64,000 nt of DNA from Acidobacteriaceae bacterium (GTDB taxonomy: Bacteria; Acidobacteriota; Terriglobia; Terriglobales; Acidobacteriaceae). Where the stretch lies: the NCBI GenBank assembly GCA_003134995.1, contig PLDC01000019.1:654517-718516 (forward strand), written 5' to 3'. The position numbers and the translations under genes were made by a program. Each line of letters starts with the position of its first letter. The stretch's first letter is position 1. Below, one piece after another: positions 1 through 64,000 of the stretch. The notes under the pieces were generated by a model. It was not told the DNA's origin and searched no databases. It saw only the letters and a program-made list of their open reading frames with translations.

Positions 1-116
1 CATTTTCCCTGCGCCATCGTCTGCAGCCGACGGAAAAGAACGGCGAATCTCAAACGAGTACCCTCCCGCTTCGGGACCTGTTAACAATCTAGGTACGTAA
101 AAATGCGTAAAAACTA

Positions 117-145
117 TTGACCTCCCTCTCATTTCCGGGTACATT
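117..145 (+). promoter_or_regulatory. sigma70-type promoter ahead of the omega-like/rho unit
   Basis: TTGACC at 117-122, a 17-base spacer and TACATT at 140-145 give a near-consensus -35/-10 pair. Transcription would start near 152, leaving a leader of about 240 bases before the next start codon at 395. Read by eye, not scored. Confidence 0.55.
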
Positions 146-151
146 GGCTTG

Positions 152-394
152 TTCCACGGACTTCCGAGTCTCTAGGTCTTATTGTGAGACATCTCGGCCT
201 GTGAGCCCAAATCAGGAAAAACGAGCATCTTCGGAGCCCCGTCAAGCATCTATTCTGGGTAGGAATTGCGCTAACTCCTTTTAAAACCTTAATGGAATCA
301 GTGGCTTAGGACGGCTTGTGGGGTTCTGGCCAGTTTCCCGAGAGCAGGGACGAACGCGAAATGCCCATACTTAATAAGGAAGGAGCACACAGAC
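152..394 (+). other. long untranslated leader, no gene recognised
   Basis: No plausible reading frame on the plus strand covers this stretch downstream of the promoter. It contains short complementary pieces: CTTATT near 178 with AATAAG near 374, and TCCC/GGGA around 338-352. It ends in a strong ribosome binding site (aaggaaggag, about 380-389). It could be a structured leader or a separate small RNA. I do not recognise a known riboswitch or 6S-type RNA in it. Confidence 0.35.
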
Positions 395-610
395 ATGCGC
401 TCTGATCGTGTCTTTGACGCTTTACAGACTTTACGGAATCGTTATATGCTTTGTCAGCTCGCCTCCAAGGCCACGCGAAAGTTCCATCGGCCCAGCACCA
501 GAATCCAGGAAACGATGAATGGTGTTCTGGACCGCATCGCCGGCAAGGAACGGCAGGAAGTTCTGTCCGAGCCGGAGAATTTTGCTGAGGCACAACGACG
601 GGCTGCTTAA
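395..610 (+). CDS. small RNA-polymerase-omega-like protein
   Basis: A 71-residue protein with a strong ribosome binding site (aaggaaggag) about 6 bases ahead of the ATG. The stretch NRYMLCQLASKATRKFH (residues 16-32) resembles the conserved omega-subunit segment NR(F/Y)xLVxxASKRARQL. Omega folds on RNA polymerase beta-prime and assists assembly. The protein is shorter than typical omega (80-100 residues) and lacks the usual 'R(V/I)TxEDCL' opening, so this assignment is a family-level guess. The stop codon lies inside a 7-bp GC-rich hairpin (600-606 with 612-618). It precedes rho by 140 bases, so the two may share a transcript. Confidence 0.6.
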   Translation: MRSDRVFDALQTLRNRYMLCQLASKATRKFHRPSTRIQETMNGVLDRIAGKERQEVLSEPENFAEAQRRAA

Positions 611-750
611 GGCAGCCCTGTCCGCCTGCCTCCTTGAAGTAGTACTTTTGGATCCTGTATTTTTGGATTTTGTCTTCCCTGAATACCCTCCTTTGAAAAT
701 CTCCCGCAGTCACTAACGAATCACTCTTAGTGCACGGGTTTAGGTGAATC

Positions 751-2001
751 ATGACCATTGCTGAACTGAAAGAAAAGAACATCACCGAGCTGACCAAGAT
801 CGCAAGGACCTTGGAGCTCCCCGGCGCCAGCGGGCTCCGCAAGCAGGATCTCATATTTAAGATCCTGCAGGCGCAAAGCGAAAAAGAAGGACACATCTTC
901 GCCGAAGGCGTCCTCGAGATTCTGCCCGACGGCTACGGCTTCCTCCGCTCGCCCGATTACAACTACCTCCCCGGTCCGGACGACATCTATGTCTCCCCGT
1001 CGCAAATTCGCAAGTTCGATCTGAAAACCGGCGACACCATCAGTGGACAAGTCCGCCCGCCGCACGAAGGCGAAAAATATTTCGCGCTGGTCAAAATCGA
1101 AGCCGTCAACTTCGAATCGCCCGACGAAGCCCGCAACAAAATCCTCTTCGACAACCTGACGCCGCTGTATCCGCAAGAGCGCCTTAAGCTCGAAACCACG
1201 CGTGAGAACTCAAGCGCGCGAGTAATGGATTTGCTCACACCTCTCGGCAAAGGCCAGCGTGGACTCATCGTTTCTCCGCCGCGCGCCGGCAAGACCATGC
1301 TGCTGCAAAACGTGGCCAACTCCATCACCACGAATCATCCCGAAGTAGTTTTGATGGTTCTGCTGATTGATGAGCGTCCCGAAGAAGTCACCGACATGCA
1401 GCGCTCGGTCAAAGGTGAAGTGATCTCGTCGACTTTCGATGAGCCCGCAGCTCGGCACGTGCAAGTCGCAGAAATGGTGATCGAAAAGGCGAAGAGATTA
1501 GTCGAGCATAAACGCGATGTTGTGATCCTGCTCGATTCCATCACGCGCCTCGCCCGCGCCTACAACACGATCGTTCCACCCAGCGGCAAGGTTCTCTCAG
1601 GCGGCGTCGACTCTAACGCTCTGCAGCGCCCGAAGCGTTTCTTTGGCTCGGCCCGCAACATTGAAGAAGGCGGCTCGCTCACCATCATCGCGACCGCGTT
1701 AATCGACACCGGTTCCCGCATGGACGACGTCATCTTCGAAGAATTCAAAGGCACCGGCAATTCCGAAATCATCCTGGAGCGTAAACTGGTCGACAAGCGA
1801 GTATTCCCAGCAATCGACATCCAGCGCTCAGGCACGCGTAAAGAAGAGTTGCTCATCCCCCGCGAAGACTTGAGCAGAATCTGGGTCCTCCGCAAGGTCC
1901 TCAACCCATTGTCGCCCGTAGAAGCCATGGAACTCCTCATCGACAAGCTGAGCAAGACCAAGGGAAACGCCGAGTTCTTATCAAACATGAGTTCGCTGTA
2001 A
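751..2001 (+). CDS. rho: transcription termination factor Rho
   Basis: A 416-residue, RNA-dependent hexameric ATPase that terminates transcription in the cytoplasm. Domains in order: a Rho N-terminal helical domain (about 1-45), an OSB-fold RNA-binding domain with DGYGFLRSP (about 50-120), and a RecA-type ATPase. The Walker A motif is SPPRAGKT (175-182), the Walker B region ends [10 protein letters not shown], and [11 protein letters not shown] and the Q/R-loop residues [19 protein letters not shown] follow. Length is normal for the compact form without a long N-terminal insertion. The start at 751 is preceded by aggtgaa. Upstream bases 645-676 hold a 15-base stutter repeat (two 'tttggat' copies). 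All key motifs are intact. Confidence 0.97.
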
Positions 2002-2152
2002 GTTAGTTGCGAGTACCCAGTACCCAGCAAAAGCAACGACAATGTCGGATAGCTTTGGGTGCTCGGGACTCGCAACTCGGGACTGGCTTCCCTCCGCCCG
2101 TAGGAAAGTGTCATACTTTCCTCAGCGGGCACTACCCGCGCCCGAGGACATC

Positions 2153-2524
2153 GTGCGACTCCAATCATTCCTCCGCATATTCCCCATCTGTCTTCTGTTA
2201 GCAATCTCCGCTCACGCCCAGCAAAATCACTCTCCCCAAGGCCCGCCACCTACGCTGCAAACCGATCCCCCGCGCGTCACCACGACTTCCGACGCCGACG
2301 AAGCCCGAAAGCGCCAGGCTCGAGATATGGGCAAGAAAGCCAACCTGCAGCGTCAGGCCGCTATAAAAGCCGACACCGACAAACTGCTCAAGCTGGCCGT
2401 CGAATTAAAAGACTCCGTGGACAAATCGAACGAAAATCTCCTGTCCCTCGACGTGGTGAAAAAAGCTGAAGAAATCGAAAAACTCGCCCACAGCGTAAAA
2501 GACAAAATGAAAGGCCCAAGCTAG
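2153..2524 (+). CDS. small secreted protein, function unknown
   Basis: A 123-residue protein starting at GTG 2153, chosen because a signal peptide follows at once (RLQSFLRIFPICLLLAISAHAQ, cut after about residue 22) and gagg lies upstream. The mature part begins with a proline/threonine-rich linker, then a charged helical stretch rich in Lys, Glu and Asp that is likely coiled coil. An in-frame ATG at 2042 would add 37 residues encoded by stutter-repeat DNA and is less likely. I recognise no domain. Probably periplasmic. Confidence 0.6.
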   Translation: MRLQSFLRIFPICLLLAISAHAQQNHSPQGPPPTLQTDPPRVTTTSDADEARKRQARDMGKKANLQRQAAIKADTDKLLKLAVELKDSVDKSNENLLSLDVVKKAEEIEKLAHSVKDKMKGPS

Positions 2525-2683
2525 CCTGTGGAAATGTGTGCGAGCGGACGACTCACCCGCTTCTACTTTACTTTTCTTAGTGGTGCAGCGAAGTCTCCGC
2601 TGCATAACACAAGAACCTAGGTTTACCCCGTGATCCCCTGTGTCCTCTGTGGTAAAGCCCTTGAACTCTTCCGCACAAAACAA

Positions 2684-2714
2684 AAACGCCATCCAGCAAA
2701 GCCGGATGGCGTTT
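2684..2714 (-). terminator. intrinsic terminator of the pyrophosphatase gene
   Basis: A perfect 11-bp stem (2684-2694 with 2704-2714) and 9-base loop, followed on the minus strand by a run of five T. It sits 15 bases past the stop codon of the minus-strand pyrophosphatase gene. Confidence 0.85.
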
Positions 2715-2728
2715 GTAAAAAAATGAAC

Positions 2729-5212
<2,484 letters not shown>

Positions 5213-5670
5213 ATTAAGTCCTCCAAAATGAGTCAGTTTCAGGATTATAAACGTGTTTAGGCACCGCCTTCCGGCGATCCCATGCCCGAGCACACCCGTG
5301 CACTACAAGGGATTCCACGCCGGAATTCCGAACACGCTTCCACCGCAAAACTAGAACGGAGTGTTGGAGCTTGGCCGCGTCGGAGTCAGCGCCCGAACCG
5401 GAGCTTTGTCCCAGTCCAGACGCACAACCTCAAAACGGCCATTTATAACACTTCGCAACAAAACGGTCAATCGCAGAAACGTGCCATGGAACTCGGACCA
5501 ATTTGAAACCGTTCCTAAGGCGATTGCCCGAAGGAATCAACATAGGCACAGGGGATTTCCCCGAGGCGCGACTATACTGTGCGGGTGTCGCGGGCGTCCT
5601 GGCACGAAATGGATCCGTGGCCATTGATTGCGGCGGCGTCCGCGCCGGAAATCGGACGAGGAGGAAGCTA
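5213..5670. other. divergent intergenic region with two promoters
   Basis: Between hppA (minus) and the small secreted gene at 5671 (plus). The short reading frames here have poor composition and no ribosome binding site. It holds the -10 box of hppA at 5244-5249 and a TATACT at 5573-5578 that could serve the plus-strand gene. Confidence 0.5.
5244..5249 (-). promoter_or_regulatory. -10 box of hppA
   Basis: TATAAT on the minus strand, 32 bases ahead of the hppA start codon, leaving a leader of about 25 bases with a ggagg site. No good -35 hexamer is seen at the expected distance. Confidence 0.5.
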
Positions 5671-5970
5671 ATGAAGAGAATGGGTTTCTTGACACTCGTG
5701 ATTACAGCCATGCTCCTGTTGACCCTGGCGTTCATGGCGGGTGCGAGTTCAAAGACGGCAGGCGTAATTCCTGTAGCGGCAGCGGCGCCTGCCCTGGCCG
5801 CACCGGCAATGCCGCCTCATCCGCACATCCACGAAGGCCTGGAAGCGATGCGCGAAGCGAAGCATCATCTGGAAGCGGCCGAGGGCGATTTCCACGGCCA
5901 TCGCCACAAAGCGATCGAGCACCTCGACATGGCGATTCACGAGGCCGAGGAGTGCGAACACGAACCGTAG
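5671..5970 (+). CDS. small secreted His/Glu-rich protein
   Basis: A 99-residue protein starting at ATG 5671 with a strong gaggagg site. A hydrophobic signal (FLTLVITAMLLLTLAFMAGA) comes first, then an Ala/Pro-rich stretch, then an amphipathic C-terminal half with many His, Glu and Ala residues (HPHIHEGLEAMREAKHHLEA). The His/Glu pattern could bind divalent metal, but that is inference; no known domain is recognised. It is monocistronic, with a perfect terminator 20 bases downstream and a candidate -10 (TATACT, 5573-5578) about 90 bases upstream. Confidence 0.75.
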   Translation: MKRMGFLTLVITAMLLLTLAFMAGASSKTAGVIPVAAAAPALAAPAMPPHPHIHEGLEAMREAKHHLEAAEGDFHGHRHKAIEHLDMAIHEAEECEHEP

Positions 5971-5990
5971 AGTGTAGGATTCGAAGACCA

Positions 5991-6021
5991 AAAGGCAGCG
6001 TCCGTGGACGCTGCCTTTTTT
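5991..6021 (+). terminator. intrinsic terminator
   Basis: A perfect 13-bp stem (5991-6003 with 6006-6018) with a very tight loop, flowing into six T. It ends the small secreted gene at 5671-5970. Confidence 0.92.
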
Positions 6022-6104
6022 GCTGAACGCGTCTTGGGGAAAAAACTTATTAGAAAATCAGCCGGCAGCCCATTCTGGCTCACGCGTTGGGCCGGTTAAG
6101 CGGG

Positions 6105-6173
6105 AGATCCCTTCGACTTCGCTCAGGGCAGGCTCTTCGCTCCGCCTGAGAACCGGCTCCTCTCAGGATGACA
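6105..6173. repeat. REP-like palindromic element
   Basis: Starts 'agatccc' and ends 'ggatgaca', with internal 'cttcgcTc' palindromes. It has the same ends as the element at 23251-23351 but a longer centre. It lies between a plus-strand terminator and the end of a minus-strand gene. Confidence 0.55.
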
Positions 6174-6187
6174 AACCGCGATGGCGG

Positions 6188-6796
6188 TCACTCAATTGGC
6201 ACGGTTGAGTATCCCAGCGAAATGCCCGCGCGAAACACGTTGCCGGAGTTGAACTCGAAGTTATTTTGGATGTGGTAGTAGCGAATCTCTGGGCGGACAA
6301 ACAGGTGCGGCAAGTGGTGCCAGAAGCGATAGCGGACGCCCACGCCCAGGTCCTCCATGAAGTGATTACTGCCCGTGTAGTTGGTGCATCCTGGAATGCC
6401 GCACGAGCTCAGTAGGTCGAAACGGTTGCTGGCAACGCCGACTCCGCCCTGAAGGTCGAGGCCCAATTTCTTGGTGAGCTTGGGCTGAAAGAGCACGTTG
6501 GCATCGGTGAAGATAGGGCGGTAGTTCTCATAGCCGTAATAGCTGGCTTGGTGGTAGCGCCACGCAGTTTCAAAGTTAAGGCCGAAGCGGGTGTGCCGGA
6601 AGCCGACATAATCAAAGCCGATGCTGGGATAAATGCCGCCAGTATCAGCCGGGGGATGGAAGTTCACGGAGTCGCTCACGCGGGCATATGACTTAAGAAT
6701 GGAACCGCCGGCCGTGATATCGAATTGCTGGGCTGAGGCGAAGCTGGCAAACAGAAAAACGGCACACGCGGATGTAAGCAGCGCGAATTTTCTCAA
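6188..6796 (-). CDS. outer-membrane beta-barrel protein (copy A)
   Basis: A 202-residue protein with signal peptide MRKFALLTSACAVFLFASFASAQ, followed by alternating aromatic/polar strands and the C-terminal pattern of small OmpA/OmpW-like barrels. The start codon is TTG at 6796 after aagggg. It is clearly paralogous to the gene at 6954-7580: both have FDI/VDVFxGG openings, 'FRHTRFGLNFETAWR' / 'KNFGVNVETAWR', 'SNHFMEDLGVGVR' / 'SDHFMEHLGAGIR' and 'RPEIRYYHIQNN' / 'RPEAHYYHIQNN'. The substrate is unknown. A Cys pair (CGIPGC) may form a disulphide in an extracellular loop. Confidence 0.8.
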   Translation of the reverse strand: MRKFALLTSACAVFLFASFASAQQFDITAGGSILKSYARVSDSVNFHPPADTGGIYPSIGFDYVGFRHTRFGLNFETAWRYHQASYYGYENYRPIFTDANVLFQPKLTKKLGLDLQGGVGVASNRFDLLSSCGIPGCTNYTGSNHFMEDLGVGVRYRFWHHLPHLFVRPEIRYYHIQNNFEFNSGNVFRAGISLGYSTVPIE

Positions 6797-6953
6797 TACA
6801 GTCCCCTTGCCAGTCCGCGTGGATTTGTGGAATGGACCCGCTAGATTGATGACGCTATACGGGGCCGCCGCGTACGGCAGCCCCGCAACAATCCGGGTTC
6901 TCGGAATCGGCTGTTCAGGATACCAAATCCGCGATGCCTCGCGCGGTCAAAAA

Positions 6954-7580
6954 CTATTCCTTGCCGCCGAAGGTGTATCCGATCGAAGCTGAGACTCGAA
7001 TCACGTTGTTGGAAGTGTAATACCCGTTATCCGTCGAGCTATTGTTATTCTGAATGTGGTAGTAGTGAGCCTCAGGGCGGATAAAGAGATGTTTCCAGGG
7101 ATAGAAGCGGATCCCGGCGCCAAGGTGCTCCATAAAGTGATCGGAGCTGTTGAAGCAGCCACTGCAGGACAGGCCCTGTTCGTAGGTTCGAGTGTCAGCA
7201 CCGCCGATGCCAGCCATAAGGTCAGCGCCTAGCCTGTGCCCCAGATGCGGCTGCCAGAGCGCGTTGAAGTCGGTGAGGATGGGGCGAGCGTTGGTTCCGG
7301 TGTCGGCGCCACCGTAGGTGCCCTGAGTAGCCCGCCACGCAGTTTCAACGTTGACGCCGAAATTCTTATAAAACACCACGTCGCCACCGATGTTGATATA
7401 CAGACCGCCCTTTTCCGGTGGACAGCCTAGGCCGGTTGCTGCGGATACGCAGTTGCTATTGGTATTGCTGGACGAGAACAGAGTGCCGCCGCCCAAAAAA
7501 ACGTCTACCTGCTGGGCTGAGGCAAACTGGGCGAAAAACAGGAAAGCACAAACCGGTGCGAGAAGCGCTAACTTTCTCAA
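6954..7580 (-). CDS. outer-membrane beta-barrel protein (copy B)
   Basis: A 208-residue paralogue of copy A. I place the start at TTG 7580 because aaggagg lies 6 bases ahead and a signal peptide (RKLALLAPVCAFLFFAQFASAQ) follows immediately; a longer ATG frame from 7643 has no such support. The barrel strands and RPEAHYYHIQNN near the C-terminus match copy A. A paired Cys loop (CSGC) replaces CGIPGC. The 157 bases between the two copies hold no gene. Together they look like a tandem duplication whose loops have diverged. Confidence 0.8.
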   Translation of the reverse strand: MRKLALLAPVCAFLFFAQFASAQQVDVFLGGGTLFSSSNTNSNCVSAATGLGCPPEKGGLYINIGGDVVFYKNFGVNVETAWRATQGTYGGADTGTNARPILTDFNALWQPHLGHRLGADLMAGIGGADTRTYEQGLSCSGCFNSSDHFMEHLGAGIRFYPWKHLFIRPEAHYYHIQNNNSSTDNGYYTSNNVIRVSASIGYTFGGKE

Positions 7581-7913
7581 GAGAAACCTCCTTATTAGTT
7601 CCGTGTGAGTGTAAGATGCGTCGGTGAATTCGTTAGGATGCAAGGATATCGCTCACGACTCATCATAATTTCAGCCAAGGGAGAAATTCAACCGGGAGAC
7701 TCACGTAAAGAAACGTCAACAGGATCGCGAGTCTAGGCCCTTCCCAAAGCATAGTTCGTGCAATAGCCCTTGAACCCCGGATGCAGTGAAAAGTTGCGGA
7801 GAAAAACGACGCTTTTTGCTGGCTGCAATGTGCGGTAACGCACCTTTCTCTCGTGCGCTGGGATGACAAAATTTGGCAATTCGGCGAGTTGCGGAAGGCG
7901 CGACGCCTTGGAG
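7581..7913. other. intergenic, no gene
   Basis: Between two minus-strand genes. Only low-quality reading frames are present. A 'gctgggatgacaa' fragment near 7858 resembles one end of the REP-like element seen at 6105 and 23251. Confidence 0.4.
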
Positions 7914-8774
7914 CTAGGTAATGTCGGAGTACGCTGAAGAAAAGAAATCCGGGCCCTGCCAGAATTTCTCGTAGCACTCAGTGCAGACCCAGTCGTGGCC
8001 GTTGGTGTACCCGGTGCTATGGGCGGCATCGGCTTCGTCCTGAGACTCGAATAACTCCCAGCGGCAGATGAAGCAGTGGTCTTTTTTCCAGCCGCCTTTG
8101 ACTAGTTCGAAGTTTGCGGAGTCGGCCGCGAGAGTCAAGTCGAACGAGACCTTGCCCGTCTGTTTGGCGATCACGATATCGATATTGGTGAAGCGGTGCT
8201 TTTCCCAGTGCCAGTTGCACGCTCGGCAGCGCTGAACGGCTTCGCGTACCCGCTCGGCATTGCGGCGGATCCCATGGATTTCTAGCGTGGAAAGAGCGAA
8301 AGATCTGGAAAGCCTGCCTTGAAATAATCCGCCATGGGACTGTTCCGCCCGCTCGGGTGACCCCGTTAGATCGAGGCGCACACGCTCAGGGTTGGCTCCG
8401 GCTTCGCGCAGAAGCTTGTCGGCGAGACTGCCGCTCTCGTCCAGCAGGCCGAGAAAAAGGTGTTCGGTTCCAATATGTTTGTGGGATAGTGCGTCCGCCT
8501 CGTCTGCCGCGAATTTCAGAACGCGCTTGGATGCGTTACTCAGCGGCAAGTCGACGGAGATCGATGTCGATGGCTGCCTCGTTCCGTGCTCGTCGAGACG
8601 CTTCCGAATAGTTTCTAGATTGGTTTTCGGAATCCAGTGGTACAGAAAATTGTTCTCGCGCAGCAGACCCAGGAGCAGATGCTCGGTCTCGATGTAGGAC
8701 GAACCGAACTGGCTGGCCTCGTAGCGCGAGAAGAAGATCGCACGCCGCGCTTTCTCCGTGTAGCGTTCGAACAT
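7914..8774 (-). CDS. double Clp-N domain protein with cysteine-rich C-terminus
   Basis: A 286-residue cytoplasmic protein. Residues 1-145 are two Clp-N repeats as at the front of ClpC/ClpA (FERYTEKARRAIFFSRYEA and HIGTEHLFLGLLDE are diagnostic), the part that binds adaptors and substrates. No AAA+ ATPase follows. Instead the last 110 residues carry three CxxC pairs (CRAC about 183, CFIC about 233, CTEC about 263) that could bind zinc. The start at 8774 has a ggag box inside the end of the permease gene, and only 3 bases separate the two genes, so they are co-transcribed. A free Clp-N module may act as an adaptor or regulator; that is inference. Confidence 0.85.
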   Translation of the reverse strand: MFERYTEKARRAIFFSRYEASQFGSSYIETEHLLLGLLRENNFLYHWIPKTNLETIRKRLDEHGTRQPSTSISVDLPLSNASKRVLKFAADEADALSHKHIGTEHLFLGLLDESGSLADKLLREAGANPERVRLDLTGSPERAEQSHGGLFQGRLSRSFALSTLEIHGIRRNAERVREAVQRCRACNWHWEKHRFTNIDIVIAKQTGKVSFDLTLAADSANFELVKGGWKKDHCFICRWELFESQDEADAAHSTGYTNGHDWVCTECYEKFWQGPDFFSSAYSDIT

Positions 8775-8777
8775 GTC

Positions 8778-10226
8778 TTACTCCAGTGCAGCAGCCCTCC
8801 GGCTGCTTCGCTTCCAGTATAGATATCCGGGCACACCGACCAGCACAATCGCCGTGCCCCAGAAAGCTTCGATGGGGCGCGTGATGATCGTGTTCAGCGT
8901 CCACGCCGCGCCCACCAGAATGTAAAGCGCTGGCAGCCACGGATATCCCGTGCAGCGATACGGACGCGGAATCTCGGGACGCTTCCAGCGCAGCAGAAAC
9001 ATTCCGGCCACCGTCAGCGTGTAGAACAAGACCATGCCGAAAATCACATAAGTATAAAGCTGATCGTAGCGGCCGCTCAGGGTGAGAACCGCGGCCCATG
9101 CGCTCTGACCAATCAGTGCCACCGCCGGAGTTCGATACTTGGGGTGAACCCTGGCCATCTGTGGGAAGAAAGCACCGTCGAGCGCCATCGCATAGTAGAC
9201 GCGCGCGCAACTCAAGATGGCGCAGGCCAGCGCGCCGAACACAGACACTGCAATGAGCGCCGAGAGCCATGTGGCGGCTGCGGGAGAGAAAAGCACCGCG
9301 GCCGCTGCCTGCGCGATGGTTTCATGCTGAGCCACATCGCTGAGCGGCATCGCATATAAATATGTCATATTCATCGCGACGTAAACCACGCCGACGATCA
9401 AAACTCCGAGCACCATCGCCAGCGGCACATTGCGACGTGGTTCTTTCACTTCCCCGGCCACCCAGGTGATGTAAACCCATCCGTCATACGCCCAGAAGAC
9501 CGCGATCAAGGCGACTCCGAATGCGGAGAGCATCTGCGAGACGCCCATACTCGCGGTAATGCCGGCCAGCATCCCGTGCGGCGTGGTGAAGTGATGCCAG
9601 TCTCCCTTGCCGATGGCGAAGCCGAGTATCACGAATGCCGCCATGGCCACAAACTTGGCCCAGGTGGCGATGTTCTGAAGAATCGCGCCCGGCCGCAAGC
9701 CGAAAATGTTGACCGCGGTCACCACTGCAATCAGAATCAAGGCCACGAGATGGGCGCGAGTTACCACGATGCCCGCGAGCGAGAGCACAAGATGTTCTTG
9801 CGAGATGCTGGGGATCAAGGCTCCGACATACGCGGCCGTGCCTACGGCCAGCGCCGCGATCGAACCGCCGTTGCCCACGCTGAACAGCATCCATCCGTAG
9901 AGAAATGCGGTCAGGTCGCCATAGGCTTCGCGCAAATAAACGTACTGGCCGCCGGAGTCCGGGAACATTGAGCCCAGTTCGGCGAATGCGAAGCATGCGC
10001 ACAGCGAAATCCCGCCGCCGACAAACCACACCAACAGAAACAGCACCGGATGAGGCAGCGCTCCAGCAATGTCTTTGGCCGTAAGAAAAATCGACGAACC
10101 AATAATGCCACCCACGAGCAGAAGTACAGAATCAAGCAGGCCGAGGCCTCGCACCAGAGTGGGAGAAGCGGCTTCCGGCTTCCGGCCCTCTGCAGAGTTT
10201 TCGGCGGTGGCGGATATTGAGTTCAT
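8778..10226 (-). CDS. APC-superfamily amino acid permease
   Basis: A 482-residue inner-membrane transporter with about 12 membrane segments. The first helix has the glycine-rich unwound substrate motif GGIIGSSIF (39-47), and FAELGSMFPDSGGQYVYLRE is typical of the LAT/basic-amino-acid branch of the APC family. The substrate cannot be told from sequence; the family moves neutral or cationic amino acids or polyamines. The start codon overlaps the stop of the 56-residue zinc-ribbon gene (taATG) and the stop is 3 bases before the Clp-N gene, so the three form one operon. Confidence 0.92.
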   Translation of the reverse strand: MNSISATAENSAEGRKPEAASPTLVRGLGLLDSVLLLVGGIIGSSIFLTAKDIAGALPHPVLFLLVWFVGGGISLCACFAFAELGSMFPDSGGQYVYLREAYGDLTAFLYGWMLFSVGNGGSIAALAVGTAAYVGALIPSISQEHLVLSLAGIVVTRAHLVALILIAVVTAVNIFGLRPGAILQNIATWAKFVAMAAFVILGFAIGKGDWHHFTTPHGMLAGITASMGVSQMLSAFGVALIAVFWAYDGWVYITWVAGEVKEPRRNVPLAMVLGVLIVGVVYVAMNMTYLYAMPLSDVAQHETIAQAAAAVLFSPAAATWLSALIAVSVFGALACAILSCARVYYAMALDGAFFPQMARVHPKYRTPAVALIGQSAWAAVLTLSGRYDQLYTYVIFGMVLFYTLTVAGMFLLRWKRPEIPRPYRCTGYPWLPALYILVGAAWTLNTIITRPIEAFWGTAIVLVGVPGYLYWKRSSRRAAALE

Positions 10227-10396
10227 TATCCGATTCCGAGTTCATCGGAAGATTCGAGCGGCGTACCGCAGCGACGGCAGATCACGGAGGAACAATCTCC
10301 GCAGGTCAGCGGATCAGTGACCTCTTCAGCGCAGTTTGGACAATAGAGCGAGGCGGAGCCGGGTTCTGGCGCGGGATTCTGAGGGTGCGTCGCCAT
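10226..10396 (-). CDS. 56-residue double-zinc-ribbon protein
   Basis: A very short gene. Starting at ATG 10396 it encodes CPNC, then CGDC and CRRC (residues 19-43), spaced like a small rubredoxin/zinc-ribbon domain. It ends in an acidic tail (ESSDELGIG). Its stop overlaps the permease start (taATG), which indicates translational coupling. No good ribosome binding site precedes the ATG. The role is unknown; a metal-bound partner of the permease or of the Clp-N protein is possible. Confidence 0.65.
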   Translation of the reverse strand: MATHPQNPAPEPGSASLYCPNCAEEVTDPLTCGDCSSVICRRCGTPLESSDELGIG

Positions 10397-10478
10397 GAGG
10401 AGAGAACTTTAGCACACAACGGAAGGCATCTGACCGCCTCATCGCGCAGATCAACTAGCCCGCAGCTCCGGGGCCGGA

Positions 10479-10727
10479 TCACCTCATGTCATCAGGTTCA
10501 GGGGCGACGTTGGGTGCGCTGCGAAGAAACTCCATTAGCCCGTCGCCGGTTCTTTTGCCCGCGCGTTTCTTGAAAAATTCCGCCGCGGTTTCGACTACGC
10601 CAACCTTTTCCGCCACTGCCGAGGCGATCCATTGATTCAGCGAGACTCCGTCCTCTTGCGCCAAACGCTGCGCCGCCTTCTTAATCGAGAGGGGAAGTTT
10701 CAAGGAATAGGTAGCTTTACGTTTCAC
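10479..10727 (-). CDS. ribbon-helix-helix, HicB-type orphan antitoxin-like protein
   Basis: An 82-residue protein whose core (YSLKLPLSIKKAAQRLAQED, then SLNQWIASAVAEKVG) matches the ribbon-helix-helix DNA-binding fold found in HicB-type antitoxins. The start is placed at GTG 10727, 5 bases after agga; an ATG at 10754 would add 9 residues. No toxin gene (HicA or RelE type) lies on either side, so it is an orphan and may act simply as a regulator. Confidence 0.65.
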   Translation of the reverse strand: MKRKATYSLKLPLSIKKAAQRLAQEDGVSLNQWIASAVAEKVGVVETAAEFFKKRAGKRTGDGLMEFLRSAPNVAPEPDDMR

Positions 10728-10817
10728 TTCAGTCCTTAGCGACACCCATCGCACGCATTCGAGCCACGGACGTAATAAACTTGTTAAAGACTATCAGATG
10801 CCCGGGCAGGTGACCCG

Positions 10818-11039
10818 TTGAAGATCAAGAACGAGCAACACGACCCTGAGTGGTATCTAAAGAATCCCCGAACTCGCAAATGGATGGTGCAATGCTCGGG
10901 CTGTCTGCGGTGGGGATACGCGGCCACCGCGCCCGCTAGATTCTTTGGCCGCTCCCAACTTGAAAGATACCTAGGCGAATTGAAGCTTGACGCTCAAGGT
11001 CTGTGCGATGCCTGCCAAAGCGCGTTGTCACAGCGCTAA
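10818..11039 (+). CDS. small CxxC zinc-binding-type protein
   Basis: A 73-residue hypothetical protein starting at TTG 10818 (aggtga lies upstream). It has two widely spaced cysteine pairs (CSGC near 26-29 and CDAC near 64-67) and aromatic residues around them (EWYLKNPRTRKWMVQ). A single zinc site is likely. It lies 18 bases before the multiheme cytochrome gene on the same strand and could be co-transcribed. Not recognised beyond that. Confidence 0.5.
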   Translation: MKIKNEQHDPEWYLKNPRTRKWMVQCSGCLRWGYAATAPARFFGRSQLERYLGELKLDAQGLCDACQSALSQR

Positions 11040-11057
11040 TTGTTGTAAATCGACACT

Positions 11058-12251
11058 ATGGCGAACAATATGCTCCGGATAAACATGCATCGAGCTTCCG
11101 CCCTCGCCATCTGTGCTCTGACCGCCGCGTCGTTCGCTCAAAGTTCCGCTCCCGAGAGCATGTCGATGCTCACCGCATCCCGTGTTCAATCACCGGGTTG
11201 GTGGCCCACTAAAGGAGATGCCGCGCGAGGCAGTTACGTGGGCACGGCAGCGTGCGCGAAATGTCATGCGTCCAAGGTTGCGAGTCAACAAAAACATGCC
11301 ATGGCCCGCGCCGCCGTTCCCGCCGCCGACGCGGAGATACTTCGCCAGCATGACCATCTCTCGTTTCGCATTGGTTCCTACCGTGAGGAGATCGTAACCA
11401 AAGCCGCGAAGAGTGTTCTAACGGTTACGGCTGGCGGCAACGCGGCGCCGCTCTCAACCGAACTGCAGTGGGCATTTGGCGTGGGGCACCTCGGGCAAAC
11501 TTATGTCTACGAAAAAAACGGCAGCTACTACGAAAGCCATCTCACTTTTTTTTCGTCTTCCCAGGATCTGAATATCACGCCGGGGCAATCTCCTGGCATG
11601 CCACGCAATCTTGAAGAGGCAGCGGGACGCCGCATGCCGCCGGCCGAGACCCGCGCCTGTTTTGCCTGTCACACCACCGCTTCGGTCACCAACAATCAGC
11701 TCGATGCAAAAGACGCAGTGCCGGGCGTGACGTGCGAAGCCTGCCACGGGCCGGGATCGAGCCACGTAGCCGCCATGAATTTGGGGCAGCACGAAGAGGG
11801 CGCGCAGCTGATCATGAATCCCAGTCGATTGAATCCAGTCGATTCGGTGGATTTCTGCGGCGCGTGCCACCGCACCTGGGAAGATGTTGTGACGAACATT
11901 GGACTGAGCTCGTTGAACCTTCGCTTCGCGCCTTACCGCCTCGAAAACAGCAAGTGCTGGAGCAGCAAGCCCGACGCTCGACTCACCTGTATCGCCTGCC
12001 ACGATCCGCATCAGCCTCTGGAGCACGACGCTGCAGCCTACGATTCACGCTGTCTGCAATGCCACATCACTCAGGCCAGCGCGAAAGCAACCGCCGATCA
12101 CCGAGATTCCGATCATCCAAATTCTGATCACCCAGGCGCGGCCTGCCCAGTAAGCACGAAGAACTGCACAACCTGCCACATGCCGAAAGTCGAGTCGTCC
12201 ATCCAGCACTCGACTTTTACCGACCATTGGATCAGCAAGCCGATGAAGTGA
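11058..12251 (+). CDS. seven-heme c-type cytochrome, periplasmic
   Basis: A 397-residue protein with an N-terminal signal (HRASALAICALTAASFAQ) and seven CxxCH heme-attachment motifs: CAKCH, CFACH, CEACH, CGACH, CIACH, CLQCH and CTTCH. The layout, with GTAACAKCH first and TCEACHGPGSSH in the middle, is like the cytochrome c554/c-prime multiheme family that carries electrons in the periplasm. A short Asp/His-rich stretch (DHRDSDHPNSDHPG) before the last heme is encoded by imperfectly repeated DNA. No reductase or oxidase gene is adjacent, so its partner is unknown. The start codon could be either of two nearby ATGs. Confidence 0.9.
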   Translation: MANNMLRINMHRASALAICALTAASFAQSSAPESMSMLTASRVQSPGWWPTKGDAARGSYVGTAACAKCHASKVASQQKHAMARAAVPAADAEILRQHDHLSFRIGSYREEIVTKAAKSVLTVTAGGNAAPLSTELQWAFGVGHLGQTYVYEKNGSYYESHLTFFSSSQDLNITPGQSPGMPRNLEEAAGRRMPPAETRACFACHTTASVTNNQLDAKDAVPGVTCEACHGPGSSHVAAMNLGQHEEGAQLIMNPSRLNPVDSVDFCGACHRTWEDVVTNIGLSSLNLRFAPYRLENSKCWSSKPDARLTCIACHDPHQPLEHDAAAYDSRCLQCHITQASAKATADHRDSDHPNSDHPGAACPVSTKNCTTCHMPKVESSIQHSTFTDHWISKPMK

Positions 12252-12347
12252 AATATCTGGGCTGTGCGCTGACAGTTTCTGACAGGTCGAGCACGCGAAT
12301 AGGCTATCCGCCACCACGGCATTCGCCGACGCGATAAAATCTTAACC

Positions 12348-13097
12348 ATGCCAGAAAAATCACTAACTCCCGACGAAAAGCTGCAGCAGGAATTCAACCG
12401 CTGGGCCTCGGCCGGCGAAGGCGCGAAGATGGAGAATCATCATCTCGACATTACGGCGAAGACGATTCGCCGGATGAATCTGCGTCCGGGCGAGCGCGTG
12501 CTCGACCTTGGCTGCGGCTCGGGATGGGCGACGCGGCTGCTGGCGCGGCTCGTGGGCGAAGGGCCGGACGGATTTGGCCAGGTGGTCGGACTCGATGTGT
12601 CCGACGAGATGATTCGCGAGGCTCGCGCCGCGTCTAAAGATTTCGACAACGTGCTTTATGTCTGGGGATCGGCGCAACAGATTCCGTGGGAAGAAAACTT
12701 CTTCGACAAAGTTTTGTCGGTGGAGTCGTTTTACTACTATGCCGATCAGGATCGCGCGCTCATGGAACTTTTTCGCGTGATGGCGCCGCGGGGGAGATTA
12801 TTCATCCTCATCAATCTATACAAAGACAATCAGTATTCGCTGCAGTGGGTCGACAAGCTGAAAGTTCCGGTGCATGTACGATCAGAGGCGGAGTACGTCG
12901 AGTTGTTGAAGAAACATGCCTTCGAAAATGTTGAGGCGTGCCGCATTCCCGATGACACGCCCACGCCGGATGACTACAAGACGAAATCGTTTCGCAGCCT
13001 GGACGATCTGCGGGCGTTTAAGCGCGAGGGCGCGTTGTTGCTGATGGCTACGAAGCCCGATCTGCGAACGCCCGCGCCAGGTTATACGATTTATTGA
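12348..13097 (+). CDS. SAM-dependent methyltransferase, class I
   Basis: A 249-residue soluble enzyme of the Methyltransf_11/UbiE type. The SAM motif I is VLDLGCGSGWATR (about 51-63), the acidic end of strand 2 is GLDVSDEM, and RVMAPRGRLFILIN is the motif III region. The substrate is not evident. A TAAAAT box at 12335-12340 ends only 7 bases before the ATG and there is no ribosome binding site, so a leaderless transcript is possible. The stop codon lies in the first unit of a 16-base tandem repeat. Confidence 0.85.
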   Translation: MPEKSLTPDEKLQQEFNRWASAGEGAKMENHHLDITAKTIRRMNLRPGERVLDLGCGSGWATRLLARLVGEGPDGFGQVVGLDVSDEMIREARAASKDFDNVLYVWGSAQQIPWEENFFDKVLSVESFYYYADQDRALMELFRVMAPRGRLFILINLYKDNQYSLQWVDKLKVPVHVRSEAEYVELLKKHAFENVEACRIPDDTPTPDDYKTKSFRSLDDLRAFKREGALLLMATKPDLRTPAPGYTIY

Positions 13098-13174
13098 GTG
13101 GCAGGGTCAATGAGTGGCAGGGTCAATGAGTCACACGGTCATCGAGTCGCACGGTCATTGAGTCGCACGGTCAT
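13095..13174. repeat. five 16-base tandem repeats that include a stop codon
   Basis: Five exact-length units (13095, 13111, 13127, 13143, 13159). The first two are identical (tgagtggcagggtcaa); the last three are variants of tgagtcgcacggtcat. The TGA that opens unit 1 is the stop codon of the methyltransferase gene. A partial sixth unit follows. Confidence 0.9.
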
Positions 13175-13217
13175 CGACTGCCGCGGAAGTCTCCGGGGGC
13201 TTGTACAGATCGGGAAG

Positions 13218-13237
13218 GGCACGACTTCAGTCGTGCC
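13218..13237. repeat. short dispersed palindrome
   Basis: A perfect 8-bp stem 'ggcacgac' with loop 'ttca'. Next to it (about 13254-13275) is a second imperfect palindrome 'cctcggctttagccgctgagg'. No T run follows, so it is more likely a dispersed palindromic repeat than a terminator. Confidence 0.6.
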
Positions 13238-13308
13238 GTATGTCGTGAAAAGAGGCCTCGGCTTTAGCCGCTGAGGTAAGCCCTCGTCTCCGCGCGGCAG
13301 AGTCTCAG

Positions 13309-14172
13309 CTAAATCTTGTCGTCATCATCTCCATGATTGAGATCCTTGGCCGGGCTCAGCGCGCGGCCGTCCGGCGCGTGGTGAATCGAGATGTGGCCGT
13401 TTACGTTCTCCAGCTTAATATGAGGCCCGCCGCTGCCGAGTTCGCCGTGCAGGTCGTGGCCAACGAAGTTGTGATGATTCACATGCAGTCCGAAATCGTT
13501 ATCGATTCCGCCGGAAACCGTGCTGGCTTCGATTTGCGCTTTCGAGTCCGAAGGAATCGTCAACTCCACCGAACCATTGACCGAGTTCAGTTCGACAGAT
13601 GATCCGGAAAGCTGGTCAAACCTGGCGTCCAGATGGCCGTTGATGGTGGAAAGTTCGGCGCGGCCTGAGAGATTGTGCGCTTCCAGTCTGCCGTTGATGC
13701 ACGAGGCGTGCACTTCTCCCGCTGCGCCGGTGATATCGAGCTTGCCATTGATCAGCTTAATTTCGTCGAGGCGCGCGCTGCGCGGCACGGTCAGCGTATA
13801 TTCCACGCTCGGTGGATTATTGTGCGAACCCCAGTTGAAAGTATTATCGTGGTCGCGATACTTGGTGCGAATCGAAACATTTTCTTTCGACGCGTCCACT
13901 TCAATGCGCGCCTCATCGAGCCGTTCCTTCGAATCGGCATACTTCACGGCATCCACCTTGAATACGTTCTGATCCCAAGTGGAGATGTGGACGTCGCCAT
14001 TAATGTTGTCGAGTTCGACGCGGCCATCGGGCGTGAGCGCGTAAGTCTGGTGGAACTCTTCAGTGAATGCGCGGTGATCGGAGGCGTGGGCTCCGAGGGC
14101 GAGCGCGAACAGTGCGCAGATGGTTCCTAAAACGGCTCCGGACCATGCGGAGAATTGACGTTTGCGATTCAT
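13309..14172 (-). CDS. secreted DUF4097-type beta-repeat protein
   Basis: A 287-residue protein. I start it at ATG 14172 because ggagg lies 6 bases ahead. A signal peptide ending ALGAHAS is followed by repeated short beta units with the theme 'xxLxxINGxLDI/xxVNGxVEL' (LINGKLDITGAAG, CINGRLEAHNLSG, TINGHLDAR, SVNGSVELT, NVNGHISI). This is the DUF4097/DUF4098 beta-solenoid pattern. The C-terminus is acidic (DDDDKI). It is probably periplasmic or surface-exposed; no enzymatic residues are apparent. It is divergent from the small gene at 14361. Confidence 0.8.
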   Translation of the reverse strand: MNRKRQFSAWSGAVLGTICALFALALGAHASDHRAFTEEFHQTYALTPDGRVELDNINGDVHISTWDQNVFKVDAVKYADSKERLDEARIEVDASKENVSIRTKYRDHDNTFNWGSHNNPPSVEYTLTVPRSARLDEIKLINGKLDITGAAGEVHASCINGRLEAHNLSGRAELSTINGHLDARFDQLSGSSVELNSVNGSVELTIPSDSKAQIEASTVSGGIDNDFGLHVNHHNFVGHDLHGELGSGGPHIKLENVNGHISIHHAPDGRALSPAKDLNHGDDDDKI

Positions 14173-14334
14173 AGGCTTCCTCCGTTTCAACGGGTTAGAC
14201 GCAGCGATTCGAAATTCGTGAGGCCTTAATCGCCAGCAGCTTTTCTTCCCACGCTTCTATATACGACGGATGCCTCCGCGATGTTCCCTCGATTTAGCGT
14301 CTGCTCGCCCTATGCTCAGTCCGCATACCGGGGC

Positions 14335-14340
14335 TATAAT
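14335..14340 (+). promoter_or_regulatory. -10 box of the small secreted gene at 14361
   Basis: TATAAT 20 bases ahead of the start codon, with a ggagg ribosome binding site between them. A -35 element is not obvious. Confidence 0.45.
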
Positions 14341-14360
14341 TCGCTGAAGTGGAGGGTTCT

Positions 14361-14699
14361 ATGAGCGTTCGACGGCTGCTGGTTCTCTCGCTGTTGATTT
14401 TGCTCTGCGTTGCGACCGTTGCGGCGCAGTCCCCGTCAGACAAGACCCATGGTTCTTCATCGGCTGCGTCCGAGAGCAAGAAGGACTCGCCTGAGACGCG
14501 CGCCCCGGAATCAAGCTCGCAGCACATCCTCACGCTCGAGCAGAATGACGCGATATGTTACACGCTGCGAACTTATCGCGTGGCGCGCTTAAGTCCCGAG
14601 TCGGACGCGACGAAACCCGCAGGCTACTCCTCGTGTCTTCGTTCTACCCGGTTTCAGCTGAAGACCGCGGTCGATACGGTTGAGATCGCGTCCCACTGA
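14361..14699 (+). CDS. small secreted protein, function unknown
   Basis: A 112-residue protein starting at ATG 14361 after a ggagg site. It has a signal peptide (RRLLVLSLLILLCVATVAAQ), a Ser/Asp/Glu-rich linker of about 40 residues and a short conserved-looking C-terminus with two Cys (NDAICYTLRTYRV and YSSCLRSTRFQLK) that could form a disulphide. Likely periplasmic; no family recognised. It is convergent with the GT39-type gene that ends 14 bases away. Confidence 0.7.
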   Translation: MSVRRLLVLSLLILLCVATVAAQSPSDKTHGSSSAASESKKDSPETRAPESSSQHILTLEQNDAICYTLRTYRVARLSPESDATKPAGYSSCLRSTRFQLKTAVDTVEIASH

Positions 14700-14713
14700 G
14701 TAGCGAAGCCTTC

Positions 14714-16042
14714 TCAATCAGCCTTCGCGGATGCGTTGTCTGGCTCGTTCTTCTTGCCGGCTTCGGTAAGCAAATAGATTCCGAGGATCGTCATCTCCGG
14801 CTCAATCGGATGCCGGTAGCGCTGTCCGGGATAGACCACATAGTAAATCGCAGGATAAAGCAAGATCAGCCAGAACAGAAGCCAGGCGCCAGGTTTGCGC
14901 CTGCGTAAAGCGCGGCCTAGCCCCCAGAAAGCAAGTACGGAAGACGCGAGGAACAGCGAATTCTTCGTTTGCGACAGCCACCAGATTTGTGCCAGCCGAG
15001 GCGGCCCCGCCCAGAAGTAGACAAAGCGTTTCACGCACAGCACGGCAAAACGCGGGTAATCCGCTTTGATATAAGTCACAGCCTGCCGCTGGCACATCGC
15101 CACGTATGCCAGTTCGCCCATCGAAACATATTGGCGCATGGCATAGAGATCCTGCGTGGGATGCAAATACTGCATCCACGTTCCGTCGGCGCCATTGCCG
15201 TTGCCGAGGCGCAGCTCCGCGCCAAAATTATCGCGCATGAAAATAAACTTGCCGAAAGTTTGATAGTTCCGCACAAGCCACGGCGCGATGCAGGCGAGGA
15301 AAACGACAGACGCCAGCGCAACGCCGGCCAACGACAAAGCCGGCTTGCGGCGCTTCGCACAGTGATACCAGGCCCACAATCCTGATGCCGGCAAAAACGA
15401 AATCAGCACGGTGCTGGTCAGCGCGGCGATGCCCCAGAGTAGGCCGAACTCCAGCCAAGGCTTCAGCCCGTCGCGGTCTTCCATGGTGAGCGCCAGCCAA
15501 AAAATCACCGCCAGCAGCAAAGCCGACAGGCTCGTTTCCCAGACCCAGCGCGTGCACCAAGTCATCGCGTAGGGCAGAAGAGCCCATGTCCAGGCCGAGC
15601 CGACGGCAACCCTCTCGGAAAATATTCTTCGCGCAATCAGAAAAATCGGAATGCACGTCAGCGCCGAAAAAACACTGTTGATCGAGAGCAATACAAACGC
15701 CGACCCTCGCGAATAGATTCCGAAGAGGTGAAACACGCCCGCAGTTAAATATGGATAAAGGGGAGGTTCCCACGCGGTGGGCCCCGTCGGCGCGCCAAAT
15801 GCGTTGCTGAAGCCGTGCCCGGAGGCGATGGCCGCGCCGATCCTTCCCATCTCCCAGCCGAAGGCGAAGTTGTTGTCCGTGGCTTTGAATTTATAGGTGT
15901 GGCCGACGATGATCCAGCCCACGCGCAGAAACAGCGCAATGGCCACCATCCAAAACTGCGATGTGCGGATGTGAAGCCACGTACTGGCGAGCACAGGAAG
16001 TGCGCGTTCGCGGCCGGCGGCCACGGCGGATCGTGAATCCAT
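14714..16042 (-). CDS. GT39-type membrane glycosyltransferase
   Basis: A 442-residue polytopic protein with about 10 membrane segments, matching the ArnT/PMT-like family that uses polyprenyl-phosphate sugars on the outer face of the inner membrane. The first loop after TM1 is large and carries YPYLTAGVFHLFG after a Trp/Glu-Pro-Pro motif (WEPPLYP), typical of the family. The start at ATG 16042 is chosen over a 39-residue longer frame with poor composition. The acceptor is unknown; no lipid A genes are nearby. Confidence 0.8.
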   Translation of the reverse strand: MDSRSAVAAGRERALPVLASTWLHIRTSQFWMVAIALFLRVGWIIVGHTYKFKATDNNFAFGWEMGRIGAAIASGHGFSNAFGAPTGPTAWEPPLYPYLTAGVFHLFGIYSRGSAFVLLSINSVFSALTCIPIFLIARRIFSERVAVGSAWTWALLPYAMTWCTRWVWETSLSALLLAVIFWLALTMEDRDGLKPWLEFGLLWGIAALTSTVLISFLPASGLWAWYHCAKRRKPALSLAGVALASVVFLACIAPWLVRNYQTFGKFIFMRDNFGAELRLGNGNGADGTWMQYLHPTQDLYAMRQYVSMGELAYVAMCQRQAVTYIKADYPRFAVLCVKRFVYFWAGPPRLAQIWWLSQTKNSLFLASSVLAFWGLGRALRRRKPGAWLLFWLILLYPAIYYVVYPGQRYRHPIEPEMTILGIYLLTEAGKKNEPDNASAKAD

Positions 16043-16276
16043 GGGTGATCTATTTGTAGCTGAGCGGGAGTCGAGGGGCAAGCGCGCCTGATCCTTGTGA
16101 GCTTGACCCTTGCGCCTTCGCAAACATTGCGGCTCTGGTGCCACAAGCTGGCCCCGCAAGTTCTACCCCGTGTAACCCTGTGCCCTCCGTGTTAAAGATT
16201 TATGGCGGCCGGTGGCCAAACCCCAACTGCCTTTCCGACGCATCTGTCCTATAATGGTGCGGACCGAGGAAACCTC

Positions 16277-16837
16277 ATGGGCTGGCTGCAAAATAAATTC
16301 GAAAAGAATTTCATGATCAGCACGGTGGACTACGTCTTCAACTGGGCGCGGAAGTCTGCCGTGTGGCCGATGACGTTCGGCCTGGCGTGCTGTGCGATCG
16401 AGATGATCGCGTCGTCGACTGCGCGCTTCGATATCGCGCGCTTTGGCTCAGAAGTATTTCGTCCCAGCCCGCGGCAGAGCGATTTGATGATCGTCGCCGG
16501 CACTGTAACTTTGAAGATGGCTCCGGTGGTGAAGCGCATCTACGACCAGATGCCCGACCCGAAGTGGGTGATCTCGATGGGCGCGTGTTCGTCGGTGGGT
16601 GGGCCGTTCAATACTTACGCAGTGTTGCAGGGCGTCGACAAAATCGTCCCCACGGACGTTTACGTCACCGGTTGTCCGCCGCGTCCCGAAAATCTTTTCT
16701 ACGCGCTGCTCAAGCTGCAAGACAAAATCGACACCATGACGCTCGCGAAGAAGCCCACGGAAGTTCGGCTCGATCCGAATATGATGGAGAACTTCAAGCG
16801 ACAGGTGATGATCGCGCAGACGCTGCAGCCCAAATAG
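16277..16837 (+). CDS. nuoB: NADH-quinone oxidoreductase subunit B (NuoB)
   Basis: A 186-residue subunit of respiratory complex I holding the terminal iron-sulphur cluster N2. Its four ligands are present: Cys38, Cys39, Cys104 and Cys133 ([20 protein letters not shown]). The start at 16277 has gaggaaa ahead and lies below a TATAAT box at 16250-16255, which rules out the longer frame from 16202. No other nuo gene lies on either side, so the gene stands alone here; the rest of the complex must be encoded elsewhere. Confidence 0.95.
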
Positions 16838-17150
16838 CTGTCAGCTCTCAGCTGTCAGCCAACAACTTCTTCGCCGTCGTAGATGGTTATCTCCAAGCTA
16901 TCGGCTAGCTGCTCCTAGGCGGAGCGGAGATCGCTCCCGAAGTCCTTTCTTTTCAGCGCGGCCTCTGTAAGTTGTTGAGAATAGGTGAGCGCGATCTGAC
17001 GCTCTTATGCAAATTGCCGGCGCGGAGCCTTCGCAGAATGCCTCCAGAACGCGCAGAATCGGCCCCAGATCGCATCCGAGGGCTCGGGAGGAGTGGAAGG
17101 CCACCCGGCGCTCAGTCGGGGCTTAAATCGCCTCTAATGCGAAAATCTCT

Positions 17151-17210
17151 GTAAGTGATTGAAAAAGTCCGTAACCTGTTGATAATATCTGCAAGCTATT
17201 GCAAACATTG
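17151..17210. repeat. three phased 20-base degenerate repeats
   Basis: Units start at 17151, 17171 and 17191 and share the pattern gtaa(g/c)(t/c)..(a/g)ttgaaaa with variations. They lie 32 bases upstream of the -10 box of the Rieske gene, at a spacing of about two helical turns. They may be binding sites for a regulator; the partner is unknown. Confidence 0.5.
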
Positions 17211-17241
17211 GATTCGCCGTTTTTGGCCGGGTCTTTTTCGG

Positions 17242-17247
17242 TACAAT
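17242..17247 (+). promoter_or_regulatory. -10 box of the Rieske gene
   Basis: TACAAT ends 11 bases before the ATG at 17259, so transcription would begin at or within a few bases of the start codon. No ribosome binding site is present, consistent with a leaderless transcript. Confidence 0.45.
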
Positions 17248-17258
17248 CGAGTTTCACT

Positions 17259-17567
17259 ATGCCAAACTTCACCAAGCTGACGACGGAATCCGAACTTCCT
17301 CCCATGGACGAAGCCAAAGAATTTCCCTGCGGCGCGAAAACAATCTGCGTAGCGAACGTTAACGGCGTATACAGCGCCATGGACAACATCTGCCCGCATC
17401 GCGGCGGACCGTTGGGGCAGGGAATGATCGAAGGCGGCAAAGTAGTCTGCCCATGGCATGGTTGGGCATGGGATCCAAAGACCGGCGAAGCCGTACAGAA
17501 TCCCAGCGCGAAGGTCGCGGTGTATCCGCTGAAGATTGAAAATGGCGATGTGCTCGTGGAGGCCTAA
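17259..17567 (+). CDS. Rieske-type [2Fe-2S] ferredoxin
   Basis: A 102-residue soluble protein with the complete Rieske cluster site: CPHRGGPLG (Cys45, His47) and CPWHGW (Cys64, His67). Size and layout match the small Rieske ferredoxins of NirD or BphF type, which pass electrons to an oxygenase or reductase. No such partner gene adjoins. The start at ATG 17259 is close to a -10 box and is preferred to the in-frame codon at 17199. The next gene overlaps its end. Confidence 0.93.
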   Translation: MPNFTKLTTESELPPMDEAKEFPCGAKTICVANVNGVYSAMDNICPHRGGPLGQGMIEGGKVVCPWHGWAWDPKTGEAVQNPSAKVAVYPLKIENGDVLVEA

Positions 17568-17997
17568 GCCAATTAGTCAGAAAGCGATCATCGTTTTTCA
17601 AATCTTCGCGGGCGCAGGAATCGTGCTTGCTATCGCGGGAGCCGTTTGGTGGGCGCTCAGACGGGTACGGATAGCCGAGCAGTGGCCAACGACTGAGGCT
17701 ACGATTGAAGGGGGTACGTTCCAGGCCGTGCCCTACACCGGCAACCGCCGGGACCCACTCAAGGCTCCTGTACTTTATTTCTCGTACCAGGTCGGCGGGG
17801 AATATTTTAGCGGCAGGGTTGCACTTATGGATTTTTTCGACGACTCCGGTGAAGAGATAATCCGGCGAATGACCTTGCAGAAACTGGAGATCCACTACGA
17901 TCCGCAGGACAGCACAAGGTGGTTCATCGACGACAAGATAGCGGGCTACAGGATTCGGCAGGAAGGGCTGGAGTCCGAGGCCAATCGTAGACTTTGA
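17536..17997 (+). CDS. DUF3592-like membrane-anchored protein
   Basis: Up to 153 residues, beginning inside the end of the Rieske gene in another frame. One N-terminal membrane helix (AIIVFQIFAGAGIVLAIAGAV) is followed by a soluble beta-rich domain with WPTTEATIEGG, LYFSYQVGGEYFSG and IHYDPQDSTRW, the signature spacing of DUF3592 proteins. The true start is unclear: ATG 17536, 17542 or 17548 all overlap the Rieske gene, and an ATT at 17572 follows a ggagg box. Function unknown; probably exposed outside the inner membrane. Confidence 0.6.
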   Translation: MKMAMCSWRPKPISQKAIIVFQIFAGAGIVLAIAGAVWWALRRVRIAEQWPTTEATIEGGTFQAVPYTGNRRDPLKAPVLYFSYQVGGEYFSGRVALMDFFDDSGEEIIRRMTLQKLEIHYDPQDSTRWFIDDKIAGYRIRQEGLESEANRRL

Positions 17998-18086
17998 AGC
18001 CCGGTTGATTCCGTGAGGGAACGAACTGTCGAGCCTCGCTCGACCAGACAGCCGAGAGTGGTCTTGTGTCGCAGGTGTCGGTATTA

Positions 18087-19331
18087 CTATCCCAACAACC
18101 GCAGGAATTTTCCCGGCTGATTCTCATATCCCGGAAACACTTCACTCAAATTCTTGTTGCCCATGTGACGCGCCACGGCCTCGCCGAGCACCTGCCGGAA
18201 ATCCGTAGTCAACGCCAGATCGCGTCCTTCATAGAGCTGCGACTGATCAAGCCCCGGCCAGCGCCCGTAGACGCGTCCGCCTTTCACCGGGCCGCCTAGA
18301 ACGAACATCACGTTGGCGTGGCCGTGATCGGTGCCGCGGTTGCCGTTCTCGCGCGCGGTGCGGCCGAATTCGGACATCGTCACTACCACCGTGTCTTCGC
18401 CGAGATCGCCAAGGTCGGTCCAGAAAGCGGAGATCGATAGCGAGAACTCTCGCAACACATTGGCGATCTGACCTTCGGTCGCGCCTTCGTTGACGTGATG
18501 GTCCCATCCGCCGATGTCGGCAAATGCAACTTGCACGCCGAGATTTGCCTTGATGAGTTGCGCAAGCTGGCGCAGGCTGTCGCCGAATCGTCCCTTGGGA
18601 TAATCGGCGCCCGCGGCAGGCTTGTACTTCGATGGATCGGCAGCCTTCAACATCTTCACTGCGTCGAATGTTTCTTCGCCCGTGCCGTGCAACACGGCGT
18701 CGACGGAGTTGTTGTACATGGCCTCGAACGCGCTCGCGGCCGGCGAAGGCTTTGCGCCCTTGCCGCCGACTGAAAAATCGTTGATGTTGTTCATCGCGAT
18801 CGACGGCTCGATCCCACTCAAGATTCGCGGAATCGATGGGCCCATGGCAATGGCCTGGAAAGCCGATTTCTGCTGCTGAAGCGGCAGGTTGTGAAGAGAC
18901 CGGTTGAGCCATCCGTCTTCAGTGGACTTCACGCCCGGCGTGCCTGCCTCCATAAAATCTTGCGCGTCGAAATGCGAGCGCGTGGCGTCAGGCGACCCGG
19001 CAGCATGCACAATCGCCAGATGACGCTGCTGCCACAGCGGTTGAAACGGCGCGAGTGAAGGATGCAGGCCAAAGAATCCATCGAGATCAAGCACGGCCTT
19101 GCGCGGAATATTAATTGTGGGCCGCATGGCGTAATACTGCTGCTCGCCGTGAGGCACCACGATGTTCAATCCGTCGGCCGCGCCGCGCTGAAAGATCACG
19201 ACCAGCCGTTTCGGGCGCACGCCCGGCTCAGCCGCGCCCATGGCGGCGCGAGCGAGAAAGCTTGGTACCGCCGCCGTACCGACAACGGCAAGCGCGCTGT
19301 TGCGAAGAAAAACGCGACGTGTAATGGACAT
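18087..19331 (-). CDS. Tat-exported DUF1501 protein
   Basis: A 414-residue protein with a twin-arginine signal (TRRVFLRNSALAVVG) and the DUF1501 core: VVIFQRGAADGLNIVVP, SHFDAQDFMEAG, VVTMSEFGRTARENG and DHGHANVMFVLGG. It belongs to the sulfatase/alkaline-phosphatase-like superfamily by fold, but its reaction is unproven. It follows the DUF1800 gene, the usual arrangement of this pair in Acidobacteriota and Planctomycetes. Its ribosome binding site (taggag) is part of a stutter repeat in the 105-base gap. Confidence 0.88.
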   Translation of the reverse strand: MSITRRVFLRNSALAVVGTAAVPSFLARAAMGAAEPGVRPKRLVVIFQRGAADGLNIVVPHGEQQYYAMRPTINIPRKAVLDLDGFFGLHPSLAPFQPLWQQRHLAIVHAAGSPDATRSHFDAQDFMEAGTPGVKSTEDGWLNRSLHNLPLQQQKSAFQAIAMGPSIPRILSGIEPSIAMNNINDFSVGGKGAKPSPAASAFEAMYNNSVDAVLHGTGEETFDAVKMLKAADPSKYKPAAGADYPKGRFGDSLRQLAQLIKANLGVQVAFADIGGWDHHVNEGATEGQIANVLREFSLSISAFWTDLGDLGEDTVVVTMSEFGRTARENGNRGTDHGHANVMFVLGGPVKGGRVYGRWPGLDQSQLYEGRDLALTTDFRQVLGEAVARHMGNKNLSEVFPGYENQPGKFLRLLG

Positions 19332-19340
19332 AAGAACAGC

Positions 19341-19435
19341 TCCTAGCTCTTAGCCTTTAGCTCTTAGCTCAAGCCTGAACCCAACGGAAACCCTTTGGGG
19401 TTCAAGCTAAGAGCTAAAAGCTAATGGCTAAAGGC
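19341..19435. repeat. large imperfect inverted repeat between DUF1800 and DUF1501 genes
   Basis: Left arm 19341-19382 and right arm 19398-19435 are both built from 'agctcttag/tttagct' stutters and are complementary over about 27 bases with a short loop. The repeat starts directly at the DUF1800 stop and covers the DUF1501 ribosome binding site region. It could tune expression of the downstream gene. Confidence 0.6.
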
Positions 19436-19436
19436 T

Positions 19437-21698
19437 TTATCTTCTCTGAAACTCCGGCGAACCCAACAGCAGTCCGGACATTGTGTTTGCATCTGGAGAA
19501 CGCTGGGAATCGCCGGGCTTGCTCTTATTATCTTGTTTCGGTTGCCCGTTATTCTTCTTTGCTGCGGCGTTCTTTGCCGCTTCGATCTTTGCCGCCTCGA
19601 TCTGCACCGTGATCGAATTGTGCGTCTGCTGGGATACTCCTCCTGCGATCAGGCTGGTCTCGAGCGTTGCTAGCGTCAAGTTCGCATCCGGCGGATCGGC
19701 GCTGCTTCCCGTGAGTTGCGCCGCATCCGTTTTCACGCCTTTGATCTTGCCGCTAGTCAATGCTAGAGCAAAATTCATGCGGTTGAGCAGGGCCGAGGTG
19801 CTCACCCAGGTGTCCGCCTTCATGGAATAGCCGGTCGGAGGCTGCGCGCCGTAAAGCGGCATGCCCATGTTGTTGAGTTGCCGTGTGAGCGGCACAGCAT
19901 CGTCAATCTCCGCGCCAGTGGCTCGCACCGCGGAGGCCACAAATTCAAGAGGCGTTTTTACTTTCGCGCGGTAGGTTGCGTCATCCCAAAATTCAGGCGA
20001 GTGGAACAATGTGTCGAGCACTTCGCGGATGTCGCCTTTCTTCTTCAAAAAAGTTTTCGCCATGCGATCCACCAGAGCCGGCGGGGGATCGTCCGAAACA
20101 AATCGCTCTGCCAGCTTCAGCGAAATAAAATGCGCTGTCAGCGGACTCGTTGCCAGCCGGTGCAGCACTTCCAGACCCTCGTCTTCGCCCTTGGGCTTGA
20201 TCTTGTGTCCCAAAACATACTTCGGGCCGGGTTCATGCATGCGTAGATCGAATTTGAAGCTGCCGCCGTGCGCCGGGTCGTCGATGGTCCATCCTGAAAA
20301 AACTTTGGCGACCTCGGTCACATCGCGCTGCGAATAGCCGCCGTTCACGCTAAGTGTGTGTAGCTCCAGCAACTCGCGGCCGTAATTTTCATTGAGGCCA
20401 GGCGTACTCTTACCAGCCTTTGGCTTAACAATTTGATAGCGCACGTAGGGACTGGGATGCTCCGGAATTCCCAAAGCCTTCGCCGAGAACGGACCCACGC
20501 TCAGCCAGTTATCTAGGTAATACAACATCGCGGGACTCTTCGCTGTGGCCACGAGCAGGTCTTCGAACTTGCCGAGCGCATGCGCGCGAATCACGTCGCG
20601 CTCATAGCTGGTCAGCATCAGGCGGTCGAGTCCCTTGTCTACAAATACGTTGAAGTGGTTAAACCAGAAATCGGTCATCACCTCTTCAAACTGGCGCTGG
20701 CTGTAGATGGCGCGCAGAAGTTTCGCTTGCGCCAGTTCGCCCGTGACCACGCCCGCCGGGTTGTTCATGGCGAGCAAAGTTTCTTTTTGCTTTGGATTCA
20801 GACCTTCGAGCAGCTCGGGAGCCTTTCCCCCGCGCAGAGAGTCGGCAACCGCGACCTGCGCCTCGATTGGCATGCCGAGAATTTTCTTGAAACGCTCGTC
20901 CGGCGATAGGCTCGGAAGTTGCTGGAGTTCGAGGTCGGCGTAAAGTGCCTGCTCGTGCAGGCGCGCCTGCTGTTTTTCTTCGCGCGTCAGCTTCGCCGGC
21001 TTCGGTGAGGGAGCCATGGTTGCGTCGTTGGCTGTGCTGGAAGTCATGGAATCTGTTGTTGCCGCTGCTCCGTTTGCTGCCCCGCTCATTGAAGCACTGT
21101 TCATTGCGCCGCTTGCTGCGGAGCCGTCCGCGCTTCCGGCGCCGTCTGACGCGGCGTTCGCCGCCATCTCTGATTTTTCAGCGGGCGCACTGCTGATTTT
21201 TTCTGGCGCGGTAGCAGCGGTGACGCTCTTGCCAGCTTCTTCTTTTTTCTTTTCTTTTTTCTCTTCTTGTCGCGCGAGTTGCACCTGGTAAACCGCGCGC
21301 CGTGCCGGATCTGACGGCATACTCCGCTTACCGTTCCGCACCTGGTTAATCGCCTGGCCGTCGGGGAAGTCCTCGGCAATTTCTTTCGCGCTCATGCGCA
21401 GCGTGCGGAGCGGCTCCAGGCGCGCATCGAGCGCGCTGTCGTCAATCTTTTTGGGATGCAACTGAAGGTCAATCCACTGGTCAACGCCCATTGCCATAAC
21501 CTGCTGCACATCGCCGGGGCGCGGACCGAAAGTGAGTCGATTCAGCGCGTGCAAAGCGCGTCTCTGAGCAGTGTCGTTGGGACTCGATGCTTGCTGGTCC
21601 TCGTCTTTGTCTTTTTTTCCCGCGAGCACCTGCGAAACCGTACACGCCAGGCTGAAGCAGACGAGAAGGATGACGAACTTCGCGCGGCCCAAACGCAT
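19437..21698 (-). CDS. secreted DUF1800 protein
   Basis: A 753-residue protein with a signal peptide (KFVILLVCFSLACTVSQVLA) after which lysine- and glutamate-rich sequence begins. DUF1800 landmarks are present: HALNRLTFGPRPGDV, MTDFWFNHFNVFVDKG, NENYGRELLELHTLSVNGGY, DVTEVAKVFSGWTI and LAERFVSDDPP. Residues about 150-235 are a low-complexity insert (EEKKEKKKEEAGK, then Ala/Ser/Thr/Met repeats) not typical of the family, probably a flexible linker. Function unknown. The start at 21698 has a ttggag box. Paired with DUF1501 downstream. Confidence 0.88.
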   Translation of the reverse strand: MRLGRAKFVILLVCFSLACTVSQVLAGKKDKDEDQQASSPNDTAQRRALHALNRLTFGPRPGDVQQVMAMGVDQWIDLQLHPKKIDDSALDARLEPLRTLRMSAKEIAEDFPDGQAINQVRNGKRSMPSDPARRAVYQVQLARQEEKKEKKKEEAGKSVTAATAPEKISSAPAEKSEMAANAASDGAGSADGSAASGAMNSASMSGAANGAAATTDSMTSSTANDATMAPSPKPAKLTREEKQQARLHEQALYADLELQQLPSLSPDERFKKILGMPIEAQVAVADSLRGGKAPELLEGLNPKQKETLLAMNNPAGVVTGELAQAKLLRAIYSQRQFEEVMTDFWFNHFNVFVDKGLDRLMLTSYERDVIRAHALGKFEDLLVATAKSPAMLYYLDNWLSVGPFSAKALGIPEHPSPYVRYQIVKPKAGKSTPGLNENYGRELLELHTLSVNGGYSQRDVTEVAKVFSGWTIDDPAHGGSFKFDLRMHEPGPKYVLGHKIKPKGEDEGLEVLHRLATSPLTAHFISLKLAERFVSDDPPPALVDRMAKTFLKKKGDIREVLDTLFHSPEFWDDATYRAKVKTPLEFVASAVRATGAEIDDAVPLTRQLNNMGMPLYGAQPPTGYSMKADTWVSTSALLNRMNFALALTSGKIKGVKTDAAQLTGSSADPPDANLTLATLETSLIAGGVSQQTHNSITVQIEAAKIEAAKNAAAKKNNGQPKQDNKSKPGDSQRSPDANTMSGLLLGSPEFQRR

Positions 21699-21838
21699 GA
21701 GGACTCCAAGGGAAAACGACGGACTCTCCTTATTATCAACCCGAAGGGAAGGAAAAGGTTGCTGCCCGTGATTACCAAAGACAGCAGGTTCTAAAGGACT
21801 TAGGAGCTAGAAGCCGGGAGCTAGAGGCTAGGAGCTGA

Positions 21839-23143
21839 CTAGGTTAAGTACATCTTGCCGCGGGAAACTTTATGCTGCAAAGTCGCGGCCAACTGATCAA
21901 CGTCCGCCGGACCAAGATTGACCGTCATGTGATCGGAGACGAGCGGAGTTCGATTGCTGCCCACGGCATCGCGCCGCACCTGGATCAGCAAGGCATGCAC
22001 GACGTTGGGATCGTATTTTTGCGGGGCCATGCGGACCAGATCGCTCAGCGCGCTCCCCAGCGAAAGCGATTCGCGATAAGGACGCACGCTGGTCATCGCG
22101 TCGAAAGTATCGGCCAGCGCCATGATGCGCACGGGCAGCGGCAGATCGTCGCCGCCGATCGCGTCAGGATAACCGGAGCCGTCGCTGCGCTCGTGATGCC
22201 AGCGCACCGCTTCGTGAATTTTCGGCCACGGAAATTGCACGCTGCTCACAATCTGATGGCCGACCACGGTGTGGTCCGCCATCTCGCGAAACTCCTCGGG
22301 ATTCAACGCTCCCGGCTTGCTGAACAGACGGCGGTCAACCGCGACTTTTCCAATGTCGTGAAGATATCCGGCGCTGCGCAGCGCTGCGACTTCGCTGGCA
22401 TCGACGCCCATGGCCTCGCCGATCGCAGCGGCATAGCGGCCCACGCGCAGCGAGTGGCCGTGAATGTTCACGTGCTTCACATCAATTGCGGTGGCGAACG
22501 CCTCGAGCGCCGTGTCATAGAAGCCGTGCAGCGAGGCCATCAGGCGCAAATTCTCAGTCACGCGCTGCGCAAGTGTTTGAGTGAGCGCATGATTCTGCAC
22601 CGCGAGGCCAATGTAGTTGCACAGCAAATCCATGGCGTCGAGTTCCGCGTCTTCATAAGGCGCGTCGCCGGGACGACGTCCCAGCGCCACAACGCCCGCC
22701 AGTTTGCCGGCGGCCTTCAACGGTGCCAGGCATTTGAAAAGTTCAGGAGCCACGTTGCCGTTGGAGCTGAGAAAGATCGAATACGTGGACGCGTTCAGCA
22801 CGATCGGCGCGCGCGCCGCGGTGAGCGCGTGCGCGTGCTTAGGCAGCAGAGGAATGAACGCGGGCTCGGGCAGCATGGCGAAGCCCTCGGCTGCGACCGA
22901 AGTCAGCATGGTGGGCTTGTCGTTGAAAACGAAAAGCGCGCCTTCGCGCGCGCCGGCAGCTTCCATGACTGCGGTGAGCATGCGGCGCGCGGTGTCGGAA
23001 AATTCGCGCTCCCCCGTGAGCTCTGGCCCCAGTTCGGAGAGAGCTTCTACGGTGCGCAACAGCCTGCGGAAATTGTTGGTCTCAACGGCCACAATAAGCG
23101 GAGCGAGAATGCTGAGCAGAATGAGCGTAGCATGCGCGAACAA
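21839..23143 (-). CDS. GAF + HD-GYP cyclic-di-GMP phosphodiesterase-type protein
   Basis: A 434-residue signalling protein. A short N-terminal hydrophobic helix (LILLSILAPLIVAV) is followed by a GAF sensor domain (about 45-185) and an HD-GYP domain (about 215-400). The HD metal site is HDIGK (about 263) and the diagnostic motif is HHERSDGSGYP (about 313-323). HD-GYP enzymes hydrolyse cyclic di-GMP. All visible metal ligands look intact. The start is TTG 23143 without a clear ribosome site, so the N-terminus is uncertain. It lies beside the polysaccharide genes, which cyclic di-GMP often controls. Confidence 0.88.
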   Translation of the reverse strand: MFAHATLILLSILAPLIVAVETNNFRRLLRTVEALSELGPELTGEREFSDTARRMLTAVMEAAGAREGALFVFNDKPTMLTSVAAEGFAMLPEPAFIPLLPKHAHALTAARAPIVLNASTYSIFLSSNGNVAPELFKCLAPLKAAGKLAGVVALGRRPGDAPYEDAELDAMDLLCNYIGLAVQNHALTQTLAQRVTENLRLMASLHGFYDTALEAFATAIDVKHVNIHGHSLRVGRYAAAIGEAMGVDASEVAALRSAGYLHDIGKVAVDRRLFSKPGALNPEEFREMADHTVVGHQIVSSVQFPWPKIHEAVRWHHERSDGSGYPDAIGGDDLPLPVRIMALADTFDAMTSVRPYRESLSLGSALSDLVRMAPQKYDPNVVHALLIQVRRDAVGSNRTPLVSDHMTVNLGPADVDQLAATLQHKVSRGKMYLT

Positions 23144-23250
23144 CGCGCCGCGAGAGTGGGTTGTTGGTTAGTTTGGTGCTGGCACAGTCGTGCCACCGAC
23201 GCAAATAAGTTTTGTCATGACGCGCGAGGTGTTCTCATGCGTACAAAAGT

Positions 23251-23351
23251 GTTGTCATCCCGAGCGCAAGCGAGGGATCTTGGTTCTTGCCTGCGCCATC
23301 GGTATCGTTGCCGCACATAGAAACCAAGATCCCTCGCTTCGCTCGGGATGA
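23251..23351. repeat. REP-like inverted repeat with long arms
   Basis: Arms 23251-23283 and 23320-23351 are reverse complements over 32 bases apart from one extra base; the centre is 36 bases. Ends are 'tgtcatccc'/'gggatgaca', shared with the element at 6105-6173. It lies between two minus-strand genes. Confidence 0.9.
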
Positions 23352-23405
23352 CAATTGGAAATAACGGGATGACAATTGGAAATTGGGACGGGATGACAAT
23401 TGGAA
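23342..23405. repeat. three direct 19-base copies next to the REP element
   Basis: The unit cgggatgacaattggaaat occurs at 23342, 23363 and 23387, with a decayed fourth copy near 23408. The first copy includes the right end of the inverted repeat, so the end of the REP element itself appears to have been copied. Confidence 0.9.
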
Positions 23406-23436
23406 ATAACGGGATTGGCAATGCGATCTGTTACGG

Positions 23437-24798
23437 TCAGAAATTTGTCGCGGGTTGTTGCAGTTCCTGCGATGAGGTTAGGATTTCCTCTGGAGGTTTG
23501 GTTCTGGCTACGCGGCGTTTGCGAGCGCGCTGGAGGAACGGATCTGACGCGGCGATGGTGCAGAAGACATAGAACAGGGCGGCATTGGCTGGAATCTGCA
23601 GGTTGAAGTCGACCGCGCTGTGGACCAGGATGCCGCTCAGGCCGAGCATGCACGCGAGAGTGACCGCTCCGCTGATGTCGCTCGTCCAGTGACCTATCTT
23701 CCTAATAGCCCGTCTGTAGAGCGTTACCAGAAACCACAGCATGGTTCCGAACCCGAGCAAACCCATTTCCACTAGCAGTTGCAGATAATCGTTGTGCGCT
23801 TCGTTGACGAAGAAATTTGTGTAGAAAGTTCGGAATTGTGGATAGACGACGGGAAATGTTCCTAGACCCCAGCCCAACACAGGTTTCTTGAGGAACATTG
23901 TGAGACCATCGCGGTTGATGTTATGGCGGATGTCGCTGGTGATCTCGGCGTGTGTCGAGCCTACAGTGCGCCGGAGAAGCTCAGCGCCGCCTAACCAGGT
24001 CAATAGTCCGACAACAATGACCAGGAACACTCCCACGCCTATGGCGGTGCCGAGGCCTTGTTTCTGCTTGATGAGGAGAATCGCGAGGATAAGCAGTTCA
24101 GCGATAATCGCGAGCATTCCGCCTCGCGATCCCGAAAGAAAGATTGTGCCTACCATCACTGCGGCCACGGCTGCTGCCGCTGCGCGCGTCTTGCTGGATG
24201 CCAGCTTGGTCAGCGACAGCACCAGCGGAATGGGAATCAGCATCTCCATCAATCCCGCGTAATGGTTATGGTTTACGTAGGGACCGTAGATCCAGCCTCC
24301 CATGCGGGGCTGACGAAGCCAATAGAGTTTGCCGTTGGAGGAAATTCCCTGAATCAACGCAAAGCTGGCGAGGACGGCTCCATATAGCGAAAAAATAAGT
24401 GCGAGGGTGCGGGCCTGGGAGCTTTTCAGAAGCGCTTGTCCTGCGAGGAAGCACAAGATGGCATAGGAAAAATATAAAAGCGCGAGAGACACGGTGTCGT
24501 GCGGATACGCGCTGCGATGAAAGGCGAGCTGCGAAACGACAAGCAGTCCAAATACTGCCATCGGAAGAAATAGAGGATTCCAGCGGATTCTTATTTCTCC
24601 TTCTAAAACCTGCTTCGCGATCCACACGAGAAACAAGGCGGCAGAACCAGCCTCCACTACAAAGATGGACCAGGGTTCGACCGCGCCGAATGCGACTGGG
24701 CCAAACAGGAGCAGGCCGAAAATCCCGTACAGCAGGACCGTTCCGGCTCGGGCCGCGAGTTCGTCGCGATGGTTAGTGGAGGCGCTGGTTGGGCTCAT
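23437..24798 (-). CDS. O-antigen ligase/polymerase-type membrane protein
   Basis: A 453-residue protein with about 11-12 membrane segments and a large periplasmic loop. YGPYVNHNHYAGLMEM and LSGSRGGMLA are the hallmarks of the Wzy_C (WaaL/Wzy) family, which transfers or polymerises undecaprenyl-linked glycans on the outer face of the inner membrane. Ligase and polymerase cannot be told apart here. It is the third gene of an operon with the autokinase and the TPR protein (23-base gap to the TPR gene). The C-terminus is Lys/Arg-rich and cytoplasmic. Confidence 0.85.
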   Translation of the reverse strand: MSPTSASTNHRDELAARAGTVLLYGIFGLLLFGPVAFGAVEPWSIFVVEAGSAALFLVWIAKQVLEGEIRIRWNPLFLPMAVFGLLVVSQLAFHRSAYPHDTVSLALLYFSYAILCFLAGQALLKSSQARTLALIFSLYGAVLASFALIQGISSNGKLYWLRQPRMGGWIYGPYVNHNHYAGLMEMLIPIPLVLSLTKLASSKTRAAAAAVAAVMVGTIFLSGSRGGMLAIIAELLILAILLIKQKQGLGTAIGVGVFLVIVVGLLTWLGGAELLRRTVGSTHAEITSDIRHNINRDGLTMFLKKPVLGWGLGTFPVVYPQFRTFYTNFFVNEAHNDYLQLLVEMGLLGFGTMLWFLVTLYRRAIRKIGHWTSDISGAVTLACMLGLSGILVHSAVDFNLQIPANAALFYVFCTIAASDPFLQRARKRRVARTKPPEEILTSSQELQQPATNF

Positions 24799-24821
24799 GA
24801 GATTGAATCAAATTCGATGTT

Positions 24822-26087
24822 TTAATCCCGTTTGACCACGAGGCGGAAATCGTCGACCCAGAGCTTACCACGGACGGGACTTCCCTCCGGCAATCGACGG
24901 ATGTGCAGTATCAGCAGCCTGCAATCGTCGGGCGTAGTGAATTCTCCCGTGGCAGATTTCCAGAATCCTGCCTCTTTCAGTTCGTCGCTGTCGTACAGAA
25001 TGGCCTGGTTGTACGCGTCCTGAATGGTGAAATGCGGACCGCCGGCGCCCTCGATTTCTCCATTTTTATAGTAGGCAGAAAACTGGTAGGTGGTTGCGGG
25101 CTGTACGGCAATGAATTGACGAATGCCGGCGTCAGTGACTCCAGGTCCGTCGAATGTGATCAGCAGTGAACGGTGACCGCTGTGAAAGTCGCTGGGATCC
25201 AGAGTTAGCGTGACGCTCTGCTGTTTCTCGTATTTCCAGTCGAAGCCGCCATTGAGAACATCCAGCCGGAAATCGCCGTTGACGATCAAATTATTCCTGG
25301 TGGGCAGGTAGGACGAGAGACCAAAGCGCGGCGCAGCTTGCTGCCACACCACGCGCGCTTGATCTACATCTTTATGGTCGAGGAGATATTGAAGATATGC
25401 GTAGACATAGCGAAGTTCGAAGGGCTGCGATACTTGGGAAGTGGCGATGAGCTTGTTCCACACTTTGGCGGCGGCGGCAGTCTCCTGCTTCGTCATGAGG
25501 AGTTCGAGAAATGCGATATAGGCCGGAGACTGGGCGGGAACGACGTCGCGCAAAAGCATGTCGACATCTGGATTGATGCGCCAGCAGAATTGGATTGCGA
25601 GGTTGGCCATGGAGGGTTCGCTCTCCAAAACCACGTGGAACTCTCGCAGCGCTTTTTCATCTTCGCCTTGCACAAGAAAGAAGTTGGCAGCTTCCCAGGC
25701 GACGTCGGGTGTGGTGGGATCGGCTTCAATGGCGCGTTCCAACGCCAAAGTTTGATTCGAAACGTCACCCAGCACTTGGTAGGCCGAGGCCAAATCGAAC
25801 CAGTAGCGCGCGGAATGCGGATCGAGTTGCACCGCGGCTCGGTAGGGTTCGATGGCGGCAGCGGGGTCGCGGGCTACGAGAGCGTAGTAGCGCCCTACAT
25901 GATTGCGATAGTCGGCATTCGTGGAGTCGAGACGAGCCGCGCGCTCGAGGTTTGAGAGTTGCGGACTATCCGCCAAAACGGACGCAACAAAGAGCCTGCC
26001 GGCGAGGAGCAGATAGATCAGGCAAAGCACCACTGCCGCGCCGATGGCGAGTCTTTTCCGCGAAGGAGAATTGAGAACTATTTCCAT
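24822..26087 (-). CDS. membrane-anchored TPR protein with C-terminal beta-sandwich
   Basis: A 421-residue protein. An N-terminal anchor (LAIGAAVVLCLIYLLLAGRLFV) is followed by three or more TPR units (residues about 45-150: LERAARLDSTNADYRNHVG, AIEPYRAAVQLDPHSARY, ALERAIEADPTTPDVAW). Residues about 265-421 form a carbohydrate-binding-like beta-sandwich (NLIVNGDFRLDVLNGGFDW, HSGHRSLLITFDGPG, GKLWVDDFRLV). This layout is common beside Wzc and Wzy_C genes and suggests a periplasmic scaffold for polymer assembly. It sits between them, 41 bases after the kinase gene. Confidence 0.8.
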   Translation of the reverse strand: MEIVLNSPSRKRLAIGAAVVLCLIYLLLAGRLFVASVLADSPQLSNLERAARLDSTNADYRNHVGRYYALVARDPAAAIEPYRAAVQLDPHSARYWFDLASAYQVLGDVSNQTLALERAIEADPTTPDVAWEAANFFLVQGEDEKALREFHVVLESEPSMANLAIQFCWRINPDVDMLLRDVVPAQSPAYIAFLELLMTKQETAAAAKVWNKLIATSQVSQPFELRYVYAYLQYLLDHKDVDQARVVWQQAAPRFGLSSYLPTRNNLIVNGDFRLDVLNGGFDWKYEKQQSVTLTLDPSDFHSGHRSLLITFDGPGVTDAGIRQFIAVQPATTYQFSAYYKNGEIEGAGGPHFTIQDAYNQAILYDSDELKEAGFWKSATGEFTTPDDCRLLILHIRRLPEGSPVRGKLWVDDFRLVVKRD

Positions 26088-26128
26088 TTGTCGAACTGGA
26101 AGCGCAACTACGAAACCGCAGGTATTAT

Positions 26129-28495
26129 CTACGCGGTATTGTGCGATGCCTCAGCGGAGTCCTCGGTGTCAGAGTCCTCGTCGTCATTACCGTGCGACTC
26201 GTCGTCGCGATAGTAGCGGGAATATTTTCCCTGGTATTCGTAATAGTAGTAGTAATCGGGCGAACTCAAATCGACCGCATTCAACAGCACGCCGGAAACC
26301 TTCGCATTGACTTGCATGAGGATGTCGCGAGAGCGGCGGAGCGCCTGCTTGGTAGTTTGTCCGGAGCGGATGACCAGGACGATGGCATCGGCGCGTGGCG
26401 ACAGCACAACGGCATCGGTCACAGAAAGAGTAGGAGGTGTGTCTACCACGATGTGATCGTATTGACCGCGCAGCTCCTCCAGCACCTCGCGCATATTTTG
26501 GGAGGCGAGCAGTTCGGCGGGATTCGGCGGAGGCGTTCCCGCGGGCAATATCGACAAGTTGGGCAGGATGTTGGATCGCGTGATGGTCTGTTGCAGCGTG
26601 GCGCTTCCGGTCAGGACGTTGCTGAGTCCGCTGCGAGGGCCCATGCCCAGCGTCTTATGGATACTCGGCCGCCGGAGGTCGGCATCGATCAGCAGAACTC
26701 GAATGCCTTTCTGAGCCAGCACCACAGCGCAGTTGATGCTGGTGGTCGTTTTTCCTTCCTGCGGAAGGGCGCTGGTGATCATGATCACTTTCGGTGGCGC
26801 TCCAAGGTTCGAGAGCAGCAGCGAGGTGCGCAGCGCGCGGTAGGATTCCGCCATCTGCGACTGCGGCCTGACCTGCGTGACTAATTCCACCGCTTCCTTG
26901 GACGTCGCGATTACCAATCGCTTTGCGTTCGGCCCTTCGCGCGCCGTCCTCGAGCCCAGGGGAATCATGCCGAGCGGCGGAAGGCCGGAAATCATTTGCG
27001 CCTGCTCGGTGGTGCGGACGGTGTTGTCTAATCCCTCCAGCAAGAAGGCAAGTCCCACGCCGGAGGTCAAGCCCAACATAAATGCAAAAGCGAGATTCCT
27101 CGGAATATTTGGCTCGATGGGAACCATGGGAACGCGGGCGACGTCAACAATGCGAAAGTTGTTGGATTTAAGACCGGCCGAGACGCCAGCCTCTTTCATC
27201 TTCTGCATCAGTCCTTCATACAGAGTGCGGTAGGTCTCGAGATCCCGCTTCAAGATGCTGTACTGAATAGCGCTCTCGTTGAGCTTGTTGGCCTCCTGCT
27301 TCTGTTTTTCGAGAGCATCGTGCAGCATGTTTTCGCGCTGCAGGGCCGCCATATATTGCCCGCGGATTTTGCCTGCGACCTTCCTGGTTTCCCCGAGAAT
27401 CTGCGCGTCAATTTCTTTGAGTTGAGTATTGAGTTGCGCCACTTTGGGGTACGACGGCCCGAACTGGGTGCTCAGTTCGGCCGCCTGGATCTTCACATCG
27501 GCTTCCTTGGTGCGAAGACTTTCGAGCAATCCCGAACCGGATTGCGTCCCACTCCCGGCTGCATCGAGAAGGCTGGCGGAGGACGCGATGGTGTCGGGAT
27601 CTCCCGATTGCACCAGGCGGTACACCGATTCCTTGTCCATGCGCACAGATTCCGCGGCAGTCAGCGCCTTGTTCAACTCGTCAAGTTTCTGAGTCGTGAT
27701 GTTCTGCTTTTCGTCGATGCCCAGAATTTCGTGCTCTTTCTGGTAGCGCACCAACTTTTCCTGCGAAGTCTCTACTTTCATCTGCAAGTCCACAAGTTGC
27801 TTAGAAAGCCAGTCGGAGGCCTGCATGGTGGAGTCGAAGCGCGACTTGAAATTGTTTTCGGTATAGGTGCTCATCAGGGTGTTGACAACGTGGGCCGTCA
27901 AATCCTTGTCAGGATTGCGGAACGATACCTTGATGATGTGAGTGTTGGGAGTGAGTGCGACCCTGAGATTGCCCCGGAAACCGGATAGCAAAGCAGAGGT
28001 TCGGCTGGGGTCGGTCTGCAGCGGATCGGGGGCAAGATCGAGCGCAGAGGGTAGAGGCGGCGTGTTGCCGCCGAAATCCGGCCGGCGATCCAGGCCCAGT
28101 TCCTTTACTACCTGAAGGGCGAGAAGGTCGCTCTGCAGAATCAAGACTTCGGTTTCCAGTTCGGTTGGATCGTAATAGTCGACGTTGAAAGTGGGAGAGT
28201 TGCTGAAGTTAACGAGCCCGGAATCCGGCTTGTTGATTTCGATGCTGCCGCTCGCCTCGTAAATGGGCGTCATCTTCAGGCTGGCGATGGCGACTACGGA
28301 AAAGATGGTGGCCAGGCAGGCGAGAACCGTCCACTTGCGTTTGATAAGAACGCGAATATATTCGCCGAGGGCCGATTCCTGAGAAGGCAGTTCAGGGTAA
28401 ACGCGCGCGCTGATCGGTCTGCCAAAGTCCGCACTCGCCGGCTGAATCTCGCGAATGGCGGGGTTATTGGCGGGCACGAGCGGTCCGGAATCCAT
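26129..28495 (-). CDS. polysaccharide co-polymerase with tyrosine autokinase domain (Wzc type)
   Basis: A 788-residue inner-membrane protein. A Wzz chain-length domain runs from about residue 45, with two membrane helices (about 53-72 and 465-485) flanking long periplasmic coiled coils. A BY-kinase domain follows: Walker A SALPQEGKTT (about 575), Walker A-prime LLIDADLRRP and Walker B VVDTPP. The C-terminal tyrosine cluster (SPDYYYYYEYQGKYSRYY, about 745-762) is the autophosphorylation site, followed by an acidic tail. It controls chain length and export of the polymer. The ribosome binding site is gaggag. First gene of the minus-strand operon, divergent from pseB. Confidence 0.93.
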   Translation of the reverse strand: MDSGPLVPANNPAIREIQPASADFGRPISARVYPELPSQESALGEYIRVLIKRKWTVLACLATIFSVVAIASLKMTPIYEASGSIEINKPDSGLVNFSNSPTFNVDYYDPTELETEVLILQSDLLALQVVKELGLDRRPDFGGNTPPLPSALDLAPDPLQTDPSRTSALLSGFRGNLRVALTPNTHIIKVSFRNPDKDLTAHVVNTLMSTYTENNFKSRFDSTMQASDWLSKQLVDLQMKVETSQEKLVRYQKEHEILGIDEKQNITTQKLDELNKALTAAESVRMDKESVYRLVQSGDPDTIASSASLLDAAGSGTQSGSGLLESLRTKEADVKIQAAELSTQFGPSYPKVAQLNTQLKEIDAQILGETRKVAGKIRGQYMAALQRENMLHDALEKQKQEANKLNESAIQYSILKRDLETYRTLYEGLMQKMKEAGVSAGLKSNNFRIVDVARVPMVPIEPNIPRNLAFAFMLGLTSGVGLAFLLEGLDNTVRTTEQAQMISGLPPLGMIPLGSRTAREGPNAKRLVIATSKEAVELVTQVRPQSQMAESYRALRTSLLLSNLGAPPKVIMITSALPQEGKTTTSINCAVVLAQKGIRVLLIDADLRRPSIHKTLGMGPRSGLSNVLTGSATLQQTITRSNILPNLSILPAGTPPPNPAELLASQNMREVLEELRGQYDHIVVDTPPTLSVTDAVVLSPRADAIVLVIRSGQTTKQALRRSRDILMQVNAKVSGVLLNAVDLSSPDYYYYYEYQGKYSRYYRDDESHGNDDEDSDTEDSAEASHNTA

Positions 28496-28721
28496 GCATT
28501 CTCCTCAACAAGTTTTCACACCTTTTCAGGCCGGACGGGCCGGGCTGGCAGCCGTGTCCAAAGCAGCATGTCCAAAGAAAGCCCGGCGATTCGATGGCTG
28601 GTTCATCGCTTGGAACTTTCGCACAACGGGTATGTAGCGGTTTTGCGGATATTCTAGCACCGCATGACGAGAAAACCAGTCATCAATCTGAGTAGCAGCG
28701 CTTTTGGTGCAACGTTATACC

Positions 28722-28751
28722 ATTCGCGAATATAAAAAACTCCGCTATACT
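28722..28751 (+). promoter_or_regulatory. pseB promoter with a palindrome at the -35 position
   Basis: TATACT at 28746-28751 is a good -10 for pseB (ATG 28775). The perfect palindrome ATTCGCGAAT at 28722-28731 covers the -35 position and could be an operator. It lies in the 279-base divergent region shared with the autokinase operon; nothing else gene-like is seen there. Confidence 0.45.
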
Positions 28752-28774
28752 GCGAAGGGATTGAGGCAGGTTCG

Positions 28775-29776
28775 ATGAATTGGGCGGAACAAGTAGTTTT
28801 AGTGACGGGCGGGACGGGTTCGTTCGGGAAAAAGTTCGTCGAAATCATGCTGCGGGAATATCACCCCAAGCGGCTGGTGATCTTCAGCCGCGATGAACTC
28901 AAACAGCATGACATGCGCGCCGCGGGTTTCGATCATTCGAGCTTGCGGTATTTTATCGGCGACGTACGCGACGCAGGCCGGCTGCAGCGCGCTTTTGCCG
29001 GAGTCACGGTGGTGGTGCATGCGGCCGCGCTGAAACAGGTTCCAGCCTGCGAATACAATCCATTCGAAGCCATTCAGACCAACATCATGGGCGGACGCAA
29101 CGTGATCGATGCCGCCATCGATCAGGGCGTTGAGCGCATTCTCGCGCTGAGTACCGACAAGGCAGTGAACCCGATCAACCTGTACGGTGCGACGAAACTG
29201 TGCGCGGAAAAAATGTTCGTACAGGCAAACGCGTATGCGGGGACGCAGCAAACCCGCTTCAGTTGCGCGCGCTACGGAAACGTGGTCGGGAGCCGCGGCA
29301 GTGTAATCCCGGTTTTCCTCGAGCAGCGCAAGCGAGGTCGAATCACGATCACAGATCCGCGCATGACACGCTTCTGGCTCACGCTGGAACACGGGGTGCG
29401 TTTTGTGATTCGCTCGATCGAGCAAATGCACGGTGGAGAAATCTTCGTTCCCAAAATTCCCAGCATGCGTTTGGTCGATCTAGCCGAGGCCGTCGCTCCT
29501 GGATGCATGGTGGAATACATCGGTATCAGAGCCGGAGAGAAACTGCACGAGGTGTTGCTCTCTGAAGATGAAGCGCGCAACGCCGTCGAGTTGGATGAAA
29601 TATATATCATTCAGCCGTCGCATCCGTGGTGGAAGAGTGCAAACTGGGTTCAGGCTCGGGCTCTTCCTCAGGGCTTTCGCTACACCAGCGACAGCAACGA
29701 ACAGTGGCTGAGCCATGAGCAGCTCCAGGAATTGATTGAGCCCGGCGCGACGGCGGAGGCTCGTGTGCCGGCGTAG
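28775..29776 (+). CDS. pseB: UDP-N-acetylglucosamine 4,6-dehydratase, inverting (PseB)
   Basis: A 333-residue short-chain dehydrogenase/reductase that carries out the first step of pseudaminic acid synthesis: UDP-GlcNAc to UDP-2-acetamido-2,6-dideoxy-arabino-hexos-4-ulose. The NAD(P) site is TGGTGSFG (11-18); the active site is STDKAVNP (Asp128, Lys129) with YGATK (Tyr137, Lys141), the Asp/Lys version that marks inverting dehydratases. Full length for PseB. The start has gaggcagg ahead and a TATACT promoter. First gene of the nonulosonate operon. Confidence 0.95.
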   Translation: MNWAEQVVLVTGGTGSFGKKFVEIMLREYHPKRLVIFSRDELKQHDMRAAGFDHSSLRYFIGDVRDAGRLQRAFAGVTVVVHAAALKQVPACEYNPFEAIQTNIMGGRNVIDAAIDQGVERILALSTDKAVNPINLYGATKLCAEKMFVQANAYAGTQQTRFSCARYGNVVGSRGSVIPVFLEQRKRGRITITDPRMTRFWLTLEHGVRFVIRSIEQMHGGEIFVPKIPSMRLVDLAEAVAPGCMVEYIGIRAGEKLHEVLLSEDEARNAVELDEIYIIQPSHPWWKSANWVQARALPQGFRYTSDSNEQWLSHEQLQELIEPGATAEARVPA

Positions 29777-29787
29777 ATTCAGGTTTC

Positions 29788-29840
29788 AGGTCATAGGTGT
29801 TAGGTCTTAGGCTATGACCTGTGACCCAAGACCTATCACC
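29788..29840. repeat. stutter repeat forming two competing hairpins between pseB and pseC
   Basis: AGGTCATAG (29788-29796) pairs with CTATGACCT (29812-29820) over 9 bases. The segment 29796-29811 instead pairs with 29826-29840. The two structures exclude each other. A further 'ctaagacct' copy lies near 29851. Confidence 0.6.
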
Positions 29841-29871
29841 TAAGGCTTGGCTCTAAGACCTCCCAACCCAA

Positions 29872-31083
29872 ATGCAGATAACGTCCAGCAAAGAACTGCT
29901 CGCCGTCGATGGCGGTACTCCGGTTCGGAGCACGCTTCTCCCTTACGGACGGCAATCGATTGAGGAAGATGACATCCAGAGTGTGGTGGATGTGCTGCGG
30001 TCCGATTGGCTCACCACGGGCCCGAAGGTCGGAGAATTCGAGGAAGCATTCGCGGCGCGGGTGGGAGCTAAGTATGCGGTGAGCTTCAGTTCGGGCACGG
30101 CGGCGTTGCATGGCGCTGCTTTTGCGGCAGGGCTCAAGCCGGGCGATGAAGCCATCACGACTCCCATGACGTTTGCAGCCACGGCGAACTGCGTGTTGTA
30201 TCAGGGGGCGACGCCGATCTTTGCGGACGTAAGCGCTGACACGCTCAACCTAGATCCGGAGAAACTCGCGGCGCGAATCACCGCACGCACGCGGGCGATC
30301 ATCGCAGTCGACTACGCGGGACATCCGGCAGACCTGGACGCGATTCTGGAACTGGGTGCGCGACATGGGCTCGTGGTGATCGAAGATGCGTGCCACTCTC
30401 TGGGAGCGGAGTACAAGGGACGCCGCGTTGGCAGCGTCGCGCACATGTCGGTCTTCAGCTTCCATCCGGTAAAACACGTGGCGACCGGAGAAGGTGGCAT
30501 GGTCACGACCGACCGCGCAGATTTCGCCGAATCGCTGCGGCGCTTTCGTAATCACGGGATATCCAGCGACGCGCGCCAGCGTCAGGCCGAGGGGCAGTGG
30601 TTCTACGAAATGGTCTTGCTGGGTTTTAATTACCGCTTGACGGATATTGCTTGTGCTCTCGGTCTCTCGCAGTTGAAAAAACTGGAGACGAATGTGGCAC
30701 GCCGCCGCGAGATCGCGGCTCGGTACACGAGAGCATTTCGCAGCCTATCCTGCGTGATTATTCCAAGCGTGCGCTCGAACGTGAATCCAGCCTGGCACCT
30801 GTATCCGGTTCGGATGAATCCGGCGCAGTTGAATACCGACCGGGCCCAAGTGTTCCGCGCGCTGCGAGCGGAGAACATTGGCGTCAATGTGCATTACATT
30901 CCTGTCCACCTTCATCCTTACTATCGCGACCGGTTTGGCTACCGGGGCGGGGAATACCCGGTGGCCGAGACAGCGTACGAGCAACTCATCAGCTTGCCGA
31001 TGTTTCATGGAATGAGCGACCAGGATGCGGATAACGTGATCGCCGCCGTAACCAAGCTTTGCGAGCACTACAGGAAAGCGTGA
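29872..31083 (+). CDS. pseC: UDP-4-amino-4,6-dideoxy-AltNAc aminotransferase (PseC)
   Basis: A 403-residue PLP-dependent DegT/DnrJ/EryC1 enzyme that aminates the PseB product at C4 using glutamate. The PLP lysine is Lys201 in HPVKHVATGEGG. SSGTAALHGAAFA is the phosphate-binding region, and EDACHSLGAEYKG holds the Asp that binds the pyridine nitrogen. The N-terminal 'PYGRQSIEEDDIQSVVDVL' is typical of PseC. Second gene of the operon, 95 bases after pseB. Confidence 0.93.
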   Translation: MQITSSKELLAVDGGTPVRSTLLPYGRQSIEEDDIQSVVDVLRSDWLTTGPKVGEFEEAFAARVGAKYAVSFSSGTAALHGAAFAAGLKPGDEAITTPMTFAATANCVLYQGATPIFADVSADTLNLDPEKLAARITARTRAIIAVDYAGHPADLDAILELGARHGLVVIEDACHSLGAEYKGRRVGSVAHMSVFSFHPVKHVATGEGGMVTTDRADFAESLRRFRNHGISSDARQRQAEGQWFYEMVLLGFNYRLTDIACALGLSQLKKLETNVARRREIAARYTRAFRSLSCVIIPSVRSNVNPAWHLYPVRMNPAQLNTDRAQVFRALRAENIGVNVHYIPVHLHPYYRDRFGYRGGEYPVAETAYEQLISLPMFHGMSDQDADNVIAAVTKLCEHYRKA

Positions 31084-31101
31084 CGCTCGGGAGATTCTTG
31101 A

Positions 31102-31794
31102 ATGGGTTTGAAAACCACCAATGAGACAGAACAGGTCCGCACATGGAGCGGCGACTTCGGGCGCGAGTATACTGATCGCAATATTTACACGCCGGCGGAA
31201 CTGGACGAATTGTACCGCCGGAACTACGGTGTAAGCCGCACGGAGTTAAATCGATGCCTGCTGCAGGAAGTTCCCAGAGACGCGCGGATCCTCGAGGTGG
31301 GATGCAACATAGGCAACCAGTTGCTGCTTCTGCAGGAGATGGGCTTCCACAATCTGTGTGGCATCGAGATTCAGAGCTATGCCTTGGAGCGAGCCAAGGA
31401 GCGAGTTGAGGGCGCGGCCCTCACCCAGGCCTCGGTGTTAGCGATTCCTTATGCGGATCGGAATTTTGATTTGGTCTTCACGTCGGGAGTGTTGATCCAC
31501 ATTGCGCCCGCGGATTTGCCGACGGCCATGGATGAAATCCATCGCTGTGCAAAGCAATGGATATGGGGATTCGAATACTACGCGCCCGAGATGACGGAAG
31601 TGGCTTACCGCGGGCACGAAGCTTTGCTGTGGAAGACCGACTATGCCCGAAGCTACCTTGAGCGGTTTCACGATCTGGAGTTGGTGAGCGAAGATCGCAT
31701 GCGTTACCTCGACAACGAGAACGTCGATACTGCGTTTCTGCTTCGCAGAAAGGCTTGGCGAACCGTCCTGCGTACAGATCAGGGAGAAGCGTGA
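31102..31794 (+). CDS. pseudaminic-acid-associated methyltransferase
   Basis: A 230-residue class I SAM methyltransferase. ILEVGCNIGNQLLLL is the SAM motif and TSGVLIHIAP the motif II region. The N-terminal EQVRTWSGDFGREYTDRN and the WGFEYYAPE segment match the small family found only inside pseudaminic acid clusters. Whether it methylates the sugar precursor or a hydroxyl on the finished sugar is not known. It begins 18 bases after pseC and its stop overlaps the next start (GTGA). Confidence 0.88.
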   Translation: MGLKTTNETEQVRTWSGDFGREYTDRNIYTPAELDELYRRNYGVSRTELNRCLLQEVPRDARILEVGCNIGNQLLLLQEMGFHNLCGIEIQSYALERAKERVEGAALTQASVLAIPYADRNFDLVFTSGVLIHIAPADLPTAMDEIHRCAKQWIWGFEYYAPEMTEVAYRGHEALLWKTDYARSYLERFHDLELVSEDRMRYLDNENVDTAFLLRRKAWRTVLRTDQGEA

Positions 31795-32522
31795 GAATCG
31801 TTGCCATCATCCAGGCGCGTATGGGCAGCGCGCGCTTGCCCGGGAAGGTTCTCAAAGACTTGGGCGGCGACACGGTTCTGGCGAGGGTGGTGAATCGTAC
31901 GCGGCGCGCGACGCTGCTGAATGAAGTTGTTGTTGCCACTACTGTGTTGCCTGCGGACGACGTGATCGTCCGGGAGTGCGAGCGGCTGAAGGTAGCCTGT
32001 TTCCGCGGCGATGAGTTGGACGTCCTCGATCGATACTACCGAGCGGCGCAAGAATTCGCGGCTGACGTGATCGTACGAATCACGGCTGACTGTCCTCTTA
32101 TCGATCCGGAGTTGATCGACACTACAATTCGCGCAGGCCTCGACCAGAAAGCAGACTACGCGACCAACTCCTTGGTGTTAACTTACCCGCGTGGTCTGGA
32201 TGTTGAGATGTTCACCTCCGACGCCCTCGAGCGCGCCTGGCACGCCGCGTCGGAAGAACATCAAAGAGTACATGTCACGCCGTATTTGTATGAGAACCCA
32301 GAATTGTTCAAAGTAGTCTCGATCACCGACGAAGCGGATCACAGCCACTGTCGCTGGACTCTGGACATGCCCGAGGATTTGGAAATGATACGCGCGGTTT
32401 ACCAGCATTTTGGGAACCGGGACAACTTTCGCTGGAACGAGATACTGGATCTTATGGAAAACCAGGCCGAACTTGCTCTTCTGAATTCGCATGTACGGCA
32501 GAAGGCTCTGCGCGAGGGTTAG
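31791..32522 (+). CDS. spsF: SpsF-type cytidylyltransferase, probable nonulosonate activation
   Basis: A 243-residue nucleotidyltransferase. The start is GTG 31791, which overlaps the methylase stop and follows agggag. IIQARMGSARLPGKVL is the CTP-binding loop of the SpsF branch; true PseF/NeuA proteins carry IPARGGSK-type loops. DVIVRITADCPLIDPELID is also diagnostic. By position it should make the CMP-sugar from the PseI product, but this branch is poorly characterised and could activate another sugar. 26 bases precede pseG. Confidence 0.85.
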   Translation: MRIVAIIQARMGSARLPGKVLKDLGGDTVLARVVNRTRRATLLNEVVVATTVLPADDVIVRECERLKVACFRGDELDVLDRYYRAAQEFAADVIVRITADCPLIDPELIDTTIRAGLDQKADYATNSLVLTYPRGLDVEMFTSDALERAWHAASEEHQRVHVTPYLYENPELFKVVSITDEADHSHCRWTLDMPEDLEMIRAVYQHFGNRDNFRWNEILDLMENQAELALLNSHVRQKALREG

Positions 32523-32548
32523 AATCTGAAGGGCCCTACCCTATCGCG

Positions 32549-33631
32549 ATGCCGACTGAAACCTTACTCGTCCGGGCCGATGCGAATCCGGAGATCGGCA
32601 TCGGGCATGTCATGCGCTGTGTGGCCCTGGCGCAAGCGTGGCGAGACGCCGGTGGCCGGGTTGCCTTCGCACTGGCTGCGGGCGCGAAGGAACTTGGACC
32701 GCGCCTTCGCGCCGAAGGAGCAGATGTCCTAGAGGTTTCCACTGAACCCGGCACTGCTGAGGACGCAGCCCAGACGGTCGAGTTATGCAGGAGATACAAA
32801 GCCCAGTGGTTGGTGCTTGATGGATACCATTTTTCGCGAGAATATCGCGAGAGTGTGAATGCAGGCACAACCCGTTTATTGCTGGTGGATGATCATGGAG
32901 AAAGTGCGCCCTACCAATGCGACGTAGTGCTCAACCCAAACCCTTTTGCTTCGGACGCCCTCTACGCGAGCCGCGGCGATCGACCTTGTTTCCTGGTGGG
33001 CCCGCACTACGCATTGCTGCGCCGCGAGTTCCTGGATTTTCCCAGGCAAGGTCCAAGTACTCCCACTACTGCGAAACGAATACTGCTAACGTTTGGAGGA
33101 GCCGATCAAGACAACGTAACGCTGTTAGTCCTCCAGGCCCTTGATGAGATCAGCGAACCTCGCCTCGAGATCACTGTTGTCATCGGCGCCAGTAATCCCA
33201 ACATGGAGTCGCTCGCGAAAGCAACCGCGAAGTCTTCCCATGCCGCCAGATTGCTGTCGAATGTGGGTAACATGCCCGAGGTAATTTCTAAAGCAGATTT
33301 GGCGATTTCAGCCGGAGGCGTCACTTGTTGCGAATTGGCGTTTATGAGAGTGCCGATGTTTCTCATCACCCTTGCCACGAATCATGAGGAGAGCGTTGAG
33401 GCGTGGGGTCGGGCGAAGGCGGCATGGGCAGGAGGCTGGTTCGACGTTTTAAAGAGAAAGTCTCTGTCTGAATCATTGCGGCGCGTGATCGGTGACGCGG
33501 AGTTGCGCCGTGAATTTGTCGAGAACGCCGCACGAGTGGTTGACGGAAAAGGGGCGCAGAGAGTTGTGGAGGGTTTGCGTTGCGCACAAGCGGGGGACAG
33601 ATCTTCTCCCAGCCGGGCGGGTCGGGAATGA
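32549..33631 (+). CDS. pseG: UDP-2,4-diacetamido-2,4,6-trideoxy-altropyranose hydrolase (PseG)
   Basis: A 360-residue GT-B-fold hydrolase that removes UDP from the bis-amino sugar before condensation. RADANPEIGIGHVMRC contains the active-site His, and LLVDDHGESAPYQCDVVLN and ISAGGVTCCELAFMRVP match PseG. Length is normal (340-360). The C-terminus overlaps the next gene (ATGA), suggesting coupled translation. Its specificity for the 2,4-diacylated sugar implies that an N-acyltransferase must act before it; none is obvious between pseC and pseG. Confidence 0.92.
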   Translation: MPTETLLVRADANPEIGIGHVMRCVALAQAWRDAGGRVAFALAAGAKELGPRLRAEGADVLEVSTEPGTAEDAAQTVELCRRYKAQWLVLDGYHFSREYRESVNAGTTRLLLVDDHGESAPYQCDVVLNPNPFASDALYASRGDRPCFLVGPHYALLRREFLDFPRQGPSTPTTAKRILLTFGGADQDNVTLLVLQALDEISEPRLEITVVIGASNPNMESLAKATAKSSHAARLLSNVGNMPEVISKADLAISAGGVTCCELAFMRVPMFLITLATNHEESVEAWGRAKAAWAGGWFDVLKRKSLSESLRRVIGDAELRREFVENAARVVDGKGAQRVVEGLRCAQAGDRSSPSRAGRE

Positions 33632-34380
33632 AAATCGCCATCTCGCAGCCCACTTATCTACCGTGGCTGGGTTTTCTGGATTTGATCGATCAGGTCGACA
33701 CGTTCGTCCTTCTCGACAACGTGCAGTTTGAGAAGCAGTCCTGGCAGCAGCGCAACCGTATCAAGACGCCTACCGGACTGCTGTGGCTCACGGTTCCTGT
33801 GATCTTTCGAGGCCGCCTTGGACAAAAAATACAGGAAGTCGAAATTCGCGATGCGGACTTTTCGCGTAAGCATTTGCGTGCCATCGAACTCAACTACAGC
33901 CATGCCCCATTTTTTAACGCCCATTTCCCGGCGCTATCCTCGATTCTTCAGGCATGCACTTCCGGGATGTCTCTGATCGATTTGAATCTGGATTTGCTGC
34001 AATGGGTGCTGAAGTTGCTCGGTATTGACACTCCACTGATAGCGGCATCTTCTCTTGGACGGGAAGGAAAGCGCACAGAGTTGCTGGCGAATATCTGTGA
34101 AAAGCTGGGGGCAACTCAATACGTTTCTCCGGTCGGCTCTGCGGAATATCTTCTTCGCGAAATGAACGTGCTCACCGACGCCGGAGTGGAGACCGTCTTT
34201 CAGAACTACAAACATCCTGAATATCGGCAATTGTTTCCGCCATTTATTCCGTTTGCCTCCGTCCTTGATTTGATTCTCAACGAGGGACCGAGTTCGCTTG
34301 CTATCATCCGAAGTGGGCGCGGGACGCCGTTCACGCCGGAAGAACTGTCGGCGAGAATTGCAGAAGCGAAACAGGCATGA
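33628..34380 (+). CDS. WbqC family protein (copy 1)
   Basis: A 250-residue protein starting at ATG 33628 (overlaps the pseG stop). ISQPTYLPWLGFLDLID, DNVQFEKQSWQQRNRIK and LTVPV are the defining segments of the WbqC family, found in O-antigen and nonulosonate clusters. The reaction is not settled to my knowledge; a role in acyl or amino-acyl decoration of an amino sugar has been considered for such genes. It overlaps pseI by ATGA. A related copy lies at 35490, with one gene between them. Confidence 0.85.
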   Translation: MKIAISQPTYLPWLGFLDLIDQVDTFVLLDNVQFEKQSWQQRNRIKTPTGLLWLTVPVIFRGRLGQKIQEVEIRDADFSRKHLRAIELNYSHAPFFNAHFPALSSILQACTSGMSLIDLNLDLLQWVLKLLGIDTPLIAASSLGREGKRTELLANICEKLGATQYVSPVGSAEYLLREMNVLTDAGVETVFQNYKHPEYRQLFPPFIPFASVLDLILNEGPSSLAIIRSGRGTPFTPEELSARIAEAKQA

Positions 34381-35441
34381 GCGAGGCCACACTGCAGATC
34401 GGGCAGCGAACGGTGGGAGCAGGCCATCCCGTTTACATTATCGCCGAGCTTTCCGCGAATCATAATCAGGATTTCGACCGGGCATTGCGCATCGTACACG
34501 CCGCCAAAGAGGCCGGTGCCGACGCCGTCAAGCTGCAAACCTACACGCCCGATACGATTACGATCCGCTCCGACCGCGAGTGTTTCCGCATCCGCGGAGG
34601 CACGCTCTGGGACGGCCGCACTCTGCATGATCTTTACGGAGAGGCTCACACTCCGTGGGAATGGCAACCGAAGTTGAAAGCCGCGGCTAACGATCTTGGC
34701 ATGGACTTGTTTTCCAGTGCTTTCGATTCATCGGCCGTGGATTTTCTTGAATCTATGAACGTGCCCGTGCATAAGGTGGCGTCGCCGGAATTGGTGGATG
34801 TGCCACTGATCGAAAAAATGGGCCGAACGGGCAAGCCTTTAATTCTATCGACAGGCATGGCGACCCTTGAGGAAATCGACGAAGCCGTTACGGCAGCTCG
34901 TAAGGCTGGGGCCTCGCAGTTGGCTCTGCTGCGCTGTACAAGTTCTTATCCAGCGCCACCAGAGGAGATGAATCTGCGCTCGATCCCTGATCTGACGCGT
35001 CGATTCGGCCTGCCGGTCGGGCTCTCGGATCACACGCCGGGCATTGCGGTGCCGGTAGCGGCAGTGGCTCTCGGCGCCGTGCTGATCGAGGAACACTTGA
35101 CGCTCTCGCGCGCGGAAGGCGGCCCGGACCACGCTTTTTCGTTGGAGCCAGAAGAATTTAAAACGCTGGTCGAGGCGGTCCGAATGGCTGAGTCGTCGCT
35201 GGGGCAGATTCAGTACGGACCAACCCCCCGCGAACTGAGCACGCTCGCCTTCCGCCGGTCATTGTTCGTCGTACGCGATATCAGAAAAGGTGAGCCGTTT
35301 ACGCCGGAGAATGTTCGCTCCATCCGCCCGGCCAACGGGCTTCACCCAAGGCATCTGTCTGAAGTTCTCGGTCGACAAGCAGTGCGCGATATCGAATGCG
35401 GCACGCCGTTGACGTGGGACTTTGTGGATCATTCCCAGTGA
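34377..35441 (+). CDS. pseI: pseudaminic acid synthase (PseI)
   Basis: A 354-residue NeuB-family enzyme that condenses the 6-deoxy-2,4-diamido-altrose with phosphoenolpyruvate. The barrel part has YIIAELSANHNQDFDRA and GADAVKLQTYTPDTITI; HKVASPELVDVPLIE and LRCTSSYPAPPEEMN follow. A C-terminal antifreeze/SAF domain (about 290-354) ends in LGRQAVRDIECGTPLTWDFV. All hallmarks are intact. The start overlaps the WbqC stop (ATGA). Confidence 0.94.
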   Translation: MSEATLQIGQRTVGAGHPVYIIAELSANHNQDFDRALRIVHAAKEAGADAVKLQTYTPDTITIRSDRECFRIRGGTLWDGRTLHDLYGEAHTPWEWQPKLKAAANDLGMDLFSSAFDSSAVDFLESMNVPVHKVASPELVDVPLIEKMGRTGKPLILSTGMATLEEIDEAVTAARKAGASQLALLRCTSSYPAPPEEMNLRSIPDLTRRFGLPVGLSDHTPGIAVPVAAVALGAVLIEEHLTLSRAEGGPDHAFSLEPEEFKTLVEAVRMAESSLGQIQYGPTPRELSTLAFRRSLFVVRDIRKGEPFTPENVRSIRPANGLHPRHLSEVLGRQAVRDIECGTPLTWDFVDHSQ

Positions 35442-35489
35442 CGGGATGCAAGAGCGAACGTGATCTGGCAGAACATGATTTGAAAGAAC

Positions 35490-36194
35490 ATGATCGTTTC
35501 CATCAATCAACCTGGATACCTGCCTTGGCTCGGCTACTTTCATCGGATTGCGGTTGCCGACGCTCACATTGTGCTCGATCACGTTCAGTTCGAAAAAAAC
35601 AGTTTCACCAATCGAAATAAAGTTCGCGTAAGTGAAGGTTGGTGCTGGCTCACGGTTCCTGTCAGAACGGCTGGCAAGTTCGGCGACCTTCCCATCCATG
35701 AGCTGGAAATATCGCGCGAGAAACCCTGGGCATCCAAGCACTGGGAGACGTTGCGATTGAATTATTCCCACGCGCCTTTCTTTGACCAACACGCTGGCTT
35801 TTTTCGGAGTGTCTACTCTCGCACCTGGCTTAAGCTCGCGGATCTCATGCGTGAGGTGACTGGTTACCTGCTCGAAGTCTTCAGCATTCACACGAAACTC
35901 TATTTCAGTTCGCAGATGAAGGGCCGCGGGAAAAAAGATGAACTGCTCGTGAACCTGTGCCGCGAACTCGGGGCCACGGGTTACCTCTCAGGCCCGCAGG
36001 GCAGGAACTACCTGCGGGAGGAGTTGTTCGGTGAGCACAACATCGCCGTCCGATATGATGATTACCATCACCCTGTGTACTCGCAGGTGTATCCGGGGTT
36101 TGAGCCCTTTATGGCGGCGATCGATTTGTTGTTCAATGCGGGTCCTGCAAGCCGCGAAATTCTATTGAAAGATCAAAAATGGGTCGCGTTATGA
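35490..36194 (+). CDS. WbqC family protein (copy 2)
   Basis: A 234-residue relative of copy 1: VSINQPGYLPWLGYFHRIA, DHVQFEKNSFTNRNKVR and LTVPVRTAGKFGDLP align with ISQPTYLPWLGFLDLID, DNVQFEKQSWQQRNRIK and LTVPVIFRGRLGQKI. C-terminal halves also match (RGKKDELLVNLCRELGATGYLSG versus REGKRTELLANICEKLGATQYVS). Two WbqC genes in one operon are unusual and suggest two related modifications. Its stop overlaps the next start. Confidence 0.85.
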   Translation: MIVSINQPGYLPWLGYFHRIAVADAHIVLDHVQFEKNSFTNRNKVRVSEGWCWLTVPVRTAGKFGDLPIHELEISREKPWASKHWETLRLNYSHAPFFDQHAGFFRSVYSRTWLKLADLMREVTGYLLEVFSIHTKLYFSSQMKGRGKKDELLVNLCRELGATGYLSGPQGRNYLREELFGEHNIAVRYDDYHHPVYSQVYPGFEPFMAAIDLLFNAGPASREILLKDQKWVAL

Positions 36195-36871
36195 ATGTGC
36201 TGGTCGTTGCCGCCCACCCCGATGACGAACTGCTAGGATGTGGTGGAACCGCGGCCCGGCTGGCGCGCGAGGGGCACTCGGTGTACATGGCGATACTGGG
36301 CGAGGGAATCACGTCGCGGCATGCCCAGCGCTCGAGTGCCGATCCCACGGAACTCACCAGCTTGCACGATTGCAGCCAGCGCGTTGCGGATCTGCTTGGG
36401 GTGAAGGAACTGTCTCTGCACGGATTGCCTGACAACCGCTTTGACACACTTCCTTTGCTGGATGTGATCAAGCTGGTGAAGAGTTTGGTGGAGCGCTGGC
36501 GCCCGGCTGCGATTTATACCCATCACGGTGGCGATTTGAATGTTGACCACCAGGTAGTGAGCCGCGCCGTCCTCACGGCGGCGCGCCCTATCGAAGGTGG
36601 TTCGGTTCGGGAGCTTTACATGTTTGAGATCGCATCTTCCACGGAGTGGGCGTTTCAGCAATTCGCGCCCGTGTTCAAGCCGAATGTTTTCGTGAACATC
36701 GAGTCCACATTGTCCTTGAAACTGGAAGGCATGCTGCAATACGAAAGCGAAGTTCGAAAGTTTCCGCATCCTCGGTCGCCGGAAGCATTGACGGCGATTG
36801 CTCAGCGATGGGGCAGCGTAGTGGGCTGTAAGGCGGCGGAGGCTTTTGAGGCAGTAATGCTGATTCGCTGA
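36191..36871 (+). CDS. PIG-L family N-deacetylase
   Basis: A 226-residue zinc hydrolase. AAHPDDELLGCGG carries the family's zinc/catalytic HPDDE (residues 9-13) and HHGGDLNVDHQVVS the second metal motif. PIG-L enzymes remove N-acetyl groups from GlcNAc-type substrates. The start at 36191 uses the ATGA overlap with WbqC; ATG 36179 is the alternative. A deacetylase within a pseudaminic acid operon is not part of the standard pathway and suggests that an acetamido group is swapped for another acyl group, or left as a free amine. Confidence 0.88.
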   Translation: MNVLVVAAHPDDELLGCGGTAARLAREGHSVYMAILGEGITSRHAQRSSADPTELTSLHDCSQRVADLLGVKELSLHGLPDNRFDTLPLLDVIKLVKSLVERWRPAAIYTHHGGDLNVDHQVVSRAVLTAARPIEGGSVRELYMFEIASSTEWAFQQFAPVFKPNVFVNIESTLSLKLEGMLQYESEVRKFPHPRSPEALTAIAQRWGSVVGCKAAEAFEAVMLIR

Positions 36872-36888
36872 GCGCACGAAATCAGAAG

Positions 36889-38643
36889 TTGGAACGAGAG
36901 ACGGTATTGAAGGTTCTTCTATTACATCCCGAAGACTCACCCTGGGACGATGCCTGTTGCCGCTCGCGCTGGGATCTCATCGTCGATCTGGGTTTCGCAA
37001 GTTCCTATACCTACGAGGAATGGAGCCGCCGATCGGGTGCGCGAGTTCTCAGCATTTACCAGTTAGATGGACAGACGGATGGCTATCGCTGGGTCAGCCA
37101 ATTTCTCGAGCGGGGAAGAGGGCGGCTCCTGGATCGCATGGGGTTGGACTGGTGGGAAATTCTCGGGGTCTTGAGCTATCACGATCTGCGCGGGTTCTAT
37201 CTTCTGCAACAGTTGCGGCGCGAAATCGCTAGCGGGTGTGAGGTAGTGGCTAGCCGTCAGCATCTTTTCACGAGACTTCTCGAACAGGTCCTGGACCGCC
37301 CTGTGCGCTATCTAAAGATCGATGGTCGCGGTCCCACGCATACCGTTGCTCGCATGCTGCGCTCCGCCCGAAAGTTGCGCCCTGCGCAGATTGCTGAGAT
37401 CGCGTTCGATAAGTGGGACATGGATTACCGGGTTCGGCGTCACCTGACCACGCACAAACGGGCAAAGCTGACGGGTCCCGCGGTATTGTTGCCTTCCGCG
37501 TACTCGAATGTGACGCGATCTGTGCTCGCCTACGCCGCGCAGTTACCGCATAGGCGATTTCTGTTAGCGACCACTCGCCGCAGCGCGGTGCCGGCTCGCG
37601 TTCCCGACAATGTAACGGTTGTTCCCTTGTCCGCCTACGCCGCGCCTTCCAGCGCTACTCACGAACAGACCGTCGAGCTCAGAAACGCGTGGGAGGAATT
37701 CCGGCGCACGATGCTGCCGGAGGTAGACGAATTCCTCATGGCGGCGAATGCCGGCCTTTGGGGTTATTTTCCAGCGCATCTGGAACATGGCTTGCGTCTT
37801 CGAGAAGCCTGGAAGCGCTTACTGGAGTCTGAGCCGGTGAAGGGTGTTTTGTGCGGGGATGACCTCAATTACCACACCCGCTTGCCGCTGATTCTGGCGC
37901 ACGGCAGCGGTCTTAACGCGGCATACTGCAGCCACGGCGCTCTCGATGGTGGATTTCTCTTCAAAATACCGTTTGCGGATTCCTATCTGGTAAAAGGCGA
38001 GATGGAAAGAGACTATCTGCAACGTGCCAGCGCCATCGAGCCGGAGAAAATCTGCCCGGGAGCGCCGGGAAACAACATGGCTGCAGGTCAAGGCGATCAC
38101 CGCAGCGGAGCGTTAGTTTTTTTTTCCCAACCGTACGAGGTCGAAGGTGGCCGCGCCGACGAAATCTATCGCGAACTGTTGCCCCGCCTCTGGCGCGCCG
38201 CACACAGAAGCGGACGGAAGATGATCGTTAAGCTGCATCCATTCGAAAGCAAGCAGGCTCGAAAAGCGTTGGTAGCGTCGATTCTGTCAGAAGTCGCGCA
38301 CGATCAAGTCGAGATCGTCAGTGGAGTGCCCCCAGAAGAGATCATGTCGCGCACATGGTGCGGCATAACGGTCGATTCCAGTGTCGCTGTGGAATGTGCT
38401 TTGCGGCAGATACCGTTTTTCTTGTGTGGCTGGCTGGACTTCATGGGCTTGGGTTATCTGCAACAATTCGCGCGATTCGGAGTGGCCCAGGTACTAAACT
38501 CGCCAGAGAGCATTGATCAGATCCCCGAGATGGTCGCCGGACACCGCTCTCTTCAGTCGACGGACCGGATCTGGCATGAAGCGGATCCTGCCCAGTTGGA
38601 TGAGATCATGTTCGGAACCCGGCAAGTGCTCCATGCCGCCTGA
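36889..38643 (+). CDS. GT-B-like protein, candidate nonulosonate transferase
   Basis: A 584-residue protein I cannot assign to a named family. No membrane segment is visible. The C-terminal half has a CDP-glycerol/capsule-synthesis-like pattern: AAYCSHGALDGGFLFK, SYLVKGEMERDYL, MIVKLHPFESKQ and GITVDSSVAVECALRQIPFFL, i.e. the H-G, K-x-HP and D-S-S-x-x-E-A steps of sialyl-, Kdo- and capsule-type transferases. The N-terminal half (1-200) is not recognised. Position after the Pse genes suggests it moves the activated nonulosonate; this is inference. The start is TTG 36889; TTG 36907 is possible. Confidence 0.55.
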   Translation: MERETVLKVLLLHPEDSPWDDACCRSRWDLIVDLGFASSYTYEEWSRRSGARVLSIYQLDGQTDGYRWVSQFLERGRGRLLDRMGLDWWEILGVLSYHDLRGFYLLQQLRREIASGCEVVASRQHLFTRLLEQVLDRPVRYLKIDGRGPTHTVARMLRSARKLRPAQIAEIAFDKWDMDYRVRRHLTTHKRAKLTGPAVLLPSAYSNVTRSVLAYAAQLPHRRFLLATTRRSAVPARVPDNVTVVPLSAYAAPSSATHEQTVELRNAWEEFRRTMLPEVDEFLMAANAGLWGYFPAHLEHGLRLREAWKRLLESEPVKGVLCGDDLNYHTRLPLILAHGSGLNAAYCSHGALDGGFLFKIPFADSYLVKGEMERDYLQRASAIEPEKICPGAPGNNMAAGQGDHRSGALVFFSQPYEVEGGRADEIYRELLPRLWRAAHRSGRKMIVKLHPFESKQARKALVASILSEVAHDQVEIVSGVPPEEIMSRTWCGITVDSSVAVECALRQIPFFLCGWLDFMGLGYLQQFARFGVAQVLNSPESIDQIPEMVAGHRSLQSTDRIWHEADPAQLDEIMFGTRQVLHAA

Positions 38644-38688
38644 TCGGAAAATGTATAAAAAATTAAGCGCTGCGGGAGAAGTTAAAAC

Positions 38689-40461
38689 TTGCGCATAGTG
38701 GTGCGGGAGGAGATTCCGGAAGACCCGGAGTTGCGACGGTCCTGGAACGAACTGGCCCTGCGCGTGGAGCGTCCGGAGGTTTTCTACACCTATGAATGGG
38801 CGGTCGCCGTTCAACGCGCCTATGCGAATTCTTCGAAACCGTTCATAATTCTCGCCTACGAAGACGAGTTGCTTGTCGGCCTGGTTGCGCTGGCCTGGCA
38901 AAACACTAGGCCTCGCGGAGTCGCCTTTCTTACGGGCAGTACTGCGGACTATTGTGATTTTTTGAGCGAGCCGGGCAGGCGGCAGGAAGTTGTGGAGGCG
39001 GTTTTTACTGAGCTGGCAAACAGGAACATCAGTAAGGTTGTGTTGGCGAATCTGCCGGCAGATTCTTCCTCTGTCGCGGCGATTTCGGCCGCCGCTTCGA
39101 GCCGCCAATATCATCTGCACTTCCGTCAGGGTTATCTTTGCGCGCGCGTGCTAATAGGTTCTCCGGAAGAACGCACTGCGCTGAAACAGGCGACGAGCGG
39201 GAAGAAGAAGCTGCGGCGCTATCTGCGCGACTTGGAAAAGAAGGGTAAAGTTTGCTTCCGGCATGATGCGCAGTGGGACCATGTCGAACCGATTCTGCAG
39301 TCTTTCAACCGGGCGCACGTTGCTCGCTTTCTCATGACCGGGCGAATCAGCAACCTGACTCGACCGGAACGACGTACGTTCCTGTATGAGTTGGCTCGTG
39401 AATTGTGTCGCGCCGGAGCACTCGCCGTCAGCCGTCTGCTAGTGGATGAAACTGCTGCGGCCTGGAACTACGGATTCCAGTTTGCTGGAAGTTGGTTCTG
39501 GTACCAGCCTACAGTAAACAGCAACTACGAAGACCTTTCTCCGGGATATTGCCTTCTCGCGAAGATCGTGGAGTCGGCTTGTGACCGTTCCGACATCGAG
39601 GTCGTTGATCTCGGATTGGGAGCGGAAGATTATAAGTATCGCTTCGCGACCGTCGAGCGCCAGACTCTGTATCTCGTATTGAACAAGTCATTTTACGACC
39701 ATGTTCACGCGGTTGTGCGCGATAGCGCAGCCAAGGTCGCTAAAGCTTCGCCTAAGATCGAAAGCTTTCTGCGAGAAGTCATTTCGCATTTCGCAAAGAT
39801 GAAGGTGCGTCTTCGCGAAACCGGTTTCGCGGATATGTTGAGGTCGGCCTCGCGGCAGATTTCGCGTTCGTTTTACTCCTTCGAGGAAGTGCTTTTCTTT
39901 GGCTGGACCGCCGGAGCCGAGAATTCCGCAGAATCTCGCGGTCTGACATTGCGTAAATTCGATTCCGATCTATTGGGGCTAGCCGCCATGACCTACGTGG
40001 ACGACTCAGCCACTCTCGATTATCTGTTGCGCTGTGCCCCACGGCTGCGGTCGGAGGGAGACTGCGGATTCGTATTGCTCAGCGCCGATGGTATTCCCGT
40101 CCATTTTTGCTGGGCGAAGGATTTCGAGGGCTTTAGAATCCCGGAACTAGAGCGGACTCTACAGGCGCCTTGCGCGGACGCGGTAATGATATTCGATTGC
40201 TTTACTCCAGCCTCAGTCCGGGGCCGTGGATTGTTTGCATGCGCAATAGCAGCCTTGGCAGATCAGTTGAATGCCGAGGGCAAAACGCCGTGGATGTTCA
40301 GCGCTGCATCAAATCCAGCCGCGCTGCGAGGCATCAAGAAATCCGGTTTCGCTTACAAATTCACTCTAGGGCGCAAGAAATTCTTTTTTCATCAGGAAGT
40401 GAAGGACTCGATTCCTTCGCCCGATCCTGCGAATATCGCTAGCTCTGTATCGGCTCCTTAA
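38689..40461 (+). CDS. double GNAT-fold protein (CelD/FemX-like + second GNAT)
   Basis: A 590-residue fusion. Residues 1-360 form a CelD/Acetyltransf_6-type module (YTYEWAVAVQRAYANS, LTGSTADYCDFLSEPGR, WNYGFQFAGSWFWYQPTV, SPGYCLLAKIVESAC, EVVDLGLGAEDYKYRFA). Residues about 400-565 form a second acetyltransferase with a CoA-binding turn (FTPASVRGRGLFACAI) and NPAALRGIKKSGF. The start is TTG with ggagaag ahead. The N-terminal module is closely related to the 368-residue protein at 59005. As the only GNAT in the operon, its second domain is a candidate replacement for PseH. Confidence 0.8.
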   Translation: MRIVVREEIPEDPELRRSWNELALRVERPEVFYTYEWAVAVQRAYANSSKPFIILAYEDELLVGLVALAWQNTRPRGVAFLTGSTADYCDFLSEPGRRQEVVEAVFTELANRNISKVVLANLPADSSSVAAISAAASSRQYHLHFRQGYLCARVLIGSPEERTALKQATSGKKKLRRYLRDLEKKGKVCFRHDAQWDHVEPILQSFNRAHVARFLMTGRISNLTRPERRTFLYELARELCRAGALAVSRLLVDETAAAWNYGFQFAGSWFWYQPTVNSNYEDLSPGYCLLAKIVESACDRSDIEVVDLGLGAEDYKYRFATVERQTLYLVLNKSFYDHVHAVVRDSAAKVAKASPKIESFLREVISHFAKMKVRLRETGFADMLRSASRQISRSFYSFEEVLFFGWTAGAENSAESRGLTLRKFDSDLLGLAAMTYVDDSATLDYLLRCAPRLRSEGDCGFVLLSADGIPVHFCWAKDFEGFRIPELERTLQAPCADAVMIFDCFTPASVRGRGLFACAIAALADQLNAEGKTPWMFSAASNPAALRGIKKSGFAYKFTLGRKKFFFHQEVKDSIPSPDPANIASSVSAP

Positions 40462-40495
40462 CCAGAGCTGTCTGAAACTAAGGCAATTACAGTTC

Positions 40496-42091
40496 ATGAA
40501 GGCAAACTTCAACGAGGCCGCTGACTCACCGCCGATTACGCCGCCCGGCGCGGAGACTGAAGTGCTTGACCGTGAATTCGGGCGTACCCTCGGCCAAATA
40601 TCCCGGCACTCTGCAGTGTTCTTTGCCGGCACGCTCTTCACCATGGCGGCGGGCTATCTCGTCAAGATTTACGTGGCCCGCGTACTCGGTGCCGAACAGT
40701 TGGGACTCTATGCCCTCGGCATGACGCTGGTGAGCCTCACGCAACTGTTCGGAACGTTGGGCTTGCACGGAACAGCCGCACGCTACGTCGCCGTTTATAA
40801 AGCGAAAGGGAATTGGAATGCGTTGCGCGGACTCCTGACCCGGAGCGTGGGCATCGTAGTCTTCCTGAACGTGGCGCTCGCTTTTGGCCTGATTTTCTAC
40901 GGAGGCTGGATCAGCCGGAATCTTTACCATGCTCCCGATCTGTCCCAGTATCTCCCTCTTTTTGCAGCACTATCGGTTCTCGGCGCTCTCAGCGTTTTTT
41001 ATTGCCAGGTTCTCGCGGGATTCAAGGAGATAACGAAGCGCACAGTCATTACGAACTTCGTAGGAAGTCCGCTGGTGATTGCTCTGACGGTTTTGCTGCT
41101 GGCTTTGGGCACGGGCATGTGGGGCTACCTGTCGGCGCAGATCATCAGTAATGTGGCCGTGGTCACGTTGCTTGTAGTGGTGGCCTGGAAGCTTACTCCC
41201 GCACCCGCTCGCTTTTCATTCTCGGCTTTGCCACCACTCGACTCGGACGTCAAATCCTTTACTGCCGCTTTTTTTGGGATGAACGTTGTCGATTTTCTCT
41301 CAACGCAGGCTGACAAAATAATTCTCGGACTTTATCTGAATGCTCGCGTCCTGGGAATTTATGTTCTTGCCTCCACGCTGTCGGCTTTTATTCCGATCAT
41401 CCTGCAATCGGTCAATCAGATTTTTGCCCCGGTGATTGCGGATTTGCACGCGCAGGGTCGGCAAGACGTTTTGGAGAAGCTTTTTCAGACTCTCACCAAG
41501 TGGATTCTCGGCCTAACGCTTCCTCTGGGCTTCGTCATGTTCGTTTTTGCGCTCCCGCTGATGCGTATCTTCGGGCCGGACTTTGAGGCAGGCCGGCCCG
41601 TGCTGGTCATCGGCGCGGTCGGGCAACTGGTGAATTGCGGAGTCGGTTCGGTTGGCTACCTTTTGCTGATGTCGGGAAACCAGAAGCGGCTAATGAAGGT
41701 CCAGTTCGCCATGGCAGGAGTTTCTGTTCTCATGAACGTCGCGCTTATTCCGCTCCTCGGCATAGTGGGAGCCGCTATAGCCGCCGCCGTCGTCAATGTT
41801 GGGCAGAATCTTTGGAATCTTTACGAAGTGCGCAAGGCGCTGAAAATTTTTCCTTATAATCGGGGCTACTATGCGCTGCTGATTCCCACGGTGTTCACGG
41901 CGGTTGCCGTGACTTTGTTGCGCTTGTGGACAGCTGCGCTCGCCCATCAATGGCTTGTTATTCTGCTGGCATTGGCTCTGGCGTATGCACTGTTCGGAGG
42001 CTTTTCCATTGCATACGTGCTCGATGCGGATGATCGAATGATTGCTCGAACTGCATGGTTGAAGCTGCGCGGTATGCGAAAGAAAGGGTAA
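40496..42091 (+). CDS. wzx: Wzx-type oligosaccharide flippase
   Basis: A 531-residue inner-membrane protein with about 14 membrane segments of the polysaccharide-transport (MOP/PST) family. SAVFFAGTLFTMAAGYLVKI and LGAEQLGLYALGMTLVSL are the usual first helices, and FFGMNVVDFLSTQADKIILG the mid-protein motif. It would flip the lipid-linked repeat unit to the periplasm. It starts 35 bases after the GNAT gene; the N-terminal tail of about 35 residues is cytoplasmic. Confidence 0.92.
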   Translation: MKANFNEAADSPPITPPGAETEVLDREFGRTLGQISRHSAVFFAGTLFTMAAGYLVKIYVARVLGAEQLGLYALGMTLVSLTQLFGTLGLHGTAARYVAVYKAKGNWNALRGLLTRSVGIVVFLNVALAFGLIFYGGWISRNLYHAPDLSQYLPLFAALSVLGALSVFYCQVLAGFKEITKRTVITNFVGSPLVIALTVLLLALGTGMWGYLSAQIISNVAVVTLLVVVAWKLTPAPARFSFSALPPLDSDVKSFTAAFFGMNVVDFLSTQADKIILGLYLNARVLGIYVLASTLSAFIPIILQSVNQIFAPVIADLHAQGRQDVLEKLFQTLTKWILGLTLPLGFVMFVFALPLMRIFGPDFEAGRPVLVIGAVGQLVNCGVGSVGYLLLMSGNQKRLMKVQFAMAGVSVLMNVALIPLLGIVGAAIAAAVVNVGQNLWNLYEVRKALKIFPYNRGYYALLIPTVFTAVAVTLLRLWTAALAHQWLVILLALALAYALFGGFSIAYVLDADDRMIARTAWLKLRGMRKKG

Positions 42092-42098
42092 ACGCGTG

Positions 42099-42296
42099 AT
42101 GACCCAGTACCGGACGGTCAATTTGCCCGAGGATCTGTGCGCGGCCGCGGAGAAACGCCTGCCGTCTCGATTCGATAGTCTTGAAGCGCTACTTAGTTTT
42201 CTGCTGCAGGAAATAGCCAAAGACGAAGCCAGCAGGCTCGATCAGGCGGAAGAACAAGTCTTGGAACAGCGGCTCAGAGATTTGGGCTACATTTGA
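42099..42296 (+). CDS. small helical protein next to the sulfatase-like gene
   Basis: A 65-residue protein (TQYRTVNLPEDLCAAAEKR, then an acidic helix ending LEQRLRDLGYI). The front resembles a ribbon-helix-helix unit and the rest is amphipathic. No toxin partner is present. It lies 8 bases after wzx and 80 before the sulfatase-fold gene. It could be a regulator or an accessory to the enzyme next to it. GTG 42096 is an alternative start. Confidence 0.6.
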   Translation: MTQYRTVNLPEDLCAAAEKRLPSRFDSLEALLSFLLQEIAKDEASRLDQAEEQVLEQRLRDLGYI

Positions 42297-42375
42297 GAGC
42301 ATTATTGCGACTGCCAGAACATCATCGGTAAAACAAACACGCAAAGAGTCGCTTTTCGAATCACATTTCCGATCG

Positions 42376-43896
42376 ATGAAGAAACGCTCCCTCGTATTAG
42401 TGACGGTGGATTGCCTGCGAGCCGACCACGTCGGTTTTCTGGGATACTCGCGTGCTGTAACCCCCGCTCTGGACGCACTTGCGCAGAACAGCGTTGTTTT
42501 TTCCGCTGCCATCGTCGCCGGCGCGCCAACTTATTTTTCCTTTCCTGCAATCATGGCTTCGCGCTACCCGCTGGCGCTGGGGCGCGACATTCTGGGCATC
42601 GCCCCGCACGAAGTCACCTTGGCTACTTCGCTTCGCGATGCTGGATATACGACGGCCGCTTTTCTTGCGGGCAATCCTTATCTCAGCCCTCACTTTGGGT
42701 ACGAGCAGGGCTTCGCCACGTTTCGCGATTTTCTGGAGTCGGGATCTGCCGACACATCAGTGTCTGGGGCCGTCCCGTCAACGAACTTTCTGTCGGATTT
42801 CAATCGTCGAATACAAGCCGACTCGCGGCGAACTGGGCTGACTGGGGCTGCCTACGACGCACTTTATTTTTGGTACTGCCAGTGGCGCTTGCGGCGTGAA
42901 AACGTCTCCATGGATAGTCTTCGCCGCTATCCCCCAGCCGACGTCTTGGTAGATGAGGCATGCTCCTGGCTGAGCGGACTTCGAGAGCAGCCTTTCTTTT
43001 TATGGCTGCACCTCATGGACCCACACCACCCGTACTATCCCCCGGCAGAAGCGCTGTCGTCTTTGGATAAATCGGACATTACTCCGCGTCGGGCACGGTT
43101 TCTAAATTCTTTCTGGAACCGGGGCGATATCGGCGCGAGAAGGCTCGAACGGCACCGTGACGAGATTATTGCGCTTTATGACGCCGGCATTTTCTGGGTA
43201 GACAAGCAGATTTCGCGCCTGGTGCAGGCCTTGCAAAAGTTTCAGCGCTGGGATGGAACAGTATTCGCCGTGACGGCGGATCATGGGGAAGAGTTTCTCG
43301 AACACGGCAGGCGCTATCACTCCCCGACGAGTTTGCCCGAACAGTTAATTCATGTACCCCTACTTCTTCGTTCGCCGGAAGTTTCTGGCATGCGGCTTTC
43401 TCAGGAACCCTTCAGCCTGATTCACCTTGCACCCACTCTGTTGGACGCTGTCGGCGTTGCGGTTCCTGATAATTTTCAGGGCCGAAGCCATTGGAAAGAG
43501 ATCTCAGCGGGAAACTTACTCAGCGAGCCTGCCATTGTCGAGTGCGTTGCATCGAACAATCCTTTCCAGCCGAGTGACCGAATGCGTCCACGTTTAATGG
43601 CCGTCCGGGACGCGATGTACAAACTGGTCATCGACTTCAACCAGAATTTCAATGGGATTACCGATTCCTTCTACGACCTGAAGAATGATCCCGGTGAACA
43701 TTCGCCCGTGCCCGATGGCGCTCTGCCCGAAGTACGAGCTCGACTTTTCAAAATAGCTCGCGCGCATCTGCAACAGACGCAGCGCAATCGCAATGTCGAA
43801 CTAAGACTTCTCGCGCATCTGCGCGCGATCCAACAATCGCCCGCGAAGAATCAGTCCGGAGCTATTTCCGCGCTTCCGCCCACAGGTTCATGCTGA
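42376..43896 (+). CDS. sulfatase-fold hydrolase/transferase without the Cys/Ser FGly motif
   Basis: A 506-residue enzyme of the alkaline-phosphatase superfamily. LVTVDCLRADHVGFLGY holds the first metal Asp (Asp12), and FAVTADHGEEFLEHG the second metal site. In place of the sulfatase C/S-x-P-x-R motif the sequence reads GAPTYFSFPAIMASRYP, so a Thr or Ser is the likely nucleophile. This is closer to phosphatase, phosphodiesterase or phosphoethanolamine-transferase members of the fold. No membrane helix is seen. Placed among the glycan genes, it may modify a sugar phosphate. Its last 35 bases overlap the convergent methyltransferase gene. Confidence 0.8.
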   Translation: MKKRSLVLVTVDCLRADHVGFLGYSRAVTPALDALAQNSVVFSAAIVAGAPTYFSFPAIMASRYPLALGRDILGIAPHEVTLATSLRDAGYTTAAFLAGNPYLSPHFGYEQGFATFRDFLESGSADTSVSGAVPSTNFLSDFNRRIQADSRRTGLTGAAYDALYFWYCQWRLRRENVSMDSLRRYPPADVLVDEACSWLSGLREQPFFLWLHLMDPHHPYYPPAEALSSLDKSDITPRRARFLNSFWNRGDIGARRLERHRDEIIALYDAGIFWVDKQISRLVQALQKFQRWDGTVFAVTADHGEEFLEHGRRYHSPTSLPEQLIHVPLLLRSPEVSGMRLSQEPFSLIHLAPTLLDAVGVAVPDNFQGRSHWKEISAGNLLSEPAIVECVASNNPFQPSDRMRPRLMAVRDAMYKLVIDFNQNFNGITDSFYDLKNDPGEHSPVPDGALPEVRARLFKIARAHLQQTQRNRNVELRLLAHLRAIQQSPAKNQSGAISALPPTGSC

Positions 43897-44641
43897 AGCT
43901 GGTGAAGTTGCTTCGAGTAAGCGGACGCAAGATGCGGCTCAGTATTCTTCCGAAGACATTCGTCGCAAAATTCAACAATGGATTGATCGCCAAGCCAAGT
44001 CTGCCCATTCTGCCCGTGAAGACATGTCCGTAGTGACAGTTGACGCTGGCCAGCGATTCTGCGAAATCCAATTCCCCGAGCACTTCCACCTCCGCAAATT
44101 TGCGCAGCAGGTGCTTGAGTCCATCAGGCATGAAGCGCCAGTTATCCGCCGGATATCCGTGTACTGGGTATATGGAAGGAACGGTGACAATTAGCGTTCC
44201 TCCGGGTTTGAGCACGCGATAGCACTCGTTTACGATCACCTGAGGATTCTCGCAGTGTTCCAGCACCTGCGTACAGAGCACAAGATCATAGGAACAATCC
44301 TCTACCGGCATGTTTTCCGCGTTGCATGCAATATCCACGGTTGGTGTATCGACCAGATCCATCGAGGTGTAGGAGTCGCATCTGTGTTCGAAGAATGGGA
44401 AATAGGGGCAATACTGAGCGCCGACGTCCAGCACCCTTCCGATTTTTTCTCTCCGCGAAAAAAAATCTTCCATATGGAGTCTGCGGTTGCTCAAGACAAG
44501 ATAGTTCGAAGCGAAGATAGAGGGATAAAGACGCGAATGCGCTACTCGCCGCGCATGCGAGAATTCCGCCGAGTCGTACTTACCCAATTTGGAGGGCGAG
44601 CTTAACGGAATCGGTGGTCCACCGCTCTGTTCAGTCTTCAT
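43862..44641 (-). CDS. SAM-dependent methyltransferase
   Basis: A 259-residue class I methyltransferase: VLDVGAQYCPYFPFFEH is the SAM loop, SMDLVD strand 2, LVLCTQVLEHCENPQVI the motif II region, and YRVLKPGGTLIVTVPS motif III. It probably methylates a sugar or lipid-linked glycan. It lies opposite to the plus-strand operon together with the acyltransferase upstream. The 3' end overlaps the sulfatase-fold gene, tail to tail. Confidence 0.82.
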   Translation of the reverse strand: MKTEQSGGPPIPLSSPSKLGKYDSAEFSHARRVAHSRLYPSIFASNYLVLSNRRLHMEDFFSRREKIGRVLDVGAQYCPYFPFFEHRCDSYTSMDLVDTPTVDIACNAENMPVEDCSYDLVLCTQVLEHCENPQVIVNECYRVLKPGGTLIVTVPSIYPVHGYPADNWRFMPDGLKHLLRKFAEVEVLGELDFAESLASVNCHYGHVFTGRMGRLGLAINPLLNFATNVFGRILSRILRPLTRSNFTSFSMNLWAEARK

Positions 44642-44731
44642 AGGAGAACATCAGTCCTATTCACTCATTTGCTCATCCAGCCACACCGAGCGATTAAAGT
44701 GCACTCACAAAACTACGTCAACTGAACTTGC

Positions 44732-45751
44732 TCAACTCGCGACCGGAGCGGCAATCACCTTTGCCAATCGATGGCTTGAGAATTTGCCGGCAAGTCTTGT
44801 CCCCAGTTCGATGGCAGGATGTTCGATTCCGTGATAGAGAGCGACCGGCAAAACCACGATCATCACAACGAAGAGCGCCCAACTGTGGAGCACAGTCAGT
44901 GCTAACCAAATGCAGAACGAGTGCGCCAAGTAGATGCCGTAGGAGTAAGTGGCAATCCATTTGCTGAGCTTTACCAATGGAGAAAATGTTATTTCCCGAA
45001 ATAGCGGAATCATCGATCCGAGAAGCAGGCATAGTATCGCCCCGCCACGGCGAGAGGGGCTTAGCGTGTAGAGGAAGGCGAGCACGAGAATAAATGGACC
45101 CCAGAAATAAGAAGGGATCATGCGGCGCTCGGGCAAGTTGTACGCGATGATGCCCGGCAAAAAATTCGGTACGTAAAGCAGAAGCGTGAACCAGCCCAAT
45201 GCAGGCACCGTTTGCGGAAAGTGACCAAGAATTCCGCACGCACCCCAAAGAAAAATCAGCGCCCAAACCGGCGGCTTGCGCCAGAGAAAAAGGAATGGCA
45301 GCAGAAGGTACATTTGTACTTCGATTGGAAGGGACCACAGCGGTCCGACAATCGAATCGGAATAAGTGAGGTTCTGCACGAGCAACAGGTTCGAAACAAG
45401 TTCCAGAGCTTGCGGCCTCGGCCCAAAAACGATACCGCGCCCGTTAGCATGCAGATGCAGCGCAACGGCGGCCAGTACCGTCAGAATGCTCAAAGGATAA
45501 ATTCGAAATAATCGTCGGATGTAGAAGTTCTTCATCAGGCTGGCCCCGGTGAAGCCACTTCGTCGCATAGACTGCATCAATACGAGAGAGGTGTGTACGA
45601 AGAAGAGCAGTACGCCGAAGATCCCAATATCCACAACTCCGAATCGGCCTATGTGATCGAGATAATAGTGTCTGCAAAGGTGATCGAAAAGAACCATCAA
45701 GACAGCCATACTTCTCAGCAGATCGAGATTCGGGGAAACGCTTGAGCCCAT
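44732..45751 (-). CDS. acyltransferase-3 family membrane protein
   Basis: A 339-residue protein with about 10 membrane segments. It starts NLDLLRSMAVLMVLFDHL, the hallmark of the OafA/NodX-type acyltransferases that O-acetylate surface polysaccharides from the cytoplasmic side. FFVHTSLVLMQSM and VGPLWSLPIEVQMYLLLPF are the second and third family motifs. It is the likely O-acetyl transferase of this locus. It is divergent from the GT4 gene at 45890; the 138-base gap must hold both promoters. Confidence 0.9.
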   Translation of the reverse strand: MGSSVSPNLDLLRSMAVLMVLFDHLCRHYYLDHIGRFGVVDIGIFGVLLFFVHTSLVLMQSMRRSGFTGASLMKNFYIRRLFRIYPLSILTVLAAVALHLHANGRGIVFGPRPQALELVSNLLLVQNLTYSDSIVGPLWSLPIEVQMYLLLPFLFLWRKPPVWALIFLWGACGILGHFPQTVPALGWFTLLLYVPNFLPGIIAYNLPERRMIPSYFWGPFILVLAFLYTLSPSRRGGAILCLLLGSMIPLFREITFSPLVKLSKWIATYSYGIYLAHSFCIWLALTVLHSWALFVVMIVVLPVALYHGIEHPAIELGTRLAGKFSSHRLAKVIAAPVAS

Positions 45752-45889
45752 TGTCCATCGACCATTGGCTTTCGTGGTATAGATGATGTGGAGCGAACAT
45801 TGTGACGCGACGGCTCCACGTTGTCAAAATCGCTTGATGGCGCATGATTGATGTAATGCCGAAGCGAATATTTTTGAGATTCCAGGAAG

Positions 45890-46960
45890 ATGGATAAAGT
45901 TCGTGTGCTGTTTCTGCCCGGAGTGGATGCGGCCAACACCAACGCGCAGAGTCTTAACGTTCGAGAAATCGCTTTGCGCCTCGATCCCGAGAAATTTCAC
46001 AGCACTCTCTGGTATGAGCAGGAGCCGGACCTCCGGCTGAGAAATCTTCCTGGTGTCCGCTTGATCGAACTCCCGACCCGGGGCAAAACTCTGCGTATCT
46101 TGAGGGAAATGCTGGCAGGGTACGATATCGTGGCGTACATCGACTTCAGCCCTGCCAGCTACTTGTTTCTTCACTTGCCGCGCCGCATGCGGCGGCGGAC
46201 GAAAGCGGTTTACCACGCTGAAGCCCCGTCAGCTCAAATTGTGAATCCATCCCGCGCCCTGCGATTTCTTTATGAAGGCGTACTTCCCAACTGTGATTTT
46301 TATACCGGAATCACGGATTTCGTTGCCCGGGATGTCCACAGTGCCTCGAAAAAGAGAGTCAGCCACATTCTTAATGTTGGCGTCGACACAAGCCTGTTCA
46401 CTCCACCCTCGGCAAGAGCGAATCCCGTGCCGGTGGTGTTGTTCGCGGGTACATTGATTGAGCGCAAGGGACCACAACACATTCTCGAAGCCGCCGCACA
46501 ATTTCCCAACGCGACCTTCCGGTTGGTGGGAGCCGGGCGTCAGGGATTCGACGAGGTTTTGCGCCAAAGAATTAAGCAGTCAGCGCTGAACAACGTAATA
46601 TTGGAAGGTCCTAAAACGCAGTCCCAAATGGTTGAAATCATGCGGAAAAGCGACATCTTTCTTCTCCCGTCGAGGCTCGAAGGGATTCCGAAAATCACGC
46701 TGGAAGCCGCAGCTGCGGGCCTGCCCTGCATCGTGTTTCGCGATTACGAAACTCCGTCGGTGATTGATGGAATCACTGGTTTTCAGGTCACGACGCTTGA
46801 GGATATGATGCAAGCTTTGGGGAAATTAATCGACGATCATTCGCTGCGGGAGCGCATGGGAGCGGCGGCTCGCAAGCACATGGAGAAGTTCGATTGGAAT
46901 GTTGTCAGCCGTCAGTGGCAGAGCGCATACCTTGAAATCGCCGCTGCTCCGGCAACTTGA
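45890..46960 (+). CDS. GT4 glycosyltransferase
   Basis: A 356-residue retaining glycosyltransferase with GT-B fold. VVLFAGTLIERKGPQHILEAA begins the C-terminal half, and PSRLEGIPKITLEAAAAGLP is the EX7E donor motif. The first gene of a run of four GT4 enzymes in the same direction. The start is ATG 45890 with ccagga upstream. Confidence 0.88.
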   Translation: MDKVRVLFLPGVDAANTNAQSLNVREIALRLDPEKFHSTLWYEQEPDLRLRNLPGVRLIELPTRGKTLRILREMLAGYDIVAYIDFSPASYLFLHLPRRMRRRTKAVYHAEAPSAQIVNPSRALRFLYEGVLPNCDFYTGITDFVARDVHSASKKRVSHILNVGVDTSLFTPPSARANPVPVVLFAGTLIERKGPQHILEAAAQFPNATFRLVGAGRQGFDEVLRQRIKQSALNNVILEGPKTQSQMVEIMRKSDIFLLPSRLEGIPKITLEAAAAGLPCIVFRDYETPSVIDGITGFQVTTLEDMMQALGKLIDDHSLRERMGAAARKHMEKFDWNVVSRQWQSAYLEIAAAPAT

Positions 46961-46982
46961 AAGCGCAGGGCGTGCGGAAACG

Positions 46983-48188
46983 ATGAGCGCGATTTCTAAT
47001 CATTCCCGCATCGACCAGGGACGAAGTATTCACGTCCTCAGCTTGACGCCTTTTTTCCCAAGCGATCGTGACGATGCCAGCGGTTGTTTTATTTCCGAAC
47101 CGCTCAATTTGCTGGCTAAGGCGGGAATACACAATACAGTCTTCGCGGTGCAGCGAGCCTACCGGCGGCGACTTCGTGCACGCGCCTCCGTTGTGCCAGT
47201 TCATTGGCTTCGCTATTGGGCTTTGCCCGGTGGGGTGGGACTACCATCCGCGGGTGCTTTTCTATTCGCGCGGATCGTCGCCCGGGTACGCGAACTGAAT
47301 CGCGTGCAGCCGATCGATCTCATCCACGCCCATGCGCCGTTGCCCGCTGGCCACGCCGCCATGCTTTTAAGTCGCGAACTCAATATTCCATATGTGGTTT
47401 CTGTTCATGGCCTTGATGCATTTTCGACGGAGCAGGTGAGTGGCAAATCCGGAGAATGGTGCCGCTGCATTTCGCAGAGGGTTTATCGCAGTGCGTGTCA
47501 GGTGATCTGCGTCAGTGAGCATGTGCGTGAGCGGGTTCTGGCGGGTGCAGGCGGAAACTGCCGCACTGCGGTCGTTTATAACAGCGTAGACCCGGCGCTC
47601 TTTACTCCGGCGTCAGAGAGGACTGCGGCGTCGTCAGACCCAAACTCTCTCATGATTCTCAGCATCGGCAATCTGATTCCGATCAAGGGTCATGAATACC
47701 TGATCCGAGCGGCCGCTGATTTAGCTTCGGACTTTCCTTCGCTGCATTGGGAGATTATCGGCGATGGACCGGAGCGCCGCCGGCTGCAGGTTCTGGCGAA
47801 CGAACTGCATGTCGCTGATCGCATGCGCTTCGTTGGACGCCAATCGCGCCGTCAGGTAGCGGATGCTCTGCGACGCTGTACGATTTTCGTTCTGCCGAGC
47901 CGGTACGAGGCTCTAGGATGTGTCTACCTCGAAGCCATGTCCACTGGCAAGCCAGCTATCGGCTGCCGGAACCAGGGAATTGCTGAAGTCATCCATCACG
48001 GGTGGAACGGATTACTAGTTGGCCCTGACAATCAAGAAGAGCTTACGCAAGCGATCTCAACGCTCTTGCGCGATGAACCTGCCCGCCGCAAGATGAGCAC
48101 CGCTGCCCGCAATACCATTCTGGACCGGTTTACTCTTGCTCATCAGGCCGAAAATCTGGCGCGCGTCTATAGGGAGTGCATCGCGTGA
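46983..48188 (+). CDS. GT4 glycosyltransferase
   Basis: A 401-residue GT-B enzyme. HVLSLTPFFPSDRDDASGCF is the N-terminal loop, IVARVRELNRVQPIDLIHAH follows, and FVLPSRYEALGCVYLEAM holds the EX7E motif. The start at ATG 46983 is preferred to one 28 codons earlier that would overlap the previous gene. Its stop overlaps the next start (GTGA). Confidence 0.88.
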   Translation: MSAISNHSRIDQGRSIHVLSLTPFFPSDRDDASGCFISEPLNLLAKAGIHNTVFAVQRAYRRRLRARASVVPVHWLRYWALPGGVGLPSAGAFLFARIVARVRELNRVQPIDLIHAHAPLPAGHAAMLLSRELNIPYVVSVHGLDAFSTEQVSGKSGEWCRCISQRVYRSACQVICVSEHVRERVLAGAGGNCRTAVVYNSVDPALFTPASERTAASSDPNSLMILSIGNLIPIKGHEYLIRAAADLASDFPSLHWEIIGDGPERRRLQVLANELHVADRMRFVGRQSRRQVADALRRCTIFVLPSRYEALGCVYLEAMSTGKPAIGCRNQGIAEVIHHGWNGLLVGPDNQEELTQAISTLLRDEPARRKMSTAARNTILDRFTLAHQAENLARVYRECIA

Positions 48189-49357
48189 AGCGGCGTCTGG
48201 CGCTTCTCACTGAAATCATCGCTCCTTACCGCATTCCAGTTTTTAACGCCCTGGCGGCTCGGGACGATATTGATCTGCATGTGATTTTTCTCTCGGAAAA
48301 CGACCCGGGCTTGCGGCAGTGGCCTGTGTACAAAAAAGAGATTCGGTTTTCGTACGAGGTTTTGCCCGCCTGGCGGCGGCGCGTGGGAAAGTACAATCTG
48401 CTGGTAAATCGCGGCGTGGGCGCCGCTTTGCGCCGCTTCCGTCCCAGTGCGGTTCTATGCGGAGGATACAACTATCTGGCCTCCTGGCGGGCTGCGTGGT
48501 GGGCTAAATCCAACAATGTTCCGGCGCTGCTCTGGTCGGAAAGCACTGTCAATGATCACCGTCGCGGTCGCCGGGAAGTAGAATTTATGAAAGTCCGTTT
48601 CACCCGATTATGCAAAGCATTCGTTGCCGCGGGAAAGGCGTCCCGCGATTATATGATTGCGATGGGCGTGCCCCCGGAACGCGTCTTCATTGCCCCGAAT
48701 GCGGTCAATGTGGAATTCTATGCGGCTATAGCCCGCTCAGCTCGCCAAGACGCGGCCGCGATTCGGGCGCACCATGGTTTGCCATCGCGCTACTTCCTGT
48801 GTACGGGACGGTTGGTGCCGGAAAAAGGTATCTTTGATCTGCTCGCTGCGTACGCCAAACTGGAAGCAGTCGAGCGATCTCAGATAGGCTTGGTGTTCGC
48901 GGGAGACGGAGCGTCTCGTTCTCAACTGGAAGAGCGTGGCGCTGCCATCAACCCAGGGTGCGTTCGCTTTTGCGGTTTTGTTCACCGCGAGGAACTGGCG
49001 GAGTTGTATGCTCTCGCAGATGCTTTAGTGTTTCCGACGCACAGCGATCCTTGGGGGCTGGTAGTCAACGAGGCAATGGCTTGCGGCCTGCCGATTATCG
49101 CGTCGGAGATCGCAGGATGCGTTCCCGATCTGGTAGAGAACGCGGAGAACGGTTTCGTTGTTCCATCCGGCAATGTGGAGGAACTCGCTCGCGCGATGCG
49201 GACTTTGCTGAGCAACCCATCATTGGCACGGGAAATGGGCGCAAGCAGCGCTTTACGGATTCAAGCATTCACGCCTGAGGCGTGTGCCGACGGCTTTTCA
49301 AGGGCTGTGGCGTTCGCTTGTGCTGATCCAAGAATGGGAACTGAATTGGAACCGTGA
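48185..49357 (+). CDS. GT4 glycosyltransferase
   Basis: A 390-residue GT-B enzyme starting at GTG 48185, after agggag and overlapping the previous stop. LTEIIAPYRIPVFNALA is the typical N-terminus of the family branch, YFLCTGRLVPEKGIFDLLAA the linker, and FPTHSDPWGLVVNEAMACGLP the EX7E region. Only 4 bases separate it from the next gene. Confidence 0.88.
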   Translation: MKRRLALLTEIIAPYRIPVFNALAARDDIDLHVIFLSENDPGLRQWPVYKKEIRFSYEVLPAWRRRVGKYNLLVNRGVGAALRRFRPSAVLCGGYNYLASWRAAWWAKSNNVPALLWSESTVNDHRRGRREVEFMKVRFTRLCKAFVAAGKASRDYMIAMGVPPERVFIAPNAVNVEFYAAIARSARQDAAAIRAHHGLPSRYFLCTGRLVPEKGIFDLLAAYAKLEAVERSQIGLVFAGDGASRSQLEERGAAINPGCVRFCGFVHREELAELYALADALVFPTHSDPWGLVVNEAMACGLPIIASEIAGCVPDLVENAENGFVVPSGNVEELARAMRTLLSNPSLAREMGASSALRIQAFTPEACADGFSRAVAFACADPRMGTELEP

Positions 49358-49361
49358 CTGA

Positions 49362-50795
49362 ATGAAAAATGCATCCAAGCTTTTCGGACTGCTAGCAATC
49401 CTGGTTATGGCGGTGCTGTTGTTTGCCGTTGCTGAAGCACGTCCAGCCTATTTCGCCAATGTCTCCTATTTGGAGGCTCTCCTTCTGCTGGAAGTGATGG
49501 TAGTCGCCGTCTGGCACTATGAAAGATGGTTTTTCCTGGGCATGATGCTCGTTTTTCTGTGGGCGGGAACTGATTTGCCCTTGGCCGGAGCCGGAAATCG
49601 AGGCCGCTGGGTCTTTCTCGCCGTCGGTGCCCTAGTCGGAATCGTTAAGTGGCTAAAGCGGGACATGCGGCGGCATTTCACGGCTATCGATCTCGTAGCC
49701 TTGCTGTGCGTGGTGTCAGCGGCAGTTTCTTCTCTGGTTTCCACTCGCGTCGAAATGTCGTTGCTGAAGTCCTCGAGCCTTTTGCTTATTTTTTTGTATG
49801 GAACCAGTGGCGCGAAGTTAGCAGTGGCTGGCCGGGAGAGCAGTTTCTTTCTCGGATTGCTGACTTCTTGTGAAGTGGTTAGCTATTTGAGCGCGTTTGC
49901 TTATGTGGTTTTGCATTTCGAATTGTTCGGCAATCCCAATTCTTTGGGGGCCGTGATGGGAGTAGTCGCCGTCCCCGTCTTGTTGTGGGGTGTTCTGAGC
50001 ACCGCCGACCGGCAAGTGCGCTTTCGCAGGAGTATCGCTCTCTGTCTTGCCTCGTACCTGCTCTATTTGTCTGTTTCAAGAGCCGCTATGCTGGCTTGCG
50101 CGGTGGCGGTGACACTAATGTGCGTTGCATTGCGCCGCCAGGTTTTGCTCGTTAAGGGAGCCGCTGTGTTGATGTTCCTTATCGCCATAATTGCCGTCGC
50201 GCAGCCCGGACGCTTCGACATGCTGGTTTCTTCATTCACGGAAGATTTGATTTACAAAGGGAAACCGCAGATGGGAATCCTCGGTTCCCGGCAATCTCCC
50301 TGGCAGGAAACCTACGATGTCATCAGAAAAGATAGGAATTACCTGTTTGGTGTGGGATTCGGAACCAGCGCAGCCGAGCAGGAGGGTGCAAGCAGCGGCC
50401 TGATGTTCAGAACTTCTGGCGGAGCGGTTCGGGAGCATGGCAACAGCTATCTGGCTCTTGTGGAATACGTCGGCCTGCTAGGAGTTGTTCCGTTTCTGGT
50501 TTTGCTGATTCTGGTGTTGCGTCAGATTCGCCGCGGCTGCTCCCTTATGTGGCGTACTCGCGATCCTCGGCATTACGTAATTCCGCTAGTCATGGTTTGC
50601 ACGGCAGGTCTCGTTCATGCTTTCTTTGAGGACTGGTTGTTCGCCGTCGGATTCTACCTCACCGTTTTCTTCTGGAGTTGTGTGTTCGCTCTTGCGGAGT
50701 TGCAATTCGAGCAGGCCCCGGTGCCAGCGATGATCAACCGGACTTGGACGCAGATTCCCGTGAACACACAGGTTCCGTTGTCTCCCACGCGATGA
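49362..50795 (+). CDS. second O-antigen polymerase/ligase-type membrane protein
   Basis: A 477-residue protein with about 12 membrane segments of the Wzy_C family. GNPNSLGAVMG, LYLSVSRAAMLA and REHGNSYLALVEYVGLLG are family motifs, and the large periplasmic loop lies before the last. It is only distantly related to the ligase at 23437. Two such genes in one locus fit one polymerase and one ligase, which cannot be told apart from sequence. Confidence 0.85.
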   Translation: MKNASKLFGLLAILVMAVLLFAVAEARPAYFANVSYLEALLLLEVMVVAVWHYERWFFLGMMLVFLWAGTDLPLAGAGNRGRWVFLAVGALVGIVKWLKRDMRRHFTAIDLVALLCVVSAAVSSLVSTRVEMSLLKSSSLLLIFLYGTSGAKLAVAGRESSFFLGLLTSCEVVSYLSAFAYVVLHFELFGNPNSLGAVMGVVAVPVLLWGVLSTADRQVRFRRSIALCLASYLLYLSVSRAAMLACAVAVTLMCVALRRQVLLVKGAAVLMFLIAIIAVAQPGRFDMLVSSFTEDLIYKGKPQMGILGSRQSPWQETYDVIRKDRNYLFGVGFGTSAAEQEGASSGLMFRTSGGAVREHGNSYLALVEYVGLLGVVPFLVLLILVLRQIRRGCSLMWRTRDPRHYVIPLVMVCTAGLVHAFFEDWLFAVGFYLTVFFWSCVFALAELQFEQAPVPAMINRTWTQIPVNTQVPLSPTR

Positions 50796-50835
50796 TCTTC
50801 TTCCCAATGATCTCCCTCCCGATGAACTGCCCGTT

Positions 50836-52008
50836 ATGATGCACTTGTTCATCAACGCCCTCGCTGCCAGCGCGGGTGGCGGCCTCACCTACATTCGTAA
50901 CGTGGTTCCTCATCTTGCGCGACGCGATGGATTGAGAGCGACAGTGTTACTCGACGCCCGGTTAGCGCGCGAATTGCAAACCTCGGCGAATATAACTTTT
51001 CTGGAACGCGAAATTTCTTCCAGCATAGCCGCGCGCTTTTACGACGAGCAACGCGCCGTACCTCGCCTAGTCCGCCAGTGCGGAGCCGACGTACTGCTTT
51101 GCACGGGTAACTTCGCTTTGTTGAATTCTCCCGTGCCGCAAATCCTTCTGAGCAGGAATGCTTTGTACACATCGCGCGATTTCTACGCCGACCTTCGCTC
51201 TCGCGGTAATTATCGACTTTGGCTCGATACCGCGGTGAAAGGCGCGTTCGCCAAATGGTCGATTCAACTCGCCGATACAACTGTTGCTCCCAGTGAAGCG
51301 TTTGCCGAAGAACTTCGATCTTGGACGGGCAAGCCGATAGCTGCCATCCACCACGGTTTTGATCGGGCAGAATTCGTGCGCGATCAATCGCCTCTGCCTG
51401 AAGACATCCGTGAGAAGCTGGATTCTGCGCGCGATGCGCTCCATCTGCTATTTGTCAGCCACTATAACTACTACCGCAATTTCGAGACGCTGATCAGAGC
51501 TGTGCCGCTCATCCAGCAACTTCTCGGTTCGAGAAAAGTGGTTTTGTTTCTCACCTGCAGGCTGGCTGACGGAGCGAATCCAGGCGCTTACCGCGCCGGT
51601 TCTGCGGCCGCGTTAGTGCGCGAGTTGCGGCTCTCTAGCAACGCGGTAGAACTCGGAGCGGTCCGGTACGGATTGCTGCATCATCTTTATCGAGCTGCCC
51701 ATATCTATGTCAGCCCAGCTTACGCGGAGTCGTTTGCGCACCCGCTGGTCGAGGCCATGTCCAGCGCGTTACCGGTAGTGGCTTCCAATCTTCCGGTTCA
51801 CCGCGAAATTTGCGGACCAGCAGCCCTGTACTTCGATCGGTTCTCTCCTCAGGAACTTGCGGAACGAGTGGCTCAGATTGCTCTGTCCGCTGACTTGGCA
51901 CAAAAACTATCCCAAGCCGGCATCGATCAATCGTCTGCGTTCAGTTGGAAAGCCCACGTGGAGCGGATCGTTCAATTGGCCGAGAGTCTGATTCCCCGAC
52001 GGGAGTAG
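50836..52008 (+). CDS. GT4 glycosyltransferase
   Basis: A 390-residue GT-B enzyme. INALAASAGGGLTYIRNVVP is its donor-loop start, LLFVSHYNYYRNFETLIRAV the linker, and YVSPAYAESFAHPLVEAMSS the EX7E motif (E...E). The fourth GT4 of the run, 40 bases after the Wzy-like gene. Likely transfers one sugar of the repeat unit. Confidence 0.88.
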   Translation: MMHLFINALAASAGGGLTYIRNVVPHLARRDGLRATVLLDARLARELQTSANITFLEREISSSIAARFYDEQRAVPRLVRQCGADVLLCTGNFALLNSPVPQILLSRNALYTSRDFYADLRSRGNYRLWLDTAVKGAFAKWSIQLADTTVAPSEAFAEELRSWTGKPIAAIHHGFDRAEFVRDQSPLPEDIREKLDSARDALHLLFVSHYNYYRNFETLIRAVPLIQQLLGSRKVVLFLTCRLADGANPGAYRAGSAAALVRELRLSSNAVELGAVRYGLLHHLYRAAHIYVSPAYAESFAHPLVEAMSSALPVVASNLPVHREICGPAALYFDRFSPQELAERVAQIALSADLAQKLSQAGIDQSSAFSWKAHVERIVQLAESLIPRRE

Positions 52009-52136
52009 ACACTTGCTACCGGGCCGATGACTAGCAGTCAAAGATTAGCAGTCAAAGACCAGTACCCGTTCTCGACAGTTTTCGGGCTGGCCCTTAGAAT
52101 TTGACATTCCTTAAGCGCGGGAGAGGACGTCAGCCT

Positions 52137-53201
52137 ATGTTGGGATGCAAGTCGTTAGGTCAGCTCCTGACGCTTGTCGCTTCTGTGGTCGCACTTCTAG
52201 GCGTCTGTGCTGCCAGCTATCGGCATCCTGTTGCGGATTATTTCGATCGCTTCATCTATGAAGCGATCGTGCTCGAAAAGTCGAGACCGATTGAGGCCGT
52301 GTACGGGATTGTTAAGCATGAGAACCAGCGCTCCGAAGCCAGCTCAATCCTCGATAGCCCACAACACCTCCACGAGTTAGAGCCTTTATATGCAATTAGG
52401 CCGCTGTATGTGGAAGCCCTACGAGCCCTCAGCTTCGTCATGCCCCTCCGGCAAGGAATTGACTTCTTGTCTGCTGCTTCGTATTTCGGAATCGGAATTA
52501 TCGCTATCCTCTGGACGAGGCGTCCGGTCCTGGCCGTGATGCTGATGTCAGCATATCCACTCCTTGTGCTGGCCCGCATCGGAGCACCGGATAGTCTGTC
52601 AGCCCTGTTTGTTATCACAGGCCTCTGGCTCATTGAGCAGCGACGCATCCAATCGGTTGGATTGCTGCTACTGTTGGTTTCGATCACCGTGCGAACCGAT
52701 AATATCCTTCTATTGCTGGCCGCTATAGCGTGGTGTGCATGGGGAAAAAGGGTCGGATATGCCGCGGGCGCAGCGTTTGCGCTCCTATCCGCTGCATTTG
52801 TGTGTGCGATTAATTATTGGGCTGGAAATTACGGTTGGATTGCTTTGTTTCACTATTCGTTCCTCGGCCATGGAAGTCTGTCACCCGCCGAGATGCCTCA
52901 CACCCTGACACTTGAACAATATGTTGGGGCTCTCCTACGGGGTACTCTCGCAATTGCAGTGCATGTAACGCTCTGGATACTGCTGGGAATTCTCTCTTGG
53001 TTTCGGCGGCCCAGTAGCGTTTTGATCATCGTTTTGTCAGCCGTAACTGCTCACTTCCTCATGTTTCCTTCACCGGAAGATCGCTATTTCATCTGGGCAT
53101 ACATCGTGACCGGAATTGCATTGATCCGCTCTTTTGATCCTCCTGGACTCGACATGCCATCAGGTCAAGTCAGCGTCGCAATGACGAAGAGACTTTCTTG
53201 A
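52137..53201 (+). CDS. polytopic membrane protein, function unknown
   Basis: A 354-residue protein with about 9 membrane segments and a periplasmic first loop (YRHPVADYFDRFIYEAIVLE). The plan resembles glycosyltransferase-C (GT39/GT87-like) proteins, but I see no clear catalytic Asp-Glu motif, so the function is open. The start at ATG 52137 is chosen over a TTG at 52101, whose surroundings (ttgaca) look more like a promoter -35. Upstream, 'tagcagtcaaaga' is repeated 14 bases apart at 52032 and 52046. Confidence 0.65.
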   Translation: MLGCKSLGQLLTLVASVVALLGVCAASYRHPVADYFDRFIYEAIVLEKSRPIEAVYGIVKHENQRSEASSILDSPQHLHELEPLYAIRPLYVEALRALSFVMPLRQGIDFLSAASYFGIGIIAILWTRRPVLAVMLMSAYPLLVLARIGAPDSLSALFVITGLWLIEQRRIQSVGLLLLLVSITVRTDNILLLLAAIAWCAWGKRVGYAAGAAFALLSAAFVCAINYWAGNYGWIALFHYSFLGHGSLSPAEMPHTLTLEQYVGALLRGTLAIAVHVTLWILLGILSWFRRPSSVLIIVLSAVTAHFLMFPSPEDRYFIWAYIVTGIALIRSFDPPGLDMPSGQVSVAMTKRLS

Positions 53202-53310
53202 TTGGACGCGAGAAGATGGGTACCCGCGAATTCTCATAACAAAATAATGACGGGCATGAACATCGCAGTGCAACGTAACGAGATTTCGGGCCGTGACGGA
53301 GAACGATCAC

Positions 53311-54465
53311 TCATCTAATGGATCTCTCGATGATGTGAACCACGTTCACTACTCCTAGAGCGGACGCAGCCGCGAGCACCGGAGACACGGTCGCCAATCC
53401 CCAGAGTATTCGCCGGTCTTTGGGAATCCATCGATAAAGTGCGAGCAGCGCAAAAGGCACGATCGGAATCGCGAAGCGCGCAAAATTTCCGCGCGCCCAG
53501 TACGGATAGTTGTAAGTAAACAGGCACCAGAGATACGCCACAAGAAATATGGCTTCGACCGGATGCATTCGGCAATAAGTACGGAACTCATTCGAGGTCG
53601 CCATCGCGACCACAGCGCCCAGAACCATAAAGATCCAACCGAAACTCAATACCAGATTGGTCCATGGCGCAGGATAAATCAGAGTGCCTTTGATGATCGC
53701 GTAGAACGGGAACCCGAAAAGCCAGCCGCCTTGCCAATCTTTACTGTGGTAGCTGTTGACGGTGGCCAGGGCATCTCCGAAATGGGTTGCAAGAGGAATC
53801 GCATAAAGCGCACCGACCGCGAGCCCGACGGCGGTGGCCGCGGCGAACCTCCGAAAGTCGCGCTGCCAGAGCAGCGCGAGTCCGATGCCCAGCAGAGCGA
53901 ACACAGCCAGTGGTCGTACGATGGTGGCGAGCGACGCCAGCAGCGACGCCAGCAGCCAGCGCCGCTGGCGCACAGCCACAAACGAAGCGAACAACAAACA
54001 CACGAACAGCGGTTCTGATCCGCCGAGACAGGATCGCTGCATCCAGTCGAAATTAAGAAGAGCGAAATAGCCCGCGATCCAGCCATCCCACAGCCCCTTG
54101 GCTAGTACAGTCGCCAACAGCGCCGGTATCACTGAAAATAAAAGAAGCGCGGTTCGGTCGGAGAGGCCGGTGAGCGTCGAAACGCCTGCCATCGCGTATG
54201 GCAAACCCCAGAACTGCTTGATCACGATGCCGTGAAAGTCCCAGTGCCTTATCGCCGAGGCGAGCGTCATATATGCCGAGCTGTCGCCGAAATTATCCAC
54301 TGTGGTGAAGTAATTCTTGAATAAAAAGATGACCAGTGCGAAGACGGACAGCGCCAGCAGAGCCAGGCAGAAAATTTCTGTGGTCGTGGGCTCGGTCGTC
54401 CACTTCTCGACGGCGGCAACGCTCCGGGACGGTTGTGTGCCTGTCGGTGCATTCACGTCGGACAT
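53311..54465 (-). CDS. GT39-like polytopic membrane protein
   Basis: A 384-residue protein with about 10 membrane segments. After the first helix it has YFTTVDNFGDSSAYMTLASA, an acidic loop typical of the dolichol-mannosyltransferase-like/ArnT clan, and SCLGGSEPLFVCLLFASFVA in the third helix. It could move a sugar from a lipid carrier to the glycan. The start at ATG 54465 has agggtg ahead; GTG 54471 is possible. It is encoded against its neighbours upstream. Confidence 0.75.
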   Translation of the reverse strand: MSDVNAPTGTQPSRSVAAVEKWTTEPTTTEIFCLALLALSVFALVIFLFKNYFTTVDNFGDSSAYMTLASAIRHWDFHGIVIKQFWGLPYAMAGVSTLTGLSDRTALLLFSVIPALLATVLAKGLWDGWIAGYFALLNFDWMQRSCLGGSEPLFVCLLFASFVAVRQRRWLLASLLASLATIVRPLAVFALLGIGLALLWQRDFRRFAAATAVGLAVGALYAIPLATHFGDALATVNSYHSKDWQGGWLFGFPFYAIIKGTLIYPAPWTNLVLSFGWIFMVLGAVVAMATSNEFRTYCRMHPVEAIFLVAYLWCLFTYNYPYWARGNFARFAIPIVPFALLALYRWIPKDRRILWGLATVSPVLAAASALGVVNVVHIIERSIR

Positions 54466-54654
54466 CGTCACCCTGCGATCCTTGAAGCTGCTTCCGCTAG
54501 GATCGTGACGGTCCCGCGAACGGCATCAGCGTCGGAGGAAATCGCCGCGAAGCGTAACCCATCGATCTGAGGGATGAACCGTTTCTCGGTGGTAATGCGC
54601 TTGAACTGCAACATAGCCATCGGCCGCGATCAGAATATCATGCGGTGTGCGCTG

Positions 54655-55263
54655 TTATTCTTGTGCTTCAACATAGAGACTTTCATCCCGACGCACTTCT
54701 AGTTCGAGCCCTTCGATTTCAGGAATCGCGCTGTCGCGAAAATCTCTCAGCCCTGGGTTGGCAAAACCTGCTTCTCGCAGCAGATGCGCCAGCGAACGCG
54801 CATCGAACATTTGAGAGTGATTCGATCCCGGATGAACGAGGTCTTGCAGCGAGTGGCTCAGCATCATCCGGGAGATCAAAGTATGGGAAGCCAGCGCATC
54901 GTTATCCGCAAGATAATCCCGCACGAGCAACCCAAGATCAGGCACCGCGATTCGAATCACGCCTCCCGCTTCCAGAACGCGAAAGCACTCTCGCGCAATC
55001 TTCAAGGACTCCTCATAAGTGAAGTGTTCGAAGGTGTGGGAGGAATAGATATACCGGACACTCGCCGCTTTGAAGGGAAGGCCCTTTCTCACGTCGTAGC
55101 GGCGAACGTCCCTCGGCCACCGCGGAAACTTCAGCAAACGATTAGCCAGCGGGATTCGCGACAGAGGAATGGTCAGCGAATTATCAAAGTTATACCAGCC
55201 ATCGAGTCCCGATACTCCGCACCCGATATTGATCTTGATTTCATTCTGCAGCTTTTCGCGCAT
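54655..55263 (-). CDS. SAM-dependent methyltransferase, short type
   Basis: A 202-residue class I methyltransferase. KINIGCGVSGLDGWYNFDNS is the characteristic SAM loop of a glycan-locus subgroup, YIYSSHTFEHFTYEESL the motif II region, and RVLEAGGVIRIAVPDL motif III. The start at ATG 55263 fits family members that begin just before INIGCG; a TTG at 55293 is the alternative. Confidence 0.8.
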   Translation of the reverse strand: MREKLQNEIKINIGCGVSGLDGWYNFDNSLTIPLSRIPLANRLLKFPRWPRDVRRYDVRKGLPFKAASVRYIYSSHTFEHFTYEESLKIARECFRVLEAGGVIRIAVPDLGLLVRDYLADNDALASHTLISRMMLSHSLQDLVHPGSNHSQMFDARSLAHLLREAGFANPGLRDFRDSAIPEIEGLELEVRRDESLYVEAQE

Positions 55264-55419
55264 CGGATAGGTAATTGATGAGGGCTCGACCAAAGATAAT
55301 TGCTGAGTCTACCACGGGCTGCCAGTTCGACTATTTCCACAGTTTGCCCAATCGCAAGTGAGTGTAAACTGGGGCACCGGTTTACCGCTGCTCCTTCATC
55401 AGAATAGATCAGAGAACGC

Positions 55420-57933
55420 ATGCCAAAGCGGCGACAGAGTCTTCGTTTCGTCATTCCGGCTGTGTTGGCAACCAGCGTGGCGCTATTCGCCGTTCAGGAA
55501 TTCAGTCGTGGCGTGAGAGTGCAGACACTCCAGTCTGTAGTAGCAAGTTCATCGAAAGAGGCAGCCGGAGAAGGTGCAAAAGCGATCGCTTATGCATCGG
55601 ACTTTGACTGGATTGCGACTCCGTCCGAAGACTTGTCGAGTCCGGGACACAAAGTCGTCCATCTTGCCCAATGTCAGGCGGGCGTGGTGGGAAACGAGAA
55701 ATATTTCTACGTCTATATCGCAGGCACCGGAAATCCGGAAGCAGCGCTCGTGATGGGTGGCTCGTGCGCGGGCGACGGAAACCCGGGGACGCTCATATTC
55801 AATACCGTGAACGCGCATCGCGAGGGCTACACCCTAAGCTCGGCGACATCCGGAATCCAGGAAGCGTCGGTGGCAGCGCGCGTCCCACACCTGGGAGGAA
55901 AAAAAGAGGTTTACAGGCAAGGTGGTTACGTGCGCGTGGGACCAGGGCAATTCCAGTTGCATGCTCCACTTACGCTGACGACAAACCATCAAACCATCGA
56001 TTTCACGGGCAGCTCGGTGGTGTGCGACTTTGATGCTGATTGCATTCAGGTGGGCGACCCGGCGAGTTACAACGCGGTGATTGGAGTAACTTTGATCAAC
56101 CCGCGCGGCGAGCCGACCATTCCTCACGGGCAGCACACATTCGTCACAGTATGGTCAGGGCAGAAAACTCGCATCGTCAACCTTCTAACCATGATCGGAA
56201 AATGTGTCGACCGCTCCTGCGGCACATTCGGTGCATACATCAAGGTTGTCGCGGACCAGGCATTTCTTCTCGACGGGCTCGATACCAGCGGCGGCTTTGG
56301 TATGGAATGCACTGCGAGCAGCTGCAACGCCGTCATTCAGGCCCCGGGACCGTTCGCCGGTACGGGCGGTTTCGGCTCCGGAGGCGACAACGCGGCGGTT
56401 GGCTGGATCAAGAACGTCAACCTGAACATACAGTGCATGGGAAACGGGATCGACTGGCAGTCCGGCAATGGCTTGCGCGTGTCAGACTCAGTCATCCAGG
56501 GATATTCTCAGTACGGGGTGCGGGGCGGACTGGCCAAAGGTGGTTACAACATGATCTCGCTGGAGAATGTTTACCAGGAAGTTGGCGGATGTTCGAATCC
56601 GGCGGGAAACATCGGCACAGCGGGCGTCATCGTGCAAGGCGGCAAGATCTCGATTCGTGACGGAGAGCCTCTCAACGCGAAGATTCCCCGTTTCGCCAAC
56701 ACCGGCAAAACCGCCTACTTTTATTATCTTGTTCCGCACAGTGCGAAATATGGCTACGGCAATGCACTCTACATGGGCGATGCCATGACCAGCGGATCGG
56801 GCACGATTTCTCTGGCTTGGCCAGATATTCCCACGCTGACGGACATGGACATCCTGAAAGTGCCGGCGACGTACGATTCCAATGCCGACTATCTGACGGG
56901 GCCGTATGGAACAGGAAACTATTCCATTGCCACGTATCTGACTCGGGCGGCGGCACACTGCAATCAGGCGATTTGCACTTTTCAAGACGTGCAAAGTCCG
57001 CCGTCGAAGTACACGATGCCAGCGAAGATCTCGTACTTTCCATTTCTAACTTACTGGCCGGGACAACTGGTGCTCGGACCATCTGGAGATGGAAACAGCG
57101 CCCTCGCAAACTCTTGGGCTGAGTTAAGCTTGAATGAGCTGAATGCGGCAGGGCTGGTGCAGGTGAACACGTCCGGCCATACCGGGCAATCGATCTCGAT
57201 GCTGAAGTGCGTCACCATCTCGGGATCGCCGGTGTGGACGTCCTGTCTAGGGTCGGGAGCGCCGGCGACCACGATCTTCACGCCTCCCGCTACGCTGATG
57301 TCCAACAAAATCGGAAACGACGGCGGAATGATGCAAAACCAGAAGGGCCGCCTGAACTTCCTTGAAAGTGGGAGTGGGCCAACTCACATCGTTACGCTCG
57401 TCGATTCCGTTCCAGACAAGACATTCGCGGCGCAAGCCAACCGCGCTGCAAACGATTCCAACGACGCGTTCATCGGTTGCGACACCAAATACTGCTCGGG
57501 CGGCTACACTGGCTTGACTTTGGGCGCGCCAGTTTCTCTCTCGAACTATATTGGCAACGCTGGCGACGGAAAGAATTGGAAGGAACGGCTGACGGAAAAG
57601 GAGAAGACCTTTGCCGTCCCGGTGGTGATCGAGAAAGGCCGCACTTTGACGCTGGGCTCGGGAACGGCAATTTCTCAGATGAAGATATTTACCACGAACA
57701 GCATCTCAGATTCGCGCGTTTCTCCTCAGAGTTGCATCGATGTCAGTGGAGCGGCGGCAGGTGTCGCCGCTTCCGACCAGATTACCGGAGTGAAGCCGCC
57801 CAAACCTCTCGGCAATCTTTCGCTGACGGCCTATGCCAGCGGAGCGGACACCGTCACGTTACATTTCTGCAATCCCAGCACGTCGGCCGTGACCATACCA
57901 CGGGGCGCGTACTCGTTCTTGGCCGTGCATTGA
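55420..57933 (+). CDS. large secreted beta-helix-like surface protein
   Basis: An 837-residue protein with an N-terminal signal/anchor (SLRFVIPAVLATSVALFAVQ). The middle (about 180-420) shows glycine- and asparagine-rich repeating strands like a right-handed beta-helix (QTIDFTGSSVVCDFDADCIQ, GWIKNVNLNIQCMGNGIDWQ, GLRVSDSVIQGYSQYGVRGG), and many Cys residues, probably in disulphides. The C-terminus has a short repeat of beta strands (LSLTAYASGADTVTLHFCNP). It may be a polysaccharide lyase-like enzyme or a structural surface protein. No catalytic residues are assigned. Confidence 0.7.
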   Translation: MPKRRQSLRFVIPAVLATSVALFAVQEFSRGVRVQTLQSVVASSSKEAAGEGAKAIAYASDFDWIATPSEDLSSPGHKVVHLAQCQAGVVGNEKYFYVYIAGTGNPEAALVMGGSCAGDGNPGTLIFNTVNAHREGYTLSSATSGIQEASVAARVPHLGGKKEVYRQGGYVRVGPGQFQLHAPLTLTTNHQTIDFTGSSVVCDFDADCIQVGDPASYNAVIGVTLINPRGEPTIPHGQHTFVTVWSGQKTRIVNLLTMIGKCVDRSCGTFGAYIKVVADQAFLLDGLDTSGGFGMECTASSCNAVIQAPGPFAGTGGFGSGGDNAAVGWIKNVNLNIQCMGNGIDWQSGNGLRVSDSVIQGYSQYGVRGGLAKGGYNMISLENVYQEVGGCSNPAGNIGTAGVIVQGGKISIRDGEPLNAKIPRFANTGKTAYFYYLVPHSAKYGYGNALYMGDAMTSGSGTISLAWPDIPTLTDMDILKVPATYDSNADYLTGPYGTGNYSIATYLTRAAAHCNQAICTFQDVQSPPSKYTMPAKISYFPFLTYWPGQLVLGPSGDGNSALANSWAELSLNELNAAGLVQVNTSGHTGQSISMLKCVTISGSPVWTSCLGSGAPATTIFTPPATLMSNKIGNDGGMMQNQKGRLNFLESGSGPTHIVTLVDSVPDKTFAAQANRAANDSNDAFIGCDTKYCSGGYTGLTLGAPVSLSNYIGNAGDGKNWKERLTEKEKTFAVPVVIEKGRTLTLGSGTAISQMKIFTTNSISDSRVSPQSCIDVSGAAAGVAASDQITGVKPPKPLGNLSLTAYASGADTVTLHFCNPSTSAVTIPRGAYSFLAVH

Positions 57934-58153
57934 TTAAAGGTCTCGTCAGGCCACTTAAATAAAATCTTGGCGCAGTTTTCGCTCTCGCTCGCGGCGCGCC
58001 AGAAAGCTAAAATCGTAATTCTGTCGCCTCTGCGTCGAGAATGGCGTCCCGACAAAAGCCTTCAATCCTTATAATGTGAAACCTGTGCTGCCGAGGAAAG
58101 TGACGGTCATCTTCTCCCGGCGCGCGTGCAAGAGAATTGGCCTTGGCGCTCCT

Positions 58154-59014
58154 ATGTCTCAACTGACGCGAGATCCGAACCTTGACACCTACAACAGCCC
58201 GGAGCTTACATCCCATTATTCGTCTCTGAACTATCTGACGCCCTGCGAGCGGTTGTTGTTTGATGAATATTTGACTCCGGGAATGACGATTCTGGATCTG
58301 GGTGTGGGCGGAGGGCGAACGACTCCATATCTTTCTTCGCTCGCCGGACGGTACGTGGGCGCTGACTATGCCGCCGAAATGATTAGTGCGTGCCAAAACA
58401 AGTTTCCCCATCTCGAATTCGAAAATGTTGATGCCGCCGATCTTTCGATGTTTGCCACGTCAAGTTTTGACGCTGTGGTGATGGCCTTTAATGGCATCGA
58501 CTCACTTTTTCCTGATGAGTCCCGCTATCGGGCTTTCCGTGAGATGCACCGTGTGCTGAAGCCAAAAGGCATTTTGATTTTCTCTGCTCACAACGCGCGA
58601 TCCATTTTCGTGCGGCCATCCTGGAACCCGCTGCGGTTGGCAGACCTGGCGGGAAAAATTGTGGGCAGCGACTCGGTCTTGTATCGGCCTCTGCTCTGGA
58701 GCTTGACGGGCCTGCGGGCGGCGGTCGCCCTTCTACAATCGATGGTCAAGTCGCTGTCTCGCGTTGCGCGCAGACTGCCAACCCGCGCGTTTTGCAGCGG
58801 AGAAGGCTACCTAATGGACGCAGCGCATGGAGGCATGAGAGTCCACGTTTCGATTCCTGAAAATGTTGAGCGAGAACTCAATCGATTCGGCTTTCGTCTT
58901 TTGCGTGTTCTCGGCGATGACTACCCGCAGGTCAGCCGGCTTTACGTCACAGATTGGTACTACTACGTCTTCTCCAGCGCAGAAGCCACTGGAGGAGGTA
59001 AAGATTGCGGATAG
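58154..59014 (+). CDS. SAM-dependent methyltransferase
   Basis: A 286-residue class I methyltransferase: MTILDLGVGGGRTTPYLSSL is the SAM loop, VVMAFNGIDSLFPDE the motif II region, and HRVLKPKGILIFSAHN motif III. I start it at ATG 58154, because the longer frame from GTG 58076 would begin directly after a TATAAT box (58070-58075). No ribosome site is apparent. Its end overlaps the GNAT gene by 10 bases. Confidence 0.78.
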   Translation: MSQLTRDPNLDTYNSPELTSHYSSLNYLTPCERLLFDEYLTPGMTILDLGVGGGRTTPYLSSLAGRYVGADYAAEMISACQNKFPHLEFENVDAADLSMFATSSFDAVVMAFNGIDSLFPDESRYRAFREMHRVLKPKGILIFSAHNARSIFVRPSWNPLRLADLAGKIVGSDSVLYRPLLWSLTGLRAAVALLQSMVKSLSRVARRLPTRAFCSGEGYLMDAAHGGMRVHVSIPENVERELNRFGFRLLRVLGDDYPQVSRLYVTDWYYYVFSSAEATGGGKDCG

Positions 59015-60111
59015 TCCTGCTAAGGAAAATTCCGGACGAGCCATCTCTGCGGCAGTCTTGGAACGACCTGGTGCTTCAGATGGAGCGGCCCCAGGTTTTC
59101 TATAACAGCGAATGGGCTCTCGCTCTGCAGTCTGCATATCAGCCTCAGAATCTATTGCTGTTTCTCGGCTACGACGGCGAGGATTTGGTGGGAGTGGCAT
59201 GCCTGAGCGCGGATGTTCTCCAACAAACCGCAAGTTTTCTCACGGCGACTACCGGCGACTATTGCGAGTTCCTGAGTTCACCGCAGCGGCGAGAAGAGTT
59301 CGTCGAGGCGGTTTTCAATGAACTGCATCAACTCGGAGTGCGTGATCTGGTGCTCGCGAATTTGCCGGCGGATTCGGCGACCCCTGTGGCCCTTCGCTCG
59401 GCGGCAAAGAAGTGTGGTTTTCATTTTTACATTCGGCCGGCATACCTCTGCCCGCAAGCAGAGTTGGGCTCCGGTGAAAAACGCCAGCAGTTGAAGACCA
59501 CGGTGACCGGCAAGCGGCAACTGCGCCGATGCTTGAAAGCGATGGAGCGTGAGGGGCGGGTTACATGCACTTATCTTCGCTCCTGGCCCGAGATTGAAGC
59601 GGTCCTGCCGGATTTCTTCGATGCCCATGTGGCGCGCTTCCGAGCTAAACAGGGCGTCAGCTTCCTCTCCGCGCCTGAGCGCCGTCTCTTCATGGAGGAA
59701 CTCGCCCGAAGATTCTCCGGCACAGGTATTGTGACCTTGACCATATTGAGCATCGGGGAACGGCGCGTTGCCTGGAGCTATGGTTTCCAATTCCATGATG
59801 GCTGGTCTTTGTATCAGACAACTTTCGACACTCGCGACGAAGAGAATTCTCCGGGATACTGCCTGCTTGCGAAGATTCTGATAGAAGCCTGCGACATGAA
59901 CTTCTTGAACCGCGTCGATATGGGGTTAGGAGCAGAGGCTTATAAAGAGTGGTTTGCAAACGGCACGCGCCAGACTCTCTACGCCACGCTAACCACGTCT
60001 CCAGTGCGCCACTTGCGCGAGATGGCAAGGTATCGAATCGCGACCGGCCTGAAACAATTTCCGAAACTCGATGCCGCCATCCGATATGCGCGATCCAGAT
60101 TGAAGGCGTAA
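59005..60111 (+). CDS. CelD/FemX-like GNAT protein (single-module paralogue)
   Basis: A 368-residue protein matching the N-terminal module of the 590-residue protein at 38689: opening IPDEPSLRQSWNDLVLQMER, TATTGDYCEFLSS, AWSYGFQFHDGWSLYQTTFD, SPGYCLLAKILIEAC and VDMGLGAEAYKEWFANG. Both begin with TTG preceded by a purine-rich site (ggagg here). It lacks the second GNAT domain. Members of this fold move an acyl or amino-acyl group onto a sugar or peptide amine. It overlaps the methyltransferase ahead. Confidence 0.8.
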   Translation: MRIVLLRKIPDEPSLRQSWNDLVLQMERPQVFYNSEWALALQSAYQPQNLLLFLGYDGEDLVGVACLSADVLQQTASFLTATTGDYCEFLSSPQRREEFVEAVFNELHQLGVRDLVLANLPADSATPVALRSAAKKCGFHFYIRPAYLCPQAELGSGEKRQQLKTTVTGKRQLRRCLKAMEREGRVTCTYLRSWPEIEAVLPDFFDAHVARFRAKQGVSFLSAPERRLFMEELARRFSGTGIVTLTILSIGERRVAWSYGFQFHDGWSLYQTTFDTRDEENSPGYCLLAKILIEACDMNFLNRVDMGLGAEAYKEWFANGTRQTLYATLTTSPVRHLREMARYRIATGLKQFPKLDAAIRYARSRLKA

Positions 60112-60165
60112 AAATCCCTTCCCCTGGGGTGCCAATCTAGTTATTACTAAAATTGTTCGTTTGCC

Positions 60166-60555
60166 TTGACCCACCTGCCGTTCAGGGCGGTAAATAGCTA
60201 TCAGAAGTGCCCCTTGAGGGTTGGAGCGGTCTGCTTGGGAAAGAGCTTGCTTCCTGAAGATGTCCGAGGCGCCTATCAGGTTGAGCAGTGGAATTTCCAT
60301 GCCTGGGCGAAGACCCTCGTCGAAGCCATACATGAATTCAGGCTGCGCAAGAACAACGTCGCCTCGAAGTTTCGAAAACAGATCTCCGATGTTGAAGCCC
60401 ATCGCACATCGACCAGCTATTCAAGAATGAACTATGAACAACTCCGCAAGATCGCGGACAATGACATTCTTGCCGCGAATATGTCTAACGAAGAATACGA
60501 GGCTTTATCCGTTGCAATGTGGAGAAAATTCAGTGCGGAGAACGGATTGAAGTAA
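60166..60555 (+). CDS. uncertain small protein
   Basis: A 129-residue frame from TTG 60166 whose C-terminal half (NYEQLRKIADNDILAANMSN, then EEYEALSVAMWRKFSAENG) looks like real coding sequence, while the first 40 residues do not. A shorter start may exist, e.g. ATG 60427. The codon use is more A/T-rich than its neighbours. The opposite-strand frame 59989-60402 is no better. Could be a remnant. Confidence 0.35.
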   Translation: MTHLPFRAVNSYQKCPLRVGAVCLGKSLLPEDVRGAYQVEQWNFHAWAKTLVEAIHEFRLRKNNVASKFRKQISDVEAHRTSTSYSRMNYEQLRKIADNDILAANMSNEEYEALSVAMWRKFSAENGLK

Positions 60556-60569
60556 CCTCTGGAAGCACA

Positions 60570-60586
60570 GCCACTCGACGAGTGGC
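60570..60586. other. small perfect hairpin
   Basis: A 7-bp perfect stem (gccactc/gagtggc) with a three-base loop, 15 bases after the uncertain gene. No T run follows; it could be a weak terminator or a repeat. The rest of 60556-60766 shows nothing else. Confidence 0.4.
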
Positions 60587-60766
60587 AACTCCCTAAAATT
60601 ACCTGATCATCGCACTTGACCAACTAATTTCCAGGCGCCTCGGTTTATTTTCCCTCTTCTTCTCGCGCAGCCAAACTGGCTACTACCCTGCGGTTCCACG
60701 CAATCCCGCACATCGAAGCCTTCGCGTAAGATGGTTGGCGAAGTTCTGATTGGAGCAACAGTTCGG

Positions 60767-62689
60767 ATGTGTGGAATTTTCGGCATCATTGGCCGTAACG
60801 CGCGTGTGCCCGCCGACGTGCTGGAGCGCGCCACTCGATCGCTCGCGCATCGCGGTCCCGACGACAGCGGCACAGTGATTCTGCAGGACTCCGCTCAGGG
60901 GGCGGTAGAAATTGGTTTGGGAAATCGACGCCTCGCAATCCTCGATCTGTCTCCGCAAGGCCATCAGCCTATGAACGATCCCGCAACCGGCAACTGGATC
61001 GTCTACAACGGTGAAGTTTACAACTTCCGCGAGGTGCGCGCGAAGTTAGAGACAGCGGGAATTTATTTCCGTAGCAACTCCGACACCGAAGCGATCCTAA
61101 AAGCCTACGCGCATTGGGGCGAGAACTGCCTGCGCGAATTTCGCGGGATGTTTGCTTTCGCCATCTGGGACGCTCAGCACCATCGCCTCTTCATTGCCCG
61201 CGATCCCATGGGAATCAAGCCGCTGTATTTTTATGAGTCGAATGAGTACTTCATGTTTTCCTCCGAAGTCCGAACTTTGCTGGGAACCGGTCTTGTGCCG
61301 CGCGTGATCGACGGCGCAGGTCTGGTGAACTATCTGACTTTCGGATCGCTTTATGATCCGAACACGCTGGTGCAAGGAGTGAAGGCGCTCGAATCCGGCT
61401 GCTATCTGACGTGGGAGCAAGGCCAGGTGAAGCAAGAAAGTTACTGGGACCTGGCCGAAAGCAATGGCGAGAACTGTGACCACGCCGGTGCCGACCCAAA
61501 AAATCGTGGCGCGCTCGAAACTCAGATCGCAGAGATGCTCGATGAATCGGTGCGCATGCAACTCGTCAGCGATGTGCCCGTGGGAGTTTTTCTCTCCGGC
61601 GGCATCGATTCCAGCAGCCTCGTCGGTATCCTGAGTCGAAACGGCGTGCGCCCGAGTACATTTTCAATTGCGTTTAGCGAAGCGGACTACTCCGAGGCAG
61701 AATATTCCCGCGCCGTCGCGCAGCATTTTCGCACCGATCATCACGAGATCACGGTTACACAGTCGGACTTCTTTGCCGCCATTAATCCCGCCATCCAAGC
61801 GATGGATCTGCCCACGATCGACGGAATCAATACATACTTCGTCTCGGAACGAACGCGTGCCGCCGGTGTGAAGGTGGTTCTTTCCGGACTAGGCGGCGAT
61901 GAAATTTTTGCCGGCTACTCCAGCTTTCGCACGGTACCGCGCATGGAGCGATTTGCCACTGCGTGGGGCCGCGTGCCTGGGGCGGTGCGCAATCCGTTGG
62001 CAAATGTTTTCGCGGCACTCGCGCCGTCCAATGACCAGAATCGCAAACTGACCGCCCTCGGCCACAACGGCAGCGGCGCCATCCATCCTTATTTCCTCTC
62101 GCGCATGCTGTTCACTTCTACCCAAGAAAACGAGTTGCTGTCGGAGATGGACCGGAACTCTGAAACCTTTCTGCGTGCCGAGAAACCCTTGACCGAAAGT
62201 CTAAGCCGCGCCCAGAGCCTGGACCCAATCAACCGTGTTTCCTATCTCGAGTCACGTTGTTATATGCTCAACACACTGTTGCGAGATTCCGATTTCATGA
62301 GCATGGCCCACGGACTCGAGGTGCGCGTGCCGTTGATCGATCATCAACTGGCATCCTGCGTGCTTGCTCTGCCTGGGTTGTGGAAACTGAATTCAGGCAC
62401 GCCTAAGCCGCTGCTCGTCAAAGCACTCGGCGGCCAACTCCCGGATCAAATCGTCCATCGGCGGAAACGGGGTTTCACTTTGCCGTTCGAATATTGGTTA
62501 AGAGATGCACTGCGTCCAGTCGTGGAGGAAAGTTTGCGTAGGATCGGGGAAGGCGCCCTCGGGAATCTGATCAGCGAGCGCGCAACCCAAGTTGTATGGC
62601 AGGATTTTCTCGAGGGCCGGACCTCCTGGTCCCGCCCATGGTCGTTGTACGTGCTGCAAAACTGGTGCGAGCAGCACCTTTCGAATTGA
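60767..62689 (+). CDS. asnB: asparagine synthase-like glutamine amidotransferase (copy 1)
   Basis: A 640-residue protein. The N-terminal glutaminase domain begins MCGIFGIIG with Cys2 as nucleophile, which fixes the start at 60767 (a frame from 60731 would block this Cys). LAHRGPDDSG and GLGNRRLAILDLS follow. The C-terminal synthetase domain has the ATP pyrophosphatase loop FLSGGIDSSSL. In polysaccharide loci such enzymes often amidate uronic acids rather than aspartate. A GT2 gene and a second copy follow. Confidence 0.9.
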   Translation: MCGIFGIIGRNARVPADVLERATRSLAHRGPDDSGTVILQDSAQGAVEIGLGNRRLAILDLSPQGHQPMNDPATGNWIVYNGEVYNFREVRAKLETAGIYFRSNSDTEAILKAYAHWGENCLREFRGMFAFAIWDAQHHRLFIARDPMGIKPLYFYESNEYFMFSSEVRTLLGTGLVPRVIDGAGLVNYLTFGSLYDPNTLVQGVKALESGCYLTWEQGQVKQESYWDLAESNGENCDHAGADPKNRGALETQIAEMLDESVRMQLVSDVPVGVFLSGGIDSSSLVGILSRNGVRPSTFSIAFSEADYSEAEYSRAVAQHFRTDHHEITVTQSDFFAAINPAIQAMDLPTIDGINTYFVSERTRAAGVKVVLSGLGGDEIFAGYSSFRTVPRMERFATAWGRVPGAVRNPLANVFAALAPSNDQNRKLTALGHNGSGAIHPYFLSRMLFTSTQENELLSEMDRNSETFLRAEKPLTESLSRAQSLDPINRVSYLESRCYMLNTLLRDSDFMSMAHGLEVRVPLIDHQLASCVLALPGLWKLNSGTPKPLLVKALGGQLPDQIVHRRKRGFTLPFEYWLRDALRPVVEESLRRIGEGALGNLISERATQVVWQDFLEGRTSWSRPWSLYVLQNWCEQHLSN

Positions 62690-63634
62690 GTGATCGCCGC
62701 GATAGAGTTTGTTGCGATGGATAAGATTGAAGAAAAGATCGAAGAAGTTCGGAACTCTGCGAACTCCGTCTCTAGTGGCAGACTCCCGGTCAGCGTGATT
62801 CTTGCTGTGCGCAACGAGGCGAAAAATCTGCCGCGATGCTTGAATGCGCTCAGAGGTGTTGGAGAAGTCTTTGTAATCGACTCGCAAAGCACAGATGAGA
62901 CTGTTGAGATCGCAAGATCGCACGAAGCCACGGTGGTGCAGTTTCATTATCAGGGCGGGTGGCCGAAGAAGCGGCAATGGGCCATGGACACGCTTCCTAT
63001 TGCCCACGACTGGATTCTGCTTATCGATGCCGACGAGGTGCTCACGCCGGAACTCACAGAAGAAATTCGCACCGCGATCCAGAATCCGGCGATCGATGGA
63101 TATTACATCATGCTGCGCACGTGGTTTCTCGGCCGGGCTTTGCGTCACGGCGATGTGGCATTGTGGAAGCTATCATTGTTTCGCCGGGGCAAGGGACAAT
63201 ACGAATGCCGCCTGAAAGATCAGGACGCTTCCATGGCAGATATGGAAGTGCACGAGCACGTTGTCGTCGAAGGCGCCACGGCGAAGCTGCGCAATCCGCT
63301 GGTCCACCACAATGTGGAATCTCTCTCGCGCTACATTCAGAAACACGACGAGTATTCCAATTGGGAGTCCCGCGTGCTGCTGCAGCGTGCGGAAGATAAG
63401 GAACTCCCACCTTCGCTTTTCGGCACCCAGGCTCAGCGCCGGCGCTGGCTCAAGCGCAAACTCTTTGCCGTGCCCGGTTCTCCCGTGCTGCTCTTCCTGT
63501 ATCGTTATGTCGTGCGGTTCGGATTTCTGGACGGCGTGCCGGGCCTTATTTACTGCGGGTTTCAGGCGGTCCAGATGTTTCACACCAAAGCCAAGATTTA
63601 CGAACTGAAGACAAGAACTGAAGACAAGAACTGA
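62690..63634 (+). CDS. GT2 glycosyltransferase
   Basis: A 314-residue GT-A-fold enzyme. VSVILAVRNEAKNLPRCLNA is the family opening, FVIDSQSTDETVEIAR the nucleotide part, and LLIDADEVLTPEL holds the DxD metal site. It resembles KdtX/WaaE-type transferases (WPKKRQWAMDT). The start is GTG 62690 directly after the asnB stop; ATG 62717 is possible. The last codons and stop lie inside a 13-base repeat. Confidence 0.86.
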   Translation: MIAAIEFVAMDKIEEKIEEVRNSANSVSSGRLPVSVILAVRNEAKNLPRCLNALRGVGEVFVIDSQSTDETVEIARSHEATVVQFHYQGGWPKKRQWAMDTLPIAHDWILLIDADEVLTPELTEEIRTAIQNPAIDGYYIMLRTWFLGRALRHGDVALWKLSLFRRGKGQYECRLKDQDASMADMEVHEHVVVEGATAKLRNPLVHHNVESLSRYIQKHDEYSNWESRVLLQRAEDKELPPSLFGTQAQRRRWLKRKLFAVPGSPVLLFLYRYVVRFGFLDGVPGLIYCGFQAVQMFHTKAKIYELKTRTEDKN

Positions 63635-63649
63635 AGACAAGAACTGAAG
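63602..63649. repeat. 13-base tandem repeat at the end of the GT2 gene
   Basis: The unit gaactgaagacaa occurs at 63602, 63615 and 63628, with a partial fourth at 63641. Because 13 is not a multiple of 3, the third unit supplies the TGA stop (63632-63634). Expansion or loss of units would change the protein tail. Confidence 0.9.
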
Positions 63650-63678
63650 TAAAAGAATAACTGGGGCCAGTTTCAATC

Positions 63679-64000
63679 ATGTGTGGAATCGCCGGAATCG
63701 CCAACTGTGGGGACAGGGAAGTGCTCGCGCGCATGACGCACGCGCAGGCGCACCGCGGGCCCGACGACTCCGGGCTATGGGAGCGAAGATTTCCCGACAG
63801 CTCCTACGTTGGCCTGGGCAGCCGGCGCCTAGCCATTCTTGATCTCTCTGCCGACGGGCACATGCCCATGTGCAACGAGGACCGCACGGTCTGGATTACC
63901 TACAATGGCGAAATCTACAACTTCGCCGAACTTCGCCGTGAACTGAAGAGCAAGGGACACCACTTTGCCTCGAACACCGATACCGAAGTCGTGCTGCACC
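63679..64000 (+). CDS. asnB: asparagine synthase-like amidotransferase (copy 2), cut by the window edge
   Basis: The first 107 residues of a second glutamine amidotransferase. MCGIAGIANC places the nucleophile at Cys2 and sets the start; AQAHRGPDDSG, GLGSRRLAILDLSADGHMPM and TYNGEIYNFAELRREL follow. The rest lies beyond 64000. It differs from copy 1 in the second strand, so it is not a recent duplicate. It is separated from the GT2 gene by the 13-base repeats and about 30 bases. Confidence 0.9.
   Translation, partial: MCGIAGIANCGDREVLARMTHAQAHRGPDDSGLWERRFPDSSYVGLGSRRLAILDLSADGHMPMCNEDRTVWITYNGEIYNFAELRRELKSKGHHFASNTDTEVVLH

Follow-up and report, generated by a model that had tools for sequence, protein, structure and literature searches.

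Pseudaminic acid (Pse) is a bacterial sugar resembling sialic acid. The synthesis of pseudaminic and legionaminic acid (Leg) is well mapped; to our knowledge few transferases are known for either. Which protein transfers Pse is the question raised by a locus of a soil bacterium of the phylum Acidobacteriota, analysed here in a window of 64,000 nucleotides (the whole stretch of DNA under study). The original prediction had placed an unassigned protein just after the Pse synthesis genes, and NCBIfam matches do put pseB, pseC, pseG and pseI upstream of it.

28775..29776, + strand: pseB (TIGR03589, E 3e-148)
29872..31083, + strand: pseC (TIGR03588, E 2e-147)
31755..32522, + strand: cytidylyltransferase, pseF-like, predicted to make the CMP donor (PF02348, E 5e-36; TIGR03584 below cut-off)
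32549..33631, + strand: pseG (TIGR03590, E 8e-65)
34377..35441, + strand: pseI (TIGR03586, E 9e-144)
36907..38643, + strand: putative CMP-pseudaminate glycosyltransferase, 578 aa (homologue-based start, frame listing)
40496..42091, + strand: Wzx-type flippase (PF01943, E 6.5e-23)
49362..50795, + strand: Wzy/O-antigen-ligase-type membrane protein (PF04932)

The locus and its gene

Upstream of the gene the order is pseB, pseC, a methyltransferase, the cytidylyltransferase, pseG, a WbqC-family gene, pseI, a second WbqC-family gene and a PIG-L deacetylase, while downstream a 590-residue Acetyltransf_6 protein is followed by the Wzx-type flippase, a sulfatase-family protein, and then GT4 enzymes with the Wzy/ligase-type protein. 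A Wzc-like chain-length/ATPase protein lies upstream on the opposite strand. The locus is of the Wzx/Wzy type for surface polysaccharides, and its CMP-Pse pathway is complete or nearly so. No other protein scanned from pseB to the Wzy-type gene showed a match to any known family of sialyl- or nonulosonate transferases.

Several features of the operon stand apart. The cytidylyltransferase (31755-32522) is scored higher by KdsB models than by PseF, with TIGR03584 far below its cut-off. Two WbqC-family genes and the PIG-L deacetylase lie within the pse operon (33580-34380, 35490-36194 and 36179-36871). A stand-alone PseH-type acetyltransferase was not seen in this operon, and one relative has a GNAT-like gene beside its synthase (L021:863-1360); a change in the N-acylation of the sugar is possible in the window pathway. 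In the 590-residue protein (38689-40461) the first half is an Acetyltransf_6 (GNAT-like) domain, and a second GNAT domain is possible; the protein is conserved near the transferase gene in many relatives.

The 584-residue frame of the original prediction (36889-38643, + strand; 584 codons counted from TTG) is real, with the conserved start placed about six codons after the listed opening, at TTG 36907, by homologues that begin at the equivalent of codon 7. A purine-rich GAACGAGAG lies upstream of this TTG, from which the protein has 578 residues and from which all residues are numbered here. Homologues of the same length are 34-56% identical over the full length, N-terminal part included, which puts coding beyond doubt. 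The gene is single-copy in its own genome. Its predicted domains and motifs are as follows.

36907..37461, + strand: N-terminal Rossmann-like alpha/beta domain and helical linker, residues 1-185 (separate model)
37471..38061, + strand: GT-B N-terminal half, residues about 189-385, probable acceptor side (model; side by analogy with GT-B sialyltransferases)
37858..37869, + strand: D318-D319-x-N321, candidate counterpart of D/E-D/E-G (general base) (alignment, 32 rows)
37933..37938, + strand: H343-G344, invariant in both clades (alignment)
38062..38640, + strand: GT-B C-terminal half, residues about 386-578, probable CMP-donor side (model; HMM match to SiaD, 5wcn)
38230..38250, + strand: K442-L-H444-P445-F-E447-S, HP motif, CMP phosphate binding by analogy (alignment; PMC2169525)
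38377..38382, + strand: S491-S/T492 motif (alignment)

Predicted fold and conserved motifs

An AlphaFold2 model built from 15 homologues (mean pLDDT 84, pTM 0.84) folds residues 189-575 into two facing Rossmann domains with the topology of the GT-B superfamily, as had been proposed, rather than into an unrelated fold. The model has 188 PDB matches at E <= 0.001, those listed all having GT-B-type folds, and many GT-B entries align with residues 189-575 at Z 13.8-16.1. UDP-GlcNAc 2-epimerases give the best structural rows (Z up to 16.1; NeuC is also listed), MurG reaches Z 15.1, and the polysialyltransferase entries 5wc6 and 5wcn lie at Z 14.1-14.3 (for the Mannheimia enzyme 5wc6, Z 14.3 and rmsd 4.0 over 292 residues at 15% identity). 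With rows within about one unit counted as tied, and epimerases and MurG scoring at or above the polysialyltransferases, the fold supports GT-B and names no donor.

Residues 1-185, predicted alone (pLDDT 88, pTM 0.72), form a small Rossmann-like alpha/beta domain with a helical linker. This part is conserved within the family, where M1, D10, W22, D27, D76, D168 and K169 are invariant, and it carries no recognised identity, in keeping with the earlier reading: Foldseek returned no match with E <= 0.001. Naming the domain by its fold was rejected, the best VIA-align score (Z 6.3, HepE) and the lower ones behind it being within the range of chance.

The motifs quoted in the original prediction are genuine, though slightly inexact. 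H-G and K-x-HP are present (HGALD 343-347 and KLHPFES 442-448), whereas the supposed DSS-x-x-EA step actually reads DSSVAVEC (490-497), that is, DSS-x-x-x-EC. Across 32 aligned sequences from two clades H343, G344, H444, P445, E447 and S491 are invariant and residue 492 is Ser or Thr. Residues 318 and 319 are each acidic in 31 of the 32 rows; residue 319 is Asp in the window protein, Glu in some relatives and, as the exception, Asn in L045. The D/E-D/E-G and HP motifs are common to GT38, GT52 and GT80 (Freiberger et al., PMC2169525), and in the meningococcal polysialyltransferase NmB-polyST the motifs of E153 and H278, 125 residues apart, matter for activity (PMC2169525). D319 and H444 are separated by the same 125 residues (124-132 in nearly all main-clade rows). 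The third position of the acidic motif is Gly in one of the 32 rows, the window protein reading DDxN. The sialyltransferase HP motif of the C-terminal domain is found as H444-P445 in 32/32 rows and aligns with that of SiaD by HMM.

In retaining Kdo transferases the nucleophilic Asp is carried by a QxxxD motif (PMC12887879). The QxxxD of GT99, GT107 and GT140 is absent from the window protein and occurs scattered and unaligned among the 32 sequences. The acidic pair and HP spacing shared with NmB-polyST, together with the lack of a conserved QxxxD, make inverting, GT38-like chemistry the better guess from sequence.

That the protein matches no named family holds for Pfam and NCBIfam, neither of which gave the window protein a match over cut-off. 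The closest Pfam model is the alpha-2,8-polysialyltransferase family PF07388 (12.3 bits, E 0.12); as this is below the curated cut-off of 23.3 bits, the window protein is no GT38 member at the sequence level. PF07388 scores relatives down to E 2e-4. Most relatives match DUF6716 (PF20471, a putative glycosyltransferase; best 7.9e-5), which gave no match to the window protein and did not exceed its 27-bit cut-off in any of the relatives' 101 genomes, and some match TIGR04396 weakly (3.3e-4, below cut-off). A literature search found no paper on DUF6716, nor an established function for it or for TIGR04396/TIGR04326, and one on Acidobacteria and pseudaminic acid found nothing relevant. The family profile, searched against the PDB, picked the IKLHP segment of SiaD (5wcn) weakly, at E 0.78, over profile positions 396-449. 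Two tRNA methyltransferases ranked above SiaD in that search were set aside as chance matches to a GLDWWE segment. A PDB search with the single sequence gave one match, at E 1.5, which was irrelevant. The window protein's own genome has no match to PF01973 (MptE-like/Maf), Capsule_synth PF05159 or PF07388; no PF07388 match was found in 247 genomes of the phylum, and plasmid records gave no match.

Homologues and their linkage to nonulosonate synthesis

With the family alignment as query, a scan of 84,980 species, each represented by one genome, found 38 loci; every one lies in a metagenome-assembled genome of Acidobacteriota. The scan was keyed on two conserved peptide patterns, and more distant relatives outside this phylum are possible. 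In 26/38 loci a pseI/neuB-family gene is found no more than about 5 kb away, usually with pseB, pseC and pseG, and such a gene is present in 14 of the 16 loci that have 10 kb on both sides. Eight of the 12 loci lacking a nearby synthase run into a contig edge less than about 4 kb away, on one side or both (L017, L026, L031, L032, L038, L045, L046 and L051); the others are L028 (with an in-frame TGA), L037, L040 and L044. Genome searches for 11 of the 12 (all but L017) located a synthase elsewhere in seven, L040 and L044 included, and found none in the genomes of L037, L028, L045 and L051. Homologues therefore sit mostly beside pseI or neuB-type genes, as the transferase reading had anticipated, and not mostly outside such clusters.

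Co-occurrence follows the same pattern. Among 101 genomes a pseI/neuB-family gene is found in 27/29 with a clear homologue and 12/72 without (Fisher p = 4e-13), and within the window protein's own genus in 24/25 with and 3/20 without (p = 2e-8), these p-values overstating certainty by treating related genomes as independent. The three exceptions in the genus (G018, G021 and G038) bear a distant sister gene instead. Since kinship inflates the p-values, the stronger argument is that linkage recurs in different gene orders, with genes on opposite strands in L029, L042, L050 and L053. The window locus, the neighbourhoods and the co-occurrence all display the genetic linkage expected of a CMP-Pse transferase.

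Sister genes in G015, G018, G021 and G038 (L058, L055, L056 and L057) share 17-18% identity with the window protein, yet hhalign shows clear homology (E 1e-11); a profile built from these four has the window protein as sole match in the window's own genome (E 1.3e-7). In G018 the neighbours of the sister gene are a PseF/NeuA-type cytidylyltransferase and genes of LegB, LegC, NeuC and NeuB type; the other three contigs carry some of these genes. Such gene sets are as expected for legionaminic acid. Weak Capsule_synth (PF05159) matches also occur in the sister clade. The tree splits main and sister clades, and places L017, L018 and L019 closest to the window protein. NeuB-type synthases appear at several separate places in the main clade, L018 and L019 included, so the donor is not readable from clade alone, and clade as a sole predictor of Pse versus another nonulosonate was rejected. 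The locus L060:1123-8077, like L019 and L018, encodes PseB, PseC and PseG that closely resemble the window proteins, but its synthase is of NeuB type; it also has an additional SDR-like gene and codes for a 555-aa protein whose first part is a cytidylyltransferase. These loci may make a different nonulosonate isomer.

Some homologues depart from the general arrangement. An intact solitary homologue lies beside chemotaxis-like genes (L037:10001-11776) in a genome without a detected pseI/neuB gene, and may be an orphan, have changed function or reflect an incomplete assembly. Another, in G039 (L059:7978-9711, equal to L028:1307-3040), is solitary and carries an in-frame TGA, and no synthase was detected in its genome, a picture that fits decay after pathway loss. 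Several relatives, at L017:438-3332 (equal to L002), L022:10001-12847 (equal to L005) and L021:2897-5353, encode a fusion protein in which a polysaccharide deacetylase (NodB, PF01522) is joined to the C-terminus of the transferase. In L018 and L060 the two genes are separate, that of the deacetylase coming directly after the transferase gene and overlapping its 3' end; the window has no such deacetylase. This coupling may hint at a HexNAc acceptor. A 701-residue frame in G047 (L076:9139-11241), with weak DUF6716 and Capsule_synth matches, may be a nonulosonate or Kdo-type transferase of a different kind; its contig also bears a NeuB-family match with an in-frame stop.

Proposed function and family

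The predicted GT-B fold, the linkage to pseI/neuB and a sequence signature of CMP-sialic or CMP-nonulosonate enzymes uphold the reading of a GT-B transferase in a nonulosonate operon. The protein is most likely, on sequence and model, the CMP-Pse transferase of the surface polysaccharide pathway. More specifically, we hold it quite probable that it is a cytoplasmic GT-B transferase that uses a CMP-nonulosonate, here CMP-Pse, and places the nonulosonate on a sugar of a lipid-linked repeat unit. From the fold prediction, conserved motifs, gene linkage and genome co-occurrence obtained here we infer donor identity, inverting chemistry, the general base, a lipid-linked acceptor and a role for the N-terminal domain. 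The neighbouring pse genes would supply CMP-pseudaminate, and the nonulosonate would be passed in the cytoplasm to a sugar of the growing lipid-linked repeat unit. Export of the unit would then fall to the Wzx flippase, and its polymerisation or ligation to the locus's own Wzy-type protein. CMP would be held by the C-terminal Rossmann half through His444-Pro445 and the Ser491-Ser/Thr492 step, with Asp319 (Glu in some relatives) from the acceptor-side half as the putative general base, and inversion would take place at C2 as in the GT38, GT52 and GT80 sialyltransferases. Acceptor or partner binding is a possible role of the additional N-terminal domain.

A variant of this explanation differs in chemistry: the CMP-nonulosonate would be transferred with retention, as by GT118 KpsS1 or by the Kdo enzymes GT99, GT107 and GT140. 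KpsS1, a relative of WbbB and KpsC, transfers Pse (PMC12887879), the HP motif is shared, and the sister clade has weak PF05159 matches; the window protein itself, however, has no PF05159 match, and QxxxD, which carries the nucleophile in the Kdo enzymes and may be dispensable in GT118, is not conserved in the 32 sequences. We regard retention as unlikely. Less likely still, the protein might be a GT-B transferase that takes a UDP- or GDP-sugar as donor and adds a neighbour of Pse in the repeat unit, leaving Pse transfer to an unrecognised protein. UDP-sugar enzymes do stand among the fold neighbours at equal or higher Z, and the GT4 enzymes imply that the repeat unit has other sugars, but the invariant HP motif with its acidic pair 125 residues before, the similarity of several relatives to PF07388, the co-occurrence of the gene with a nonulosonate synthase and the legionaminate-type clusters of the sister clade all argue against this reading.

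Two further readings concern the reaction itself. Polysialyltransferases are the closest named sequence relatives, and a GT38-like enzyme might build a poly-nonulosonate chain; a Wzx/Wzy-type locus with several glycosyltransferases points to a mixed repeat unit instead, making polymerisation very improbable. The top structural rows, UDP-GlcNAc 2-epimerases at Z 16.1 with NeuC also listed, would suit a GT-B-fold protein that is no transferase, such as a sugar-nucleotide 2-epimerase or a hydrolase of the Pse/Leg pathway, yet Epimerase_2 (PF02350) is absent from the matches of family members and each pathway already has its hydrolase, PseG in the window and one of NeuC type in the sister clade; we give this the least credence, and consider it extremely improbable.

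Compared with known systems, the CMP-Pse transferase proposed here belongs to an already known kind, the GT-B nonulosonate transferases, and resembles GT38 in predicted fold and sequence motifs. It shares with the GT38 polysialyltransferases (PF07388; SiaD 5wc6/5wcn) the GT-B fold (by prediction), an aligned KLHP and the 125-residue spacing that separates an acidic residue from HP in NmB-polyST, and would likewise use a CMP-nonulosonate. In contrast to GT38 it falls below the Pfam cut-off, has an extra N-terminal domain of about 185 residues and DDxN for D/E-D/E-G, and sits in a mixed-polysaccharide locus. The candidate D/E-D/E pair together with the HP motif also recalls the GT52 and GT80 bacterial sialyltransferases, as described in PMC2169525, whose families nonetheless gave no Pfam match to the window protein. 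The Kdo enzymes GT99, GT107 and GT140 have the CMP-ulosonate donors, GT-B fold and HP motif (PMC12887879) proposed or predicted for the window protein, and GT118 KpsS1, compared by description only, is a retaining transferase using Pse (PMC12887879), the probable donor sugar here; unlike these, the window family has no conserved QxxxD and the window protein no Capsule_synth match. DUF6716 (PF20471) and the TIGR04396/TIGR04326 surface carbohydrate biosynthesis proteins match some relatives weakly, all below cut-off, and leave the window protein unmatched.

What is new is a family named by no database searched, nearly always alongside nonulosonate synthesis genes; the protein is best filed, as judged against Pfam and NCBIfam, in an unnamed family of GT-B nonulosonate transferases. 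Opinion is evenly balanced on a broader proposal, that the protein founds a new glycosyltransferase family, one of three-domain inverting nonulosonate transferases so far seen only in Acidobacteriota, with a mostly Pse-linked clade, a Leg-linked sister and several main-clade lineages that seem to have switched nonulosonate, a NeuB-type synthase taking the place of PseI, while keeping the same transferase. Known cases are few: B. subtilis has no member of the four sialyltransferase families, its Leg transferase being unknown as of 2020 (PMC7439481), and the Pse enzyme KpsS1 needed a new family in 2024, as cited in PMC12887879. If the family is coherent, with Pse- and Leg-linked clades, its members would be candidates for enzymatic Pse transfer and would form a natural series for studying change of donor choice.
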